A stretch of 64,000 nt of DNA, from assembly GCA_036244855.1 (NCBI GenBank), contig BQKZ01000341.1:88942-152941 (forward strand). Reading direction: 5' to 3'. This document shows positions 1-64,000 of the stretch, one piece after another. The stretch is from Temnopleurus reevesii. Lineage: Eukaryota; Echinodermata; Echinoidea; Temnopleuroida; Temnopleuridae. A program made the translations under genes and the position numbers. Below the pieces are notes generated by a model that was not told where the DNA came from, ran no database searches, and saw only the letters and a list, made by a program, of their open reading frames with translations. Positions within the stretch are counted from its first letter, which is position 1. Every line of letters starts with the position of its first letter.

Positions 1-179
1 TTTAACCCCTTTCATCCATCCACCGCCCGACCACGGGAGGAGCGTCGGAAACAGAGTGATGCTTTGGTGTTTGGTAAAAGGAGAGATCAGAAATGCAGTC
101 CAAAGGTTACGCAGGGAAGCCGGTCAACGTATTCATAACAAAACAGAGCTTGGGTGATATGTATGCATGTGTCATGATT
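1..179. other. unassigned sequence at window start
   Basis: Unique-looking, moderately GC-rich sequence with no frame or repeat that I recognise. It is probably part of the 5' intron or the upstream region of the SIK gene, because no kinase N-lobe exon was found between here and 9980. Confidence 0.3.
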
Positions 180-809
180 AAGAAATGTGGTCCTTCTCCT
201 TCTCTTTCTCTCTCTCTTTCACTCTCCCACTTGTTTTCTTTTCCTAACCTTCTTTAATCTTTACTAGTTATGTTAGCCTTTGTATGTTGTAATGTACTGA
301 ATCTCTCTTTATTATCAGTTTATCCCCACTCTCTGACTTTCATCCTCAGCCCCTCCTATTATCTGCCCTACCATTACCCTCAACCTTTATCATCATACTC
401 TCTCTCTTTCAAACCTTTTTATTTTATCCTCGTCCACTCTCCTCCCTTCATCTCTCTCTTCTTCTCTTACCCTCACTCCTTCCCAATCTTGTTTTCTTCC
501 CTCCCTTCATTCTCTCTTTCTCTTCCCTCACCCCGCCTCTTTTTCTCTCTCCCCACCCCACCGCCTCTCTCTCCCCTTCTCTCTCTTATTGACACCCCTC
601 CATTTTACATTCACTCACTCCTTCACCCTCTCCTCCTTTACCCCTCCCTCTCTCTCTCTCTCTACATGTATCTCCCTTACTCACTCTCTCTTTCTCTCTT
701 CCCCTTCTTCCCCTCTCTCTCTCCCTCTCCCCCTCTCTCTCCATTTCCCCTCTCTCCACCCCTCTCTCCCCTTCTCTTCCCCTCTCTCCCCTTCTCTCCC
801 CCTCTCTCT

Positions 810-852
<43 letters not shown>

Positions 853-860
853 GACGCCCC
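180..860. repeat. pyrimidine-rich low-complexity tract ending in (TC)n
   Basis: About 680 bases made almost only of C and T on the + strand, ending in a pure TC dinucleotide run near 808-848. The long Ser/Leu/Pro-rich frames through it are compositional and are not genes. Confidence 0.9.
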
Positions 861-1035
861 TCCATCTGAATGGTAGGAGGATTCCATGAGGACCTGCCAT
901 GTCCGGAATCTCTGGCATCTACGTTGAGACATCCGGCCCTGACACACATACTACCCCCTTCATACTCTACGAATAAGACCCCATCTTATGACTTGACTTG
1001 GATGATTTTGAAGCCTTTGGTTTTATTGGAGATGT

Positions 1036-1290
1036 CATGTGATGTAGTGGTTCTGACTCTCGCCTTTCGACACAAGGGTCGTAGGTTCGAATCCCACCCA
1101 TGGGAAAATTATACACATTGTACTGCACTTTACCCAGGTGAGGTGAATGGGTACCGGAAGAATTTCCTTGAATGCAGTGAGTGCTGAATGGTAGCCATGC
1201 TATAGGCGGGTAGTAATGCACAGAGCGCTTATAAACACTTCGTATTAAACGCTTTATAAATGTTGTGTATCATTATTGTTATTATTATTT
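1036..1290 (+). mobile_element. tRNA-derived SINE, family 1
   Basis: The head has a tRNA-like promoter: GTAGTGGTTCTGACTC as the A-box region and GGTTCGAATCC as the B box. The body has CAGGTGAGGTGAATGGGTAC, then a GCGCTTATAAA-type end and an ATT-rich tail. Further copies lie at 27941-28223, 33930-34192 (reverse) and 58586-58895. Confidence 0.85.
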
Positions 1291-1384
1291 ACATTTTGCC
1301 CAAATGCAGCCTACATAACGTGTGAATACCTTTACACATTTATAGAGTGCTTGCTATATTGTTTGGTGTCCTCAAATTTGAGCC

Positions 1385-1480
1385 CGTTTTCAGAAATAAT
1401 AATAATAATGCTAATGATAATACATATCATTTATTTGGCGCGTAATATAGACGTTTCTAAGCGACATGTAAAGAGCTAAT
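1385..1480 (-). mobile_element. SINE 3' fragment
   Basis: An AAT-rich run followed by a segment resembling the reverse complement of the 3' end of the family 1 SINEs (CATTTATTTGGCGCG...TTTCTAAGCGACATG). No tRNA-like head was found, so it is a fragment. Confidence 0.5.
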
Positions 1481-1535
1481 AGACATATGTAGGTGGATCA
1501 TATTCAATTTTTTTTATTTATTCGTCTTTTGCATT

Positions 1536-1648
1536 ACTGGTTCTAAACAATCAAGTCTGTTCATGGGGTATAACCTGAAGTTATCCAAGTAGCAGTCTAG
1601 GGCAGGGCGTATGTACTGTTACACTGTGGCAAATTGTTTAGAACCAGG
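1536..1648. mobile_element. small inverted-repeat element
   Basis: A short segment bounded by TGGTTCTAAACAAT and its exact reverse complement ATTGTTTAGAACCA, about 110 bp in total. It is MITE-like in shape. No coding capacity, and no second copy was noticed. Confidence 0.55.
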
Positions 1649-2029
1649 AGTTACAATAGGTGGACTTGGGTAAACTCTCTCCTTTATCATGAGGTCATCA
1701 TTGGAACCATGATCTACAATCCTAAAAAAAACAGGTCTCGAGGTAACAACATCAGGGGAAGATTACGCAATGTCTCATCGTGGAGAGAGCATGCTCCATC
1801 GGAGACGGTGCATCGAGGTGTGCTGCACTTCTGTTAAGATGGGGTTCGTTGTAACTCCAAATGGTTTAATAAACTAATTATGGAGTATTACCCTAGCTTT
1901 CTTACTTCAAAGTTACCACAATAAGAAAAGGTTAGGGTCTATCAAAATGTGTTCCAAGTTAGAGCAGAGGTTGACATTTCAGATGTGAAATGGTGCAAAG
2001 GTCTTGAGACCACAGGATGGCATGCTCAT

Positions 2030-3545
2030 CAGATGACGTACTGCGATGACATGCATGGCGGCCATCAGTGACCCAATTCACTATCCAAGGTTCACCCTCC
2101 TTTCTTGCTTTCGTTGGTTCAAGTTCTTACTGCATTTTCTTCTTTAGAGATGATTTTCTTCTAATACTTTAGTTTCAATTGGAACTTTATGTAGGCCAAC
2201 ATATGACAACATGAATATCTCCCATGTCACGAAGAAATAGCATGTATCTAATAGAATTCTTACTCTACACTGTATATTACAATGCAATATCATAAGATGA
2301 CTACTACTTCTACTGCGATGACATGCATGGCGACCGTTACTGACCCATTTCAAGGTCCACCCTCCTTTCTTGCTTTCAGTGGGTTCAAGTTCTTACTGCA
2401 TTTTCTTCTTTAGAGATGATTTTCTTCAAATACTTTAGTTTCAATTGGAACTTTATGTAGGCCAACATATGACAACATGAATATCTCCCATGTCACGAAG
2501 AAATAGCATGTATCTAATAGAATTCTTACTCTACACTGTATATTACAATGCAATATCATAAGATGACTACTACTTCTACTGCAATGACATGCATGGCGAC
2601 CGTTACTGACCCATTTCACTATCCAAGGTTCACCCTCCTTTCTTGCTTTCGTTGGTTCAAGTTCTTACTGCATTTTCTTCTTTAATTAGAGATGATTTCT
2701 AATTTTCTTCAAATTCTCTGGTTTCAATAGGGACTTTATGTAGGTCAAAAAAAGACAACATGAATATCTCCCATGTCATGAAGAAATAGCATGTATCTAA
2801 TAGAATTCTTACTCTACACTGTATATTACAATGCAATATCATAAGATGACTACTACTTCTACTGCAATGACATGCATGGCGACCGTTACTGACCCATTTC
2901 ACTATCCAAGGTTCACCCTCCTTTCTTGCTTTCGTTGGTTCAAGTTCTTACTGCATTTTCTTCTTTAATTAGAGATGATTTCTAATTTTCTTCAAATTCT
3001 CTGGTTTCAATAGGGACTTTATGTAGGTCAATACACGACAACATGAATATCTCCCATGTCATGAAGAAATAGCATGTATCTAATAGAATTCTTACTCTAC
3101 ACTGTATATTACAATGCAATATCATAAGATGACTACTACTTCTACTGCGATGACATGCATGGTGGCCGTCAGTGACCCAATTCACTATTCAAGGTTCACC
3201 CTCCTTTCTTGCTTTCGTTAGTTCAAGTTCTTACTGCATTTTCTTCTTTAGAGATGATTTCTTATTTTCTTCAAATTCTTTGGTTTCAATAGGAACTTTA
3301 TGTAGGTCAACATATGACAACCTGAATATCTCCCATGTCATGAAGAAATGGCATGTTTCTATAATAGAATTCTTACTCTACACTGTATATGCAATATCAT
3401 AAGATGACTACTATACTTCTACTGCGGTGACATGCATGGCGGCCATTACTGACCCAATTCGCTTTCCACGGTTCACCCTCCTTTCTTGCTTTCAGTCGGT
3501 TCAAGTTCTTACTTTATTTTCTTCTTTAAAGAGGAACTTCACCCA
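2030..3545. repeat. tandem array, 265-283 bp unit, about five copies
   Basis: Successive copies begin with CACCCTCCTTTCTTGC at 2093, 2358, 2631, 2914, 3197 and 3474, the last one truncated. Spacings are 265, 273, 283, 283 and 277. Copies differ by point changes and a small insertion (TTAATTAGAGATGATTTCTA), shared by the third and fourth copies. The 67-69-codon reverse-strand frames that recur inside it are by-products of the repetition, not genes. Confidence 0.95.
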
Positions 3546-3584
3546 GACATTGCTGTGCTCTGATTTGTGATGTGATTTTGCATT

Positions 3585-3990
3585 GTTAAAGGTAGAATAC
3601 TTCTTTTGCAGCCTAAAATTTGACATTCCAAGATTGTTGTGTTATGTTGAAGAGTACTAAATGTTAGAACTTATCACCTAAAATTTGACTTTCCAAGATT
3701 GTTGTGTTATGTTGAAGAGTACTAAATGTTAGAACTTATCACCAATCAATTAGGCACAAAGATTGGTCTTGATAGGCGCATTTATATTTATTCCAATAAT
3801 AATTCTTCTATTCGGGCCTCGAATTAATGGACCGTGCGTTCAAAATTCAAAACAGCCGTTAACCCCTCGTTGACCAATAGCGCAAGAGTCTCTCTCAGTT
3901 ATTTTGGCATATCTGAGGTACACAACAAGTTGAAACTTATGTAAGCATAACCATAATGTGGGCAAATGTAGTTTTCTACCTTTAAAGAAG
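3585..3990. mobile_element. possible inverted-repeat element with an internal 65-bp duplication
   Basis: Ends TTAAAGGTAGAA (left) and TTCTACCTTTAA (right) are complementary, so this could be a MITE. Inside, a 65-bp unit ending in TTAGAACTTATCACC occurs twice in tandem, about 3613-3745. The true left end is ambiguous, because CTTCTTTAAAG also occurs at about 3521. Confidence 0.4.
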
Positions 3991-4282
3991 GCCTTTAACT
4001 ATATATCTAATATAATTACAAACCTGTATTAATTCTATGGAAAGTAAATGGTGATGTTCAAGGGATTTCCCCCATCGTTTCTTGGGAAACCGCCACCATG
4101 CTTCATTCTAAACCTCAAGATCAATAAATTTAATACAGATAAGTGTACACTCTCATATGAATGATTCAATTCACGATTTGATGCAGGCTTTGGAGCAGTG
4201 GGTAAATGTTCTTACCGCAGCTTTTGCTACGAGGTACATATACATCTTTTCTGGGAATAAGAGATCCTGTTTGAGAAGAAGG

Positions 4283-4565
4283 GTATATAATTTCATAAAT
4301 GAGGGGGCCAGTTTCATGACAAATTTGGTGTCCCAGTTATGTTGGTAACCAACATCCTTTTTTAGCCCTTTGGGCTTGGTGAAGATGTAAATACTGCGAG
4401 CATGTAGGGATAAGATAATGGATTTACATTACAATCGGATTAAAATCTCATTTCACTATTTGTATTTTCACCAAGCCCTCTGAGCCGTGTAAACGATGTG
4501 GGTTACTGTTGTAACTGGGACACCGAAAATGTCACAAATTGGACCCCTCATATATGGAATTACCC
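4283..4565. mobile_element. imperfect hairpin element (MITE-like)
   Basis: The arms are complementary over about 110 bp. Matching landmarks are GGTGTCCCAGTTA on the left against TAACTGGGACACC on the right, and GGGCTTGGTGAA against TTCACCAAGCCC. There is no open frame. Confidence 0.65.
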
Positions 4566-4764
4566 AGAACCAGCATTTCCTTATCCCAATCTAGACAGAA
4601 GATATGGCCAGTGAGAAAGAGAAATAAATTTGGTCCGGGGTGAAAGGATAGTTCAGGGTTTGTAGTGGTCATGGGTTAATTTTTGCATGTGGGAGAAAGG
4701 TATATGGATGAAAGCTACTATTTTCCCTGCACTGCAGTTCCAGCAAGTAGGCAAGATATAGACA

Positions 4765-5565
4765 GTAAATGTTCTTATTAAATTTTCAAGATACCTTGCC
4801 AAGCACTTGGCATCCAGGGGTGTGCAATTTAACTGCTACGTTGTGTCCATCTATGTGTGAACAGTCTCATTTGCCGCTGCACTGCAACTCCAACATAATT
4901 ATATTCAGTCTTTTTAATGTTACATGTTACATTCCTGTTATATGTAGCTAACATATATATAGGCAAGATGTAGACTTCAATGCTTGCTAAAGATCGTGAA
5001 TGTTAATAATTTTGTAGACCCCTAGCTAAGCACGTGCCATCCAGGGGCGTGCATTTGAACTCCTACGTTGTGCCCATCTATGGGTGAACAGTCTCATTTG
5101 CCGCTGCACTGCAACTCTGACAAATACTTAATTGTATTCAGTCTTTTTTTGGTCACATTTTACATTCCTGTTACATGTAGCTAATGTACATGTTGGCAAG
5201 ATGTGAACTTCAATGCTTGCTAAAGATCGTGAATGTTAATAATTTTTAGACCCCTAGCTAAGCACGTGCCATCGAGGGGCGTACATTTGAACTCCTACGT
5301 TGTGTGCATCTATGTGTGAAGGGTCTTATTTGCAGCTACACTGTAACTCTGACAAATACTGAGTTATGATAAGTCTTTTTTAATGTCATTTCTGCTACAT
5401 GTAGCTAACTTATATGTTGGCAAGATGTAGACTTCAATGCTTGCTAAAGATTGTGAATGTTAATAATTTTTTAGACCCCTAGCTAAGCATGTGCCATTCA
5501 GGGGCGGGCATTTGAATTCCTACAATGTGTGAAGGGTCTTATTTGCCCCTACATCACATCAAGAC
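4765..5565. repeat. tandem array, about 230-bp unit, three to four copies
   Basis: Copies share GACCCCTAGCTAAGCACGTG, TGGCAAGATGTAGACTTCAA and CTTGCTAAAGATCGTGAATG. The junction motif near GCCATCCAGGGGCG recurs at about 4808, 5037, 5269 and 5491. Divergence increases toward the right end. It is distinct from the 2.0-3.5 kb array. Confidence 0.9.
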
Positions 5566-5634
5566 TTTCTTGAGTTACACCAGTGTTCAGTTCATGTTAA
5601 TTGATGCATGGAGAATGGTAGGTGGTTGAGATGC

Positions 5635-6148
5635 TTTTAAAGCCCAAGTATAGTTTTGGTAAAGATGAAGAAATGTGAATTTGGGGGATGTTTATCATGA
5701 CATGTAATTTCTATACACATTTTTAGACCATAGCATATTTTTTTATGAACTGATTCTTTTGAAAATTTGAATTTGACCGTTAAATCATATTTAGCGCCCT
5801 CTCTTGATTATAGTATTATTTTGCTCGTTATCGAGCATATTTCCAGGACTTGACAATATGGTGATATATAGAGATATACACAACAATTAAATTCCTAAAT
5901 TTTCATCCAATTCTGAGCATGAAAAGTTGTCCTTTATCAAGAAAGAAAATATTGAAATAGCGTGGTGAAGCACCAGGCTATAAGAATTTGCACATTTTAG
6001 GTGATAGCTTTTCCAAAACTTGTTCATTGTTCGCACAATTTTTTGTGCAATATGTTTATGATACTATATTTCATTTCATATAGATTAGAAGACAAAATCT
6101 GGTGATGAAAATATTCGCTTTTACCAAAACTGTACTTGGGCTTTAAAG
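5635..6148. mobile_element. MITE-like element with about 28-bp terminal inverted repeats
   Basis: The left end TTTAAAGCCCAAGTATAGTT, continuing TTGGTAAA, is matched at the right end by TTTACCAAAACTGTACTTGG, continuing GCTTTAAA, with a single difference. About 514 bp, AT-rich, no coding frame. Confidence 0.75.
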
Positions 6149-6489
6149 TCATTGCTCTCTTCACTATGTGCAGAAGGGACAAAGAAATTGGACAAAGTGA
6201 ACAACTTCCATTCAAGCCTTCACAATAGTTTCATTAACATAGAAGAAAGTAGGTTCCATTTCTAATCACCAAATAGGTGCAACACCAGTTAGACATTTCT
6301 CCACCAAATAAGAGGGAAGGAAATTTCTTTTCTATGCAAATAGCTAATGTGAATGGTGGAATAGATTTTTTTTTTTTTTTTTCCTCATTCCCTTTTTTCT
6401 GCTCACATTGCTTTCTCCCATCTTGATTTTTCATTGTTGTCATCTTCATTGTTATTTTTAAAAATTATTATTGCTTTTTTCGCAAGGCT

Positions 6490-6870
6490 CTCTCTATGAC
6501 ATTTTTTTGTGTTTTGTATTTTCTTTCCCTCTGTATCTCCAAAGGAAGACCGTGGATAGATGTATTTCTTACTCTTTTTTATAAAATACTTTGCCGTGTG
6601 GTGCATGGTTCTAGAACTGGTTTTGTGTTTTCTTTCCCTCTGTATCTCCAAAAGAAGACCCTGCATGAGTAAACAAATCTCTTTCTTTTTTTTTTATAAG
6701 ATATCTTGCCGTATGGTGGATGGTTCTAGAAATTTGCAATATTTTGCATATTTCTGGTTTTGTGTTTTCCTTCCCTCTGTATCTCCAAAAGAAGACCCTG
6801 AGTAAACGAATCTCTTTCTTTTTTTTATAATATATTTTGCCACATGGTGGTGGATGGTTCTAGAAATATG
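6490..6870. repeat. tandem repeat, about 120-130-bp unit, three copies
   Basis: Each copy carries TTTCCCTCTGTATCTCCAAA, then GAAGACC, a T run, a KATATTTTGCC-like stretch and GGTTCTAGAA. Copies start near 6510, 6625 and 6765. Confidence 0.85.
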
Positions 6871-7471
6871 CAATATATTGCAAGTTTATGTTGATTGGCA
6901 CTGATGGGCACATACCAAACAAAATCCTCCATTATGTGTTGAGATTTAATACGAAAGGACATGCCTATTTCTATTTTCAACTGATTTGCAATTGATTTGC
7001 AACTTTCTAGTCTAAGCCTATACTCGGTTCATGTTTCTCTTTCTTTTCTCTGTCGCCAAACATTCTCCAATTATCCACTTCACCCAACGCATTGACAAAG
7101 CCAATATCTGTTCTCTTGACTTGGATGCAGAAGGGGGAACAATATCTTGTTAAATTCAAGAGTCCGTCATTTCCTTGATATGTGTAGGTGTTGCGATGTT
7201 TTTTCGCCCTGGATGACATTTTAGTTCTTTTGATGCAGCATCAAGAGAAAAACGACTGATGTATTTTAATCCAGGGCAGGTCAAAACTGATACATACTAG
7301 TAAATTTTATTACAAATATTTAGTGTTCCGCAAAAGTGTCTAGCCATGACTTTCTTATGAGGCATAAAAATTGATAGGTTGCCCCCAGCCTCTCCACTAT
7401 TTCACAGCCCCTTAATTTTGTTACAACCCTCCCCAATACCCTCATCCAGTCATCCCCTCATTCTCTGTCGT

Positions 7472-7676
7472 GATACTGTATAAGCCAATATTTTAGCGTA
7501 CATATATTTTCGCGATTTCGGACCAGTTTGACACATTGACGTGTTGATATTTTCACGTTTTTGACAGTGTTTGTACACAAATGATGCATCCTACAGAGTG
7601 GATATTTTTGTAAGGCCAAAACCGCGAAATTAGCGAAAATAAAACCACCGCAAAAATTTCAGCTTTCACAGTATCT
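7472..7676. mobile_element. MITE family C, copy 1
   Basis: The terminal GATACTGTATAAGC is complementary to the right end GCTTTCACAGTATC, and internal motifs TTCGCG/CGCGAA also pair. A diverged second copy lies at about 24054-24237. Confidence 0.7.
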
Positions 7677-7704
7677 GATATGTTTGGTTTAATCAATATT
7701 AACA

Positions 7705-7940
7705 GACTACTGTCCAGTTAAGGAATCTGTGTACTAATAGCACCCATCTCGGCACATCCCCTTGCCCTGAACACACAGGGACGAAACATATTTCAATCCC
7801 AGAGTCCCAAATACGTGCCTTATAATCAGAGAGGCATGCAAGACTCTGTGATTGAGCACTGTGTAGTTCCTGTATGTGAGAATGTGCAGATATGGGTGCC
7901 ATTAGAACACAGAGTGCTCAACTGTACTAAGCAGACTGTA
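7705..7940. mobile_element. degenerate hairpin element, relative of the 13196-13464 palindrome
   Basis: Shares CTGTCCAGTTAAGGA...GTGTACTAATAGCACCCA and ...CCAGAGTCC with the near-perfect palindrome at 13196-13464, in the same order. The arms have decayed here. Confidence 0.65.
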
Positions 7941-7944
7941 GCAT

Positions 7945-9148
7945 TGACACCTTACCTAGGTTTGACCTTCTATGACCTTTTGTCCTCAATTGGGGTCACC
8001 TTTCAGGCATTCCATTGCCTAGTTTAGTGGGCTCGTCCAAGGCCTCTCGCTAGTCTTTCAAAGCAGACTCATACATAAGACCGTGCTGTTATTTCATCCT
8101 AAACGATGCAACGTCTCTGTATTATAGGTATCTCTAATTGGTATCATTAATTGATTTTCATAGAACATGCACTTTACTTTTGACAAGGCAATTTGGTTAG
8201 TCTCAAAGTTAAGTCTTTTTGACAGGTTAGCAAAATAAAGGGTCTTCTCTGTAGACTAAGCTAGATTACATCATTGAATCTGGATGTCTGGAAGACACAG
8301 ATAGTCTGTGATTGTAAACAAGATTGATTATGCATTACATCATGTTTATTCATAAGATTGATTAATATTCATAAGCAGGAGCATACTGGCTATACAATTC
8401 CATTTTGGTATTGATTGTGGCTATGAATATATCATCACTTTGAATATCTCAGAGATGAAAACCATTCTAGAATATGCATGAGGAAAAATTAAAATGTGAG
8501 TGAAAACAAAACAAAACAGTGAAAGAATAATGACAACAGTTACATGTTCCATGCCCTCAGCCATTTACTTTTCCCGAATTTCATGCAGTTTGTATCTCTA
8601 TGAAGAATGCCTTGAATTCTGATGGAAATATACCTGAGCAATGCAGATTTTTGAACAATTGGCAACTCTGTATTTATTCCTGTCATTCACTGATATTATG
8701 CCACTTTGATGAAGACTAGAAATAGCCTAAATTATAACAAATGTGTATCGATTCTGCCTTGGAGATGAGAAAAAGCGACAAGAAATTATTTCTTTTTATT
8801 GTAAATGGAAAAGATTTGGCCATCAGAAAGGCCTACATTGACTTCAATATATTTGAAAATTAAAAATGTCCATGGAAGTAGTGATCTAATTTCTCAATAA
8901 TTTTTCTTGTCTGGTTCCCCACTTCCTTTCAATCTCCTGCTTTTCATGAGTTACTCCATTCATACAGATTTTTTTTCTTTGTATGAATGTTTGATTTATG
9001 CACATTGAGGTCAGGGCGTGATACAGTTTTTTCATGACCTACAAACTGCATTAACTTTGAGACATTACTAATGGCTTAGTACGTTTTGAGTTGTTATATT
9101 TTTAATTGAATAACCTCCATGCCATGTCCTTAGTGCCTAATGTAAGCC
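7945..9148. other. intronic or upstream sequence without recognised features
   Basis: AT-rich, no sustained frame, no N-lobe kinase exon and no clear repeat boundary. Most likely an intron of the SIK gene. Confidence 0.4.
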
Positions 9149-9189
9149 CAAACTGTTTATCAATATGAAAATGAAAATTATGATAATAT

Positions 9190-9425
9190 CATTTATATGG
9201 TGCGGTGCTAAAATTAAAAGTGCTTCTACATGTTAGTACTATATTACATTATTACTCCGGTATAACATGGCTACCTTATTTGGTGCCTAACTGCTATCAA
9301 GGAATTTCTTTCTGCCAGTTCCCATTGACGTCACCAGGGTTGAATGCAGCAAATTGAGGATACATTTCTTGCTGAAGAAAATAAATGTCCTGGATGGGAT
9401 TCTAACTGCGACCCTCTGTATTTGT
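9190..9425 (-). mobile_element. degenerate SINE, reverse orientation
   Basis: Reads as a decayed family 1 SINE in reverse: TTATATGGTGC...GCTTCTA, AACATGGCTACC, CAAGGAATTTCTTTCTGCCA, then TTCTTGCTGAAGAAA and a GGATTCTAACTGCGACCCTC remnant of the tRNA head. The duplicated segment carries a second copy at 10192-10412. Confidence 0.7.
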
Positions 9426-9801
9426 ATTTTTATCTGTTATTGTTGTTGTTATTGCTGTGTGTTTTTTGTAATTCATATTTTATTAATCCAAATATACTCA
9501 ACATAGTTTAAATAACATAGAAATAATCAAACATAATATAACACAGAAAATAACAAGTTGCTGTTGTTGTTCTTCTTCTTATCCTTCTGCTTGACTATGA
9601 TCATCCTCTTCTTTTTTATTTCTTTATAGACATTATGCAGGCATTCTATGTGGGCCCTTTAAAGAAAAACTACACATTCAACATGATTTCTACCTATTCT
9701 ATCGTCTATCTCTCCTTATTATCCAGAATAATTAGACATAAATGGCTGAATATTGACTCCTCTAAATGTTTTTCTCCTACAGTTTTCTCCTTTTATTCTA
9801 A

Positions 9802-10113
<312 letters not shown>

Positions 10114-10156
10114 TGAATGCCTGATCACATAGAAACCCTTCAGAAAGAGAGAGGGN

Positions 10157-11112
<956 letters not shown>

Positions 11113-11475
11113 AGGAGAGAAGGATTGACTGAGTAGGAATATTTCCACAGATTAAGTTTGTTACTTTGTAATAATTAATGTTGTCTGCAAAGTGGTGAGG
11201 ACAAGAACAAGATAAAGGATAAGAAAGAGAGAAGAGAATAAGTTGAAGAAGTTGAAGGAGTAGAAGGAGGAGGAGGAGGAGGAGGAGAAGAAGGAGAAGG
11301 AGGAGACAAAGAAGAAGGAGAAAAAGGAGAAGGAGAAGAAAAAGAAGGAGAAGCAAAAGAATGAGAAGAAAGAAGAAAAGGACAATTTTGAGAGGAAGAA
11401 AGAAGAAAAGAGAGGAACAAAATAGGAAGAAGGAAGTGAATGATAAGCAGAATGATAAGGAATATAGATGCAGCG
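11113..11475. repeat. purine-rich (GGA/GAA) low-complexity tract
   Basis: About 360 bases, nearly all A and G on the + strand, with GGAGGA and GAAGAA runs. The reverse-strand Ser/Phe/Leu frames here are compositional. Confidence 0.9.
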
Positions 11476-11639
11476 AAGGAGATAAAGATTGTCAATAGCA
11501 ACGTACAGAACTCATCTCACACGTGCCAATAGACTCCCGTTGCCTTCCATTGACGTCAACGGAGCAGGTACGTTAGCAACCGAGGCTTGCCTTTTGTCGT
11601 GGCGTGAAAGCGTTGGCCTAATTACTAAGCAGATGCTCT

Positions 11640-11996
11640 ACCCCCTTCTCCTTATCTCTCTTTCTCTCTTAGTTTTGCTCGTCGTCTCTCTCTGTATCTT
11701 GCCAGATCAGTCACTCTATCTTTCTTGCCCTCTCTCGCCCTCTCTCTTCCCCCCAATTTCTCTCTCTCTCTTTCTTTCTCTCGCTCTCTCTCTCTCTCTA
11801 TACCCCTCTCTCTCTCTTTCTCCCTCTCTCTCTTTCTCCCTCTCCCTCCCCTGTCTCTCCTTCTCTTTTCTACTCTCTCCCTTCCCTTCTCTCTCTCTCT
11901 CCATCTCTCTCTTTATCTTTCTCTCACTCTCTCTTTCTCTCCCTCTCTTTCTCTCTCTCTTTCTCTCTTTCTCTATCTCTCTGTCTCTTTCTGTTG
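11640..11996. repeat. pyrimidine-rich (TCTC) low-complexity tract
   Basis: CT-rich intron sequence with many TCTCTC blocks. Frames across it code only for Ser/Leu/Pro/Phe runs and are not genes. Confidence 0.9.
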
Positions 11997-12439
11997 GTTT
12001 CTACCAACCTCATGTGGTCCAATTATGCCAGTGTTTAATTGTCTTTTCCTTCCTTTTTATTTTTAAACAATTCTGTGCCTAGATTAGTTCCTATTTGAGA
12101 AAGAATGATGGAGGACTAAACTATAGCATGCTCTGTCTGTCCCACAAACCACACCACTAGTCTGCCATCTTAGGTAGATTCCACTGCCATTTTAGGAAGT
12201 TCCGTCCTCATTTTTGTCGTCCTCATTTTTTCATTTTTAATCTTGGTGTGAGGAGCAGACATGCATGCATTTTTCTCACCCCATGTGCTAACATCCATGT
12301 ATCTCTCGCATAATATTATCTACCGAGGCAGTGGTGTAGTGAGTGAATGCCTGTGGATATGACAGCTAGAAGGTGTGCATATATTAAGCCATGGTACCCA
12401 ACAGAACTTTTATAGTGCCAATATAACTTCACCATCAAG

Positions 12440-12966
12440 ACCAGCAATACCATTATCATGATCACTGTTATCATCATCATCATCATCACTATTATCACCA
12501 TCATCTTTGCCTTTATCATCATCACCATCATCATCGCCATTGCCATTATCGCCATTGCCATTATCATCATAAATACAAATCATCATTGTGTAAAAATCAT
12601 TGCTATTATTTCCATCATCACTATCATTTTCATCATCATCATCATTATCAGCATTGTCATCATTAACATCATCATCATCATCATCATCATCATTATCATC
12701 ATCTTCATCATCATCATCATCATCATCATCATTTTCACTGTCAGCATTACAGTCATCATCATCACCATCATCTTTGTCATCATCACCATCATCATCACCA
12801 TCATCATCACCATCATCACCATCATTATCATCATCATTATCATCATCACCATCATCATCATCATCATTATCATCATCTTCATCATTATCATCATTGTCAC
12901 CACTATCATCATCATCACCATCATTATCACCATCACTATCAGCATTACAATCACCATCACCATCAC

Positions 12967-13032
<66 letters not shown>

Positions 13033-13033
13033 T
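12440..13033. repeat. long imperfect (ATC)n trinucleotide repeat
   Basis: Nearly 600 bases of CAT/ATC triplets with scattered CAC, CAG and ATT variants; the last 80 bases are almost pure. Every frame is open on both strands (poly-Asp, poly-Met, poly-Ser, poly-Ile), which is expected from the repeat and no evidence of a gene. Confidence 0.95.
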
Positions 13034-13195
13034 TTGAATACACAATTGAAGAGTCATTGATGATATTGACAGGTGACTTTACCAAATCAATTTATTCTCA
13101 AACTGAACACAGTAATCTATCCATATCCTTTGTGTTCATCATATCCAAAGTAATCAACCCCCCTCTTTCCTATAGACCGACATCCTGTCAAATAA

Positions 13196-13464
13196 TAGTC
13201 CAGTTGAGGACTGTGTGTTCTGATAGCACCCACCTCTGCACATTCTCTGAACACACAGGGACTGCAAGCACTCAACCACAGAGTCCTTACATAACCCTCT
13301 GATCTGTATACCCCTCTGTGTGGAGGCGCGATCAGAGGGGTATACAGATCAGAGGGTTATGTAAGGACTCTGTGGTCGAGTGTTTGCAGTCCCTGTGTGT
13401 TCAGTGTAAGAGAATATATGCAGAGGTGGGTGCTATAAGAACACACAGTCCTCAACTGGACTAG
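13196..13464. mobile_element. near-perfect palindrome, about 268 bp, arms about 125 bp
   Basis: The left arm starts TAGTCCAGTTGAGGACTGTG and the right arm ends CACAGTCCTCAACTGGACTA. Near the centre, CAGAGGGTTATGTAAGGACT faces AGTCCTTACATAACCCTCTG. The loop is only about 15 bases (around 13318-13332). It is MITE-like with no coding capacity. A decayed relative lies at 7705-7940. Confidence 0.9.
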
Positions 13465-13469
13465 TCAAA

Positions 13470-14591
<1,122 letters not shown>

Positions 14592-14619
14592 GTAAGTTGC
14601 ATTTCACAGAGGCCTTTAT

Positions 14620-14787
14620 GAGGTTGTTGCTAGAAAGTTGCGACAATTGCAAGTGACTCCCACATGCTAAACAAAATCATCGGTTCATGCGCATCTTATA
14701 AAAGCACAGAGAGAACTTGAATGAAAATGTGCATTCCAATTTACAGTTGATTGTGCGATCAATTGCATCGTTCTAGCAACACCCTCG
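14620..14787. mobile_element. MITE family A, copy 1
   Basis: Ends GTTGTTGCTAGAAAGTTGCG and GTTCTAGCAACACCC are inverted repeats. The core has ATGCGCA and GAATGAAAATGTGCATT. Other copies lie at 25949-26131, 28495-28958, 32693-32850 and 41131-41319. It starts about 30 bases after the SIK exon ends. Confidence 0.85.
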
Positions 14788-15228
14788 TTATGTTACACCA
14801 GCCTGTAACATAAAAGAGATCGCGATCAATCGCAAATCACGATTTCCAATAGATCGTACGATCGATTGGAAAGCTTTATGTTTGTGAAAAGTCTATGTGA
14901 GAGCTGTGTATTAACTTTACTGTGAGTGTTTCCCGTCTGAACACTTTACTTTTGTGCAATGATGTTTGTACTTTATGGCAGTTCACCTGATGCAGCTCCT
15001 CTTCTGGACACCGACAGGGGTGCCAACTATTCTGGCATATACATGAGGTAAAGATTAAAATATGAATAATGCAACAGCTGAACAAAATTGAGAGCAGACC
15101 TGACAACATTAGCCATACTCACAGCTATTCATTTGTAATGAAAGCCTTGCAATTCATATGAAATTCATCAATTACCTCATGCATATTTTGGAACGGTTGG
15201 CATCCCTGGCACAAGCCTGCTTTAATTT

Positions 15229-15360
15229 AAGCCCCGGTCACATAGGAACCAGGAAGCAACACGATTCACCCCGACTTGGGTTAAGGCAGTTAACTGTGAC
15301 TTAACAAAGAGTCGGGTTGAATCGTGTTGCTTTCGGGGGTCCTATGTGACCGGAGCATTA
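15229..15360. mobile_element. MITE family B, copy 1
   Basis: Terminal GCCCCGGTCACATAGGA pairs with TCCTATGTGACCGGAGC, and the arms continue through AAGCAACACGATTCA / TGAATCGTGTTGCTT. Other copies lie at 39836-39949 and 41319-41453. Confidence 0.9.
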
Positions 15361-15865
15361 GGATTTACATGGCCAGCTGTTATTTCAAACAAGTACTGTA
15401 CTATAAAAAACCCACAGTGACGTCATTGATCACTTCACTACTTCACGATGGTGCCCTTGTTTAGACTTTTACCAGGTGACTCATTATAATTACTGTTTGG
15501 GAGACAAACAAAACAAATGATGACTCACCGAGGTCTCTGTCAAAACACCTCAAGGTGTGAGTCTAAATGATTGCTGGGTATTACAGGCATGAATCACACA
15601 TTTTGACGCATGAATTACGAAGAAGATGATGATTACGGATGCTTTGAAAGTTACGCATCAATCATAATTTTTGTCTGTTGCATCAATTACCAAACGCAAA
15701 ATTAAAACTTTGAGAAATAATTTTACAAACCAAGTGCAGAATTTATACACAAATTCCTATACTTTAGTACTATCGATGCTGCAAATTCCTTAATTTATGC
15801 ACCATTTCCCAAATCTTAGCATCAAATTGATGTCATGAACTACATAGAGCCTATGTGATATACAA

Positions 15866-15980
15866 TATGGACGGAAATAAAGTTTACTGTTCCCGCCATG
15901 TCCCACCAAAGCCTATGCAAAACACATGCATATTTTGTAGGACTTGGTGGGACACAGGTGACTTTATTTCTGTCAATACT
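15866..15980. mobile_element. hairpin element
   Basis: GACGGAAATAAAGT...TGTCCCACCAA pairs with TTGGTGGGACA...ACTTTATTTCTGTC over about 45 bases on each side. There is no coding frame. Confidence 0.65.
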
Positions 15981-16460
15981 GTAGGCGGTAATTCCACAAA
16001 TTTAGTGCTGAATGTAAAATCTATGCAATATACAATACATGAGTACCAGATGTAGAAACTCACCATGAGATATGCAAGCTGGCATTGTAAATTATGAGAT
16101 GGGTTTATATAACTTTCTGGCAATTAACATTTCCTGTCTGAAAATGTGTCAAAGCAAGGAAATTAGATGTTGTAGTGCTTCGTGAACTTCAATTTTTGCA
16201 CGTCTTCTTTTTATTTTCTGCGAACCCGTACAACTAGACTGCCTTAGTCCGTCTGATATTAAATGTCTCGTTTTACGTCAGAAAAGCCCATAGGATGATT
16301 ATTTAAAGCACAATGAATCTTGATAATTACTTATAAAACCTAGCAATTTTAGAATCAATTAGCTGTGACGTGAAAGACAGTTATAGCTCGATGTGTGTGA
16401 AAATGGCTTACCAACCGGTTGAATGTTAAATTTACAAACCACCCGAAGTCTTTTGGGACA

Positions 16461-16463
<3 letters not shown>

Positions 16464-16520
<57 letters not shown>
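16464..16520. repeat. (GA)n microsatellite
   Basis: A pure GA dinucleotide run of about 27 units. Confidence 0.95.
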
Positions 16521-16524
<4 letters not shown>

Positions 16525-18800
16525 TCTGTGTCATTTTATTGTATTTTCAGGACATTGATGTAAAACAGCAGATTGCTGGTCTCTTTTGTGCCTGTATAAA
16601 TATATTCAAATACATAAATAAATACATAAATAAATACAGGAATCACAGAAAGTAAAATGCAAAGAGTTAATCCAACATTTTCCAGCTTTATATATCATCA
16701 TCTTCATCCTTTCTTTTTCGAAATGACGCGCTAGTCCATTTCATTCAATGCTTGCCAATTTGCAAGATTCAACCGGCGATTTGCCGAGGATTGTGCGTTT
16801 TCCAGGAAAGCGGAGATTGATTATGAGAGTGTGAGAGAGAAATTGTTGGTGAGAAAAAATTGCTTGCTGGAGGCCCTTATCCTTAGGTTGATTACATGCT
16901 GTATTTCAAGACCTGCAGATATCCCCAACATGTGTGGTTTGAGTGGTTGCGAAATGAGCGAGGTTGATGTCTAGTCAGTTTTCATAATTTATGTTATTCA
17001 TTTTCACTTGCATATGTACAGGTTTTAGAAAGTAATGTGAACATTTGCATAATGTATTAAATTTGGAGAAACATAGGGGTATGCATACAGCTCAACTCCC
17101 CCCTCCTCAATATAGCCTCCGGCGACCTGCGAAAGTTTTTTTGTCAGATAAAATTGAAAATGGTCTTTGAAATGTAAAAGGAAGTTTTACATGTTATATA
17201 GTCACTGCATGATTTAATAGCAGTTTATTACCACATATTAATTAACAGAGAGGAAAAAGGGATGGAATAAACCTGCAAAAACAGGTAGAAAAGGAACTTT
17301 TATAATTGCAGGAGAGGATTACAAATATGTTGCAAGCCTCTTGGGTGCAGTCACCCTCTGAATTTGATTTTTTTTAAGTGGAGGAGCAGCAAAAATCTTA
17401 ATATTTAACACATAGAATCTGACACTTGAATAAAGCCATAATGAATTACCATAACCACAAATAATATTAATGAGCATCAACGTCAATATAAGCTCGCTAA
17501 GAAAGGGTAGGAAAGGTTCTTTAGAGCATAGAAAAAAGAAAAAAAAAGGAAGGGTGCGAGCCTCGTTGGTGCAGTCGCCCTCTGACATTTGGCGAGATTT
17601 GTTCAGGTTGGGGAGCAGTGGATTGGGAGAAATCAATAAATTGGGCGCCTTCTCTGCATATCACCCCATGCTTAATGCGCAATATGATTACCGATGCCCA
17701 GAAGTGATAGTCTTTAGTCGCATACCCTAATAAGCTAAATGTCCATTAGATGTGTGACACATGCGTCAACCACAACTGTTCCGGTGGCCAGAGATGTCGT
17801 TATTTGGAAACCTACTAATGTTTAAATCTGATTTTGAGGCTAATGCTAACCCTAATCCTTGCATCCTTCTGAAACTTAAACCTAATTCTAATCCGACAGC
17901 ATGAAATTAACACGGGATCAGTCGTTGCTGGACCAACAATTATAGAAAAGCCTGTCCATTGTAATATGCAACATATTGTCTTCATGGAAAAAGTACACGT
18001 TGTTGGAGAACTACTGCTTTTCCACTTACATGAACATGCTACAATGTTACATTTTCTTATATGTACAGTGATTGAAATAAGTTTGGTGTTTCTAAAGACT
18101 GGACATTTTTGTCAGTGTTGAGTCTGCATCTATAGACTACTTGCATGTAACATCTTCAAATGCACAATGTTCTGATCAGCTGTAGAGTTAATGTGTTACA
18201 TCATCACTTATAGGATGTAGTTTATCAAAATTGTAAAGTATGAGAAAGAATTATCAACATGGGCCAGGTTATGTGGTATTACTGTTACACACAGAATTGG
18301 CTTTTTCATGTTTGATGATGAAAATATGAATTTTCAGGTATTAATGTACATGTACATGTAAATAGAATCAAGGCCTGGTTTGGTGAAATGTTTATTTATA
18401 TTATAAGCACTTGTAGGTCTTGTCTTTATTTGCCTATGCACACCACTATATCAATCTATCAACTACCATTGTTTGACAAAAAAAAAAACATCTACGCGAT
18501 TTCGCTCTTTTTAGAAAATTTTCCCATTTCATTACTGAATTGTGTAGATGAGTGTACCAAATTCATGTTTCTTTCTGCAATTTTGATGCTTTTTTTTCTA
18601 TACTACTCTCCCTATACTTGGGTAATGAGCATGGAAAGTATGAAATTACAATATTGTCTATATCTGGGACTATTACTAAGTGATAAAACACATCCTAGCT
18701 TTTTATCTGACTCATTCAAAGTCTGCTATCAGGAGCATCATCCTGAATCATGTACTCAGCGTCACAATCGAATCAATCTACGGCCCCCCACTCCTCCTTC
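16521..18800. other. SIK intron sequence, nothing recognised
   Basis: AT-rich, with short frames that have no recognisable product. A run of AAATACATAAATAAATACAT units near 16607-16637 is simple sequence. Confidence 0.45.
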
Positions 18801-18837
18801 CATGTCTCCCTTCCCCAAGGAAACGGGCCACGATAAG

Positions 18838-19027
18838 CCCCGATGATGTCATCAAACTATTGCATTTGCGTCACAGGATCGAGGCACCGCTTGGAAAGCA
18901 TGACGGCGGTGATGAAACGCTTCCCGCGAACGCTGTTAGGTTCCGTCCCGAACGAACGTGCCACCCCGGTCATAGAATCAGCCAAGATCGACAGAATGAT
19001 AATATCCTGGGGAAGGCTTGCAGTTTG
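18838..19027 (+). other. GC-rich island with weak resemblance to a K+ channel T1 segment
   Basis: This block is much richer in GC than its surroundings. In one + frame it reads ICVTGSRHRLESMTAVMKRF followed by PRTLLGS. This loosely recalls the T1 (BTB-like) segment of voltage-gated potassium channels, V-x-G-x-R...RFP-x-TLLGS. What follows lacks the expected EYFFDRDP motif and the frame soon stops. The reverse strand is also open for 60 codons. It may be an old exon fragment, an unknown exon or chance. I do not call it a gene. Confidence 0.2.
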
Positions 19028-19029
19028 AA

Positions 19030-21180
19030 GCAAGGTTTTAGATTTCATTCAGTGTTCGAGTCGAGGAATTCAGAACTTTTGAAATCAAAGATTGTAACAT
19101 GTAATCTGACAAGGAATTGTTGGGGATTGAGGAAAAGGCCTGTGAAAAGGAGCATGGAATTTAGTGCGAAACTTCTAATGAATACATTATATGCTCAAAT
19201 CTTCATCGAAGGAATATTGTGCTTCATGATTTAAGGACAAAATTTGTAATATTATACTACATCAAAGAAATAGACTAAAATAATCTTATCTGGGGACTGA
19301 ATAAAATGATGCAATTAAAATTGTGCTAAATATTAATTGCAGCATATTACTTTCACAAACCGTTAACTATATTATAGGCACAAAATGTATCTTTTATGTT
19401 CAGGCACCTGATGAGCAAATTAGCAAAAAAAAACAAGGGCCCGTTCTTAAAAAAAACATTTAGATATAAATTATTTGAAGTGTACGGCTTTATCTCAGAA
19501 CCCATAGATTTTTTATGTTCATCAAGTACAAATAAACAATTAATACAGAAATATATGTCAAATGAGTCGGACAAGATACAAGTACATATATCTTGGCAAA
19601 AAAAAAATGAATGCTGCTTACTACTTGCCTCAAAGAGGAGCTATCTCTATTATTTTAAAGATGAGGATCGTTTTGAAATTGGACAAATCGATAGGTAAAT
19701 TTGAGATGTTTCAGTTAGATGTGTGTACAATGTAGTGTGATCGACGTGTGCATAGTGCCGTGACTACGTAAAGGGAGAGGCAAACTTTTCTTTTTCCGAT
19801 CAATAGACTTCTTCGTACATGACGCATTGACCGTAATTTGAAATGCCAACAGTGTCTAGTAACCCTGCTCCACTTTCCCCTTGTGTCTGGTCTTTCCTAC
19901 GCTTCTCCTTTTCCCCCATTTTTTTCTTGCCCAAAATGTCTTCTGAAATTTGAAGTGACATTTTTCTTGTGGTGCCCACCGCTGCCCCATCTATCTCACT
20001 GCTTTATCTGTCCAAACCTCATATTCGCCCTTTACAGCACCCACCATTTGTTGAACCCTAGCAATATGATAGGAAAAAGTTAACTAACATAGCAACAATT
20101 ACTCAGATGCCATAAACCTTGCTGTGTACTGCTATGCCATCACATAAGTCTTTTTCCAAAATTTCTTTGTACCATATTTTTGTATTTGTAGTCATTTCAG
20201 TTTTTATTTCCTTATTTTTCCCCTCATTTCAGCGTACACTTTTCATTCTCTCATGTACACAACTGTATCTTCCTCTCTATCGCTCTCTCGTTCTCTGCAT
20301 CTTTTGATTGTAGGGAAGCTGATGTAGGGAGGGGGTCTATTTTTTCCCATCACTTTTTATGTTCCTTTATATCGATTTATCTCTTGTCTTACTTCTTCGA
20401 AATTACTTTAGCATTCAAGCGAGGTGTTTTCTACAAAGGGAAGTTGTGCCCTTTTATGCCATTCTCCCCCTCATTAAACTTTTTAATTCCATTCTTCTTG
20501 TTTTTTGGACATGTGTGCCCTTTTGCCTGCACATGTATTCCGGCATCTTCTCCTTCACGGCCCACTCACACGTAGGAGTTACTAAAACACTCAAGAAAAT
20601 GTCATTCGGTCTCATACCCTTTTCTTAATCGAAGAGAATGCTGCATTCTCTTTTCTGAAATCTATTGACTCTCGTGCGAATTCTACATTTTTTCTGAATT
20701 TGCTTGGTCGTCAATAATTCAGAGGAAATTCAAAAGGTGCTGATTTCTTTTACAATCTTAGAACAGAAATGTTGACTGGAACGTAAGGAATTTCCCACAC
20801 TTTTTCTATCCTGACAAAATGATAATAAATAAAGCATGTGTGGCTCGTCACAGTATGAACGTAGATGTGTAGGCAACAATATACAAGCAGTCCACTTTCT
20901 TAATTTTTACGATGATGATAGATGAAAGAAGATATCTTGACATTTACAAAGACTTTTAATTTTATGTTACTTGTTCATACATGTGAGCCATAAGGAGTAT
21001 CATGGATTTTTTTTTTCACAAGCTCTTACTTTCACTTACAAGCTCATTATACGTTGTAGAGTTTTACAAAGGCTCTTGATTTACGTTCATCACTTCTTCA
21101 ATACTTAAAGATACATTTAGAATTTCTCTTGAAGGCTAATTATTTTCTTCGTCATCGATGAGCTGTAGGGAGGCTGGAAA
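19030..21180. other. SIK intron sequence, nothing recognised
   Basis: AT-rich, with several frames of 60-100 codons. None has recognisable domain motifs, splice-supported extensions or conserved residues. Confidence 0.4.
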
Positions 21181-21212
21181 TTCTACTTAGGACAAATAAA
21201 GGCTATATTCTA

Positions 21213-21312
21213 CATGGTCAGTCATGTGGTTAGTCATGTGATCAGACATGTGGTTAGTCACATGGTCAATTACGTGATTAGTCATGTGGTTAGTCAATGT
21301 CATGGTGAGTCT
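21213..21312. repeat. minisatellite with an AGTCATGTGGTT-type unit
   Basis: About eight short imperfect units of GTCATGTGGTTA / GTCATGTGATCA follow one another, producing an apparent His/Val-rich frame. Confidence 0.8.
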
Positions 21313-21639
21313 ACGCGGTCAAGCTATATGGTCATAGTACGCCAATCATTTCAAGCCACCAACTTTTGTATTTGTAGCAGAAGCCAGTTCATGCACAGCA
21401 CTTCCAAAATCTAATCCATCCTGCTCTTATCTTCAACCATCTTATCGTAAAATTCCCTTCCTTATTTGGTATCCAGTTTACACAGTCTCCATGGAAACAG
21501 GTGTTGCCATTTATAATTGAATGGTTTCCTTGTTTTATAGATATATTTTACCACAAACTTAGTAAGATTGATTTCAAGTTTGGAGATATTAACAAGATTT
21601 CAGATATTTTTTATGATTGATTTTCAATTGATCAACCTA

Positions 21640-22190
21640 TCCTTTTTGCTCCTACTATCCCTCTTCTATTATGTTTCCTTCTGTTTTGTCTTGTGTTTCT
21701 TCTTTTTTTTTCTTCCTCTCTGCTTTCTTCCTTTTCTTATCCTTCTCTTTTTCATTATTCTCCCTTGTTTTCATCCATATCCCCTTCTCCCTCTTATTCT
21801 CCTCCTGTCCTTCTCCTTCTCCATCTATTTTGTATTCTTCTTCTTCTTCTCTCTCTCTCTCTCTCTCTCTCTACACCTATCTACCCTTCTCACCCCTTGA
21901 CTTCTGTGTTTCTTTCCTTGTTATGTATTGCTTTTTCTCTTTCTTATTTCTTTCCCCTGTGTTTCGTTCGCCCCATCTCCTCACCTCTAGCTCCCTGTGA
22001 TCTCCCCTCTTTCAACATAATGTTCAACTGGGAAGGATACCTCCTTTCTATTCTTTCCTTCTTTCTCTCCCCTTCTCTCTCTCCCATCATTCTGTTTTTC
22101 TCTCCATTCTATCTCCTCTTTCCATTTGCCCCTCTCACCTTCCCTCCCTCTCACTACCTCTCCTCTCTTCCGTTCTGCATTCCTCATAAC
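21640..22190. repeat. pyrimidine-rich low-complexity tract
   Basis: CT-rich with T runs and a TCTCTC block near 21850. Its open frames are Ser/Phe/Leu-rich by composition. Confidence 0.85.
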
Positions 22191-22194
22191 CTCT

Positions 22195-23375
22195 CGAGCC
22201 AAGACGCAAGGTTCCTGCCCCATTCATAAACTTTTTACCTCGCGATGACGATTTTCCGAGGGTTGCTGGTTTCCATGTAATGATCCGTGACGTTGAGAGC
22301 CTGAGAGCTTTCGATCACCCCTACGTAATCGTTCTGCCATTGCAAAAGAGATCAAGGAAAAAATCTAAATAAACGATGTCAATATGGAAGCAATGCTTGA
22401 TCCTGAATCAATTTAGCTTATTATTGCATGGACAGAAAAATATGGTAATGTGAAATGTGAAAATGTAGTCAGATTAATATGTTTTAGATATACAGTATCT
22501 ATAACAAAAATTTGATTATTTCTTCTATTCATCTGTCTATGAATGACAGGCAATGACAGGGAAATTGAATAATATTTTTATGGGTACATGCATGTACTGA
22601 GACAATGAATGAATCGGCTGTTGAGAGAGGCTTGTTTTTATAAGAGACATAGTAATTTTCTTTTGATGGTTTCTGAATCTCTTGAACCTTCAATCAAACT
22701 TTATATTCACATGCTATATTGAGTGCAAGAGACAATAAAAATAGATTCATTAATAGTGATGTCTAGAATCATACTTTTCTTATTTTGTATCTATTCAAAC
22801 TGATTCTGTTTTAAGCTACAATATATCCTACCCAGAAGATTCCCTTGTATAATGTATGCAAAATATAGAGTCTTTTGATCATTACTTCTTAATCTTAGTG
22901 CTTCTTTTTCGAAAGCTCAAGCTCTTTTTTTTATTTTCATTTTACTCCACATATCTCCATAATCAGATAAGCAGTTTCAGCAGTTCTCATTATTTATTTG
23001 CTTCTCTTTATCATGGAGATACAGAAATTGATGAATATATTTGCAGAGAAGGAGAAACCCTTCCTAGAAAACATCCCCTTGCCATTTTATTTTCCACACG
23101 AATAGCATCAGAAGCCTGGCATTACAATCACATCCGTCTTTCTTCCCATCACTTCATGCCCATTGCGTGTCTGGAATCGTTTCCATTGAGGAACGGACAT
23201 GAAAAACATCCTGTATCGTCATGCTTTACGTAGGCATCCGTCTTATGAGATCATGTAATGCGAAGGAGACGACAGTATCTCAGTGAACGACGGCGACGGT
23301 AAAGCGGTGGCGGCGGTGGGATTGAGATAGAGACGATGCTATTGTATGTATATATGCGTGAACTTTGGTATTTGA
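22195..23375. other. SIK intron sequence, nothing recognised
   Basis: No recognised repeat. One frame of 125 codons (22856-23233) is read through AT-rich sequence and shows no domain signature. Confidence 0.4.
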
Positions 23376-23379
23376 GGAA

Positions 23380-23600
23380 TGGCGGAGGAGAGTGGAGGGG
23401 AGGAAAGGGATGGTGGAGATGGGGGCAGAGATTTTGAATGAAAGACAGAACAAGAGAGTGGAGGGGAGAACGAGAAAGAGATAGAGAGATAGATAGAGAA
23501 TGAGAAAGGAGAGACAGATTGAAAGAGATTGTTAACCAAAATCAATTAAAAGTGAAGAGAGAAAGAGGGAAAGAGAACAAAGACAGAATATACAAAGAGT
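23380..23600. repeat. purine-rich (GAGA) tract
   Basis: GAGAGA/GGAGG low-complexity sequence on the + strand. Confidence 0.8.
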
Positions 23601-24053
23601 TATATATATAGGTATACAGATAAGTTGAGAGCAAAAAAATGAAATTATGAAAGTGGTGATTATATTATATATTCAGAAAGGTAGATAAAGTAAGATAAAG
23701 TAAGTAGGAAAAATCAACCAAAAACCTGGGGGAGTAGATTTACTTCTTCCAACACACATCACGATGAAAGACTTCCATTCTCCTCTGTCACCATAGCAAC
23801 TGAGAGGGAGATATATATTTCTCTACGAGAAAGACAATCGCATGTAACAGAGATACCCATGCATCTACAGGATGGACTGTAGTTCTAGCGAAATCTCTAC
23901 ACTGTGTGTGGAAACTGCAAGCGATTATAATCAATGAGTCATCCATTCTTATTCGCATAATTTTTTGAAATTGTAGTCAATATTGTGACAATATTATCTT
24001 TGTTTACTGTCTTTGATTCAGAAATGATTTTATATAAATCTATCTACATGTGT

Positions 24054-24237
24054 GATACTGCATAAGCTGAAATTTTTGCTGGTTTTTTGTTTTCGCAAAT
24101 TTTGCGACTATTAATTCGCCAAGATTTTCACTCAGTAGAATGCCCATAGACTTGTGTACTGAAGTCTTTAAAAATGTGAAAATAACAATTTGCTAATGCG
24201 TGAAAAGGTCTAAAATGCAGTAAACAATTTATTATAC
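24054..24237. mobile_element. MITE family C, copy 2
   Basis: Begins GATACTGCATAAGCTGAAAT, like the 7472 copy, and contains TTTCGCAAATTTTGCG and TGCGTGAAAAGGTC. The right end is decayed. Confidence 0.5.
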
Positions 24238-24599
24238 TTCATGGGCATGAAAAAAAATATTCTAGCCGTACATATATTTATGCCATTATTATTTTGGAAA
24301 TGGCATGAACTTAACTGTAATTTGCTATCAATTACAAAATATTTTGATGTCCACTGTTCTAACTGATTAATTGACACAATTAACATGGATAGGGGATTTG
24401 AAATCTGTCAGTGATATTGATCAAATATGTTCCAATAGTTAAAGATTATAATCATAACCCATCAAAATTGTGTTATATTTTTACAAAATGATATATAAAT
24501 GGGTCTATGAGATGCCATCAAGTGGTTTAAATGAAAAATAGAGAAAAGAAAAAAAAAGAAACTAATTTATGATTAGTGAATTAGTGTTTGAAAAAAGGG

Positions 24600-25045
24600 A
24601 ATTAAAGAGAGAGAGAGGGAGAGAGAGAGAGCGAGAGAGAGAGAGAAAGAGATAGAGAAAGAGAGGAAAGAGGAAAAATGAAAACAGAATGAAAGAAAGG
24701 AAGAAAAACTGTGAAAGATAAAGAGATATAGATTAAAAAAAGGAGAAAGTGGAAAAGAATAAGAGTGAGAAAATGAAAGAACAAAGTAAAAAAAAGAATT
24801 ACTAAATATAAAGAGAAATTAAATGTTTGCCAGACACTTGAATGGCGTAATTTCACTGAGGAAAGAAAGAGAAGAAAAATCAGAAGAAAGTTAAAAAGAA
24901 AGAGAGGTAGGGAAAATGTATAAAAATTGAATAGATATAAATCAACAATGGGAACGTGGAACTTCTGGAAGAAAATACATAAAGAAAGTGATTGAAAGAA
25001 AGAAGAATAGAATGAAGGAACAAAAAAAAAGAATTACTAGAATAA
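24600..25045. repeat. purine-rich tract with an internal ~250-bp duplication
   Basis: GAGAGA and GAAAGA repeats. The segment ATTAAATGTTTGCCAGA...ATGGCGTAATTTCA occurs at about 24818 and again at about 25057, so part of the tract is duplicated. Confidence 0.8.
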
Positions 25046-25049
25046 AGAA

Positions 25050-25948
25050 AGAGAAATTAAATGTTTGCCAGAAGGAACCATGAACACTGGCATGGCGTAA
25101 TTTCAATTTCACTGAAATGTCACCTAGTAGTAACCACACACATGTGCACTGCCCTACTTCTGCTTCACTGACTGTCCTGAGAAAATTGACATTTAGCGTA
25201 AGCTCTGCACATACGCAAACTAGTCTGCGGGAACAGACCATTGGCTTTCCATGTCACAATTTTGCTGGCACATAATACAGAGTCTGCGGTCAGAGACTAC
25301 ACCACATGCTTAGTTCAGCTCCCACAGGTTATCAATCCAACTGGTAGGAAGCTGAGCTAGCGTTCTGTCGAGACAAAACGATTTTATGATACAGTGTCAA
25401 ATTAGGGTCTTCATTTGCAGACTACACACAAACCCTCTTTATGAGACGGGCAACTTTCGCTTCCGACACCCTTCGATATATGCTAATGAAGCAGTGGGGC
25501 AAACTCTGATATATTGACATTACTTCAATTGGAGTGTAATACTATGCGCTTTTCTCTTAGCTACCCCGAAGCACTGTATATCAGATAGGAAGTATACGTG
25601 TGCGACCACTGCAGATTGTACCGAAGAGAAAAGATGATGTAAGATATCAAGAATTTTGATAGGGAACAGATCCGGCATTGCTTCCATGATGTTGGTACAA
25701 TGTTCGCACAAATGTTAATCTGAAGCGAAATGGGCATATTTCTATCCAATTATTTGATATCTTTATTTTTGTCAAATTAAAAAGAAGAATGTTTCACTTA
25801 TTTTTACCAGAACTCATTATAAATACAATATAATTCTCTCAATAAACATTTATATCTGTATAACAAAATTCACAGAATAAAAAGCTATGTGGTGTAGTTG
25901 AAGTAATGTTCTTTCGAGCACATGCATACACACACATTAAAGAAACGC
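25050..25948. other. SIK intron sequence, nothing recognised
   Basis: Mixed-composition sequence without a supported exon or element boundary. Confidence 0.4.
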
Positions 25949-26131
25949 TAAGGGGGTGTTGCTCAAAAGTTGCAATTAATCGCAAGTTGTAGATGGTCGG
26001 AACGTACCAATCAAAACCATTGTTTCATAAACGTCTTGGTGAATGCGCATACCGTGCGCGAATGAAAATGGGCATTACAATTTGCAAAGTTGCAGTTGAT
26101 TTGCAGTTGAGTTTGAGCAATACCCGCTAAG
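25949..26131. mobile_element. MITE family A, copy 2
   Basis: Starts GGGGGTGTTGCTCAAAAGTT and ends TTGAGCAATACCCGC. The core CCGTGCGCGAATGAAAATG is shared with the 32693 copy. Confidence 0.85.
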
Positions 26132-27081
<950 letters not shown>

Positions 27082-27107
27082 TGAGGAGCAAAATTATACA
27101 ACAACAT

Positions 27108-27761
27108 TCACTGCATGGCCCTATCGAAAAACAGCATGTGCTGAACTGGGTTTTTAAGTGTGTTTAAATGAATGCATAAAATCAAAGAAAATGAAAGAAA
27201 AAAAAATTTCAAATGTTTCCGATTCCTATTGCCAACAGAAGGTAACATCAAACGATATTCTTACAATAGTTTCAATATCGTTTGGTTGGCGCTGGGGAGG
27301 CGAATTCCGGTCCGTGAAACTAATGCTTGTGTTACCTCTCTCATTTACAGATAATTGCCCATTTTTCTTCCTTTAAAATCATCGGGGGTATGTTTTGCTT
27401 CAACAAAGGAATGCACACTGGTATAATGATAATCGATAATAGAAAGAAAATGTTTAAAATGCAATGTAAAGCAAACATGATTGTTTAATCGATAACCTTG
27501 TAGAAATTAACTTGCATGCACAAATTTCTGGAAATGGAAGTAGACACCAAAGCTTTGATGAGTTGTTCACAGATTGCATTAGAAAAAGATGGGCTAAGAA
27601 TTGAATGATGGGGGTTACCTATTTGTACACATTAGCACATGTTAAAAATGGAGTGGATTTAGTCCCTAGTCCTGTTGCGACTTCATTCAAACCAACTTTC
27701 ATCAAGCATTTATTTAAAACAAATGCCAGTTTACTCATGGCTGGTATAACATATTGTAATA
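27108..27761. other. SIK intron sequence, nothing recognised
   Basis: AT-rich, no supported exon or element boundary. Confidence 0.4.
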
Positions 27762-27936
27762 CAGTCTAACCAAATTATAAAGATCACTGATATAACAAGC
27801 TTTCACTATAACAAGGTGATTTTCTTGGTCCCATATCTTTCTATTATATTGTATTTTAATCTTGAAATAACAAGTTTTCATTATAAAGAGACAATTTGTC
27901 TGATTCCAAGGACCTCGTTATAACGAGGTTTGACTG
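27762..27936. mobile_element. pogo/Tigger-like MITE, copy 1
   Basis: CAGTCTAACCAAATTATAA at the left and TTATAACGAGGTTTGACTG at the right are inverted repeats flanked by TA on both sides. TA duplication and CAGTCAAACCTCGTTATAA-type ends are typical of non-autonomous pogo/Tigger (Tc1/mariner) elements. A second copy lies at 41824-41997. Confidence 0.8.
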
Positions 27937-27940
27937 TATA

Positions 27941-28223
27941 GTGGTATAGTGGTATCGTGGTTCCGACTCTCGCCTTTCGACTTGAGGGTCGTAGGTTCGA
28001 ATCCAACCCATGGCGTCAATTTCCTTCAGCAAGAAATTTATCCGCATTATGCTGCACTCAACCCAGGTGAGGTGAATGGGTACCGGTAGGAAGAAATTCC
28101 TTGAACGCAGTGAGCACCGAATGGTAGCCATGCTGTAGCCGGGTAATAATGCATAGAGTGCTTAGAAGCACTTCGTATTAAGCGCTAGATAAATGTTGTG
28201 AATTATTATTGATTATTATTATC
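27941..28223 (+). mobile_element. tRNA-derived SINE, family 1
   Basis: The head GTGGTTCCGACTCTCGCC and B box GGTTCGAATCC are followed by CCATGGCGTCAATTTCCTTC, CAGGTGAGGTGAATGGGTAC and an ATT tail. It sits directly after a pogo-like MITE, and its tail ends about 25 bases before a SIK exon. Confidence 0.9.
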
Positions 28224-28248
28224 ATTTTATATCATTGTTCTTTCCTAG

Positions 28249-28460
28249 AATGTGAGCACCTAATCAGACACATGCTCGTGATCAACCCCGCAAAGCGATT
28301 ATCCATCGATCAGATCAAGGCCCACAAGTGGTTCGCAGACTGCGGGATACCAGCCACGCAGCAGGTCAGCCCGGAGATACCCAAACCCATCGGAGAGTTC
28401 AACGAGCAGGCCCTGAGATTAATGCAGAGTCTTGGCATCGACCAGCAGAAGACTATCGAT
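28249..28460 (+). CDS. SIK2: SIK2-like exon: end of kinase domain and start of UBA-like region
   Basis: 212 bases. Two bases finish the split Glu codon, then 70 codons run to QQKTID and donor GTAAGC. The C-lobe end reads [20 protein letters not shown] then [29 protein letters not shown] opens the ubiquitin-associated-like region that follows the kinase domain in SIKs and other AMPK-related kinases. The acceptor is TTCTTTCCTAG. A SINE tail ends only about 25 bases upstream, so the splice signals occupy a very short unique stretch. Confidence 0.92.
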
Positions 28461-28494
28461 GTAAGCTTCATATAAAAATAGTTGGAAGTAATTA

Positions 28495-28958
28495 TGTGGG
28501 GTGTTGCTAGAAAGTTGCGATCAATTGCAAATCAGTTGTAAATTGAAATGCCCATTTTCAGTTCAGTTCATCCATGTATTTCACAAACAGCATAAAAAAC
28601 ACTAAAATTTACAGAGTAAAATATGTAGCAGAGTAGTTTTAAAACTGGTTGACGGTAGGAGCCAAAAAGGAATGCCCTTATGAGAGGCCGACCGATAGGG
28701 ACTGATAGTTGTAAATTGAAATGCCCATTTTCAGTTCAGTTCATCCATTTATTTCACAAACAGCATAAAAAACACTAAAATTTACAGAGTAAAATATGTA
28801 GCAGAGTAGTTTTAAAACTGGTTGACGGTAGCAGCCAAAAAGGAATGCCCTTATGGGAGGCCGACCGATTTTTATTCAAGACGAGCAATGATTTTGATTT
28901 GCCTGTACCAATCAACTCTAAATTTCGATCATTTGAAATTTTCTAGCAACACCCCCTT
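28495..28958. mobile_element. MITE family A copy 3, enlarged by an internal 173-bp duplication
   Basis: The outer ends GGGGTGTTGCTAGAAAGTTG and TTTTCTAGCAACACCCCC pair. Inside, a 173-bp unit starting GTTGTAAATTGAAATGCCCA at 28535 repeats from 28708 with few changes. Confidence 0.85.
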
Positions 28959-29397
28959 AGACTGTATACACTGCATGAAAAAGTTTCTCTAGGCAAGGAA
29001 ATTTTGATAAAACTTGTAGAGTATTTGTGAAAGAAATATTCTACTTGCGAGATGACCTATGCTCTGTGACGAGCACAGAAGATATTTTGGAGGATTACCG
29101 TATTGAAATTGCTGGATACAAGAGATCCAATTTTTTTTAGTTTGTTTTGGTTGTCAGTTTGGCATTTTTTAAATACATGTTCATAATTGTTTTGAGCTTA
29201 CAGTATGAGATTATATTTGAAGAAATATTGCATGCATGGTGTGGAAAACAATCAAATAAGAATAGGTTTAATTGAAATAATTCTTCCCTTTTCCAACATA
29301 GATTTATTTCAATTTCACAACAATCATTGAGAATAGATTGTGAACAGTTATTTTACAATCATCATCAGCAATATTTTCATCTTTCTCTTCCTTGCAG

Positions 29398-31164
29398 TCT
29401 TTACGAAGAGATGCCTATGACCACTACACAGCCATCTACTACCTGTTGGTTGAGAGACTTAGATTACATCGATGCAGCTTTCCAGTCGAGGGCCGGGTGG
29501 ACGTCCGGAGCCGTAGACCCAGTTCTATCGCGGACCATGCAATAATGAGAGGTCACATCGGAACCGTAACAAACATTAACCCGCATCAGCGAAACAGCAA
29601 CACGCGGAATGCCATCCAGGTTCAACAACAGCCTTGTGTCAATACATCACAGCAGCAGATGCTAGGTTTCCGGCCGATTCAACCGATGCAGCCCCAGCAG
29701 CAGCAGCAGCAACAGATCTTGGAATCGGCGCAGTGTGCGTTACAACGAAAGAGGAAAGAACCGCCGTTACCGCCGCAGACTATATTTAACGAAGGGGAGA
29801 TTGTTCCGGTCCCGCCATCGGTGAGCGGAACGTTGCTTGAGCCGTTACCGCGAATGAACATTAGGAAGGTGCGATCGATGTCGCCTAATCATATGGTGGT
29901 GACGTCGATTGATGAAGGCGTTGAAGCGGACTTGCCGGAGAGCGAGAACGAGATGGAGAAGACTGGGTCTATTGAGTATGTAAAGACGCAGAGAGCGCAT
30001 TCTCTCGCGGAATCGTACGACATCCCGACCAGCATGGAGCCGAGTTTGAGTGATTTTGGCATTGAGCCTCAGGAGCTGTCGGCATCGTTCGATTCGCAAG
30101 AAGAGATGGAAGTTGCGCAGAGTTTTGCGCACGTGCAAGCGCTGTCAGATAGACTGTTCCCCTCGAATTGCAACTCACCGGATTTGACGCAACAGCAGGC
30201 AGAGCCTATGATCCCACCTCCAGCTCCACCGCAAGCCATGTTTCATCATTCAGCATCGCTCGACCGTTCCGGAAGTCATTCACCGGTCAGCTTCCGTGAA
30301 GGCCGAAGAGCCTCCGACGGCCTCCTTGCACAAACAGGACTCTCATATAGAAAGGTCACAACAACTCCCTTAGCACAAGGACTCAATGATGCGGGTTTAG
30401 ACATGCATCAGCAAACAAATCTTAACTTAAACTCATGTAGTCTTGCAGCTGATCAGACGAATCAATTACAAATTATTCATTTAAGTGGACAACCCGTTGC
30501 AGAATGTAGCAAGGACACAACTGACCTAACGAATCTTCCGTCCTGCCAGGTTGAACAAGAGTCGGTTTCGTGGCGCCGCTTCCCGGCTCAGGTGCAATCG
30601 ATGGAGCGGCGCCAGAACCGTATGCATGCCATGAAGCAAGGGATGCACACCGAACCCACTGGGCACCTGACACATAGAGCGTCCTTAGCTGGAAAGTCCA
30701 GCCTTGAGGATATGCCGCGGGAGTTCCCCAACCAGATCGCACCGAACCAACGCACGTTACAACGCACGCTCATGCAGCAGCGTCTGATGCAGAAGCGCCA
30801 ACAACTCCAGAAGCAGTCACAACTCAGCCAGCAGTTTGGCCGCATGCAGCTAGAGCGGCAGCCCTCTTTCGAAGGGCGCCCTCCCGCGCCTAACAGAACC
30901 GATTCATACAAACAGGCACAGCAGCACCCCGTTCTTCCACAGTACGCCATCAACGACGATTCGTCGCTGAACAAGTCGCTTATTCAATGTCACAATGACT
31001 TCAACCAAGCAACGTCATTGGGCGATAACACCACCGTTCTCTACGACGCTATGTTACCACAACCCCAGCAGAACTTTGATGCGCCCTCGTATGACGATAG
31101 CATGGACACTTCAGACATTTCCGTGCCAGTATCGCAAGCAGGCAACGTATACACGCCATGCTAG
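29398..31164 (+). CDS. SIK2: SIK2-like last exon: rest of UBA region, regulatory tail, stop
   Basis: Begins after TTCCTTGCAG in phase 0 and encodes 588 residues to TAG (31162-31164). SLRRDAYDHYTAIYYLLVER completes the UBA-like helix bundle, and SFPVEGRVD plus RRPSSIAD follow, as in SIK2. Other landmarks are a Gln-rich run (about 29695-29715), the conserved TSIDEG motif (about 29900), RAHSL (a possible basophilic/14-3-3 site), and SPVSFREGRRASD (about 30279), which matches the PKA-regulated site around Ser587 of vertebrate SIK2. A Gln-rich coiled-coil-like stretch spans about 30745-30865. The tail is less GC-poor than the introns, which fits coding sequence. The cAMP/PKA regulation is family knowledge, not shown here. 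Confidence 0.95.
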   Translation, partial: SLRRDAYDHYTAIYYLLVERLRLHRCSFPVEGRVDVRSRRPSSIADHAIMRGHIGTVTNINPHQRNSNTRNAIQVQQQPCVNTSQQQMLGFRPIQPMQPQQQQQQQILESAQCALQRKRKEPPLPPQTIFNEGEIVPVPPSVSGTLLEPLPRMNIRKVRSMSPNHMVVTSIDEGVEADLPESENEMEKTGSIEYVKTQRAHSLAESYDIPTSMEPSLSDFGIEPQELSASFDSQEEMEVAQSFAHVQALSDRLFPSNCNSPDLTQQQAEPMIPPPAPPQAMFHHSASLDRSGSHSPVSFREGRRASDGLLAQTGLSYRKVTTTPLAQGLNDAGLDMHQQTNLNLNSCSLAADQTNQLQIIHLSGQPVAECSKDTTDLTNLPSCQVEQESVSWRRFPAQVQSMERRQNRMHAMKQGMHTEPTGHLTHRASLAGKSSLEDMPREFPNQIAPNQRTLQRTLMQQRLMQKRQQLQKQSQLSQQFGRMQLERQPSFEGRPPAPNRTDSYKQAQQHPVLPQYAINDDSSLNKSLIQCHNDFNQATSLGDNTTVLYDAMLPQPQQNFDAPSYDDSMDTSDISVPVSQAGNVYTPC

Positions 31165-31737
31165 CGGTGAATATGCCACATTTTCGTGGATCCTATAGTC
31201 ATTTTTTTAGAAGTCATTTTAGGAAATGCTGGCTGGTACAGCGCTTTATTTTGATTTTTGTGATTCAATCTCGAGGTTGAAATATATATTTTTGGTGTTC
31301 ACCTCAAGAAATTGAGGCAAATGGATAGATGTTTATCCATCGATTGCTCTTATTGAAGAAAAGACGGTCCACCGGACAGCGAGAACGTTGCCAATTTGTG
31401 GTGCAATTCTCTGAAATCCATCACTGGCGGAAAAGTTAAAGGGTGATTCTTTTTTTGAGAAAGAAATATTTTGAAATACCAATATAATGTAGCTATGTTC
31501 ATGGAATGAATATGTGATTTAAACCAAGTTACCATACCAAAGTTGATGTATATTATTATTTGATTGAGACAAGGTGTTATTTCCTCAAGAGAAAATAGTC
31601 TTGCCAGAGATTAGTCCAAATTGATTTATTTGATACAACATAAGTAGGTAAAATAGCCATTTTCTCAAGGATTATTTTTAATTCCCTTTCTTCATTTGCA
31701 TCATGTTCATGTTACGAACCCTCAAACAATTTGAGTT

Positions 31738-31817
31738 TGTAACCCATTGACTTCTGAATTCTGTAATACCCATAAACTTTGTGTTGGGACTACCTGGTTC
31801 CAGTAGTCAAAGGGTTA
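31738..31817. repeat. 80-bp dispersed palindromic repeat, copy 1
   Basis: The left end AACCCATTGACTTCTGAATT is inversely matched by AGTAGTCAAAGGGTTAA, with CATAGACTTTGT-like and GGGACTACCTGGTTCCAG core motifs. Further copies: 32560-32640, 34228-34305, 38263-38345 plus its continuation near 38580, and 46266-46345 (reverse). Confidence 0.75.
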
Positions 31818-32559
31818 ATACTAGTTTTGTGCTGGACTAATTCAGTTCCAGCAGTACTTATTAAAGAACTCCTAGCTTTATTTCTTTGAAAAATATCACT
31901 GTGTATTCATATGAACTTTACAAGATGACTAAGATGCACAAATAAGATGTAATAGCCACAGAAATTTAGAAGATATAAAGAAAGATGCCAGTGTTTTATA
32001 TTAAACTTGATTTAGAAATCAGCTGCCAGTAATACTGCCTATTTACATTAATTTCATCATGTTTAATGTCACAGAATTTTGCAAAAAAATATTTGAGATG
32101 TTGTTAGTTTATTGCAAAAAACGCAAAGGATTCACAAAATTTCCAACAATTATTATTGGTTGGTTAGTTATTATTTTAGATTGAATTATATTCAGATAAA
32201 TCTTGCCCATTAAAGCAGTGGTATTGGTAGTTTATGGCGAGTAAAACCTTGTTAATCTAGGAATGATAATTTAGGGATCTACAAGCTAGGACACATTCTT
32301 AATTTGTTTCATTTCAGAAATAATAATTTGTAGACCATTCATTACATAGTAGGATTACAACATTTTTGACAACATTGAACATATTATACATCTTCAACTG
32401 TTACAAATCTCATTGGCTTTTTATAATTTAAATGTCAAAATTTCCTTTTGTATACAATGTATGAGGCCATTGGCAATTGAGTTTTTTTCTGTTTCAATTC
32501 ATTATTTAGATAATTTTTTCCTCCCTGAGTATGAATAGATTATGTCTTTTGCTTGGTTG

Positions 32560-32640
32560 TTAACCCATCGGATGCTTAATTCCGTAATCCCATAGACTTT
32601 ATGCAGGGACTACCCGGTTCCATCAGTCAATGGGTTAACT
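32560..32640. repeat. 80-bp dispersed palindromic repeat, copy 2
   Basis: TTAACCCATCGGATGCTTAA at the left and CAGTCAATGGGTTAA at the right, with the shared GGGACTACCCGGTTCCA core. Confidence 0.75.
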
Positions 32641-32692
32641 GCTTATGATTTTGAATAATGCACATAGGTGAATGACTTTTTCTTGATTATCT

Positions 32693-32850
32693 TAGGGGTG
32701 TTGCTCAAAAGTTGATCGGTACGCGCCAATCAAAATCATTGTTTTAATGCGAGTCTTGTTAATTGCGCGCACCATGCGCGAATAAGAATGCGCGTTACAA
32801 TTTGCAAAGTTGCAGTTGATTTGCAGTTTATTTTGAACAACACCCCATAA
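32693..32850. mobile_element. MITE family A, copy 4
   Basis: Begins TAGGGGTGTTGCTCAAAAGT and ends TTGAACAACACCCCATAA. The core GCGCGAATAAGAATGCGCG resembles copy 2. Confidence 0.85.
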
Positions 32851-33929
32851 GTTGCATTTTTTTAAGTTCTGTGACTAAGCTAAGATTTGCTTTAAGCTAC
32901 AAGCTAAATTTTAAGTCCCTTGCAAGGGGGCTACATTCTGGCACCAGAAGATTTATTACTCAAACAAAGCTTTAGAGCATCAAAGTTTTGTATTTGGAAA
33001 AAAATTGTGTTGCTACAATGTGTTAGGTAAAGACACCCTCACTTACGCCCCAGAGAATTGGGACATTTTGAGGCAGGTAGCCTAATAGATTCAGTCAACG
33101 ATTTTGATTTATTGATGAAAATGTGAGCCATCCAGGTATTTGATTCATCTCAATGCTCCCTATCGCGATATTAAAGCCAATAAAAAGCGATATCATTTAA
33201 CAAGTGAGGCCAACAAGTTTTTAGAGCGCCACAAGTTCTCAGATACTGTATGGAGAGCTATTTGTCATAGGGAGAATTGACATATCTATATTAGTTATAC
33301 AGAATGTAAAACCATAGTCGTGTAGTCTTTGTGTGTTTTAATGCTCAAGCTTCCAAAATGTTCCAGTTTTGGTGAGAGAGAGAGCTTTTTAGCCTTCATG
33401 TACCGTCCAGCAAACCAATAAATATTTTCTCTTCTACTGGTAAAGAGTTTTGATGTTTAGTCCAGGGAAATGTCTTGTAATTGCTGCTTTCGTACATGTT
33501 TCGGCTTGAGTAGATCAATTTCTTTAGTAATAGTTGCCCAATTTTTTGACAGGATTGATTTATTTTTGTAGAAATGATTCGTATTTTATATGAACATTTC
33601 ACCATGGATAGCCCAGTCTCATTCAACTAGACTGCATAAGTTCTGTAGGTAGGTGCTTTGGAAAAACATATCAAACAAAGTTACTGATATCTAGAGTGAA
33701 ATGCCTTAGAAAAATAAAAGTGCTGCATTGGTTTATAGACAGCTTGTTGCGTTATTAGGTTCATGCGATGTCTCTTTAGGGCGATATCATTGGGGTAGTT
33801 ATCTGATATATGCATTACATTTGTATGATGGGCTGTTGATATGTCAGGTTCACTCAAGGGGTCATTAGAGTGGCAGCAGTGGGATAGCTTGCAGGTCCAT
33901 TCAGGTATAATCATGTAATGGTTATCTCT

Positions 33930-34192
33930 AATACGCAACATTTATATAGCGCTTAATACGAAGTGTTTCTAAGCGATCTGTGCATTATTACCCGGCTATA
34001 GCATGGCTACCATTTTGCGCTCACTACATTCAAGGAATTTCTTCCTACCGGTACCCATTCACCTCACCTGGGTTGAGCGCAGCACAGTGTGGATGAATTT
34101 CTTGCTGAAGGAAATTAACGCCATGGGTAGGATTTGAACCTACGACCCTCAAGTTGAAAGGCGAGAGTCAGAGTCACTACACCATGACGCCT
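33930..34192 (-). mobile_element. tRNA-derived SINE, family 1, reverse
   Basis: Reverse complement of the family 1 structure: TTATATAGCGCTTAATACGA, AGCATGGCTACC, GTACCCATTCACCTCACCTG, then GGATTTGAACC (B box) and GGCGAGAGTCAGAGTCAC (A-box region). Confidence 0.9.
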
Positions 34193-34227
34193 CCACGCCT
34201 CCATCCCTCTTGTATCAATGTGCATGT

Positions 34228-34305
34228 AACCCATTGACTACTTAATTCTCTAAATCCGATAGACTTTGTACAGGCTTTACCTGGCTCCAGTAGTCTATAG
34301 GTTAA
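34228..34305. repeat. 80-bp dispersed palindromic repeat, copy 3
   Basis: AACCCATTGACTACTTAATT at the left and CAGTAGTCTATAGGTTAA at the right. Confidence 0.7.
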
Positions 34306-35828
34306 GGTTCCCTTGGTGTTTATGCAGAAGCCACTTGTGTGTTTCATTTGCATTGAGCACATATCTAGCAAGGTACTCCTGACACCCGTGCATAATTCAA
34401 ATATATCAGTAATTGAGCTGACATTGCCGTATATGTGTTTATTTATTTTGATGCACATTTCGAACTAAGGTCATCATTTTGTAATTCATGCAAGCTTTTC
34501 CCACGTTCGGCTACAGATAAATGCACAGAGATTGACATCGTTAGAACAATAGAGGACAGCAAATACATCTCATCCCGATTGTTTTTTATGTATCTAGCCA
34601 GGGAAAGTATCTGCACATAATTTTTTTTTAATATGTTCAAGGAGATGATCATATTTTGTGCACACGCATGCCATTCTTTATCTCATACTATTTTGGCTGT
34701 GGTCATTCACAGCAAAGGGAAATGTTACTTCCTGGTGGCTTTGCCTGAGGACATGCTGGTATAGCATCAGAAATCTTTACATACACCACAGGAGTAAAAT
34801 TTTGGTAGAAAAGTCATTTTCAAGGTAGATAGTAGAAGCAAAAGCATTTTCTAGGATCTGCCTTTTGTGTGGTTAGATACTTGCAATTTTGCAGTCGATA
34901 GTATTCGACTTTGTGAATTAATGTCTTCAGATAGATTATGATATACCTCAGTCAGTGGTTCAAGTTTAAGAGCTATGCCAAATGTAAAAAGTCATGTTGA
35001 TTAGACTGAGACCTCATTTATTGACTTGTCTTGTTTGAAACGGTTTTCCTTACATGCTTTCCAAACCCCTTTCCAGAACCCTTCACAAAATGCTTTCAAA
35101 AGAAGTGTTAATCAACTCATCAGGAAGATGAAAATAATACATTGCCCAATTTGACCCTAAGAAATGAAAGTGTTTTATACACTAGTGTACCGTGTGCCCA
35201 TGTTTGTACTTGGCGGACACATATTTTTATTTCAATTTTACAGCCGTTTACTGTGAACTCCACATTTATCTTGCTTTATTTAGCCCAGTTTTTGGTTGAA
35301 ATCTGTTTCAGAAAGCATGAATTTGTGATTTACAAAAAGGCTTTCCGAACCCCAAGATTAAACAAGCTTTGTATTGATCATTTCTGGAAAAACGCACATC
35401 TGTTTGGAAAACCTGATTCTGCCAATATGAAGATATAATAAACATAGCCATAGATAAACACTAACAAATTCTGCTAGCCAATCAGCTTCAAGTATTCTCA
35501 TTTGACAAAATCTGTGAATGTTGGGAATAATTTCATATGCAAATTATCAAAACTTTCAGTCAAATTTGCTAAGCTGGTATTAGTATCAATTGCAGGATAT
35601 TGATGTATGAAATTTAGCTGGTAAATCTGATGGCATAGCGCTAGCACCTCAAAAAAATCTTTTTGAAATTTGTTTTGGAGAATTGAGAGTAAACAATTTT
35701 GAAAAATGCTCATGTGAAATTGTAATTAGGATTTTTTTTTTAAAGTCCAGATTTGTCGGAGAATTATTTAGATTATTAACTCGGTTCAGTAGGTTTTTAT
35801 ATCTTTGTTCTGATTGCACATTTTTAAT
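34306..35828. other. non-coding sequence, nothing recognised
   Basis: AT-rich. Short frames on both strands show no domain motifs or splice support. It may be a distal SIK 3' UTR or intergenic sequence. Confidence 0.4.
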
Positions 35829-35935
35829 GAATGATAACAAGCCAGGGTAATAATAATGTAAAAGCGCCTTGAGCACTCAGCAGAGTGGACACGTGCGCTA
35901 TATAAATTGCATCTGTTATTATTATTATTATTAAC
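35829..35935 (+). mobile_element. 3' end of a SINE/LINE-type element with ATT tail
   Basis: AAAAGCGCCTTGAGCACTCA, GCGCTATATAAATTGCATCT and an (ATT)n tail. Related tails lie at 53992-54225 and 59341-59464. Confidence 0.75.
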
Positions 35936-36191
35936 AAGTCTTAATCTTGAAAATCCAGAACAGAATTATATTTACCTATGATATTTCAAATGATATTCAC
36001 CCCAGTGACAGAAATTATGATTTGGTAATAATTTGTATTGCATACAAGATTCCTGATGTTCATATCTTATTCATACACTATTAAAAAAAAGTGAGGTACT
36101 ACTTTTGATTGTTTCACTTTACTGCGGGTTCACCTTTCAAGATGTGTACCAGATCGAGAGACATCAAGCAAAAACTGAAATCATTATTGGT

Positions 36192-36430
36192 AATAATAAT
36201 AATTATAATGATAATAATATCTCTTATTTACCCAGGGTAACCACTTTCAGCTGTAAGCTGTTCTTCCAGCAGCCCTGCATAACATGAAGTTATTATTACC
36301 CTTCTCCTTTCTTAAATGCCGAGTGCCTGGCAAGAAGGCAGATGGTAGCATTTTTATAAGTATGACTTAGCCGGGGATCGGACCCACGACCTTCCGTTCA
36401 TGGGGCAGATGCTCTACCACTAAGCCACAC
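36192..36430 (-). mobile_element. tRNA-derived SINE, family 2, reverse
   Basis: On the reverse strand the head reads TGGCTTAGTGGTAGAGCATC (A-box region), and GGTCGTGGGTCCGATCCCCG holds the B box. The body runs to an ATT-rich tail at the left. The tRNA-like head differs from the family 1 copies. It is not an intact tRNA gene, because no proper acceptor stem closes. Confidence 0.75.
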
Positions 36431-38262
36431 ATTGGGATGTGTTTGCTAAAATGCTAAATGGTTGCATTAAAGAGTATTTCTAGAAATACAAAACCTTGCA
36501 TAAAGATCGTACACATTAAATAATGATCCCTCACTTTTTTTTAGCATAGTCTCGATCAGAAAAACTTGATGTCAAGCAATAGATAGTCATTGACAAACAC
36601 AAAAAATAGAGAGTAGAATTGAGAGGGGTTGCAAGCATTTTATCAGTGAATGTAGCCCATCACATTGTAGAATTACAGTAGCTTGTAAGGAAATCACGGA
36701 TGAAAATCCCAAGAAGTAGAAACTGTTCATGTTTGTCGTTTATGATCAATTTGGTGCTTTGATTCTGTTGGGGCAAATTCTGCTCCGCTTGTTTGATGTA
36801 ATTGCCATTTTACTTATAATCATGACATGACAAACAATTTATTTATTTATATATATTTTGAAGCAAGAGAAAAACTGACCATCACAATTTGTGTGGCATA
36901 TTTTTATGTGTATGTGAAATATATTGTGGTTCGCTTTATCCAATATTTTGGATGGATGTTAATGTGAGTTGAGAAATATATATTTTGACATTTTGTGCCA
37001 CAGTTCAGTCTGTTGCAAGTTAGGGTTATACATGTCAAATAACATTTGTAAACACACAGTGCAGTTATTGGTTGTCAAACATTGTCGCCAGCATTTTTTG
37101 CTCGAAAACGGAGGTGAAAATTTGATAAAGAAAACGGTTACGCCTAAAATATACTTATAAATAATTTAGAATATTTCCACAAATTTAAGTGTTACAAAAT
37201 GCAGAAATGTGTAACAGTGCATTTTAATGTTTCAGGTTCAATAACACATATTTCCAACTAGATTGAATCAATTTAGGTGGTCACTATAGACAGGTGGCTG
37301 CTAAGACAGGCTTAGCTGTACCTGTAAAAGTATTGGGAGCAAATGCTGGCAGGAAAATAACCGTTATTGCACTGTGTGTGAACAAGGATTATTTGTAAGA
37401 AATTTGGTTGTTTCTCCCTAGACCAGTACTCGTTCTCCCTTTAAAAAGAAGCCACCTGATTGGCTACGTGGCGAGAGCTGTGACATGTCCTGTCACATTT
37501 ATTTAGATAGTCGCCAGATGTATTTATGAAAAGATTTGCATATTTTTGTGAAATGATCCAATGAATTTGGTGTATGTTGCTGCAGATACGTTGCCTAAAG
37601 CTAGCTTCTGTAATGACCATGTTAATCGTTTGTGAGTCGCTTGTTTGTATGTGGAATAGAATACAATGCCAGTTTGCGAGTCAGTTCCATACGTTAATTA
37701 AAAAATGGAAATGTGACATTTTTTGTGATGATTGTGAGTTTACTTGGTATGATTTTTACCCAAGTGTCTGAATTATGTTTATGATCAAAGAAAATAGAAT
37801 GTATGCTTTAACATTTTAAGTGTCAGATGACTATTCATCTGTTGGTGCTGATATCAGCGCACATTGCATAATATCACGCTTAATCCATAGCACAAAACCA
37901 TCAGATATTCAAGAATCTTCGCAAAAATAAAACAATCTTACAGTGAACGAAATAATGATATTTACACTTTACCATATGCAGAGATGGTTACCATTCCGTA
38001 ATCTACGTGGTAGAAATTAAAATATCATGCTTTCTCTCATGGCGTAATTTGGTTCAGCTTTTTGGTTAGTCACAATTTAATTTCTACTCTTGTGCATATT
38101 ATGGTATGGTTGTCATCTCTGATAAAGCAAGGAAATATGATATTTGTTATACAATATGATGCAATGAAAACAAGTGAAAGGTCAGTGACCTTACATTGAA
38201 TAGCAGAAAGATACGTATTCAAAGAACATATCATAGAGATATCACAGAGTCTCAGGAATGAT
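36431..38262. other. non-coding sequence, nothing recognised
   Basis: AT-rich, no supported frame or element. Confidence 0.4.
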
Positions 38263-38590
38263 CTTTAACCAATTTACTACTGAACTCTGTAATATCCATA
38301 GACTTTGTACAGGGACTACCCATTACCAGCAGTCACTGGGTGACTTCAAATACGGTGTTGAACGCTGGTGTTGGTGTTGCAGCAAAATCAAGACCAACCT
38401 CAACACCAAACAAGAAGTCTGCAGGTGTTTGGGGTAGACGTCGCAAGATTCTGACGTATTTCCGGTCGTTTCTGTATCACTTCTGTAAACTGACCAACAG
38501 TGTTTGAGCTCGGTTTACGGACTGTTTTGCTCTCTCAACACCAACACCAACACCGAACACCGTACTTGAAGTCGCCCACTGGGTTAGTAA
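38263..38590. mobile_element. 80-bp repeat interrupted by a ~240-bp MITE
   Basis: The 80-bp palindromic repeat (copy 4) is followed directly by an element with ends GGGTGACTTCAAATACGGTG and CACCGTACTTGAAGTCGCCC. The host sequence CACTGGG appears on both sides. The inserted element carries GGTGTTGGTGTTG and CAACACCAACACCAACACC arms. It is a nested insertion. Confidence 0.75.
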
Positions 38591-39835
38591 CATATTTCAA
38601 TAACTGATATTAATTCTGGGTCATTATGTCACTTTTTAAATGTATACAATTTTTTTGTGATGTTCTTGGAAATGCCATTTCTAAACTGCCACAAGTTTTG
38701 GCCCTAGGAATCAGTTTGGGAAGACATGATTAATGTTTATGTATGTCTTGTGATGTTCCATGCAATTTCATTTTGAATCAGCAAGCTTAAAGCAGCTCGT
38801 ATTTTGAGTGTCTACTTTTAATTGTAATTTATTCAGAAATGTACTTAAAAGTAATCACTTTAATAACTGAATATTTTGTCAATTTTGAAATCAAGATGTC
38901 ATAGTTGAAATCGACTGATTTGATAAATCACTAGTTTATTTTTTGATAGTGAGAAAACATTTTATTCTGTTTTGTGAAGAATTTGAATATGTGAAAATAC
39001 CCTGCAATAGTATTTTTTGAAGCAGATATGTTTGAGGTTCTGCTCTAAATAGTAAAATGTATAAAAGATAAACTACCTGAATATATATGTAGTCTTGCCG
39101 GCCGGTAGGAGCGGTATAAACTGAGTGTTAGTCGATGTAAGTATTGTACACATGATATTTATTGTTGGGAAGCGTAGCGTTTTAGACTTTTTGAGAGATG
39201 TCGTGGATTAAATGTCAACCACAATTGCAGCTTAATTACTATTGAGAAGAAAAAAGGTGCACATATTTTGAGAAGATGAAAACATTTATTTTGATGTCTT
39301 AAAGATCGTTTTCTGTTCTCTTTGAATATTTGTGGCCAGGTTGTGTCGTCGGCAAGTGAAAGAACGCGGGATTGTAAATATACAAAGACGTCCTGTCGCT
39401 TATCTCGGCAGTGACTGAGTTGAAATAATTTAAGAATTATTTGTTGAAAATACACGATTACGTGCGCAGATTGATTGAGTCACAAGGCAAAACAGATTAT
39501 TTATGTGTGATTGTATCTTACTAGGGCTGTGCATTATTTTATTAAAAATATGGTGATTTCAGTGAATATTTTAACCGTTTTCTGACTTTTATTCAAAAGT
39601 ATAACTGTGTACATGAGTTGGAGAGAGAATGCTGGAAAAGAAAATGTATCGATTGAGAATAGCTAGAGGAAATACAGTGCACTTTGCTGGAAATCAAATC
39701 TGCTAGGACAGAAAAATAGCTTCGACTTAAGAGAAAATATAACTTAAAAGGGGTAAAAGGAAAAGAATATAAAGAGAAGGGGACTTGAAAAAACTTTCAA
39801 CGTTGGTGATAATCAAACTTATTTGAGATCAACTT
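38591..39835. other. non-coding sequence, nothing recognised
   Basis: AT-rich. A 98-codon reverse frame at 39159-39455 has no recognisable motifs. Confidence 0.4.
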
Positions 39836-39949
39836 AATGCCCCGGTCACATAGGACCCCGGAAGCAACATGGTTCAACATTAATTGCCTTCGAACAAATA
39901 GTCGTGTTGAACCGTGTTGCTTCTGGGGCCCTATGTGACCGGGGCAATA
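39836..39949. mobile_element. MITE family B, copy 2
   Basis: GCCCCGGTCACATAGGACCC pairs with GGGCCCTATGTGACCGGGGC, and AAGCAACATGGTTCAACA pairs with GTTGAACCGTGTTGCTT. Confidence 0.92.
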
Positions 39950-40319
39950 AGCAAGGTTGACTGGAGATAGAAATGCGGACATTAAATGATCGATATGAGG
40001 ATGTGAAGTGAGGAGAAAAATGATGACTGGGGAAATAGATAGAGAGTAGGGATGCCAACTGTTCCAGAATATGCATGAGGTCAAAACTAAAACGTGAATA
40101 AAGCAAAAGCTGAGCATAAATGAGAGCAAACTTGACAACAATTACCTTACTCTTGGCCACTCTCTTGTGATGAGAGCCTTGAATTCATATGAAAATACAT
40201 CTCAAACATATTCCGAAGCAGTAAGCATCTCAGAGAAGGGTTAGAAATTAAGAAGAAACAGTTGAAGAAAAAAATCCTGAAGACGAATAAAGATATACCT
40301 TGGAGATAGAGATGGGGAT

Positions 40320-41110
40320 AGGTAGAGGGGAAGGAGAAGAAAAGAGAGAGCAAGAGAGAGAAAGTGAGGGAGAGAAAAGCAAATCACAATGTAACAAATT
40401 TCCCTGCAATTGTTGTCTATCCTCGATTTTTTTGCAAGTGTCTTTCTATCTCTAGTTCCCCTAACTCTAAGTCTGTCTCCCCCTTACTCTCTTTCCATAA
40501 TATATCCCCCTTTTTTTACCCTCATCTCTCGCCATTCTCTTTGCCTTTCTGACTTGTCTTCTGCTCTTTCCCTCCCCTCTCTGTCTCCCTACCCCCTCAT
40601 CCATTCAACTGACGAATCTGTCTCTCTCTTTCTCCCACACTCTCCCATCCCCTCTCTCTATCTTTCATTCATTCAGCTGCCCAATCTCTCTCTTTCTCCC
40701 ACCCTCTCCCTTCCCCTCACTGTCTCCCCACCCACTCTCTCCATCACTCGTTCATTCAGCTGCCCGATCCTTCTCTCTCTCCCACCCTCTCCCTCCCACT
40801 CTCTCACCCTCTCATCCATTCAAGTGCGCGATCTCTCTCTCTTTCTCCCACCCTCTCCCTTCCCCTCACTGTCTCCTCTCCCACTCTCTCACCCTCTCAT
40901 CCATTCAAGTGCGCGATCTCTCTCTCTCTCTACCCCTCATTCCCTCAACTGCCTGATCCCTCTCTCTCTCTCCCACCCCCTCGCTTTTTCTGCTTCTCTG
41001 TCTTCCATCCTATCCCTTTCCCTCTTCATCTCACCTCTCCCCTCATTCAAAACTGCCCCTCTCACTCTCCTGTCTCTCTCTCTTTCGTCATTCCTCTGCC
41101 TTTCATATCT
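40320..41110. repeat. purine tract then long pyrimidine-rich tract with ~110-bp imperfect units
   Basis: A short GAGA stretch is followed by CT-rich sequence in which CCCACCCTCTCCCTTCCCCT and CATCCATTCAAGTGCGCGAT recur. This indicates tandem expansion of a larger CT-rich unit. The 251-codon Ser/Leu/Pro frame is compositional. Confidence 0.85.
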
Positions 41111-41130
41111 TCAAATGATCATAACCTTCA

Positions 41131-41319
41131 ATGGGATGTTGCTAGAAAGTTACAATCAACTGTAACTTGCGGTTGATAAGAAGTGGGCATGCATCAGTCA
41201 AAACTGTTGTTTCATCAACATTTTCTAAAAAACACTGATCATGTGTAAGTTGCTTAGTGCATGTTATACGTTGCAACTATCTTGAAAATCATTGCAACTT
41301 TCTTGCAACACTCCCTAAG
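41131..41319. mobile_element. MITE family A, copy 5
   Basis: GGGATGTTGCTAGAAAGTTA at the left and AACTTTCTTGCAACACTCCC at the right. It directly abuts a family B element. Confidence 0.8.
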
Positions 41320-41453
41320 GACCCAGTCACATTGGGCCCCGGAAGCAACACAATTCAACATAACTCTTTGGTGACAGGCAGGCAACAGTGAACTGAACAA
41401 AGAGTCGTGTTGAATCGTGTTGCTTCCGGGGCCGTATGTGACCGGGGCCTAAC
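41319..41453. mobile_element. MITE family B, copy 3
   Basis: ACCCAGTCACATTGGGCCCC pairs with GGGGCCGTATGTGACCGGGG. The inner arms pair through AGCAACACAATTCAACA and TGTTGAATCGTGTTGCT. Confidence 0.9.
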
Positions 41454-41823
41454 ACTGACTACATATGGAAAGTAACAAAGGAAAATCACAGAATTAATCC
41501 ATACATTAATATTTTCTTTTATTTCAATATCTCATTAGAATAATTTGGTTCTCAACCCTTTTTACCAACATGAAGCCCTAGTCATATATACTCCCTTGAT
41601 CACTCTGATGCCCAGTTGAGTTCTCTGTGTCTTGATTGACTGTCCCTGAAAGGGTTAACTAGCATAACTACTATGTATGATAAATTTCGCTGTGGTTTTA
41701 TTTTCATGAATTTTGTAGTCTTGGCCTTGCAAACATTGCCATCTTGTATGTTGCACATTCATGTCTATAAACACTGTCAAAAACATGAAAATAGCAGGCT
41801 GAACTGGTCCAAAATTGCAAATA

Positions 41824-41997
41824 CAGTCCAATCTTGTTATAAACAGCACTGATACAATGGGATCACTGATATAACGAGATTTTGTTATTATTGTATTTTT
41901 TGTATTTCATTGTATTTTGGCCCTGATATAACAAGGTTTCAATATACAAAGATAATTTCTCTGGTCCCACGGACCTCATTATAACTAGGTTTGACTG
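41824..41997. mobile_element. pogo/Tigger-like MITE, copy 2
   Basis: CAGTCCAATCTTGTTATAA and TTATAACTAGGTTTGACTG are inverted repeats, flanked by TA on both sides. It shares its interior (ATTGTATTTT, CTGGTCCCA, GACCTC) with copy 1 at 27762. Confidence 0.85.
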
Positions 41998-42165
41998 TAT
42001 ATCTGCCCGCTGGAATATTGGCATATTTAGTACAGGAACAAGAAAAATATTCAAGAGATACGCCTGGTTGCATCGTCCATTCTGTGAGGATCTTAAAGGG
42101 CTAGACATCTGGAAACAGTTTTGCAGTCACACAAAGCAACAGTCCTTGATCTGAAATTCCAAGTT

Positions 42166-42292
42166 CATGCTCCACCGATCAACAGAAAACCTTCATCAGC
42201 TATCATACTTTGCTGGTTAAATAATAAGATCATGCTCCACTGTGCAACGGATAACCTTCATCAGCTATCAGACTGCGCTGGCTTGCTTTCGG
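42166..42292. repeat. 65-bp tandem duplication over the MRPL41 3' end
   Basis: CATGCTCCAC...CCTTCATCAGCTATCA occurs at 42166 and again at 42231 with some differences. The right-hand copy includes the MRPL41 stop codon and last codons, so the left-hand copy is a duplicate of that end lying in the presumed 3' UTR. Confidence 0.7.
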
Positions 42293-42446
42293 CGGACGCT
42301 GAAACGGTTGACAGAGATTCGTTATCGTATTTCCCGCTTTTCAAGTCTTCAAGCACCTGAGGAGCCATGCACGCATCAAAGATTTCACGAGGAGTTAATG
42401 GGTCCTGTTGCGTATCCGGACACTTGTAAGACACATAGGCCTTCAG
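42261..42446 (-). CDS. MRPL41: MRPL41 exon 4 (C-terminal, with stop)
   Basis: Read on the reverse strand after acceptor CAATACAG: LKAYVSYKCPDTQQDPLTPR, then EIFDACMAPQVLEDLKSGKY and a Ser/Ala-rich end, TGA at 42263-42261. 61 residues. LK-YVSY, the DPLT stretch and the following helix match the family (human LKPYVSYLAP...TPLTAAQLF). The tail is shorter and more Ser-rich than the human one. Confidence 0.93.
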   Translation of the reverse strand: MKAYVSYKCPDTQQDPLTPREIFDACMAPQVLEDLKSGKYDNESLSTVSASAESKPAQSDS

Positions 42447-42654
42447 CTGTATTGAGAGAAAAACAGAGAAATATGGGATAGACTATTTTTGTTGTGGTAA
42501 AACTCATCATTGGATATTAGATGAATGAATATGAATGCAGCTGCAATTTGTTTTTGCTCCAAAGTTTGGGCAAGAGAAAGTGGTGTCCAGGTAAAACATT
42601 TGACAATCCGCTTTCCTAAACAAGGTAATTGTTGCAATTATCCTTGAAGCACCC

Positions 42655-43209
42655 TGTTTAAAGAAGAGTCTACCCAAAAATGATATTTGCTTAACAGGAG
42701 CGGAAAATTCAGATGAACAATAGAAAGAAAGCTTGAGAAAAATCAGACAACTAATAAGAAAGTTATGAATGTTTAAATACTCAGACACATTGGCAACTGA
42801 TGACATCACAGGTGCACAACTGACCATTTATCATATGCCTACCAATGTTATAAAATCTTACTTTTTACAAAAAATATTATTTCCTCAAAAACGGATATCT
42901 TCGTGATAGATATATAGATCCCCTATTTGCATGTTTACATTAATACAAACTTATATCTATGTGGAAATGATGAATTTTTCACCATAGATATACAGAAAAT
43001 GATGGTTAGTATAGTGCACCCATGATGTCACCAAATTGGCAACATATCTAAAAATTTCCACTGAATTCCTCATTTGTTCAATTATCTTCAAGAATTCATG
43101 AATTTGTTATTACCTGATCGATTTTCTTCTAACTTCTTTGTTCTGCTACCAATTTTTTTTTCTTGCTCCTGTTAACAATTATTATTTTGGGGTAGACTCT
43201 CTTTCAAAA
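42655..43209. mobile_element. MITE family D, copy 1, in MRPL41 intron 3
   Basis: Left AGAGTCTACCCAAAAATGAT...TTAACAGGAGC and right GCTCCTGTTAACAATTATTA...TTGGGGTAGACTCT are inverted repeats. The internal sequence is AT-rich with GATGACATCA and TGATGTCACC. A second copy lies at 50561-51268. Confidence 0.85.
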
Positions 43210-43289
43210 GATCATGGACATGACAACCACATACTTCATGAGAGTAACTCACAGGTTTCTCACTGAATTCAAGGAACACTATATATACT

Positions 43290-43700
43290 ATTTCCGTAAA
43301 ATTAAGTCAAACGCCAATTCAATGGTCATTTGTAATGCTATTCAAATCGGAACCGGCTTGTGGTTATTATGTCCGCACAGTCCACTACACGGCGTACGGC
43401 TTTATTGTCCATGACCCACTTTATTTTGCGGAAATAGTTTATATCCTCTTAAAGGCTTCACGAGGCAGAGATGGAATAGTGAAAGCTTTTATGAAATCAC
43501 TAAAATAGCACTGAATGGTAAATTACACCTTTGCCTCTATAATCAGCATTCATGAAATTTGAAAGACGCTTCGTGAGCACAGAAATACATGTACAGAGGG
43601 AAGACGCTTGACTTAAGTTGAAGGTGCTTGGCTGGCACTTGATGTACGCATGCGTAAGCATCAGCTACATATCATCGTCTTTCCTCTAAATTTTCATGTT
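43290..43700. mobile_element. dispersed repeat, family H
   Basis: Contains AATTCAATGGTCATTTGTAA, ATTCAAATCGGAACCGGCTT and TCCGCACAG...GGCGTACGG. The same blocks recur at 58072-58250 and, inverted, at 55935-56090. GGGAAGACGCTTGACTTAAG and a GTACGCATGCG stretch recall 56440-56500. Confidence 0.7.
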
Positions 43701-43771
43701 CACACAGTGTCAGGAATTTCAAGCTAAATCTGTGAGTAAGCCCTTGTAAAGTCGAGACAATTTATACTTAC

Positions 43772-43836
43772 TGGGAAATCTTCGAGGTTTGGCACTACGA
43801 TTTCTGGAATCATTTCCTTTACGTTCTTCCATTTTT
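43772..43836 (-). CDS. MRPL41: MRPL41 exon 3
   Basis: 65 bases on the reverse strand between TTGTTTACAG and GTAAGTATAA. With one base from exon 2 it reads KKWKNVKEMIPEIVVPNLED then FP. The MIPEIVVPNL core is the most recognisable mL41 motif. The exon also contains an ATG in another frame, which is not the real one. Confidence 0.93.
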
Positions 43837-44361
43837 CTGTAAACAAAAACGAAAAATAAGATCAGGATTACCATTGGCCAACAAAATGTCTGCATTATAT
43901 AACTTATGTTCAGCAATATTCATACATGCATTTGCAAAATATTACAACAAGAGTAGCAATATTGATATGAATGAATTGATATATTGATTTTTCCTATCAA
44001 CAAAACCTTAATTAAATCAAAATATCAGAAGGTGTAGTGTAAAAAAAATCTTGAAAGTTGCCACATTTTAAGTTAATTAATACACCTTGCTGAGTGAATA
44101 TACCTGTAAACAAAGCATGAATTTGCTACAAACTTGAAAGAAAGATAAATGGCAAAACAAAATTAGCAATCTTCATTTTGAATCACAGAGGCAACCTTTG
44201 TATTTCATCAGCAGTTGGTCAAATTAAAAAGGTCAGCTAAGTGACAATTTGTCTAGTCTAGATGAAGAAAAGCAGGGCATTCGATTTAATGAACATTTTT
44301 GCTGACTGGAGTTGAAACAATAAACTCTGGCAAGATATTTGATTAACTGAGAAGTTTTTTT

Positions 44362-45031
44362 NNNNNNNNNNNNNNNNNNNNNNNNNNNNNNNNNNNNNNN
44401 NNNNNNNNNNNNNNNNNNNNNNNNNNNNNNNNNNNNNNNNNNNNNNNNNNNNNNNNNNNNNNNNNNNNNNNNNNNNNNNNNNNNNNNNNNNNNNNNNNNN
44501 NNNNNNNNNNNNNNNNNNNNNNNNNNNNNNNNNNNNNNNNNNNNNNNNNNNNNNNNNNNNNNNNNNNNNNNNNNNNNNNNNNNNNNNNNNNNNNNNNNNN
44601 NNNNNNNNNNNNNNNNNNNNNNNNNNNNNNNNNNNNNNNNNNNNNNNNNNNNNNNNNNNNNNNNNNNNNNNNNNNNNNNNNNNNNNNNNNNNNNNNNNNN
44701 NNNNNNNNNNNNNNNNNNNNNNNNNNNNNNNNNNNNNNNNNNNNNNNNNNNNNNNNNNNNNNNNNNNNNNNNNNNNNNNNNNNNNNNNNNNNNNNNNNNN
44801 NNNNNNNNNNNNNNNNNNNNNNNNNNNNNNNNNNNNNNNNNNNNNNNNNNNNNNNNNNNNNNNNNNNNNNNNNNNNNNNNNNNNNNNNNNNNNNNNNNNN
44901 NNNNNNNNNNNNNNNNNNNNNNNNNNNNNNNNNNNNNNNNNNNNNNNNNNNNNNNNNNNNNNNNNNNNNNNNNNNNNNNNNNNNNNNNNNNNNNNNNNNN
45001 NNNNNNNNNNNNNNNNNNNNNNNNNNNNNNN
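44362..45031. other. assembly gap (670 N)
   Basis: An uninterrupted run of N in the second intron of MRPL41. Its real length is unknown. Confidence 1.
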
Positions 45032-45990
45032 ATTTTGTGCAGAATTGTCTCAGCTACAACATATCAAAAACGGGGCGCAAAATTACCAATATTGACGAAG
45101 TTATGGACGAATTTGCATAAATTTTATGACGCCATTTAGAAAAAAATGAAATTTTGAGTTTAGGCGCCATTTTGATGACGTCACAACATTTATGACAGGT
45201 ATACAGCACATGAAATCATGTCTACATCTCATAATTTATACGTTTAGGAAAAAAAAATCGGGGGTAAACGGACTTGTTTACGAGATATATAGTCTTTCTT
45301 CAAGGCATGTTTTTGACCATATTCAGCCCAAGAAGAGCGAATTCGCGCGCACGCGCGGAATACTTTGGGAGATGACAACTTCCTTAATAATGGTTGTAGA
45401 AAGTTGAACAAGGTATCATTTTGTTCAAAATTTTATGCTCTATCCGATTACACCAACAGAAATGGCGAATTTAGTGTTTTTCAAGGTGAAATGCGCAATG
45501 ACGCGCGCGTATGCGTCCGCGCGCGCAAATATTTGAAAGGCTTAAAATGACCTGAAACGTACTCTCATTTGATCAAAAAGTGATTTTGAGCATTTTTAAA
45601 TTTTGACGGACGCGTACGCGCACGTAATGACCTTTGGATAAACTTTGATGACATGACCTGATGACCCGTGACCTGAAGTTTATATGACGTGAATATGAAT
45701 GATTATTGATGATTATTTAGGAAGATATGAATGATAATGTGATTTTACAAAATGGCGTCTACATGACGTCACGATGACGTCATGACATTGGCCTTGTTGG
45801 AGAAACGAGTTTTCAATGATCTTGACATATGACTAGAATATGAAGAATTTAGACTGGGAGACTTTGGAGATATTCTGGACACAAAAATAGGTGGAAATAA
45901 AAATAAATAAAGAAAGTAAGAAAGAAAATTCGGACGATTATAATAGGTGATCTGTCAAATGAGACAGACCACCTAACAAGCCCTCCGTAA
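45032..45990. repeat. probable dispersed repeat rich in CGCG and TGACGTCA
   Basis: Composition changes abruptly: GGCGCCATTTTGATGACGTC, several CGCGCACGCG runs and repeated GATGACGTCA / CATGACCTGATGACC. It has no coding frame and does not look like the surrounding unique sequence. I cannot assign it to a class. Confidence 0.45.
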
Positions 45991-46031
45991 AACACATCTA
46001 GAGCTAAACTGGAAGTTTACAGAATACTCAC

Positions 46032-46067
46032 TTCTTTCACCAAATCCAGTTGCTTGGATTCTATACG
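46032..46067 (-). CDS. MRPL41: MRPL41 exon 2 (36 bases)
   Basis: On the reverse strand, after CTTTCCTCTTGCAG and before GTGAGTATTC. It reads (T)YRIQATGFGER, with split codons on both sides: phase 1 in, phase 1 out. Its size and position fit the ATGFG/AKGIGF region of the family. The exon is too short for automatic finders but is required for frame continuity between exons 1 and 3. Confidence 0.85.
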
Positions 46068-46265
46068 CTGCAAGAGGAAAGAGAACAAAAGAAAAAATTA
46101 GATTCTTAAGCAATTTTTTTTAATTTCAACATGGAACATCTGAGATCTCAAGGAATCATTCCCTAACAATTTTGTTTTAACAGGGGATATATGATTGATT
46201 ATAAATTTCCATGAAAGGATACGCTAGAAGACAAGCTATTTACAAGTATACATGTATTTCAATCA

Positions 46266-46345
46266 TTTAACCCTTTGACTACTGGAACCGGGAATCCCTA
46301 CACAAAAGTTATGGGTAATAAAGAATTCAGTAGTCAATGGGTTAA
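46266..46345. repeat. 80-bp dispersed palindromic repeat, reverse copy
   Basis: TTTAACCCTTTGACTACTGG at the left and AATTCAGTAGTCAATGGGTT at the right. The core CGGGAATCCCTACACAAAAG is the reverse of the other copies. Confidence 0.75.
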
Positions 46346-47520
46346 TTGATAATAAAACTTTTTGAAGGTTATATCGCAAGAGTGTGTAAAATGCATTTAC
46401 ATCAATTTCTTATCCACCTATAGCAAGATCAATGCACTGCGTCCGAAATGTATCTCATTATGCCAACACACTGTGTGTTGTTAGCATTTGGGAACTAGAG
46501 TTTATATAGTGAAATAAGAGGAAAGATGAAAAATCAGGTTTTTAAAATCCTAGTCCCTTCATGGCAATAAAAATACAAAACATAAAGTAAAAGTAATCCT
46601 AATAGTAAATCCTCAGGTACTAGCTGTTAAGCCCTTTGAAGAGTCTACCCCAAAATAAAAATTTTGATTTACACCCCTCATGGGTTTCTTGAGTTGGAAA
46701 CCTTCAGGAGACAAAATGTCTGCCAACATGGAGAACTATCCGTTAAATTTGTACATTCAATTCAATTTCAATTGGGCCAACATTGGGGGCCAAATGTGCG
46801 CAATGTATTCAATATGTGTATACTCCTATGAAAGTGTGCGGTAGCTGGTAGTATGCTGTATGGTATGGGCATCCTCCTCTGCGCCTCGTTTGGCATACGC
46901 GATGTAAAACGCGCGCTCTGTGAAATCAAGACTTTTTCATGAAATCTACAACCACGTGTAAAGTGCATGGAAAGCAGAGAAGGGACCCAAATATTTTGAA
47001 CCGCAAAAATGAGAGGGCTGTATATTTCATCTAAAATGACATTGTTCCTGGTCAGATTTTGCAGAGATATTTCTCACACGTAATCTTTAGGATATTTGTG
47101 ATAATATCAGATTAAAATTAAATTGGATATTCATTGACTTCATGCTTTTTTCAAGCTGAAAGTTTAGGTGCGCAGACGTGCAACCTCCCATCATACATCA
47201 CGATGATTTTTGCACCAGATTCGAATAACAAACTTTTGCAGAGTTGGCCAAGTTTACACTTTATTAAATCAAAATCAATTAAATTTTCAACTAATTTCTT
47301 GAAGTATGAAAGGAGGGGATAGAAATTAACATTTAAAGTATTATTCTGTTTATAAAATGCAATTAAAGTCGCTTTTATTTAGACTTGTTTTGTGGATGGT
47401 TTAATACGTAACACATGATTATCATTGACATTACTAGGCTGTGTGTATTTTGAACTTCGCCTGGCCTGGTCCCCGATGTTTGCAAATTTGTTAGACTCTC
47501 GCACGTAATCTGGTCACTTA
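46346..47520. other. MRPL41 intron 1 sequence, nothing recognised
   Basis: AT-rich. It includes GAAGAGTCTACCCCAAAAT at 46638, a single end of a family D MITE, so a fragment of that element may be present. No exon was found. Confidence 0.45.
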
Positions 47521-47544
47521 TCTGAGGGTTTTCCAACTTTAAAT

Positions 47545-47612
47545 TAAAATTCCAATTTCCAGCCTTGATATCTTGAACACGTACCAGTACCAAGGCTGGA
47601 AATTGGAATTTG
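47545..47612. repeat. hairpin with ~20-bp perfect arms
   Basis: AAATTCCAATTTCCAGCCTTG-type left arm and CAAGGCTGGAAATTGGAATT right arm, with about 24 bases between them. Confidence 0.75.
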
Positions 47613-47663
47613 AAAACGAACTTTCCATTGGTTGGGATTATCCGATTAGCCTTTCATGTTTAA

Positions 47664-47827
47664 TCTTCTTCTTCTTCTTCTTCTCCTTGAGTTCCTCCAG
47701 TCTGGAGAACTGTACACAGATGGAGTGTACAGGTAATTTGGAAAGTACAAATCATGTCCCGCTGACACTGACAGTTCTCCACACTGGAGCCTGGAGGAAG
47801 CCAACCAAAGAAGAAGAAGAAGAATGA
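47664..47827. repeat. hairpin flanked by (TTC)n / (GAA)n
   Basis: A TTCTTCTTC run, then GTTCCTCCAGTCTGGAGAAC, is mirrored by ACAGTTCTCCACACTGGAGC, CTGGAGGAAG and a GAAGAAGAAGAAGAA run. It lies about 20 bases beyond the MRPL41 exon 1 donor. Confidence 0.7.
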
Positions 47828-47847
47828 CATGAGTGTTTTTTACTTAC

Positions 47848-47947
47848 TATTTGGATGAAAGTTCTTATTTCCACGCTTGCTAGTCATTTCTCTATGTCTA
47901 TTTGCACCCCTATACACACCACGAAGTAGATTCCGTAAAACAGGCAT
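47848..47947 (-). CDS. MRPL41: MRPL41 exon 1 (start codon)
   Basis: On the reverse strand ATG at 47947-47945 opens MPVLRNLLRGVYRGANRHRE then MTSKRGNKNFHPN, 33 codons plus one base, and donor GTAAGTA. The basic, hydrophobic N-terminus would serve as a mitochondrial presequence. TSKRG aligns with human WTSKRGPRSF. This ATG is chosen because it is the first in frame and gives the family's usual length. Confidence 0.9.
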
Positions 47948-48042
47948 TTTTGAAGCCAAGAACAGAGGACAACTTTGCACACAGAGGTACAAAACACAGA
48001 TTCCAATATATGGGACACAAGCATTAATTTTAGTTTAAGTAA

Positions 48043-48054
48043 TACGCATGCGCG
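48043..48054. promoter_or_regulatory. NRF-1-like site upstream of MRPL41
   Basis: TACGCATGCGCG is one base from the NRF-1 consensus YGCGCAYGCGCR and lies about 96 bases upstream of the MRPL41 start codon. NRF-1 controls many nuclear genes for mitochondrial ribosome proteins. The call rests on motif plus position only. Confidence 0.5.
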
Positions 48055-48119
48055 AAAGTACCGGATTACCTAGCATCTCGACCCGAGTTTAATTCGCCGT
48101 GAGGAATTCGCCACCATAT

Positions 48120-48315
48120 TGTCGTGTTTAGTACTGTAGGCTTACTTCTTTTCTTATTATTTTCTTCTTCTTTATCGTCTACTCCTACTCCCATCCGCTA
48201 TCTCATCCTTCTCCTCCTCTTAATCCCCCGTCCGTCCTCATCCCCCTCCTCGAGTCCTCCTCCTCCTCCCATCACCACCTTCTCCTCCTCCTTATCCTCC
48301 TCCTCCTTCATGCGC
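48120..48315. repeat. CT/TCC-rich low-complexity tract
   Basis: TCCTCCTCC-type sequence. Frames here are compositional. Confidence 0.75.
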
Positions 48316-48507
48316 GCACTCAGGATTTTGATACCCGGGGGAGGGGCGAGCTCAAATTTGACCCCTGGAGGGCTGAGCTGGGCTGACAAGGGAACAATAA
48401 TATTGAAAAATATAACAATATATATTTTTTAAAGGGTCAAATCTACTTTAGCACCCCTTTCGGCGAATTTGACGCCCTTTTATCCTCAAATTTGGCGCCC
48501 CAAACGC

Positions 48508-48522
48508 CCCCCCCCCCCCNCC
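48508..48522. repeat. poly-C run with one N
   Basis: A C homopolymer interrupted by an N at 48520, most likely a base-calling failure. Confidence 0.9.
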
Positions 48523-48596
48523 GTTCCTCAGAAAATGGGAAAATTACTGGAATAGGCACAAAGAACAAGAAAATAAGGAGCAAAAAACGAGAAAAC

Positions 48597-48710
48597 GAAG
48601 AAGAAGAAGAAGAAGAAGAAGAAGAAGAAGAAGAAGAAGAAGAAGAAGAAGAAGAAGAAGAAGAAGGAGGAGAAGGAGAAGGAGGAGGAGGAGGAAGCGG
48701 AGGAATTTAA
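48597..48710. repeat. (GAA)n microsatellite passing into (GGA)n
   Basis: About 22 GAA units, then GGAGGAG variants. Confidence 0.95.
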
Positions 48711-49194
48711 TGAAAAGGGGGTATCATATGGGAGCAAAAAAAAGTTTAAAAAAAGGAACGAAACGTGGACATAATGTTTGCTTACTTTACATTTTTCAGG
48801 GAAACGCAGAAAATTAAGATCACTTCTATCGATCTGTTTTTGTTTCTTATTCTTCTCCAATTTGAAATATTTGGAATTAAAGACATTCATTTTTCAATTA
48901 AACTCGAAAATGGGGCTGGAATTTTTACACTGGCTCGAGAGACGTGAAGGCCGCGCCATTAAAAGTATCCCCTATCTAAGAATTATGGAAGGGAAGGTTT
49001 TTTTCCAGCATTTTCATGAAGAAGTGGGGTTGGAAAGCGGATCAAAGCTCATTTTAACAACACTTGAGAATTGGTGGGAAAGATGAAAAAGAGCCTTTAA
49101 TACATGACTGAGGCGTCGCGTCGTGGCGTGTGCCTATAATCAAGTTATTTTGGGACAGTCATAACTAACCTGGGTTGGTTGCGGGTTTGATCCC
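48711..49194. other. intergenic sequence, nothing assigned
   Basis: Contains a 102-codon frame (48778-49086) that reads like ordinary protein (LEFLHWLERREGRAIKSIPY). It has no motif that I recognise and no splice or promoter support. GCGGGTTTGATCCCCGATC near 49180 resembles a tRNA B box, so a SINE head may be present. Confidence 0.25.
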
Positions 49195-49286
49195 CGATCG
49201 CCTCCTTCTTTCTTTCTTCTTCTTCTGCGTAAATATTCAAATTTTGATGGTACACGCCGTAAAACCATTTTCCCCTCCCTCGAGTC

Positions 49287-49330
<44 letters not shown>

Positions 49331-49331
49331 A

Positions 49332-49370
<39 letters not shown>

Positions 49371-49449
49371 AGATAAAATGCTAATCAAATCCCATTTTTT
49401 ATATCATCATTCCCCTCCGACTCCCCCCCCCCCCCCCCCCCCCCCCCCG
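49195..49449. repeat. CT-rich tract, (TC)n and poly-C
   Basis: (TC)n runs at 49285-49372, then a poly-C run of about 26 bases at 49424-49449. Confidence 0.9.
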
Positions 49450-49899
49450 ATGCACATGAGGACCGCCCTATTGGCATGATTGGTGTAAGCTTTCTTATTG
49501 AGCCAGAAAATCTAGCTTGTGTTAAAAACAGAACATCAGTCGAACAGCAGATCAAAACAGTCTGCAAAGCGGACAATCAATAAGAAAGTTTTTGAAATTC
49601 AAGGATATCCCTGAACATTGCTTTTTCAAATAAAAATTTGAACTTTTGGTCGTGAATGTGATATGACGTATATCTGCAAATAGTTTATTATATCTATCGT
49701 TTTAAAACCCCGCTTTTTTATCCATCAACCAAAAAAGGTATTGGTTGTTTTTTGTCGATAAATACAATTACTTTTTAAACTTTTTGTTTTACTGTTCGTC
49801 TAATGTTCTGCGTTTAATCAAAGCAATATGCCCAGACCCAACCTTTAACATACAGACGTATCAACATTTGTGTCTACCGTATGTTAAGAAGTTAATCAC

Positions 49900-50162
49900 G
49901 ACTTAATAAGTAATTAGGGCCCTTTCTGGCATCTTTTTTTCTCTACTGTTTTCGTTTGCTCGACTGTCCTGTCTTCTGTTGTTTATTTCTGTAATATATG
50001 TTCATATCTGTAATCAAAATATATTAATATGTTCATGTTCCTGTTTGCTGGTCTCTATATTTTTTTCATTTCTTTTGTCATACTACCATTGTCATTTATG
50101 ATCGTATATATTTGAATTTTCAAAATTGAAAATAAAATGATTTGATTTGATTTGATTTGAAA
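49900..50162 (+). mobile_element. 3' end of a non-LTR retrotransposon with (GATTT)n tail
   Basis: TCTGTTGTTTATTTCTGTAA-type sequence leads to TTGAAAATAAAATGATTTGA followed by TTTGATTTGATTTGA, a short pentamer tail typical of LINE 3' ends. No reverse transcriptase is present here. Confidence 0.6.
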
Positions 50163-50560
50163 CTGGCCCCTGAAATACGCAACCTGAGATCAAAACGTCA
50201 ACTTCCGGGACCCTGAATTTCGCTTTGATTTACAAAGTTTAGAGTAAAAGGAAGGAAAAACTTTAAAAGGTATATATTAAGACCTTGTCTCGAGAGTTTT
50301 CCAGAATTTAGAATGACAGGAAGGGGAAAAAAACTTCAAAAAGGTATATCATAAGACCTTGTCTCGAGAGTTTTCCAGAATTTTGCACTTCACCTCGACG
50401 ATGTAGAATGTAGCAATGGATAAAGTACCAGGAACATCACCTGCTTTTTCGTCAAGCAGAGATTTAAATCCGGGTTTATTCACTAACAAACCACTTCACC
50501 TTTTACCGTATCGACATGTTATTAATGTTACTAAAGAGCGACTCACATCTTTGCGTTTTG

Positions 50561-51268
50561 AAAGAAGAGTTTACCCCAAACTTATAATTTTTTTTAACAG
50601 GAGCAGATCAAGAAAAGTTTGAAGCAAATTGGACAAGTAATACAAAAAAGTTATGAATCTTTAAAGATTTTAAAGAAAATGTATATCTGGACCCCTTAGA
50701 AGAACAAAAGTATTTATTTTAATTCTTCTGAAAGGGCAATCCAGCCAATCTTATTAATTGCAAGTTATTTTTTGTTCACATGTAAATTTGTCAAATGTAA
50801 TTCGTATTATGTTGTATATTATATGTCTTTTTAATGATTGGGAATAAAATACCATACCATACCATGAGCAAATCACTGAAAATTTCCAGAAATGATGCCG
50901 ATTTGATGACATCATGGGTGCTGACTACTAACCAAAATTTTCTTTACAGTTATGGTGCAAAATTCATCATTTATACAGAAAGATACAAAGTTGCTAAGAA
51001 TGTAAACATGCAAAAAGGGGATCTTAATATCCATCATCAAAATATATCCTATAATAAAGATATTGAGGAAATCATATTCTTTGGAAAAGGTATACAATAT
51101 TAGTTGTGCACCTATAACGTCATCAGTTGTAACTTGTCTACATATTTAAACATTCATAACTTTCTTATTAGTTGTCTGATTTTTCTCAAACTTTTTTGTT
51201 GTGTTCATTTGATTTTTCTGCTCCTGTTGAACAAATGTTATTATTTTTTAGTAGACTCTCCTTTTAAA
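50561..51268. mobile_element. MITE family D, copy 2, with a nested LINE-type tail
   Basis: Ends AGAGTTTACCCCAAACTTAT...TTAACAGGAGC and TGCTCCTGTTGAACAAATGT...TTTAGTAGACTCT match copy 1. At about 50745-50872 a stretch ending AATAAAATACCATACCATACC looks like an inserted LINE 3' end. Confidence 0.8.
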
Positions 51269-51822
51269 ACCAACCGCTGCATGTGTGTTAACCGCGATAA
51301 TGCTGATTAAACAATATGGAAAAAAAATCGTTGCCAAAATGTGACAGTTTTGAAAAATAGTGACGGTCGTTCGGGAATTTTTTTTTCCTTGTTCTTATTT
51401 TTTATTCATTTTTACCGTATACATGGTATATAAAAAAAATAGATTTCAATCTTGGGTTTCTAACATGCCAGGCTCGAAATTCCTGAAAATGTGAGTATTT
51501 TTTTCAGAGAGAGATGTTTTCAGGAAAATGATGGAAAGAAATTGAAACACTATTGTAAATTACTTTCAGCACCAGCTAAACCAACCAACCAACAACTAGC
51601 GATGTTGAAAAAAAAATTATTTGTAAAACCCTTATCAGATGATATGCAATTTGATTGAAATAGCTCGTTTTAAACAACGAAATACATTTTTTTTTTTCAA
51701 AAATAGAATCAGTTTTATTCCACAGTGGTGTTGTTCTAGCACTTTTATGGTGCTGCACAATGTCTGCATCGAGGTGGTGTTAAACTTAGCACCTATGCTT
51801 TATTGCAGTACATAAGAAGGTG

Positions 51823-52083
51823 TATACTGCAAAAACGCTGGTGTTAAATTTTAACACCAACTGGAATCTATATAGAACTACACCAGAAAAGTGTTAGAAT
51901 AACACCAGTTTGTGAATCAAATCAATTTGAACACAGACTGGTGTTGTTCAGGGCCTCAAACAACACCAGTTGGTAATATCTCAAATGGATTCTAAACTGA
52001 CGTTATTTTAACACTTTTCTGGTATGGTCCTATATAGATTCCGGTTGGTGTTAAATTTAACACCAGCGATTTTGCAGCGTATC
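51823..52083. mobile_element. hairpin element (~260 bp)
   Basis: TATACTGCAAAAACGCTGGT, then GTTAAATTTTAACACCAACT, at the left is mirrored by AGTTGGTGT-type sequence and ACACCAGCGATTTTGCAGCG then TATC at the right. AGAAAAGTGTTA pairs with TAACACTTTTCT. It is MITE-like. Confidence 0.85.
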
Positions 52084-53361
52084 CGCAGAACCATTACAGA
52101 ATTAGATTCACATCGGAAGTACATGAGGAGGATGTTCGCCAAAAAGAAACACTTCAGTTATGGACTTTTTAGATAAAAAGGGTTAAAAAAAAAACAACCA
52201 ATTTCAAGATTTTCTAAGATTTCCCTCTTCGCCTTGATGTAGAAGACGGATAACTTGAAAAATACCGGTAGTTTTGTTTTTATCAATATCTGTTCTAGCA
52301 GGTAATAAGTTCCGGGTTACCAGTCTTATGCCCCCTTCAGATGTACTTGATGCCGACAGTTTGGTACATGAATTGCCACTTCAGTCTGGTTTTTAAGCAA
52401 CTTTATAATATCATATTCCAAGTTACATTGATGAGCATAAACACATGATTCTCGAAGGTTCGAGGTTATAACATATCTGAATTATAAAAAAAAAGAGAAA
52501 AAAGTAGAAAATAATAATTAAATAAAAGCAGGGACCGCGGAACTACTCCTTCCCCACTACTTTCAACATCTACCCTTTTCAGTTCATACGTGCAAGTCTA
52601 TGTGAGTGTGCAAAGCTATTAACCCCCCCCCCCCCCCACACACACACACATGCACTTTCCAGAATGTTCCGTGGTGCCTGAAAAAGCGGGGCTTTACATT
52701 ACCTAGTTTTATACGGTGAAATTCCGCTCGCGCTAGGAGAGGTATGCGAAACTATTTTTTTTAACATATAATGAATACATTCAATCGCAAATACATCATC
52801 CTACATTCGAAATATTATTACAATTTAATTAGCTTAAGAAAGTATTTAGCGCTAAGATTTTCATGATGGGGATAGTAACATAAGTCATCATGGTGTTTCT
52901 GCATACTGTCATAATAGGAACAAAGGGACGGTTCTAGAACTCATCAACAAAGAGCAAGGAAAGGATATTTAACCCTCATGCAGATACCCCCATCCCTACC
53001 CCCAAATAGAATAAATTAAATCTCTGGGCGAGGATAAAATTTAGATTATAAATCTTCTACTGGAAGTGGTAGGAAGTTTACAAACAAAAAAAGAAGAAAA
53101 ATAAGGAAACGAAAACTCAAAGCAAATTCAAAACAAACAAACAAACAAAAAAGGTTTCTCATCTCCAAGGGGTAGGGTGCCAAATGTTGGATTATAACAA
53201 AAAAAGAAGAATATAGTCGAGAACAAATAAGCGAACACAAGATTGCAGTTAAGTGAAAGGAGTAATTTCCCCCTTTAGTCTATCAGGATCCGCCCATGGG
53301 AGAGGGGGGGGGGGGGGGGCTGAAGGGGTAATAACTCTTCCGTTTCAGTGATGCCCATGTC
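52084..53361. other. intergenic sequence between MRPL41 and the CUB gene
   Basis: No supported gene. It holds a poly-C plus (CA)n run at 52624-52650 and a poly-G run near 53304-53320. Confidence 0.5.
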
Positions 53362-53545
53362 TAAAGGCCCCAGCACACCAAACACGGCACGGCGTAACGA
53401 AACGGTTTTTACGCAGCATCTCGGATGTTATTGGCCACCGCGCTCCTCCGCGTAAAGGATCTTCAACAATTGGCCAATCACAGGGGAGACATTGCGTAAA
53501 TACCGTGCCGTGATGCCGTGCCGTGTTTGATGTGCCCGGGCCTTA
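53362..53545. mobile_element. MITE family E, copy 1
   Basis: AAAGGCCCCAGCACACCAAA then CACGGCACGGCGTAACG at the left pairs with CCGTGCCGTGTTTGATGTGC then CCGGGCCTT at the right (~45-bp imperfect inverted repeats). It lies about 40 bases upstream of the TATA box of the CUB gene. A second, interrupted copy lies at 56541-57996. Confidence 0.85.
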
Positions 53546-53586
53546 AGAATCCGGGGGCAACGACTCGTATCTGTACTCCATCTCTC

Positions 53587-53593
53587 TATAAAA
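53587..53593 (+). promoter_or_regulatory. TATA box of the CUB gene
   Basis: TATAAAA in the context CTCTCTATAAAACGCCACG, about 200 bases upstream of the start codon with no intervening gene. Initiation would be expected near 53617, giving a 5' UTR of about 170 bases. Position and sequence only. Confidence 0.55.
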
Positions 53594-53789
53594 CGCCACG
53601 ATTTTGCAAACCAACGTTCCATATTCCCGAAGGTTCCTTAAAAAGAGGAACCATTTAGAAAATCTCTTCACAAATACTGTCGCAAAGCGCTATAGTGTTC
53701 GAATATTCGCCATATATATTGTACGCATATTGTCAACTGAAGAGGAATCAAATCACGTTGGAGGAAAAAAAAGTTTTGGTCCTGCCACA

Positions 53790-53854
53790 ATGGGGTGTCC
53801 AAAATGTTTACTTTTCCTCTTCATTTCTGCAATCGCACTGTTCGGAGATTACTG
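53790..53854 (+). CDS. CUB gene exon 1: start and signal peptide
   Basis: ATG in the good context CCACAATGG. It encodes MGCPKCLLFLFISAIALFGDY, 21 residues, and two bases of a split Cys codon before donor GTAAGA. The hydrophobic stretch LLFLFISAIALF is a typical signal-peptide core. The open frame read onward past the donor is intronic. Confidence 0.8.
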
Positions 53855-53991
53855 GTAAGAACACCTCAATTTCATTTTTCTCAAATCCAAGACATAGAAT
53901 TGAGATTATTGATATTTTTAAAGCATAATTTATAAATTAAATAATTTGATCCGCCTCAAAATCGTCAAAATTGTATATGATGTTCAATATT

Positions 53992-54127
53992 CTCTACTGC
54001 GCCTTGAGCATCCAGCAGGATGGATTCGGCGCATTATAAATTGCATCTATTGTTAATATTATTATCGTCATTAGTATCATTAGTATTGTTATTATCATTC
54101 CTACTATTATTATTATTATTATTATTG

Positions 54128-54158
<31 letters not shown>

Positions 54159-54226
54159 TATCATTATCATTATTATTATTGTTATCATTATTATTATTAT
54201 TATTATTATTATCATTATTATTATAG
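53992..54226 (+). mobile_element. SINE/LINE-type 3' tail with long (ATT)n
   Basis: ACTGCGCCTTGAGCATCCAG, GCGCATTATAAATTGCATCT and a 170-base ATT/ATC-rich tail. Same tail type as 35829-35935. Confidence 0.8.
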
Positions 54227-54476
54227 GATATAAAATCGGGCTTTAAAGCCCAAATGCACAGATTGAATTGTTTTTATGCCTGAAAATGAACCTCACGAAT
54301 GCCGTCACACTTCGAAATTTTTAAATATTTGTATTTTATTCTATTTACATGGAAAAATATTTGTATCATTTGTATCAAGCTTTTGTTTCATTTCCTCCAT
54401 TATAGTTTTAGTTCAGTGAAATAAGGAAAAACACTTTTTTTTATTTTAAAAAAATAAATCTTGTCTCATTCAACAG

Positions 54477-54520
54477 TAATTTTGCAGACGCGCAGGAAAT
54501 TGCACCCGGACCAAATGGAG
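54477..54520 (+). CDS. CUB gene exon 2: linker
   Basis: 44 bases between CATTCAACAG and GTGAGA. It reads (C)NFADAQEIAPGPNG with split codons at both ends (phase 2 in, phase 1 out). It is a short low-complexity linker after the signal peptide, supported mainly by splice signals and frame continuity. Confidence 0.65.
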
Positions 54521-55036
54521 GTGAGAAAATATCTTAATCGTCTGACTTTTTCATTTTTAAATTTCCATCAAATTTCTATCTCAAATGGTAATTTTCATGC
54601 AGTGACATATAATTACACTGACTCTTGCATGCTCGTATGGTTAACTTGAGTAGAGTAGTTGTTTTGTACCAATGTATATACATTTCTAGTTATGCAGTTG
54701 TTATAGCAATTTTACCCCTTATCTGCATGGCTTGAATTATAATGGATATGATTATGCCATTACAAAGGCTTTTGTCGTTCATCTAAATATTAATAAATGT
54801 ATCAATAAATTTGAACAAAAGTTATATACATTAATTTTACGAGGGGAAAGTAGAATGCTATTTTTAAAAAAATACTGCACAATTTTTGTGATAAAATAAA
54901 GAATATTATCCTTTTCTTTCGTTGTCTAAATTATCACGAAAAAAGGTTTTTCTTTTCACTATCTATTATTTTGATGAACTTTGCAGTGTGTAGTATTCGC
55001 TTTTTAATAAAAATCAAAGTTTCCTCCGACCCCCGA

Positions 55037-55039
<3 letters not shown>

Positions 55040-55098
<59 letters not shown>

Positions 55099-55364
55099 CC
55101 TCTCTCCATTCGCTCTCTTTCAGTCCTTCTCTCTATCTCCCCTCTCCCTCCCTCTCTCGCTCTCCACCCACTCTCTTTCAGTCTTTATCTCTTTCTCTCA
55201 CTTTCTCTACCCGCTCTCTTTTAGTCTCTCTCTCTCTCCCTCTCTCGTTCTTACTGTCATTCTCACTCTGTCCCCTCCCCTCTATCTCTCCCTCTCACTC
55301 TCCACCCACTCTCTTTCAGTCTTTCTCTCTTTCTTTCTCCCTCTGTCATTCTCTATCTGACCCC

Positions 55365-55405
<41 letters not shown>

Positions 55406-55570
55406 CTCACTCTGTCAACTCCCCCGCAATTTCTCCCTCTTACTCTCTCTCTCCACCCAATCTCTTTCAGTCTCCCCCTCTCTCCCCCCCCCTCTCTCTC
55501 TTACTCACCCCTCCCCAAACCACCCCTTCCTTCCTTTCATAAAATAACATCTCCTAATTTCTCCCTTTCA
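55040..55570. repeat. 530-bp pyrimidine-rich tract abutting a splice acceptor
   Basis: (TC)n and CTCTCC sequence runs uninterrupted into the TTTCAG acceptor of CUB exon 3, so this intron end has an extremely long polypyrimidine tract. Confidence 0.9.
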
Positions 55571-55571
55571 G

Positions 55572-55793
55572 CTCCACCGGCCTGTGCCGGTCCAATCATA
55601 GCGAGCCCGCACTTCTTCACCCCCATCACTCTCCAGATGGGGCAAGCGGACTGCGTGTGGCGCATAACGGCACCCACAGGGCAACGTGTCCGGCTGTACG
55701 TTATCATCATGAACACGAATGAAGACGAACAGTTCCGAGTTTATGACCATGGCACCTCGACCGATGAGCAGTACCTAGCTTCCATCATTCAAG
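55572..55793 (+). CDS. CUB gene exon 3: first part of CUB domain 1
   Basis: 222 bases, phase 1 at both ends. It reads PPACAGPIIASPHFF, ADCVWRITAPTGQRVRLYV, and FRVYDHGTSTDEQYLASIIQ. The C-x-G at the start, DC-x-W-x-I-x-AP-x-G and V-YD-G are the standard CUB landmarks. It pairs with exon 4 to complete the domain. Confidence 0.9.
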
Positions 55794-55934
55794 GTATATG
55801 CTTTATAAATACTCCTTTAAAACGTTGGGCAAAAGTCTACCAAAGACTGGGTAACATATACATGTACATTGCCAGCACAGCTACTGGTCAAAATAATTAC
55901 ATTAGCAAGATATAATAAACTTTCCGAAAAGTTA

Positions 55935-56090
55935 AGCGGGCCACAGACAATAGAACCATACGCCGTGTATTCAACTGTGAGGACACAACAATCGCAAGCC
56001 GGTTCCGATTTGAATAGCATTACAAAGAACCATTGAATTTGTGTTCGACTTAATTTGTCGAAAAGAGTTTATATCGTGTTATGCTATCCC
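55935..56090. mobile_element. family H repeat, inverted copy
   Basis: GCCACAGACAATAGAACCAT, ATTCAACTGTGAGGACACA and AGCCGGTTCCGATTTGAATA are the reverse complement of blocks at 58072-58250, forming the outer arms of a nested complex. Confidence 0.75.
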
Positions 56091-56540
56091 ATTTAGGGTG
56101 GTATTTTACCTTAATTCGAATATAATTTACAGAACAGTTTTTGTCTTAATGTTGATTTGAATATGTCAAATTATTGGTGAAAATGCAAAATTTGACATGC
56201 TTTAACAAATAGTTGCGTGGACAGTGTGCTACAAGGTGTTGGTTAAAATTTTGCCCAACGTTTTAAGAATGAATGATATGAAATTGTTCCTTTTTGTTTC
56301 ATTTCCTCTATTGAAATGATAACGAAACCCTTTCCAGTGACGAGTCTAAAGGCAAACTCACACCTCTGTGTTATATCAGATCTGTATGGTTATATCAAAC
56401 GTCTTCCTATCGTTCAGGATACCCCGTGAATGCATAAAAACGGAGGAAAGACGCTTAGCTGACTGCCCCCAATGCGTGCGTACGTCATGCTCTTGACGAA
56501 CGCCTTCAACGTCCGTCAAAGCGTGTCTGCTCTGTACTAT

Positions 56541-57996
56541 GCCCGGGCACACCAAACAAGATTGCGGCACGACATAACAATGGAGGTATCGTCCGTTAAT
56601 TCACTATTTCATTTGAAATTGAAATATTGAAAATAGAATATTGACGCCAAAGTAATGGAGGTATCGTCCGTTAATTCACTATTTCATTTGAAATTGAAAT
56701 ATTGAAAATAGAATATTGACTCCAAAGTCGATCAATATTTCAATTTTAAATCAGAAAAATGGCTCATTTTTTCAATTTCCATTTCTAAAAATGCAAAATT
56801 AAAAATTAAGAAAATGAAATATTGAAAAACGAACTTGTTTTTCTGTTTTTCTATTTTTTCTATTCTGTTTATCCAATTCGAAATCAGAATAATCAAAAAA
56901 AGGAACACTGCGACTGATTTCCTGTTTTTGTTTTTGCGTTCGCAAAACGGAATATTGATTAAGGTCGGTCCGAGCTCGACCAATATTTCAATTTCGTTTT
57001 GCAAAACAGAATATTGAAGACCATCCTCTACGGCCGAAACATTACAATCCTAGAATTATTTCAGACCCTTAAACTTAATGAATTCCGATCCCGCCGTCCG
57101 ATCGGCTTGCCGGTAGAGTACTAAACTGTATTGTAATGACTGTGTAAGACAGTGTAACAGCATGATGAATAGATAACTCTACTCTCCAGTAGGACTCCAA
57201 TCCTCTTTCTTAAAACAGCCTGATTTGTCAACAATAAAACATTTACAAAAACCCGTCGAGCCCATTCACTCGCTCGCACTCATGTTGAATCTATCTCACA
57301 GCGCAGCTCACTCAGCACTTGCAGACGCAATCGGGTTGGCGGCGGCTTTGCCCGCAGACTTTCGGCGTAAGATGCACTCGATTTGCGCTGGATATTGTGA
57401 GGGCACGGAGAGCCGAGCTCGAGATCGGAATTCATTTAAGGGTCTGAAATAATTCTAGGATTGTAATGTTTCGGCCGTAGAGGATGGTCTTCAATATTCT
57501 GTTTTGCAAAACGAAATTGAAATATTGGTCGAGCTCGGACCGACCTTAATCAATATTCCGTTTTGCGAACGCAAAAACAAAAACAGGAAATCAGTCGCGG
57601 TGTTCCTTTTTTGATTATTCTGATTTCGAATTGGATAAACAGAATATAAAAAATAGAAAAACAGAAAAATGAGTTCGTTTTTCAATATTTCATTTTCTTG
57701 ATTTTTAATTTTGCATTTTTAGAAACGGAAATTGAAAAATGAGCCATTTTTCTGATTTAAAATCGAAATATTGATCGACTTTGGAGTCAATATTCTATTT
57801 TCAATATTTCAATTTCAAATGAAATAGTGAATTAATGGACGATACCTCCATTCATAACGGCACGGTTTTTACCCGATACCTTCCGTGTGATTGGCCAATT
57901 ATTGTTAAATATCCTTTGCGCGGAGGAGCGCGCTGGCCAATAACAAACACGATACTGCATAAATATACCATGCCGTGATGCCGTGTTTGGTGTGCT
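56541..57996. mobile_element. MITE family E, copy 2, split by the foldback element
   Basis: The left remnant GGGCACACCAAACAAGATTG and the right part, ending TGCCGTGTTTGGTGTGC, correspond to the two ends of the 53362-53545 element. The 1274-bp foldback element lies inside it. Confidence 0.8.
56579..57852. mobile_element. 1274-bp foldback element with long inverted arms
   Basis: Ends AATGGAGGTATCGTCC and GGACGATACCTCCATT are perfect inverted repeats, flanked by the 6-bp direct duplication CATAAC (56573-56578 and 57853-57858). The arms pair almost completely over about 430 bases (roughly 56654-57090 with 57425-57852). The central ~330 bases do not pair. The outer 75 bp of the left arm are tandemly duplicated (56579-56653, 56654-56728) but single on the right. 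The centre is GC-richer and has no transposase signature. Confidence 0.95.
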
Positions 57997-58071
57997 GAAC
58001 GTCATGAAAGCTTGGGAGCCTAGACTATAAATTCAAAGGTGTAAATCAGCCTTTGAATAGCGATTTTTCTC

Positions 58072-58250
58072 AATATAACATGATATAAACTCTTTTTCGA
58101 AAAACTGAGTCGAAAGCAAATTCAATGGTCCTTTGACATGATACAGTGGTTGTATGTAAATTGGAACCGGCTTGCGATTGTTGGGTCCGCACAGTTGAAT
58201 ACACAGCTTACGGTTCTATCGTCTGTGGCCAACTTAATTTGTCCATAGAC
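58072..58250. mobile_element. family H repeat, direct copy
   Basis: TCGAAAGCAAATTCAATGGT, GGAACCGGCTTGCGATTG and TTACGGTTCTATCGTCTGTG match 43290-43450 in the same orientation and 55935-56090 inverted. Confidence 0.75.
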
Positions 58251-58585
58251 CGACCACCTCCGACTATGATTTGTCGGAAATGGTTTATATTGTGTTTAGT
58301 ATGAATCAGTGGAAATATCAAACAGCTCATACCAGCACAAATCATTGCAAACAACAATAGTGAACTTGAAGCATGAGTGAAATATCCCATTTTTATCCCG
58401 TTGTGTGTCTACTTCAGGGATGGACTTTTTTTAGAAGATTTTTTTTTGTACAATGAAAAATTCCCTTTTTTTGGTAGGTCACCCTTTTATCCCGCAGGTT
58501 GGAATTACGATTCTCTATTATCGATGATCTACAGGCTTCTGCCTCTACCGTTGAAGCTGGCGTTGGCAAGTAAGCATGAGAATGA

Positions 58586-58895
58586 TATGGTGTATTGGTC
58601 ATGACTCTCGCCTTTCAACCAGAGGGTCGTAGGTTCGAGTCCCACCCATGGCGTTAATTTCCTTTAGCAAGAAATTCATCTATATTGTCCTGCATTCAAC
58701 CCAGGTGAGGTGAATGGGTACCTGGTAGGAACATCTGGTAGGAATATTCATTCCTTGAAACGCCAAGTGCGCTGCACTGGTGGCTGCCGGGCTAAAGCCA
58801 GGGTAATAATGCTGCAATTGTGGAGCGCTTAGGGAATTCTCATGAATTGATAAGCGCTATATAAAAGCCGTTCATTATCATTATTATTATTATTT
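58586..58895 (+). mobile_element. tRNA-derived SINE, family 1
   Basis: The head has TCATGACTCTCGCC and the B box GGTTCGAGTCC. The body has CCATGGCGTTAATTTCCTTT and CAGGTGAGGTGAATGGGTAC, then AAGCGCTATATAAAAGCC and an ATT tail. Confidence 0.9.
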
Positions 58896-59340
58896 TCATA
58901 GCGGTTTTAGGGAGTAACATTGCTACTGTGTTCTCATTTGATTAGTCAGTGCTGACTATATTGTCGCTACTACAAGTTTCATTGTTCATATCTCTCCATA
59001 GGATTCCATTTTAGCATCATAACCGTTTGCCCCCAATTTTGGTTTTTAATGGGTTTCTTACTTTTTAGACAAAATTTTTCTCCCACAGTACAAAGCACAA
59101 AAGACCACAATGTAAAAATAAGAGTAATGCGTTTTATCTACCCAGGGTAGCCGCTTCAATGCAGCTCTTTAAAGAGTTGAGCAAAAGTTTTGACCTACCA
59201 CATACTGTCTGCACAACTTTTGTTTCTATTATGTCCAACGTATTGTAAAATTGCAAAATTCCACCAGAATGTGGGCATATTTGATACAAATACTGGCTGG
59301 GCTTATGTCAAACGTATGCTAGAATTGCGACATTCATTTT

Positions 59341-59464
59341 GCCGGGCTAAATCCAGGGTAATAATAATGTAAAGCGCCTTGATCACTCAGCAGAGTGGAT
59401 AAGTGCTCTATATAAATAGCATCTATTATTATTATCATTATTAATATTATTATTATTATTATTT
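59341..59464 (+). mobile_element. SINE/LINE-type 3' tail with (ATT)n
   Basis: CCGGGCTAAATCCAGGGTAA, AAAGCGCCTTGATCACTCAG, GCTCTATATAAATAGCATCT and an ATT tail ending about 25 bases before a CUB exon acceptor. Confidence 0.8.
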
Positions 59465-59489
59465 TCGATACCTATTGTATGATTTACAG

Positions 59490-59621
59490 GGATTCCACAC
59501 ATTGATATTCGACCACTGGTGTCATCCGGGGAGGGGCTCATCGTCAGATACACAGCATTCGGAGGGAGCGAACAAATCCCAGGATTTCGCTTTTTCGCCC
59601 AGGTCATAGCCGTGCCAGACC
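59490..59621 (+). CDS. CUB gene exon 4: second part of CUB domain 1
   Basis: 132 bases, phase 1 both ends, after GATTTACAG and before GTAAGT. It reads GIPHIDIRPLVSSGEGLIVR then YTAFGGSEQIPGFRFFAQV and IAVPD. S-x-G-x-x-L-x-V-x-Y...GF-x-F is the usual C-terminal half of a CUB domain. No cysteine is present, so the second CUB disulfide is absent. Confidence 0.88.
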
Positions 59622-60094
59622 GTAAGTTTAACCAATTATTGTCTAGTGTAAAGTCACAATTTTTAGCGTTCATAAATTTTAGTGAATTCTCTGAATTCAC
59701 TGACGTTTTTTTAACATTGGCAAGTTGTTATATTCACATTTGAAAGATTATTGGACACAAGTCTACAAGTCTATGGGCGTACTAGTGAGTGAAACAATTA
59801 GAGCATATGGTCACAGAATTCTCGAAAATAAATCACAGGGAAAATTATTCGATGGGGGATGGATGCTCCCTGGGATAAGTGGTGGAGAAGGATACAATGT
59901 ATTTTACACCCCCCCCCCTTTTTTTTTTTTGGTTGCCAGCTCATTAGGGACACATATGATTAAAAACAATCGATTTGTTTATAATTTTATATAAAGTTTC
60001 GTGTCGGTTACAATAATGCATGCAAGTTCAGTTACAAAGTCTTTGACAGTCGTTGATATGTATTCTGCGCAAAAAAAAGCTCGATGCGCGTCAT

Positions 60095-60420
60095 TCCACC
60101 CGAAGATTCATTCATTTCATTTCATTCATTCATTTCATTTTATTTCTATCAAAATCACATTAAAAACAATTTACAATGTACATATAAAATATAAAAGAAC
60201 TCGATAGTGGAGACAACAGGGAAGGCAATAAAGCCTTATAATTAAGTTGCCACCAATTAAATAATGCTACATGTACAAGTATAATATAAATATATGAAAG
60301 CACAATAAATGATAAAATGAAGTTTACAAGGAATCATATTAATTAAAGTGTAAAATTTAACAAAGTATACATATGAAGTATAAAATTGAATGAAACCGTG
60401 ACAAACCCGCACAGAAAACA
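60095..60420 (-). mobile_element. 3' end of a non-LTR retrotransposon, reverse
   Basis: The ATTCATTTCATTTCATTCAT pentamer-like tail at the left, followed by AACAATTTACAATGTACATA and CTCGATAGTGGAGACAACAG then GGAAGGCAATAAAGCCTTAT, has the look of a LINE 3' UTR in reverse. Confidence 0.55.
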
Positions 60421-60806
60421 GGGTGTAATACCAATTTGATTAAGGTTTAGTATTGTTGTAGTAAGAGAGACTTGTATTTACGCTTCAAAGAATTAAGGGA
60501 TAAACTCGACTTAATATCAGCTTCTAGATCGCTACCAATAGCATGAAACTCTGAGAAGAGGGAAACAAACAAGAAATGAACCTACGGTCATAGTTTCTGT
60601 GTGTTTCATTATATATATATATGATATTATTCATTCATTTTATATATAAGAACATAATGGGTTCGAGTGACATTTGTGTAAAATTGACTGAGATTATGAG
60701 ATACATTTATAACACAACTACCCTTTAATACTTTAATACTTTAATTGCTTTCCATAAGAACCTATTCTTACCCATAAAATTTATGTAATTTTGAGGGAAT
60801 AAAATT

Positions 60807-61004
60807 TCGTCCGTGTTTTCACGAAGTGACGCGAGCCAGAGGGTATATTTTATACCCTCTGGTATAAATCCATTGAAACGTATCCTTCTATAGATATAAC
60901 ACATTGTTTGATGGGATACCCGTTAATTTGGCGCTATGCCGGGATTTCTTTGTCTTCATGAAACGATACTCTTTTGTTCCCTTCCCTTCGTGAAAACACG
61001 GACG
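60807..61004. mobile_element. MITE family F, copy 1
   Basis: CGTCCGTGTTTTCACGAAG at the left pairs with CTTCGTGAAAACACGGACG at the right. An inner hairpin, AGAGGGTATA / TATACCCTCT, is also present. It ends about 26 bases before CUB exon 5. A diverged copy lies at about 62490-62655. Confidence 0.88.
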
Positions 61005-61030
61005 GTTTGTTCTCGTATCTTTTGTGACAG

Positions 61031-61234
61031 ATTTCCTGATATCGAATCACGAAGCTTGTGGTGGACGTGTACCTCTCCCCCAAGGGGCCCCTACTCAGAT
61101 CAAGGCCCCGTATAACTGGCCCCAGTACGGCCCCGGCAGTTTCCGCTTCCAGCAGACCGGAAGACCCTTCCAGGGCAACGGAGAGATCTCTTGCTTCTGG
61201 ACAATCGAGGCGCCACCTAATCAGAGAGTGCGAG
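61031..61234 (+). CDS. CUB gene exon 5: first part of CUB domain 2
   Basis: 204 bases, phase 1 both ends. It reads HFLISNHEACGGRVPLPQG, then YNWPQYGPGSFRFQQTGRPF and GEISCFWTIEAPPNQRVR. The domain starts at ACGG, and its second Cys lies in SCFWTIEAPP. The spacing between the two cysteines (about 45) is longer than usual for CUB domains, because of a Pro/Tyr/Phe-rich insertion. Confidence 0.88.
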
Positions 61235-61344
61235 GTAATAGACCACTTTTGTAATGTATTCAAAGTTATTCATGTTTGCTCAAAGATGAACTATATATGC
61301 ACCTGTTAAAAGAGAATGAGAGAACAATCGTGAGAATGCAACTT

Positions 61345-61415
61345 ACATACATTAGCGTTGCTAGGTTGGACAAACATCGGAGCTTCACCAACCTAGCAAC
61401 AACCCCTTCATGCTA
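61345..61415. repeat. short hairpin
   Basis: GTTGCTAGGTTGG pairs with CCAACCTAGCAAC around a 20-base loop. The ends resemble those of MITE family A. Confidence 0.6.
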
Positions 61416-61860
61416 TCCACATTCCTTCTTTTGAAACCCCATTATTTAATATCATGTGAACAAATAATTTGTCATTGTGTATTTGACAAAGAAGTGTGCA
61501 TAAAATTTGAATGCATATTCACAAGGCTTGAATTTCGCTCTGGTTAGTATAATCCTGGTAACAACGAAAACGTTTTGAACATAGCTTAATTTTTAACAGG
61601 GGTGTCACTCTAAACAGAACAGTCAAGTAGCAGTTCTGAATTGAACTAACTCTTATGATCTTACTTTGGATACACATCAATATTACATGCACAACAAATA
61701 AAACACAACTAATTCGACACTGAATGTGTTTAAAGGATTTTTTGGTCTACTGAATTAAAGATTTCAAACAAGGTCTTAAATTCAATATCCTCTCTCCTTT
61801 CTTGCTGAAGCAAACTAAAGCCAAGGGTGGGATGACGCAACATAGTTTACAGCAGATCAT

Positions 61861-62057
61861 TATGGAGGTTTCGATTTCATTCGTCACAGTCACAGTCACA
61901 GTCGACCGGAAGTAGCACGTCAAAGTTTTAAGCGACTTCTCATTGTTACGTGCGCAACTACCTATGACGTAACAATACACAGACGCGCAAAACTATGACG
62001 TACGACTTCCGGTCGACGTGCCATTCGTCACAGTTGACTGAAATCGAAACCACCATA
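61861..62057. mobile_element. MITE family G
   Basis: TATGGAGGTTTCGATTTCA at the left and TGAAATCGAAACCACCATA at the right are inverted repeats. AGTCGACCGGAAGT pairs with ACTTCCGGTCGAC. It ends 23 bases before CUB exon 6. Confidence 0.88.
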
Positions 62058-62080
62058 TAATTATTCTCTTACCTAAAAAG

Positions 62081-62296
62081 TGAATTGGAACCAAATCAAC
62101 ACTTCCAACGAGGCAGTCGGGATCTATGACCACGGTATGGTTTCTTACGATCACGAGGTGACGAGGATCCAAGGCGAAGTCGACTGGCAGATGCCCGCGT
62201 TCGTTTCCTCAGGAAACGTGATCGTCCTCTATCTTAGGCAAGATGGACTCCAGTACGACATCGGCGATGGATTCTGGGTTACCGTGGAAACAACTG
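62081..62296 (+). CDS. CUB gene exon 6: second part of CUB domain 2
   Basis: 216 bases, phase 1 both ends, after TTACCTAAAAAG and before GTAAGT. It reads VNWNQINTSNEAVGIYDHGM, then VSSGNVIVLYLRQDGLQYDI and GDGFWVTVETT. The IYDHG turn and the SSGN-VIVLY strand correspond to the YDHG and SSGEGLIVRY of domain 1. The acceptor has a weak pyrimidine tract and lies 23 bases from a MITE. Confidence 0.9.
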
Positions 62297-62302
62297 GTAA
62301 GT

Positions 62303-62425
62303 GACAAATTGGTTGATTGATTAATTGATTGATTGATTGATAAATTGATTGATTGTTTGATTGATTGATTAATCGACTAAGTAACAGATTGATTGGTTGA
62401 TTGATTAATTGATTGATTGATTTTC
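62303..62425. repeat. (ATTG)n tetranucleotide repeat
   Basis: Imperfect TTGATTGATTGA repeats interrupted by TAATTGA units. Confidence 0.9.
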
Positions 62426-62489
62426 CATGTCATTACCTCTCAAAATGACAGTTTAAATTAAATGTAATAATCATAATAGTTACAATATA

Positions 62490-62655
62490 TCGCCATATTT
62501 TCACAAAGTGAACTGACGAACTGAGTTGGAAATCCATTGAAACGTGTCCTTCTATATAATTAACACGTTGTTAGATATTGGCGCTATGTCGGGATTTTTT
62601 GTCTTCATGCAACCTTGATCTTTGGCTCCAGTCACTCGTGAAAACACGGACGATG
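62490..62655. mobile_element. MITE family F, copy 2
   Basis: Shares AAATCCATTGAAACGTGTCC, TGGCGCTATGTCGGGATTTT and the right end TCGTGAAAACACGGACG with copy 1. The left end is decayed. Confidence 0.75.
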
Positions 62656-63397
62656 TTTATATATGATGACAGTTCTTCAAAATATACATTTTTCTATGAA
62701 ACACCGACTTTTGGACTTAAGAAATGTAGGGACATGCAAAAAGGCACTGCTTTTTGGACACATGCCCCTGGAAGAAACTGCATTAAAAAAGGGGAAAATA
62801 CCTACGTGGCATTAAAGTGGCACTCGGCACTTTACGCTCAACAACGGAGCGGCTCAACGACGGGAGAATTCTATGGGCGGCCAAAAGGACCAAAATTCAA
62901 AAGAGAGAAAATTAAATAACAACGTTAGAAATAAGAGTAACCAAGGGAAAAATATTTATATAACGCAGAAATGTGAAAGAAGCGCAAAAGAAAATGTACT
63001 ACAAAAATGAACCAAAAGTGTGGAAACAAAAACATAGATAAATATCTAGCTGTGTAAAACGAAATAAAAACGAAATTAAAACCAAGATGAATAAACTATA
63101 TCTTCTGCAGAAATAAGAACAAACACCAAAAAAGAAAAACAATGTCAGAAAAATACAAATAAATTGAAAACATAAATAAGTATTGGAATGATATAGAACG
63201 ATGAAATACAAGTTTAACCAGAGAAATTAAGAATTACAGAGAAATACGACAACACCAAAACATTAGAAGATGTAGGAAATCGAAAAATATTTTGTAGGTG
63301 TTTCTTTCATCCGGATAAAAAAGTTTAGTGTTTCACATCTGTAAAGAAATATAGCCAGATATTGTGATGAATACCTCTTTAATCGATCCACTTTCAG
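62656..63397. other. CUB gene intron 6 sequence
   Basis: A-rich sequence without recognised elements. One 113-codon frame overlaps the MITE copy and has no domain signature. It ends in acceptor CACTTTCAG. Confidence 0.5.
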
Positions 63398-63784
63398 ATG
63401 CTGCCAACGCTCAACCTGGATGTGGCGGCACGATCAACCTTCATGAAAACAATCTCCCCACTGCGAACATCCGTTCACCTTACTACGATGTGACACCCTC
63501 AACGTCTGGTTCCAGCGTCATGTGCTGGTGGTTTGTCACTGCGCCCTACAGCGATCAAGTTCAGGTTGACGTCATTGACGTCACAACAACGACCAATGAG
63601 CGGCTCTGGATAACGGACGGAGCGACGCCGTCTGATAATCCAGCCTTTGAACGCGTTTTCACCGGGGCACTTCCGGCGGTGGAGACGCTCTACTCGAATA
63701 CAGGAGGAGTCATTATTTCTCTAGAAGATCTGTCAGTTGATGGTCCCAACGGGCGCGGCTTTTCTCTGGATGTATCTATTGCAG
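63398..63784 (+). CDS. CUB gene exon 7: complete CUB domain 3
   Basis: 387 bases, phase 1 both ends, donor GTTAGT. It reads AANAQPGCGGTINLHENN, SPYYDVTPSTSGSSVMCWW then FVTAPYSDQVQVDV, ERLWITDGATPSDNP and GVIISLEDLSVDGPNGRGF. A whole CUB domain sits in one exon, unlike domains 1 and 2, which are split. Cysteines are GCGG and MCWW only. The gene continues beyond the end of the window. Confidence 0.92.
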
Positions 63785-64000
63785 GTTAGTATCTACTCGG
63801 CGGTGTTTCACCAAAATCATACGCACGACTTTATGAAAGACTGGAGTACGTTAATGAGTGTAATGTAATATCCTCGATCATTCAGCACAGGGACAGGTAT
63901 CAATCGTGCGTTAAGTGGTTCTTAAGGTCTTTGGCAATTTGGTGAAACAGAATCCTGTTATAGAACACATTTTACTGTCAGAAACTAATAAGTATGAAAA
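63785..64000 (+). other. start of CUB gene intron 7
   Basis: Sequence after the GTTAGT donor, with no further exon before the window ends. Confidence 0.6.

Follow-up and report, generated by a model that had tools for sequence, protein, structure and literature searches.

A dispersed family of foldback elements with 6-bp target site duplications in the genome of the sea urchin Temnopleurus reevesii

Introduction

Elements of the Mutator/Foldback superfamily have target site duplications of 8–11 bp, the duplications of the P superfamily include ones of 8 bp, and the TU foldbacks of sea urchins have 8-bp duplications and 15-bp tandem units. Two foldbacks which have been described individually are particularly relevant here. 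According to the available parts of the respective papers, Tetris of Drosophila virilis belongs to the Mutator superfamily and is flanked by duplications of 8–10 bp (PMC4079207), and Galileo, of the P superfamily, has 7-bp duplications and a known transposase (PMC3573991).

The element which we describe from Temnopleurus reevesii resembles Tetris in its long modular terminal inverted repeats (TIRs), its variable non-coding middle and the fact that no autonomous copy was found, and it resembles Galileo in its very long TIRs, in tandem repeats within them and in changes of TIR length. However, its duplications are 6 bp and never longer, in contrast to the 8–10 bp of Tetris, and so lie outside both the Mutator/Foldback range and the 7–8 bp of the P superfamily. 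In Galileo the tandem copies lie inside the TIR, whereas here it is the extreme 75-bp end which is doubled. The TU elements are likewise sea urchin foldbacks, and it is their general description, as given above, which sets them apart. A 6-bp duplication is unlike the 7–10 bp of the foldbacks compared; in the literature searched we found no foldback with a target site duplication of this length and, in titles and the beginnings of abstracts, no similar sea urchin family. The element adds a group of foldbacks, probably recently mobile, whose clean insertion sites let the target rule of an unseen transposase be read. With its size variants at one site and its flipped centre, it allows foldback remodelling to be tested in living populations.

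Structure of the element and its target site

The window, by which we mean the whole 64,000-bp stretch of DNA that was analysed, is part of contig C341 (BQKZ01000341.1) and contains an intact foldback element of 1274 bp at 56579–57852. The inverted arms, at 56654–57093 (forward strand) and 57420–57852 (reverse strand), are 96.4% identical in an alignment of 440 columns (9 mismatches, 3 gap openings). The 6-mer CATAAC is found exactly at both borders (56573–56578 and 57853–57858, both forward), where the match stops at 6 bases with no 7th. The termini are AATGG..CCATT, which is of the AA..TT type, and the end sequence which characterises the family is AATNNAGGTAYYRTCCGTTAATTC. The arms are AT-rich, with a GC content of 0.30–0.31 vs 0.485 in the centre between them (57094–57419) and 0.377 in the whole window; the centre has no clear coding signal. 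The left arm, which was the only arm folded, is internally palindromic and rich in short inverted motifs (folding z = −4.9; 0 of 100 shuffles folded equally well). There is no N inside this copy, and a search of it for open reading frames (ORFs) of at least 110 aa found none. The element has the features of the foldback class: inverted arms which make up most of its length, are internally repetitive and enclose a variable middle, and target duplications around dispersed copies (exact in 20 of 23, see below). The original prediction, made from the sequence of the window, of an intact 1274-bp foldback with a 6-bp target duplication, near-identical arms of about 430 bp made up of short inverted motifs and a GC-richer centre is therefore borne out, for the inverted motifs by the folding of the left arm.

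The left outer 75 bp of the element are a tandem doubling (98% matches). The additional copy of these terminal bases (56579–56653, forward) lies outside the left arm and reads GACGCC at its junction vs GACTCC in the inner copy.

When the element is removed, the joined flanks form a continuous MITE of ~177 bp, with its left part at 56541–56578 and its right part at 57859–57997 (both forward; aligned to uninserted relatives, with borders placed by eye). Two such relatives (76–77% alike) were found, one in the window at 53371–53541 on the reverse strand and one at L074:2378–2544. Both align straight over the junction with the 6-mer present once, as CATCAC and CATCAT respectively, where the window has CATAAC twice, indicating that the element is nested in the ~177-bp MITE. 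It had been claimed that the element was nested inside another element: the nesting stands, with this MITE as the host. The wider inverted repeat at 55926–56082 and 58075–58243 was not supported as the boundary of an outer element, as it is abundant (at least 41 other matches to the left repeat, with 40 of 3447 candidates scored) and L073 and L074 each have one copy of it (within 1.5 kb). These outer "arms" seem to be two copies of a repeat which is abundant and dispersed. Among the matches listed, contig C2205 has two copies in inverted orientation, and a paired form of the repeat is therefore possible.

Related copies in the genome

We searched the 558-Mb genome (10,433 contigs) for further copies. 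The 30-bp element end had 61 matches with no more than 3 mismatches (29 forward and 32 reverse) vs none for the reversed control, and a 262-bp left-end probe had at least 46 (40 of 93 candidates scored). Both ends were present at 14 sites of this family, hereafter family A; nine of these copies are 1.18–1.28 kb long and the rest measure 140, 299, 467, 521 and 3344 bp, with exact duplications around even the 140-bp and 299-bp copies (L077 and L079). A sister family, B, which has the end AATTGAGGTACTATCCGTTAATTC, is ~70–90% like family A in arms and centre. The family B end pattern had 156 matches, an uncounted share of which are family A ends, and a third set of ends (AATCARGGTACT...) had 39 matches, several of them being the opposite ends of B pairs. 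It is well supported that the element in the window is one of a dispersed family of foldbacks and ordinary in kind.

At L018:513–1948 a two-ended family B element with its own CTCTTA duplication contains a family A end (at 1501), suggesting that A probably inserted after B at this locus.

Target site duplications and target preference

Target duplications were tabulated for 23 two-ended copies, 14 from family A and 9 from family B. The duplication was exactly 6 bp in 20 of the 23 (19 different 6-mers) and never longer; the remaining three are family B copies, two of which (L085 and L089) agree at 5 of 6 bases and one of which (L088) has no duplication. The original prediction had named copies without such duplications as evidence against it, and this distribution speaks in its favour. 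All 11 family A copies with both ends intact have exact duplications. L012, which has lost 18 bp near one end and retains the last 8 bp, also has an exact duplication. L025 and L078 lack 19 bp and 17 bp of one end respectively, and are weaker evidence, as their boundaries were placed, with some circularity, at the recurrence of the left 6-mer; the 6-mer of L078 is also present within the element's own end. It should be noted that the losses of 17–19 bp in these three copies begin almost at one position (about GTGAATTA), by or near an intact duplication; cutting at one end could have left them as a footprint, or they could be an effect of the assembly. Outside the table are L080 (which shares the site of L045), L081, one-ended copies and, among the matches listed, at least 12 B pairs. 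The second end of L081 has the same orientation as the first and its flank is reverse-complemented, representing an inversion or a misjoin.

Bases next to the 20 exact sites are not evenly used: G is found at −2 in 13 and C at +7 in 10, with either or both in 17 (P = 8e−6 for G and 0.002 for C, both uncorrected for 18 positions × 4 bases and for a position picked post hoc). The target is a weak palindrome, with the symmetric preference G-N-(6 bp)-N-C.

Remodelling and recent movement

The doubled 75-bp end was found at four loci with different flanks (the window, L002, L003 and L004), all of which have the junction variant GACGCC, with GACTCC in the inner copy. The doubled end is thus a subfamily trait, which arose once and then spread. 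The doubling at the left end had been proposed as a possible mechanism of size change; the doubling itself is real, and it did not arise as a change in the window copy. Relative to the doubled end, the centre of L002 is oriented as that of the window copy and the centre of L003 in the opposite way (L004 has N inside), and a flipped centre is what would be expected if the arms recombine. A single site, with the duplication TGTCTG, is present both as a 3344-bp form with a 2.09-kb insert (C5610, L045) and as a 521-bp form (C4060, L080). Alignments of flank plus arm are 94–97% alike between the two, which are probably allelic and represent internal loss at a fixed site. The flipped centre and this size pair are each a single case, in an assembly which breaks inside such hairpins: many copies are interrupted by runs of N or by single-N joins (single N in L015, L030 and L075), which makes the assembly unreliable inside hairpins and calls for care with structures seen once.

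Sites with and without an insertion were also compared. In C351 (L015) a filled site is followed by a single N and then by the same flank unbroken, which matches at 28 of 30 bases as far as the insertion point. In C888 (L075, family B) both flanks also occur joined without a break (27 of 30 bases alike on the left and 25 of 30 on the right), and 2 of 6 bases in the 6-mer of this empty site are unlike those of the duplication. The empty flanks in these two contigs probably represent the second haplotype, in an animal which is very polymorphic, but could instead be duplicated flanks. L030 resembles such a filled and empty pair, but the last base of the empty flank differs.

The window copy differs from each of five others (L005, L008, L020, L012 and L025) at 10–14 of 847–866 arm positions (1.2–1.7%) and at none of the 332 positions of the centre. 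Across these six copies the 332 bp at 57099–57430 are identical vs 26 variable arm sites in 829 columns (P = 1.6e−4 under equal rates); in ten aligned copies the rates in arms and centre are equal (62/675 vs 30/331). The invariant centre could result from the filling of centres by the assembly or from exchange in the arms. The foldback family has probably moved recently, and the recent insertion which was originally predicted is supported to this extent, as probable.

Search for a coding partner

In neither the window copy nor the 20 loci for which ORFs were listed did we find a transposase ORF that belongs to the element. Scans against Pfam covered ORFs of L041, L042, L044, L045, L075 and L076, and the one L042 ORF scanned is a host receptor. 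ORFs were read by eye at L005, L008, L010, L024, L026, L030, L034, L035, L036, L039, L042, L043, L082, L083 and L084. The original prediction had proposed looking for a longer relative with a transposase in its centre, and none was found among the three longer pairs, L045, L075 and L076, which have no ORF above 152 aa; ten of their ORFs were scanned and matched no Pfam family at E up to 1. As autonomous partners, L075 and L076 (~3.8 kb) were rejected, their longest ORFs being 139 and 82 aa with no Pfam match, and L045 (3344 bp) was rejected because its interior recurs elsewhere without arms. Its positions 599–2686 are found armless, in two pieces, at C928 (83–85%), and its positions 2112–2690 at C8431 (93–94%, with N on one side there), so that we read L045 as a copy of ~1.25 kb which carries an insert.

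Two further candidates have genes close to an element end. L044 (C5639) was rejected, as the first 66 bp of the element, without a second end, lie at L044:145–210 inside the apparent first coding exon (by eye) of a gene with the domain PF20700, which we take to be a Kolobok marker on the basis of its domain and zinc-finger description and not of a named match. This suggests that the element inserted into a Kolobok-type gene. L041 (C9004) has one arm followed by YqaJ and DUF3504 ORFs and was not supported as a partner: with 40 of 91 candidates scored, recurrence in the 1.1 kb past the arm is limited to two stretches of ~100 bp, and C9004 carries no other end among the matches listed. The YqaJ-like nuclease ORF (472 aa; L041:2799–4214, reverse strand) and the DUF3504 ORF (6639–7598, forward strand), a Crypton-like recombinase, are within 7 kb of the family A end and are probably unrelated mobile genes. 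We found no paper which mentions PF20700, nor one which mentions a Mutator-like transposase domain together with YqaJ. A coding centre was not supported either, as frame shifts occur in 10 of 13 gapped alignments; substitutions in the centre fall at codon positions 1/2/3 in the numbers 43/28/50 (chi-square P = 0.04, from pooled, non-independent copies).

Mechanism and classification

The element is very probably a non-autonomous foldback DNA transposon with long arms and a length of ~1.2 kb, present at dispersed sites in the genome and mobilised in trans with 6-bp staggered insertion. Its fixed-length duplications and sharp ends point to integration of the cut-and-paste type, and the lack of a transposase ORF in the copies examined suggests that the enzyme acts in trans. 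A transposase supplied in this way, presumably a DDE/D cut-and-paste enzyme, would recognise the terminal AATGGAGGTATCGTCCG and excise the element, which would then insert across a 6-bp staggered break and give rise to the 6-bp duplication. Recombination between the arms may subsequently flip the centre and delete interiors. The hairpin would be spurious if the assembly had read through a palindrome, and odd joins do occur within these elements, as the single Ns in L015, L030 and L075 indicate. This explanation is extremely improbable, as the window copy contains no N, its arms differ at 9 positions, its two flanks differ, its duplication is exact and its joined flanks have uninserted relatives, and as 6-bp duplications occur independently at 20 sites.

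With regard to the superfamily of a trans-acting transposase, hAT transposons in general end in CA..TG, vs AA..TT in the element. Against this, hAT6 (Kapitonov and Jurka 2007) is cited as having 6-bp duplications in the available text of PMC12730594, which is the length seen here, although the likeness is to hAT6 by description only. The genome contains 17 matches to hAT domains, but none of these lies on a contig with element ends among the matches listed (about 100 of the 156 for B ends; by eye, in a fragmented assembly), and these matches link no hAT gene to the element; membership of hAT6 is unlikely. Mobilisation by a Kolobok-type transposase would fit the end found directly before the PF20700 gene of L044 (match E 9.4e−34) and the RR..YY ends of Kolobok, with which AA..TT agrees. 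However, the apparently interrupted exon (by eye) suggests that this end is an insertion into the gene, and the other 14 matches to the L044 protein are on contigs without element ends among the matches listed (by eye). Kolobok duplications are also TTAA, or 3–5 bp in KolobokP (available parts of PMC9587614), in contrast to the 6 bp without TTAA seen here, and we consider this source very unlikely. Other groups fit badly, again as described in the available parts of the papers: IS3EU shares the 6-bp duplication length but has TA..TA ends, with occasional TG..CA in GingerRoot (PMC10045372); Polinton/Maverick elements, which also duplicate 6 bp, end mostly in AGT/AG..ACT/CT in vertebrates, the group on which this comparison rests (PMC8097293); and the Dada families described lack TIRs and target small RNA genes (PMC3706591), in contrast to the long TIRs and varied targets of the element. 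The misfit of these 6-bp groups with checkable ends favours a cut-and-paste superfamily which is undescribed or classified differently and which has AA..TT ends and 6-bp duplications. Lack of fit is not itself evidence for a new enzyme, as end sequences vary within superfamilies, the available text of PMC8097293 mentions other end motifs for Mavericks and the coding partner was not seen, and this reading is possible but somewhat doubtful. hAT6 and an undescribed superfamily are both candidate homes. In its fullest form, an undescribed cut-and-paste superfamily defined by AA..TT ends, exact 6-bp duplications and the G-N-(6 bp)-N-C target, with centres inverted and doubled ends exchanged between subfamilies through recombination of the arms, is a quite unlikely reading.

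Other features of the window

A dispersed repeat at 58585–58893, with matches at several loci, has the look of a tRNA-like B-box (GGTTCGAGTCC, by eye) and is likely a SINE; ARAGORN and Rfam found no RNA gene there. The window also contains an ORF for a SIK kinase, which is 85% identical to SIK2 of Strongylocentrotus purpuratus and 76% identical to SIK of Diadema antillarum. Tandem doublings of 167 and 173 bp (98% matches), at 26770–27106 and 28534–28869, are recent local duplications near this SIK-like gene. ORFs at 55361–55915 and 63355–63789 resemble CUB-domain exons (by eye only).
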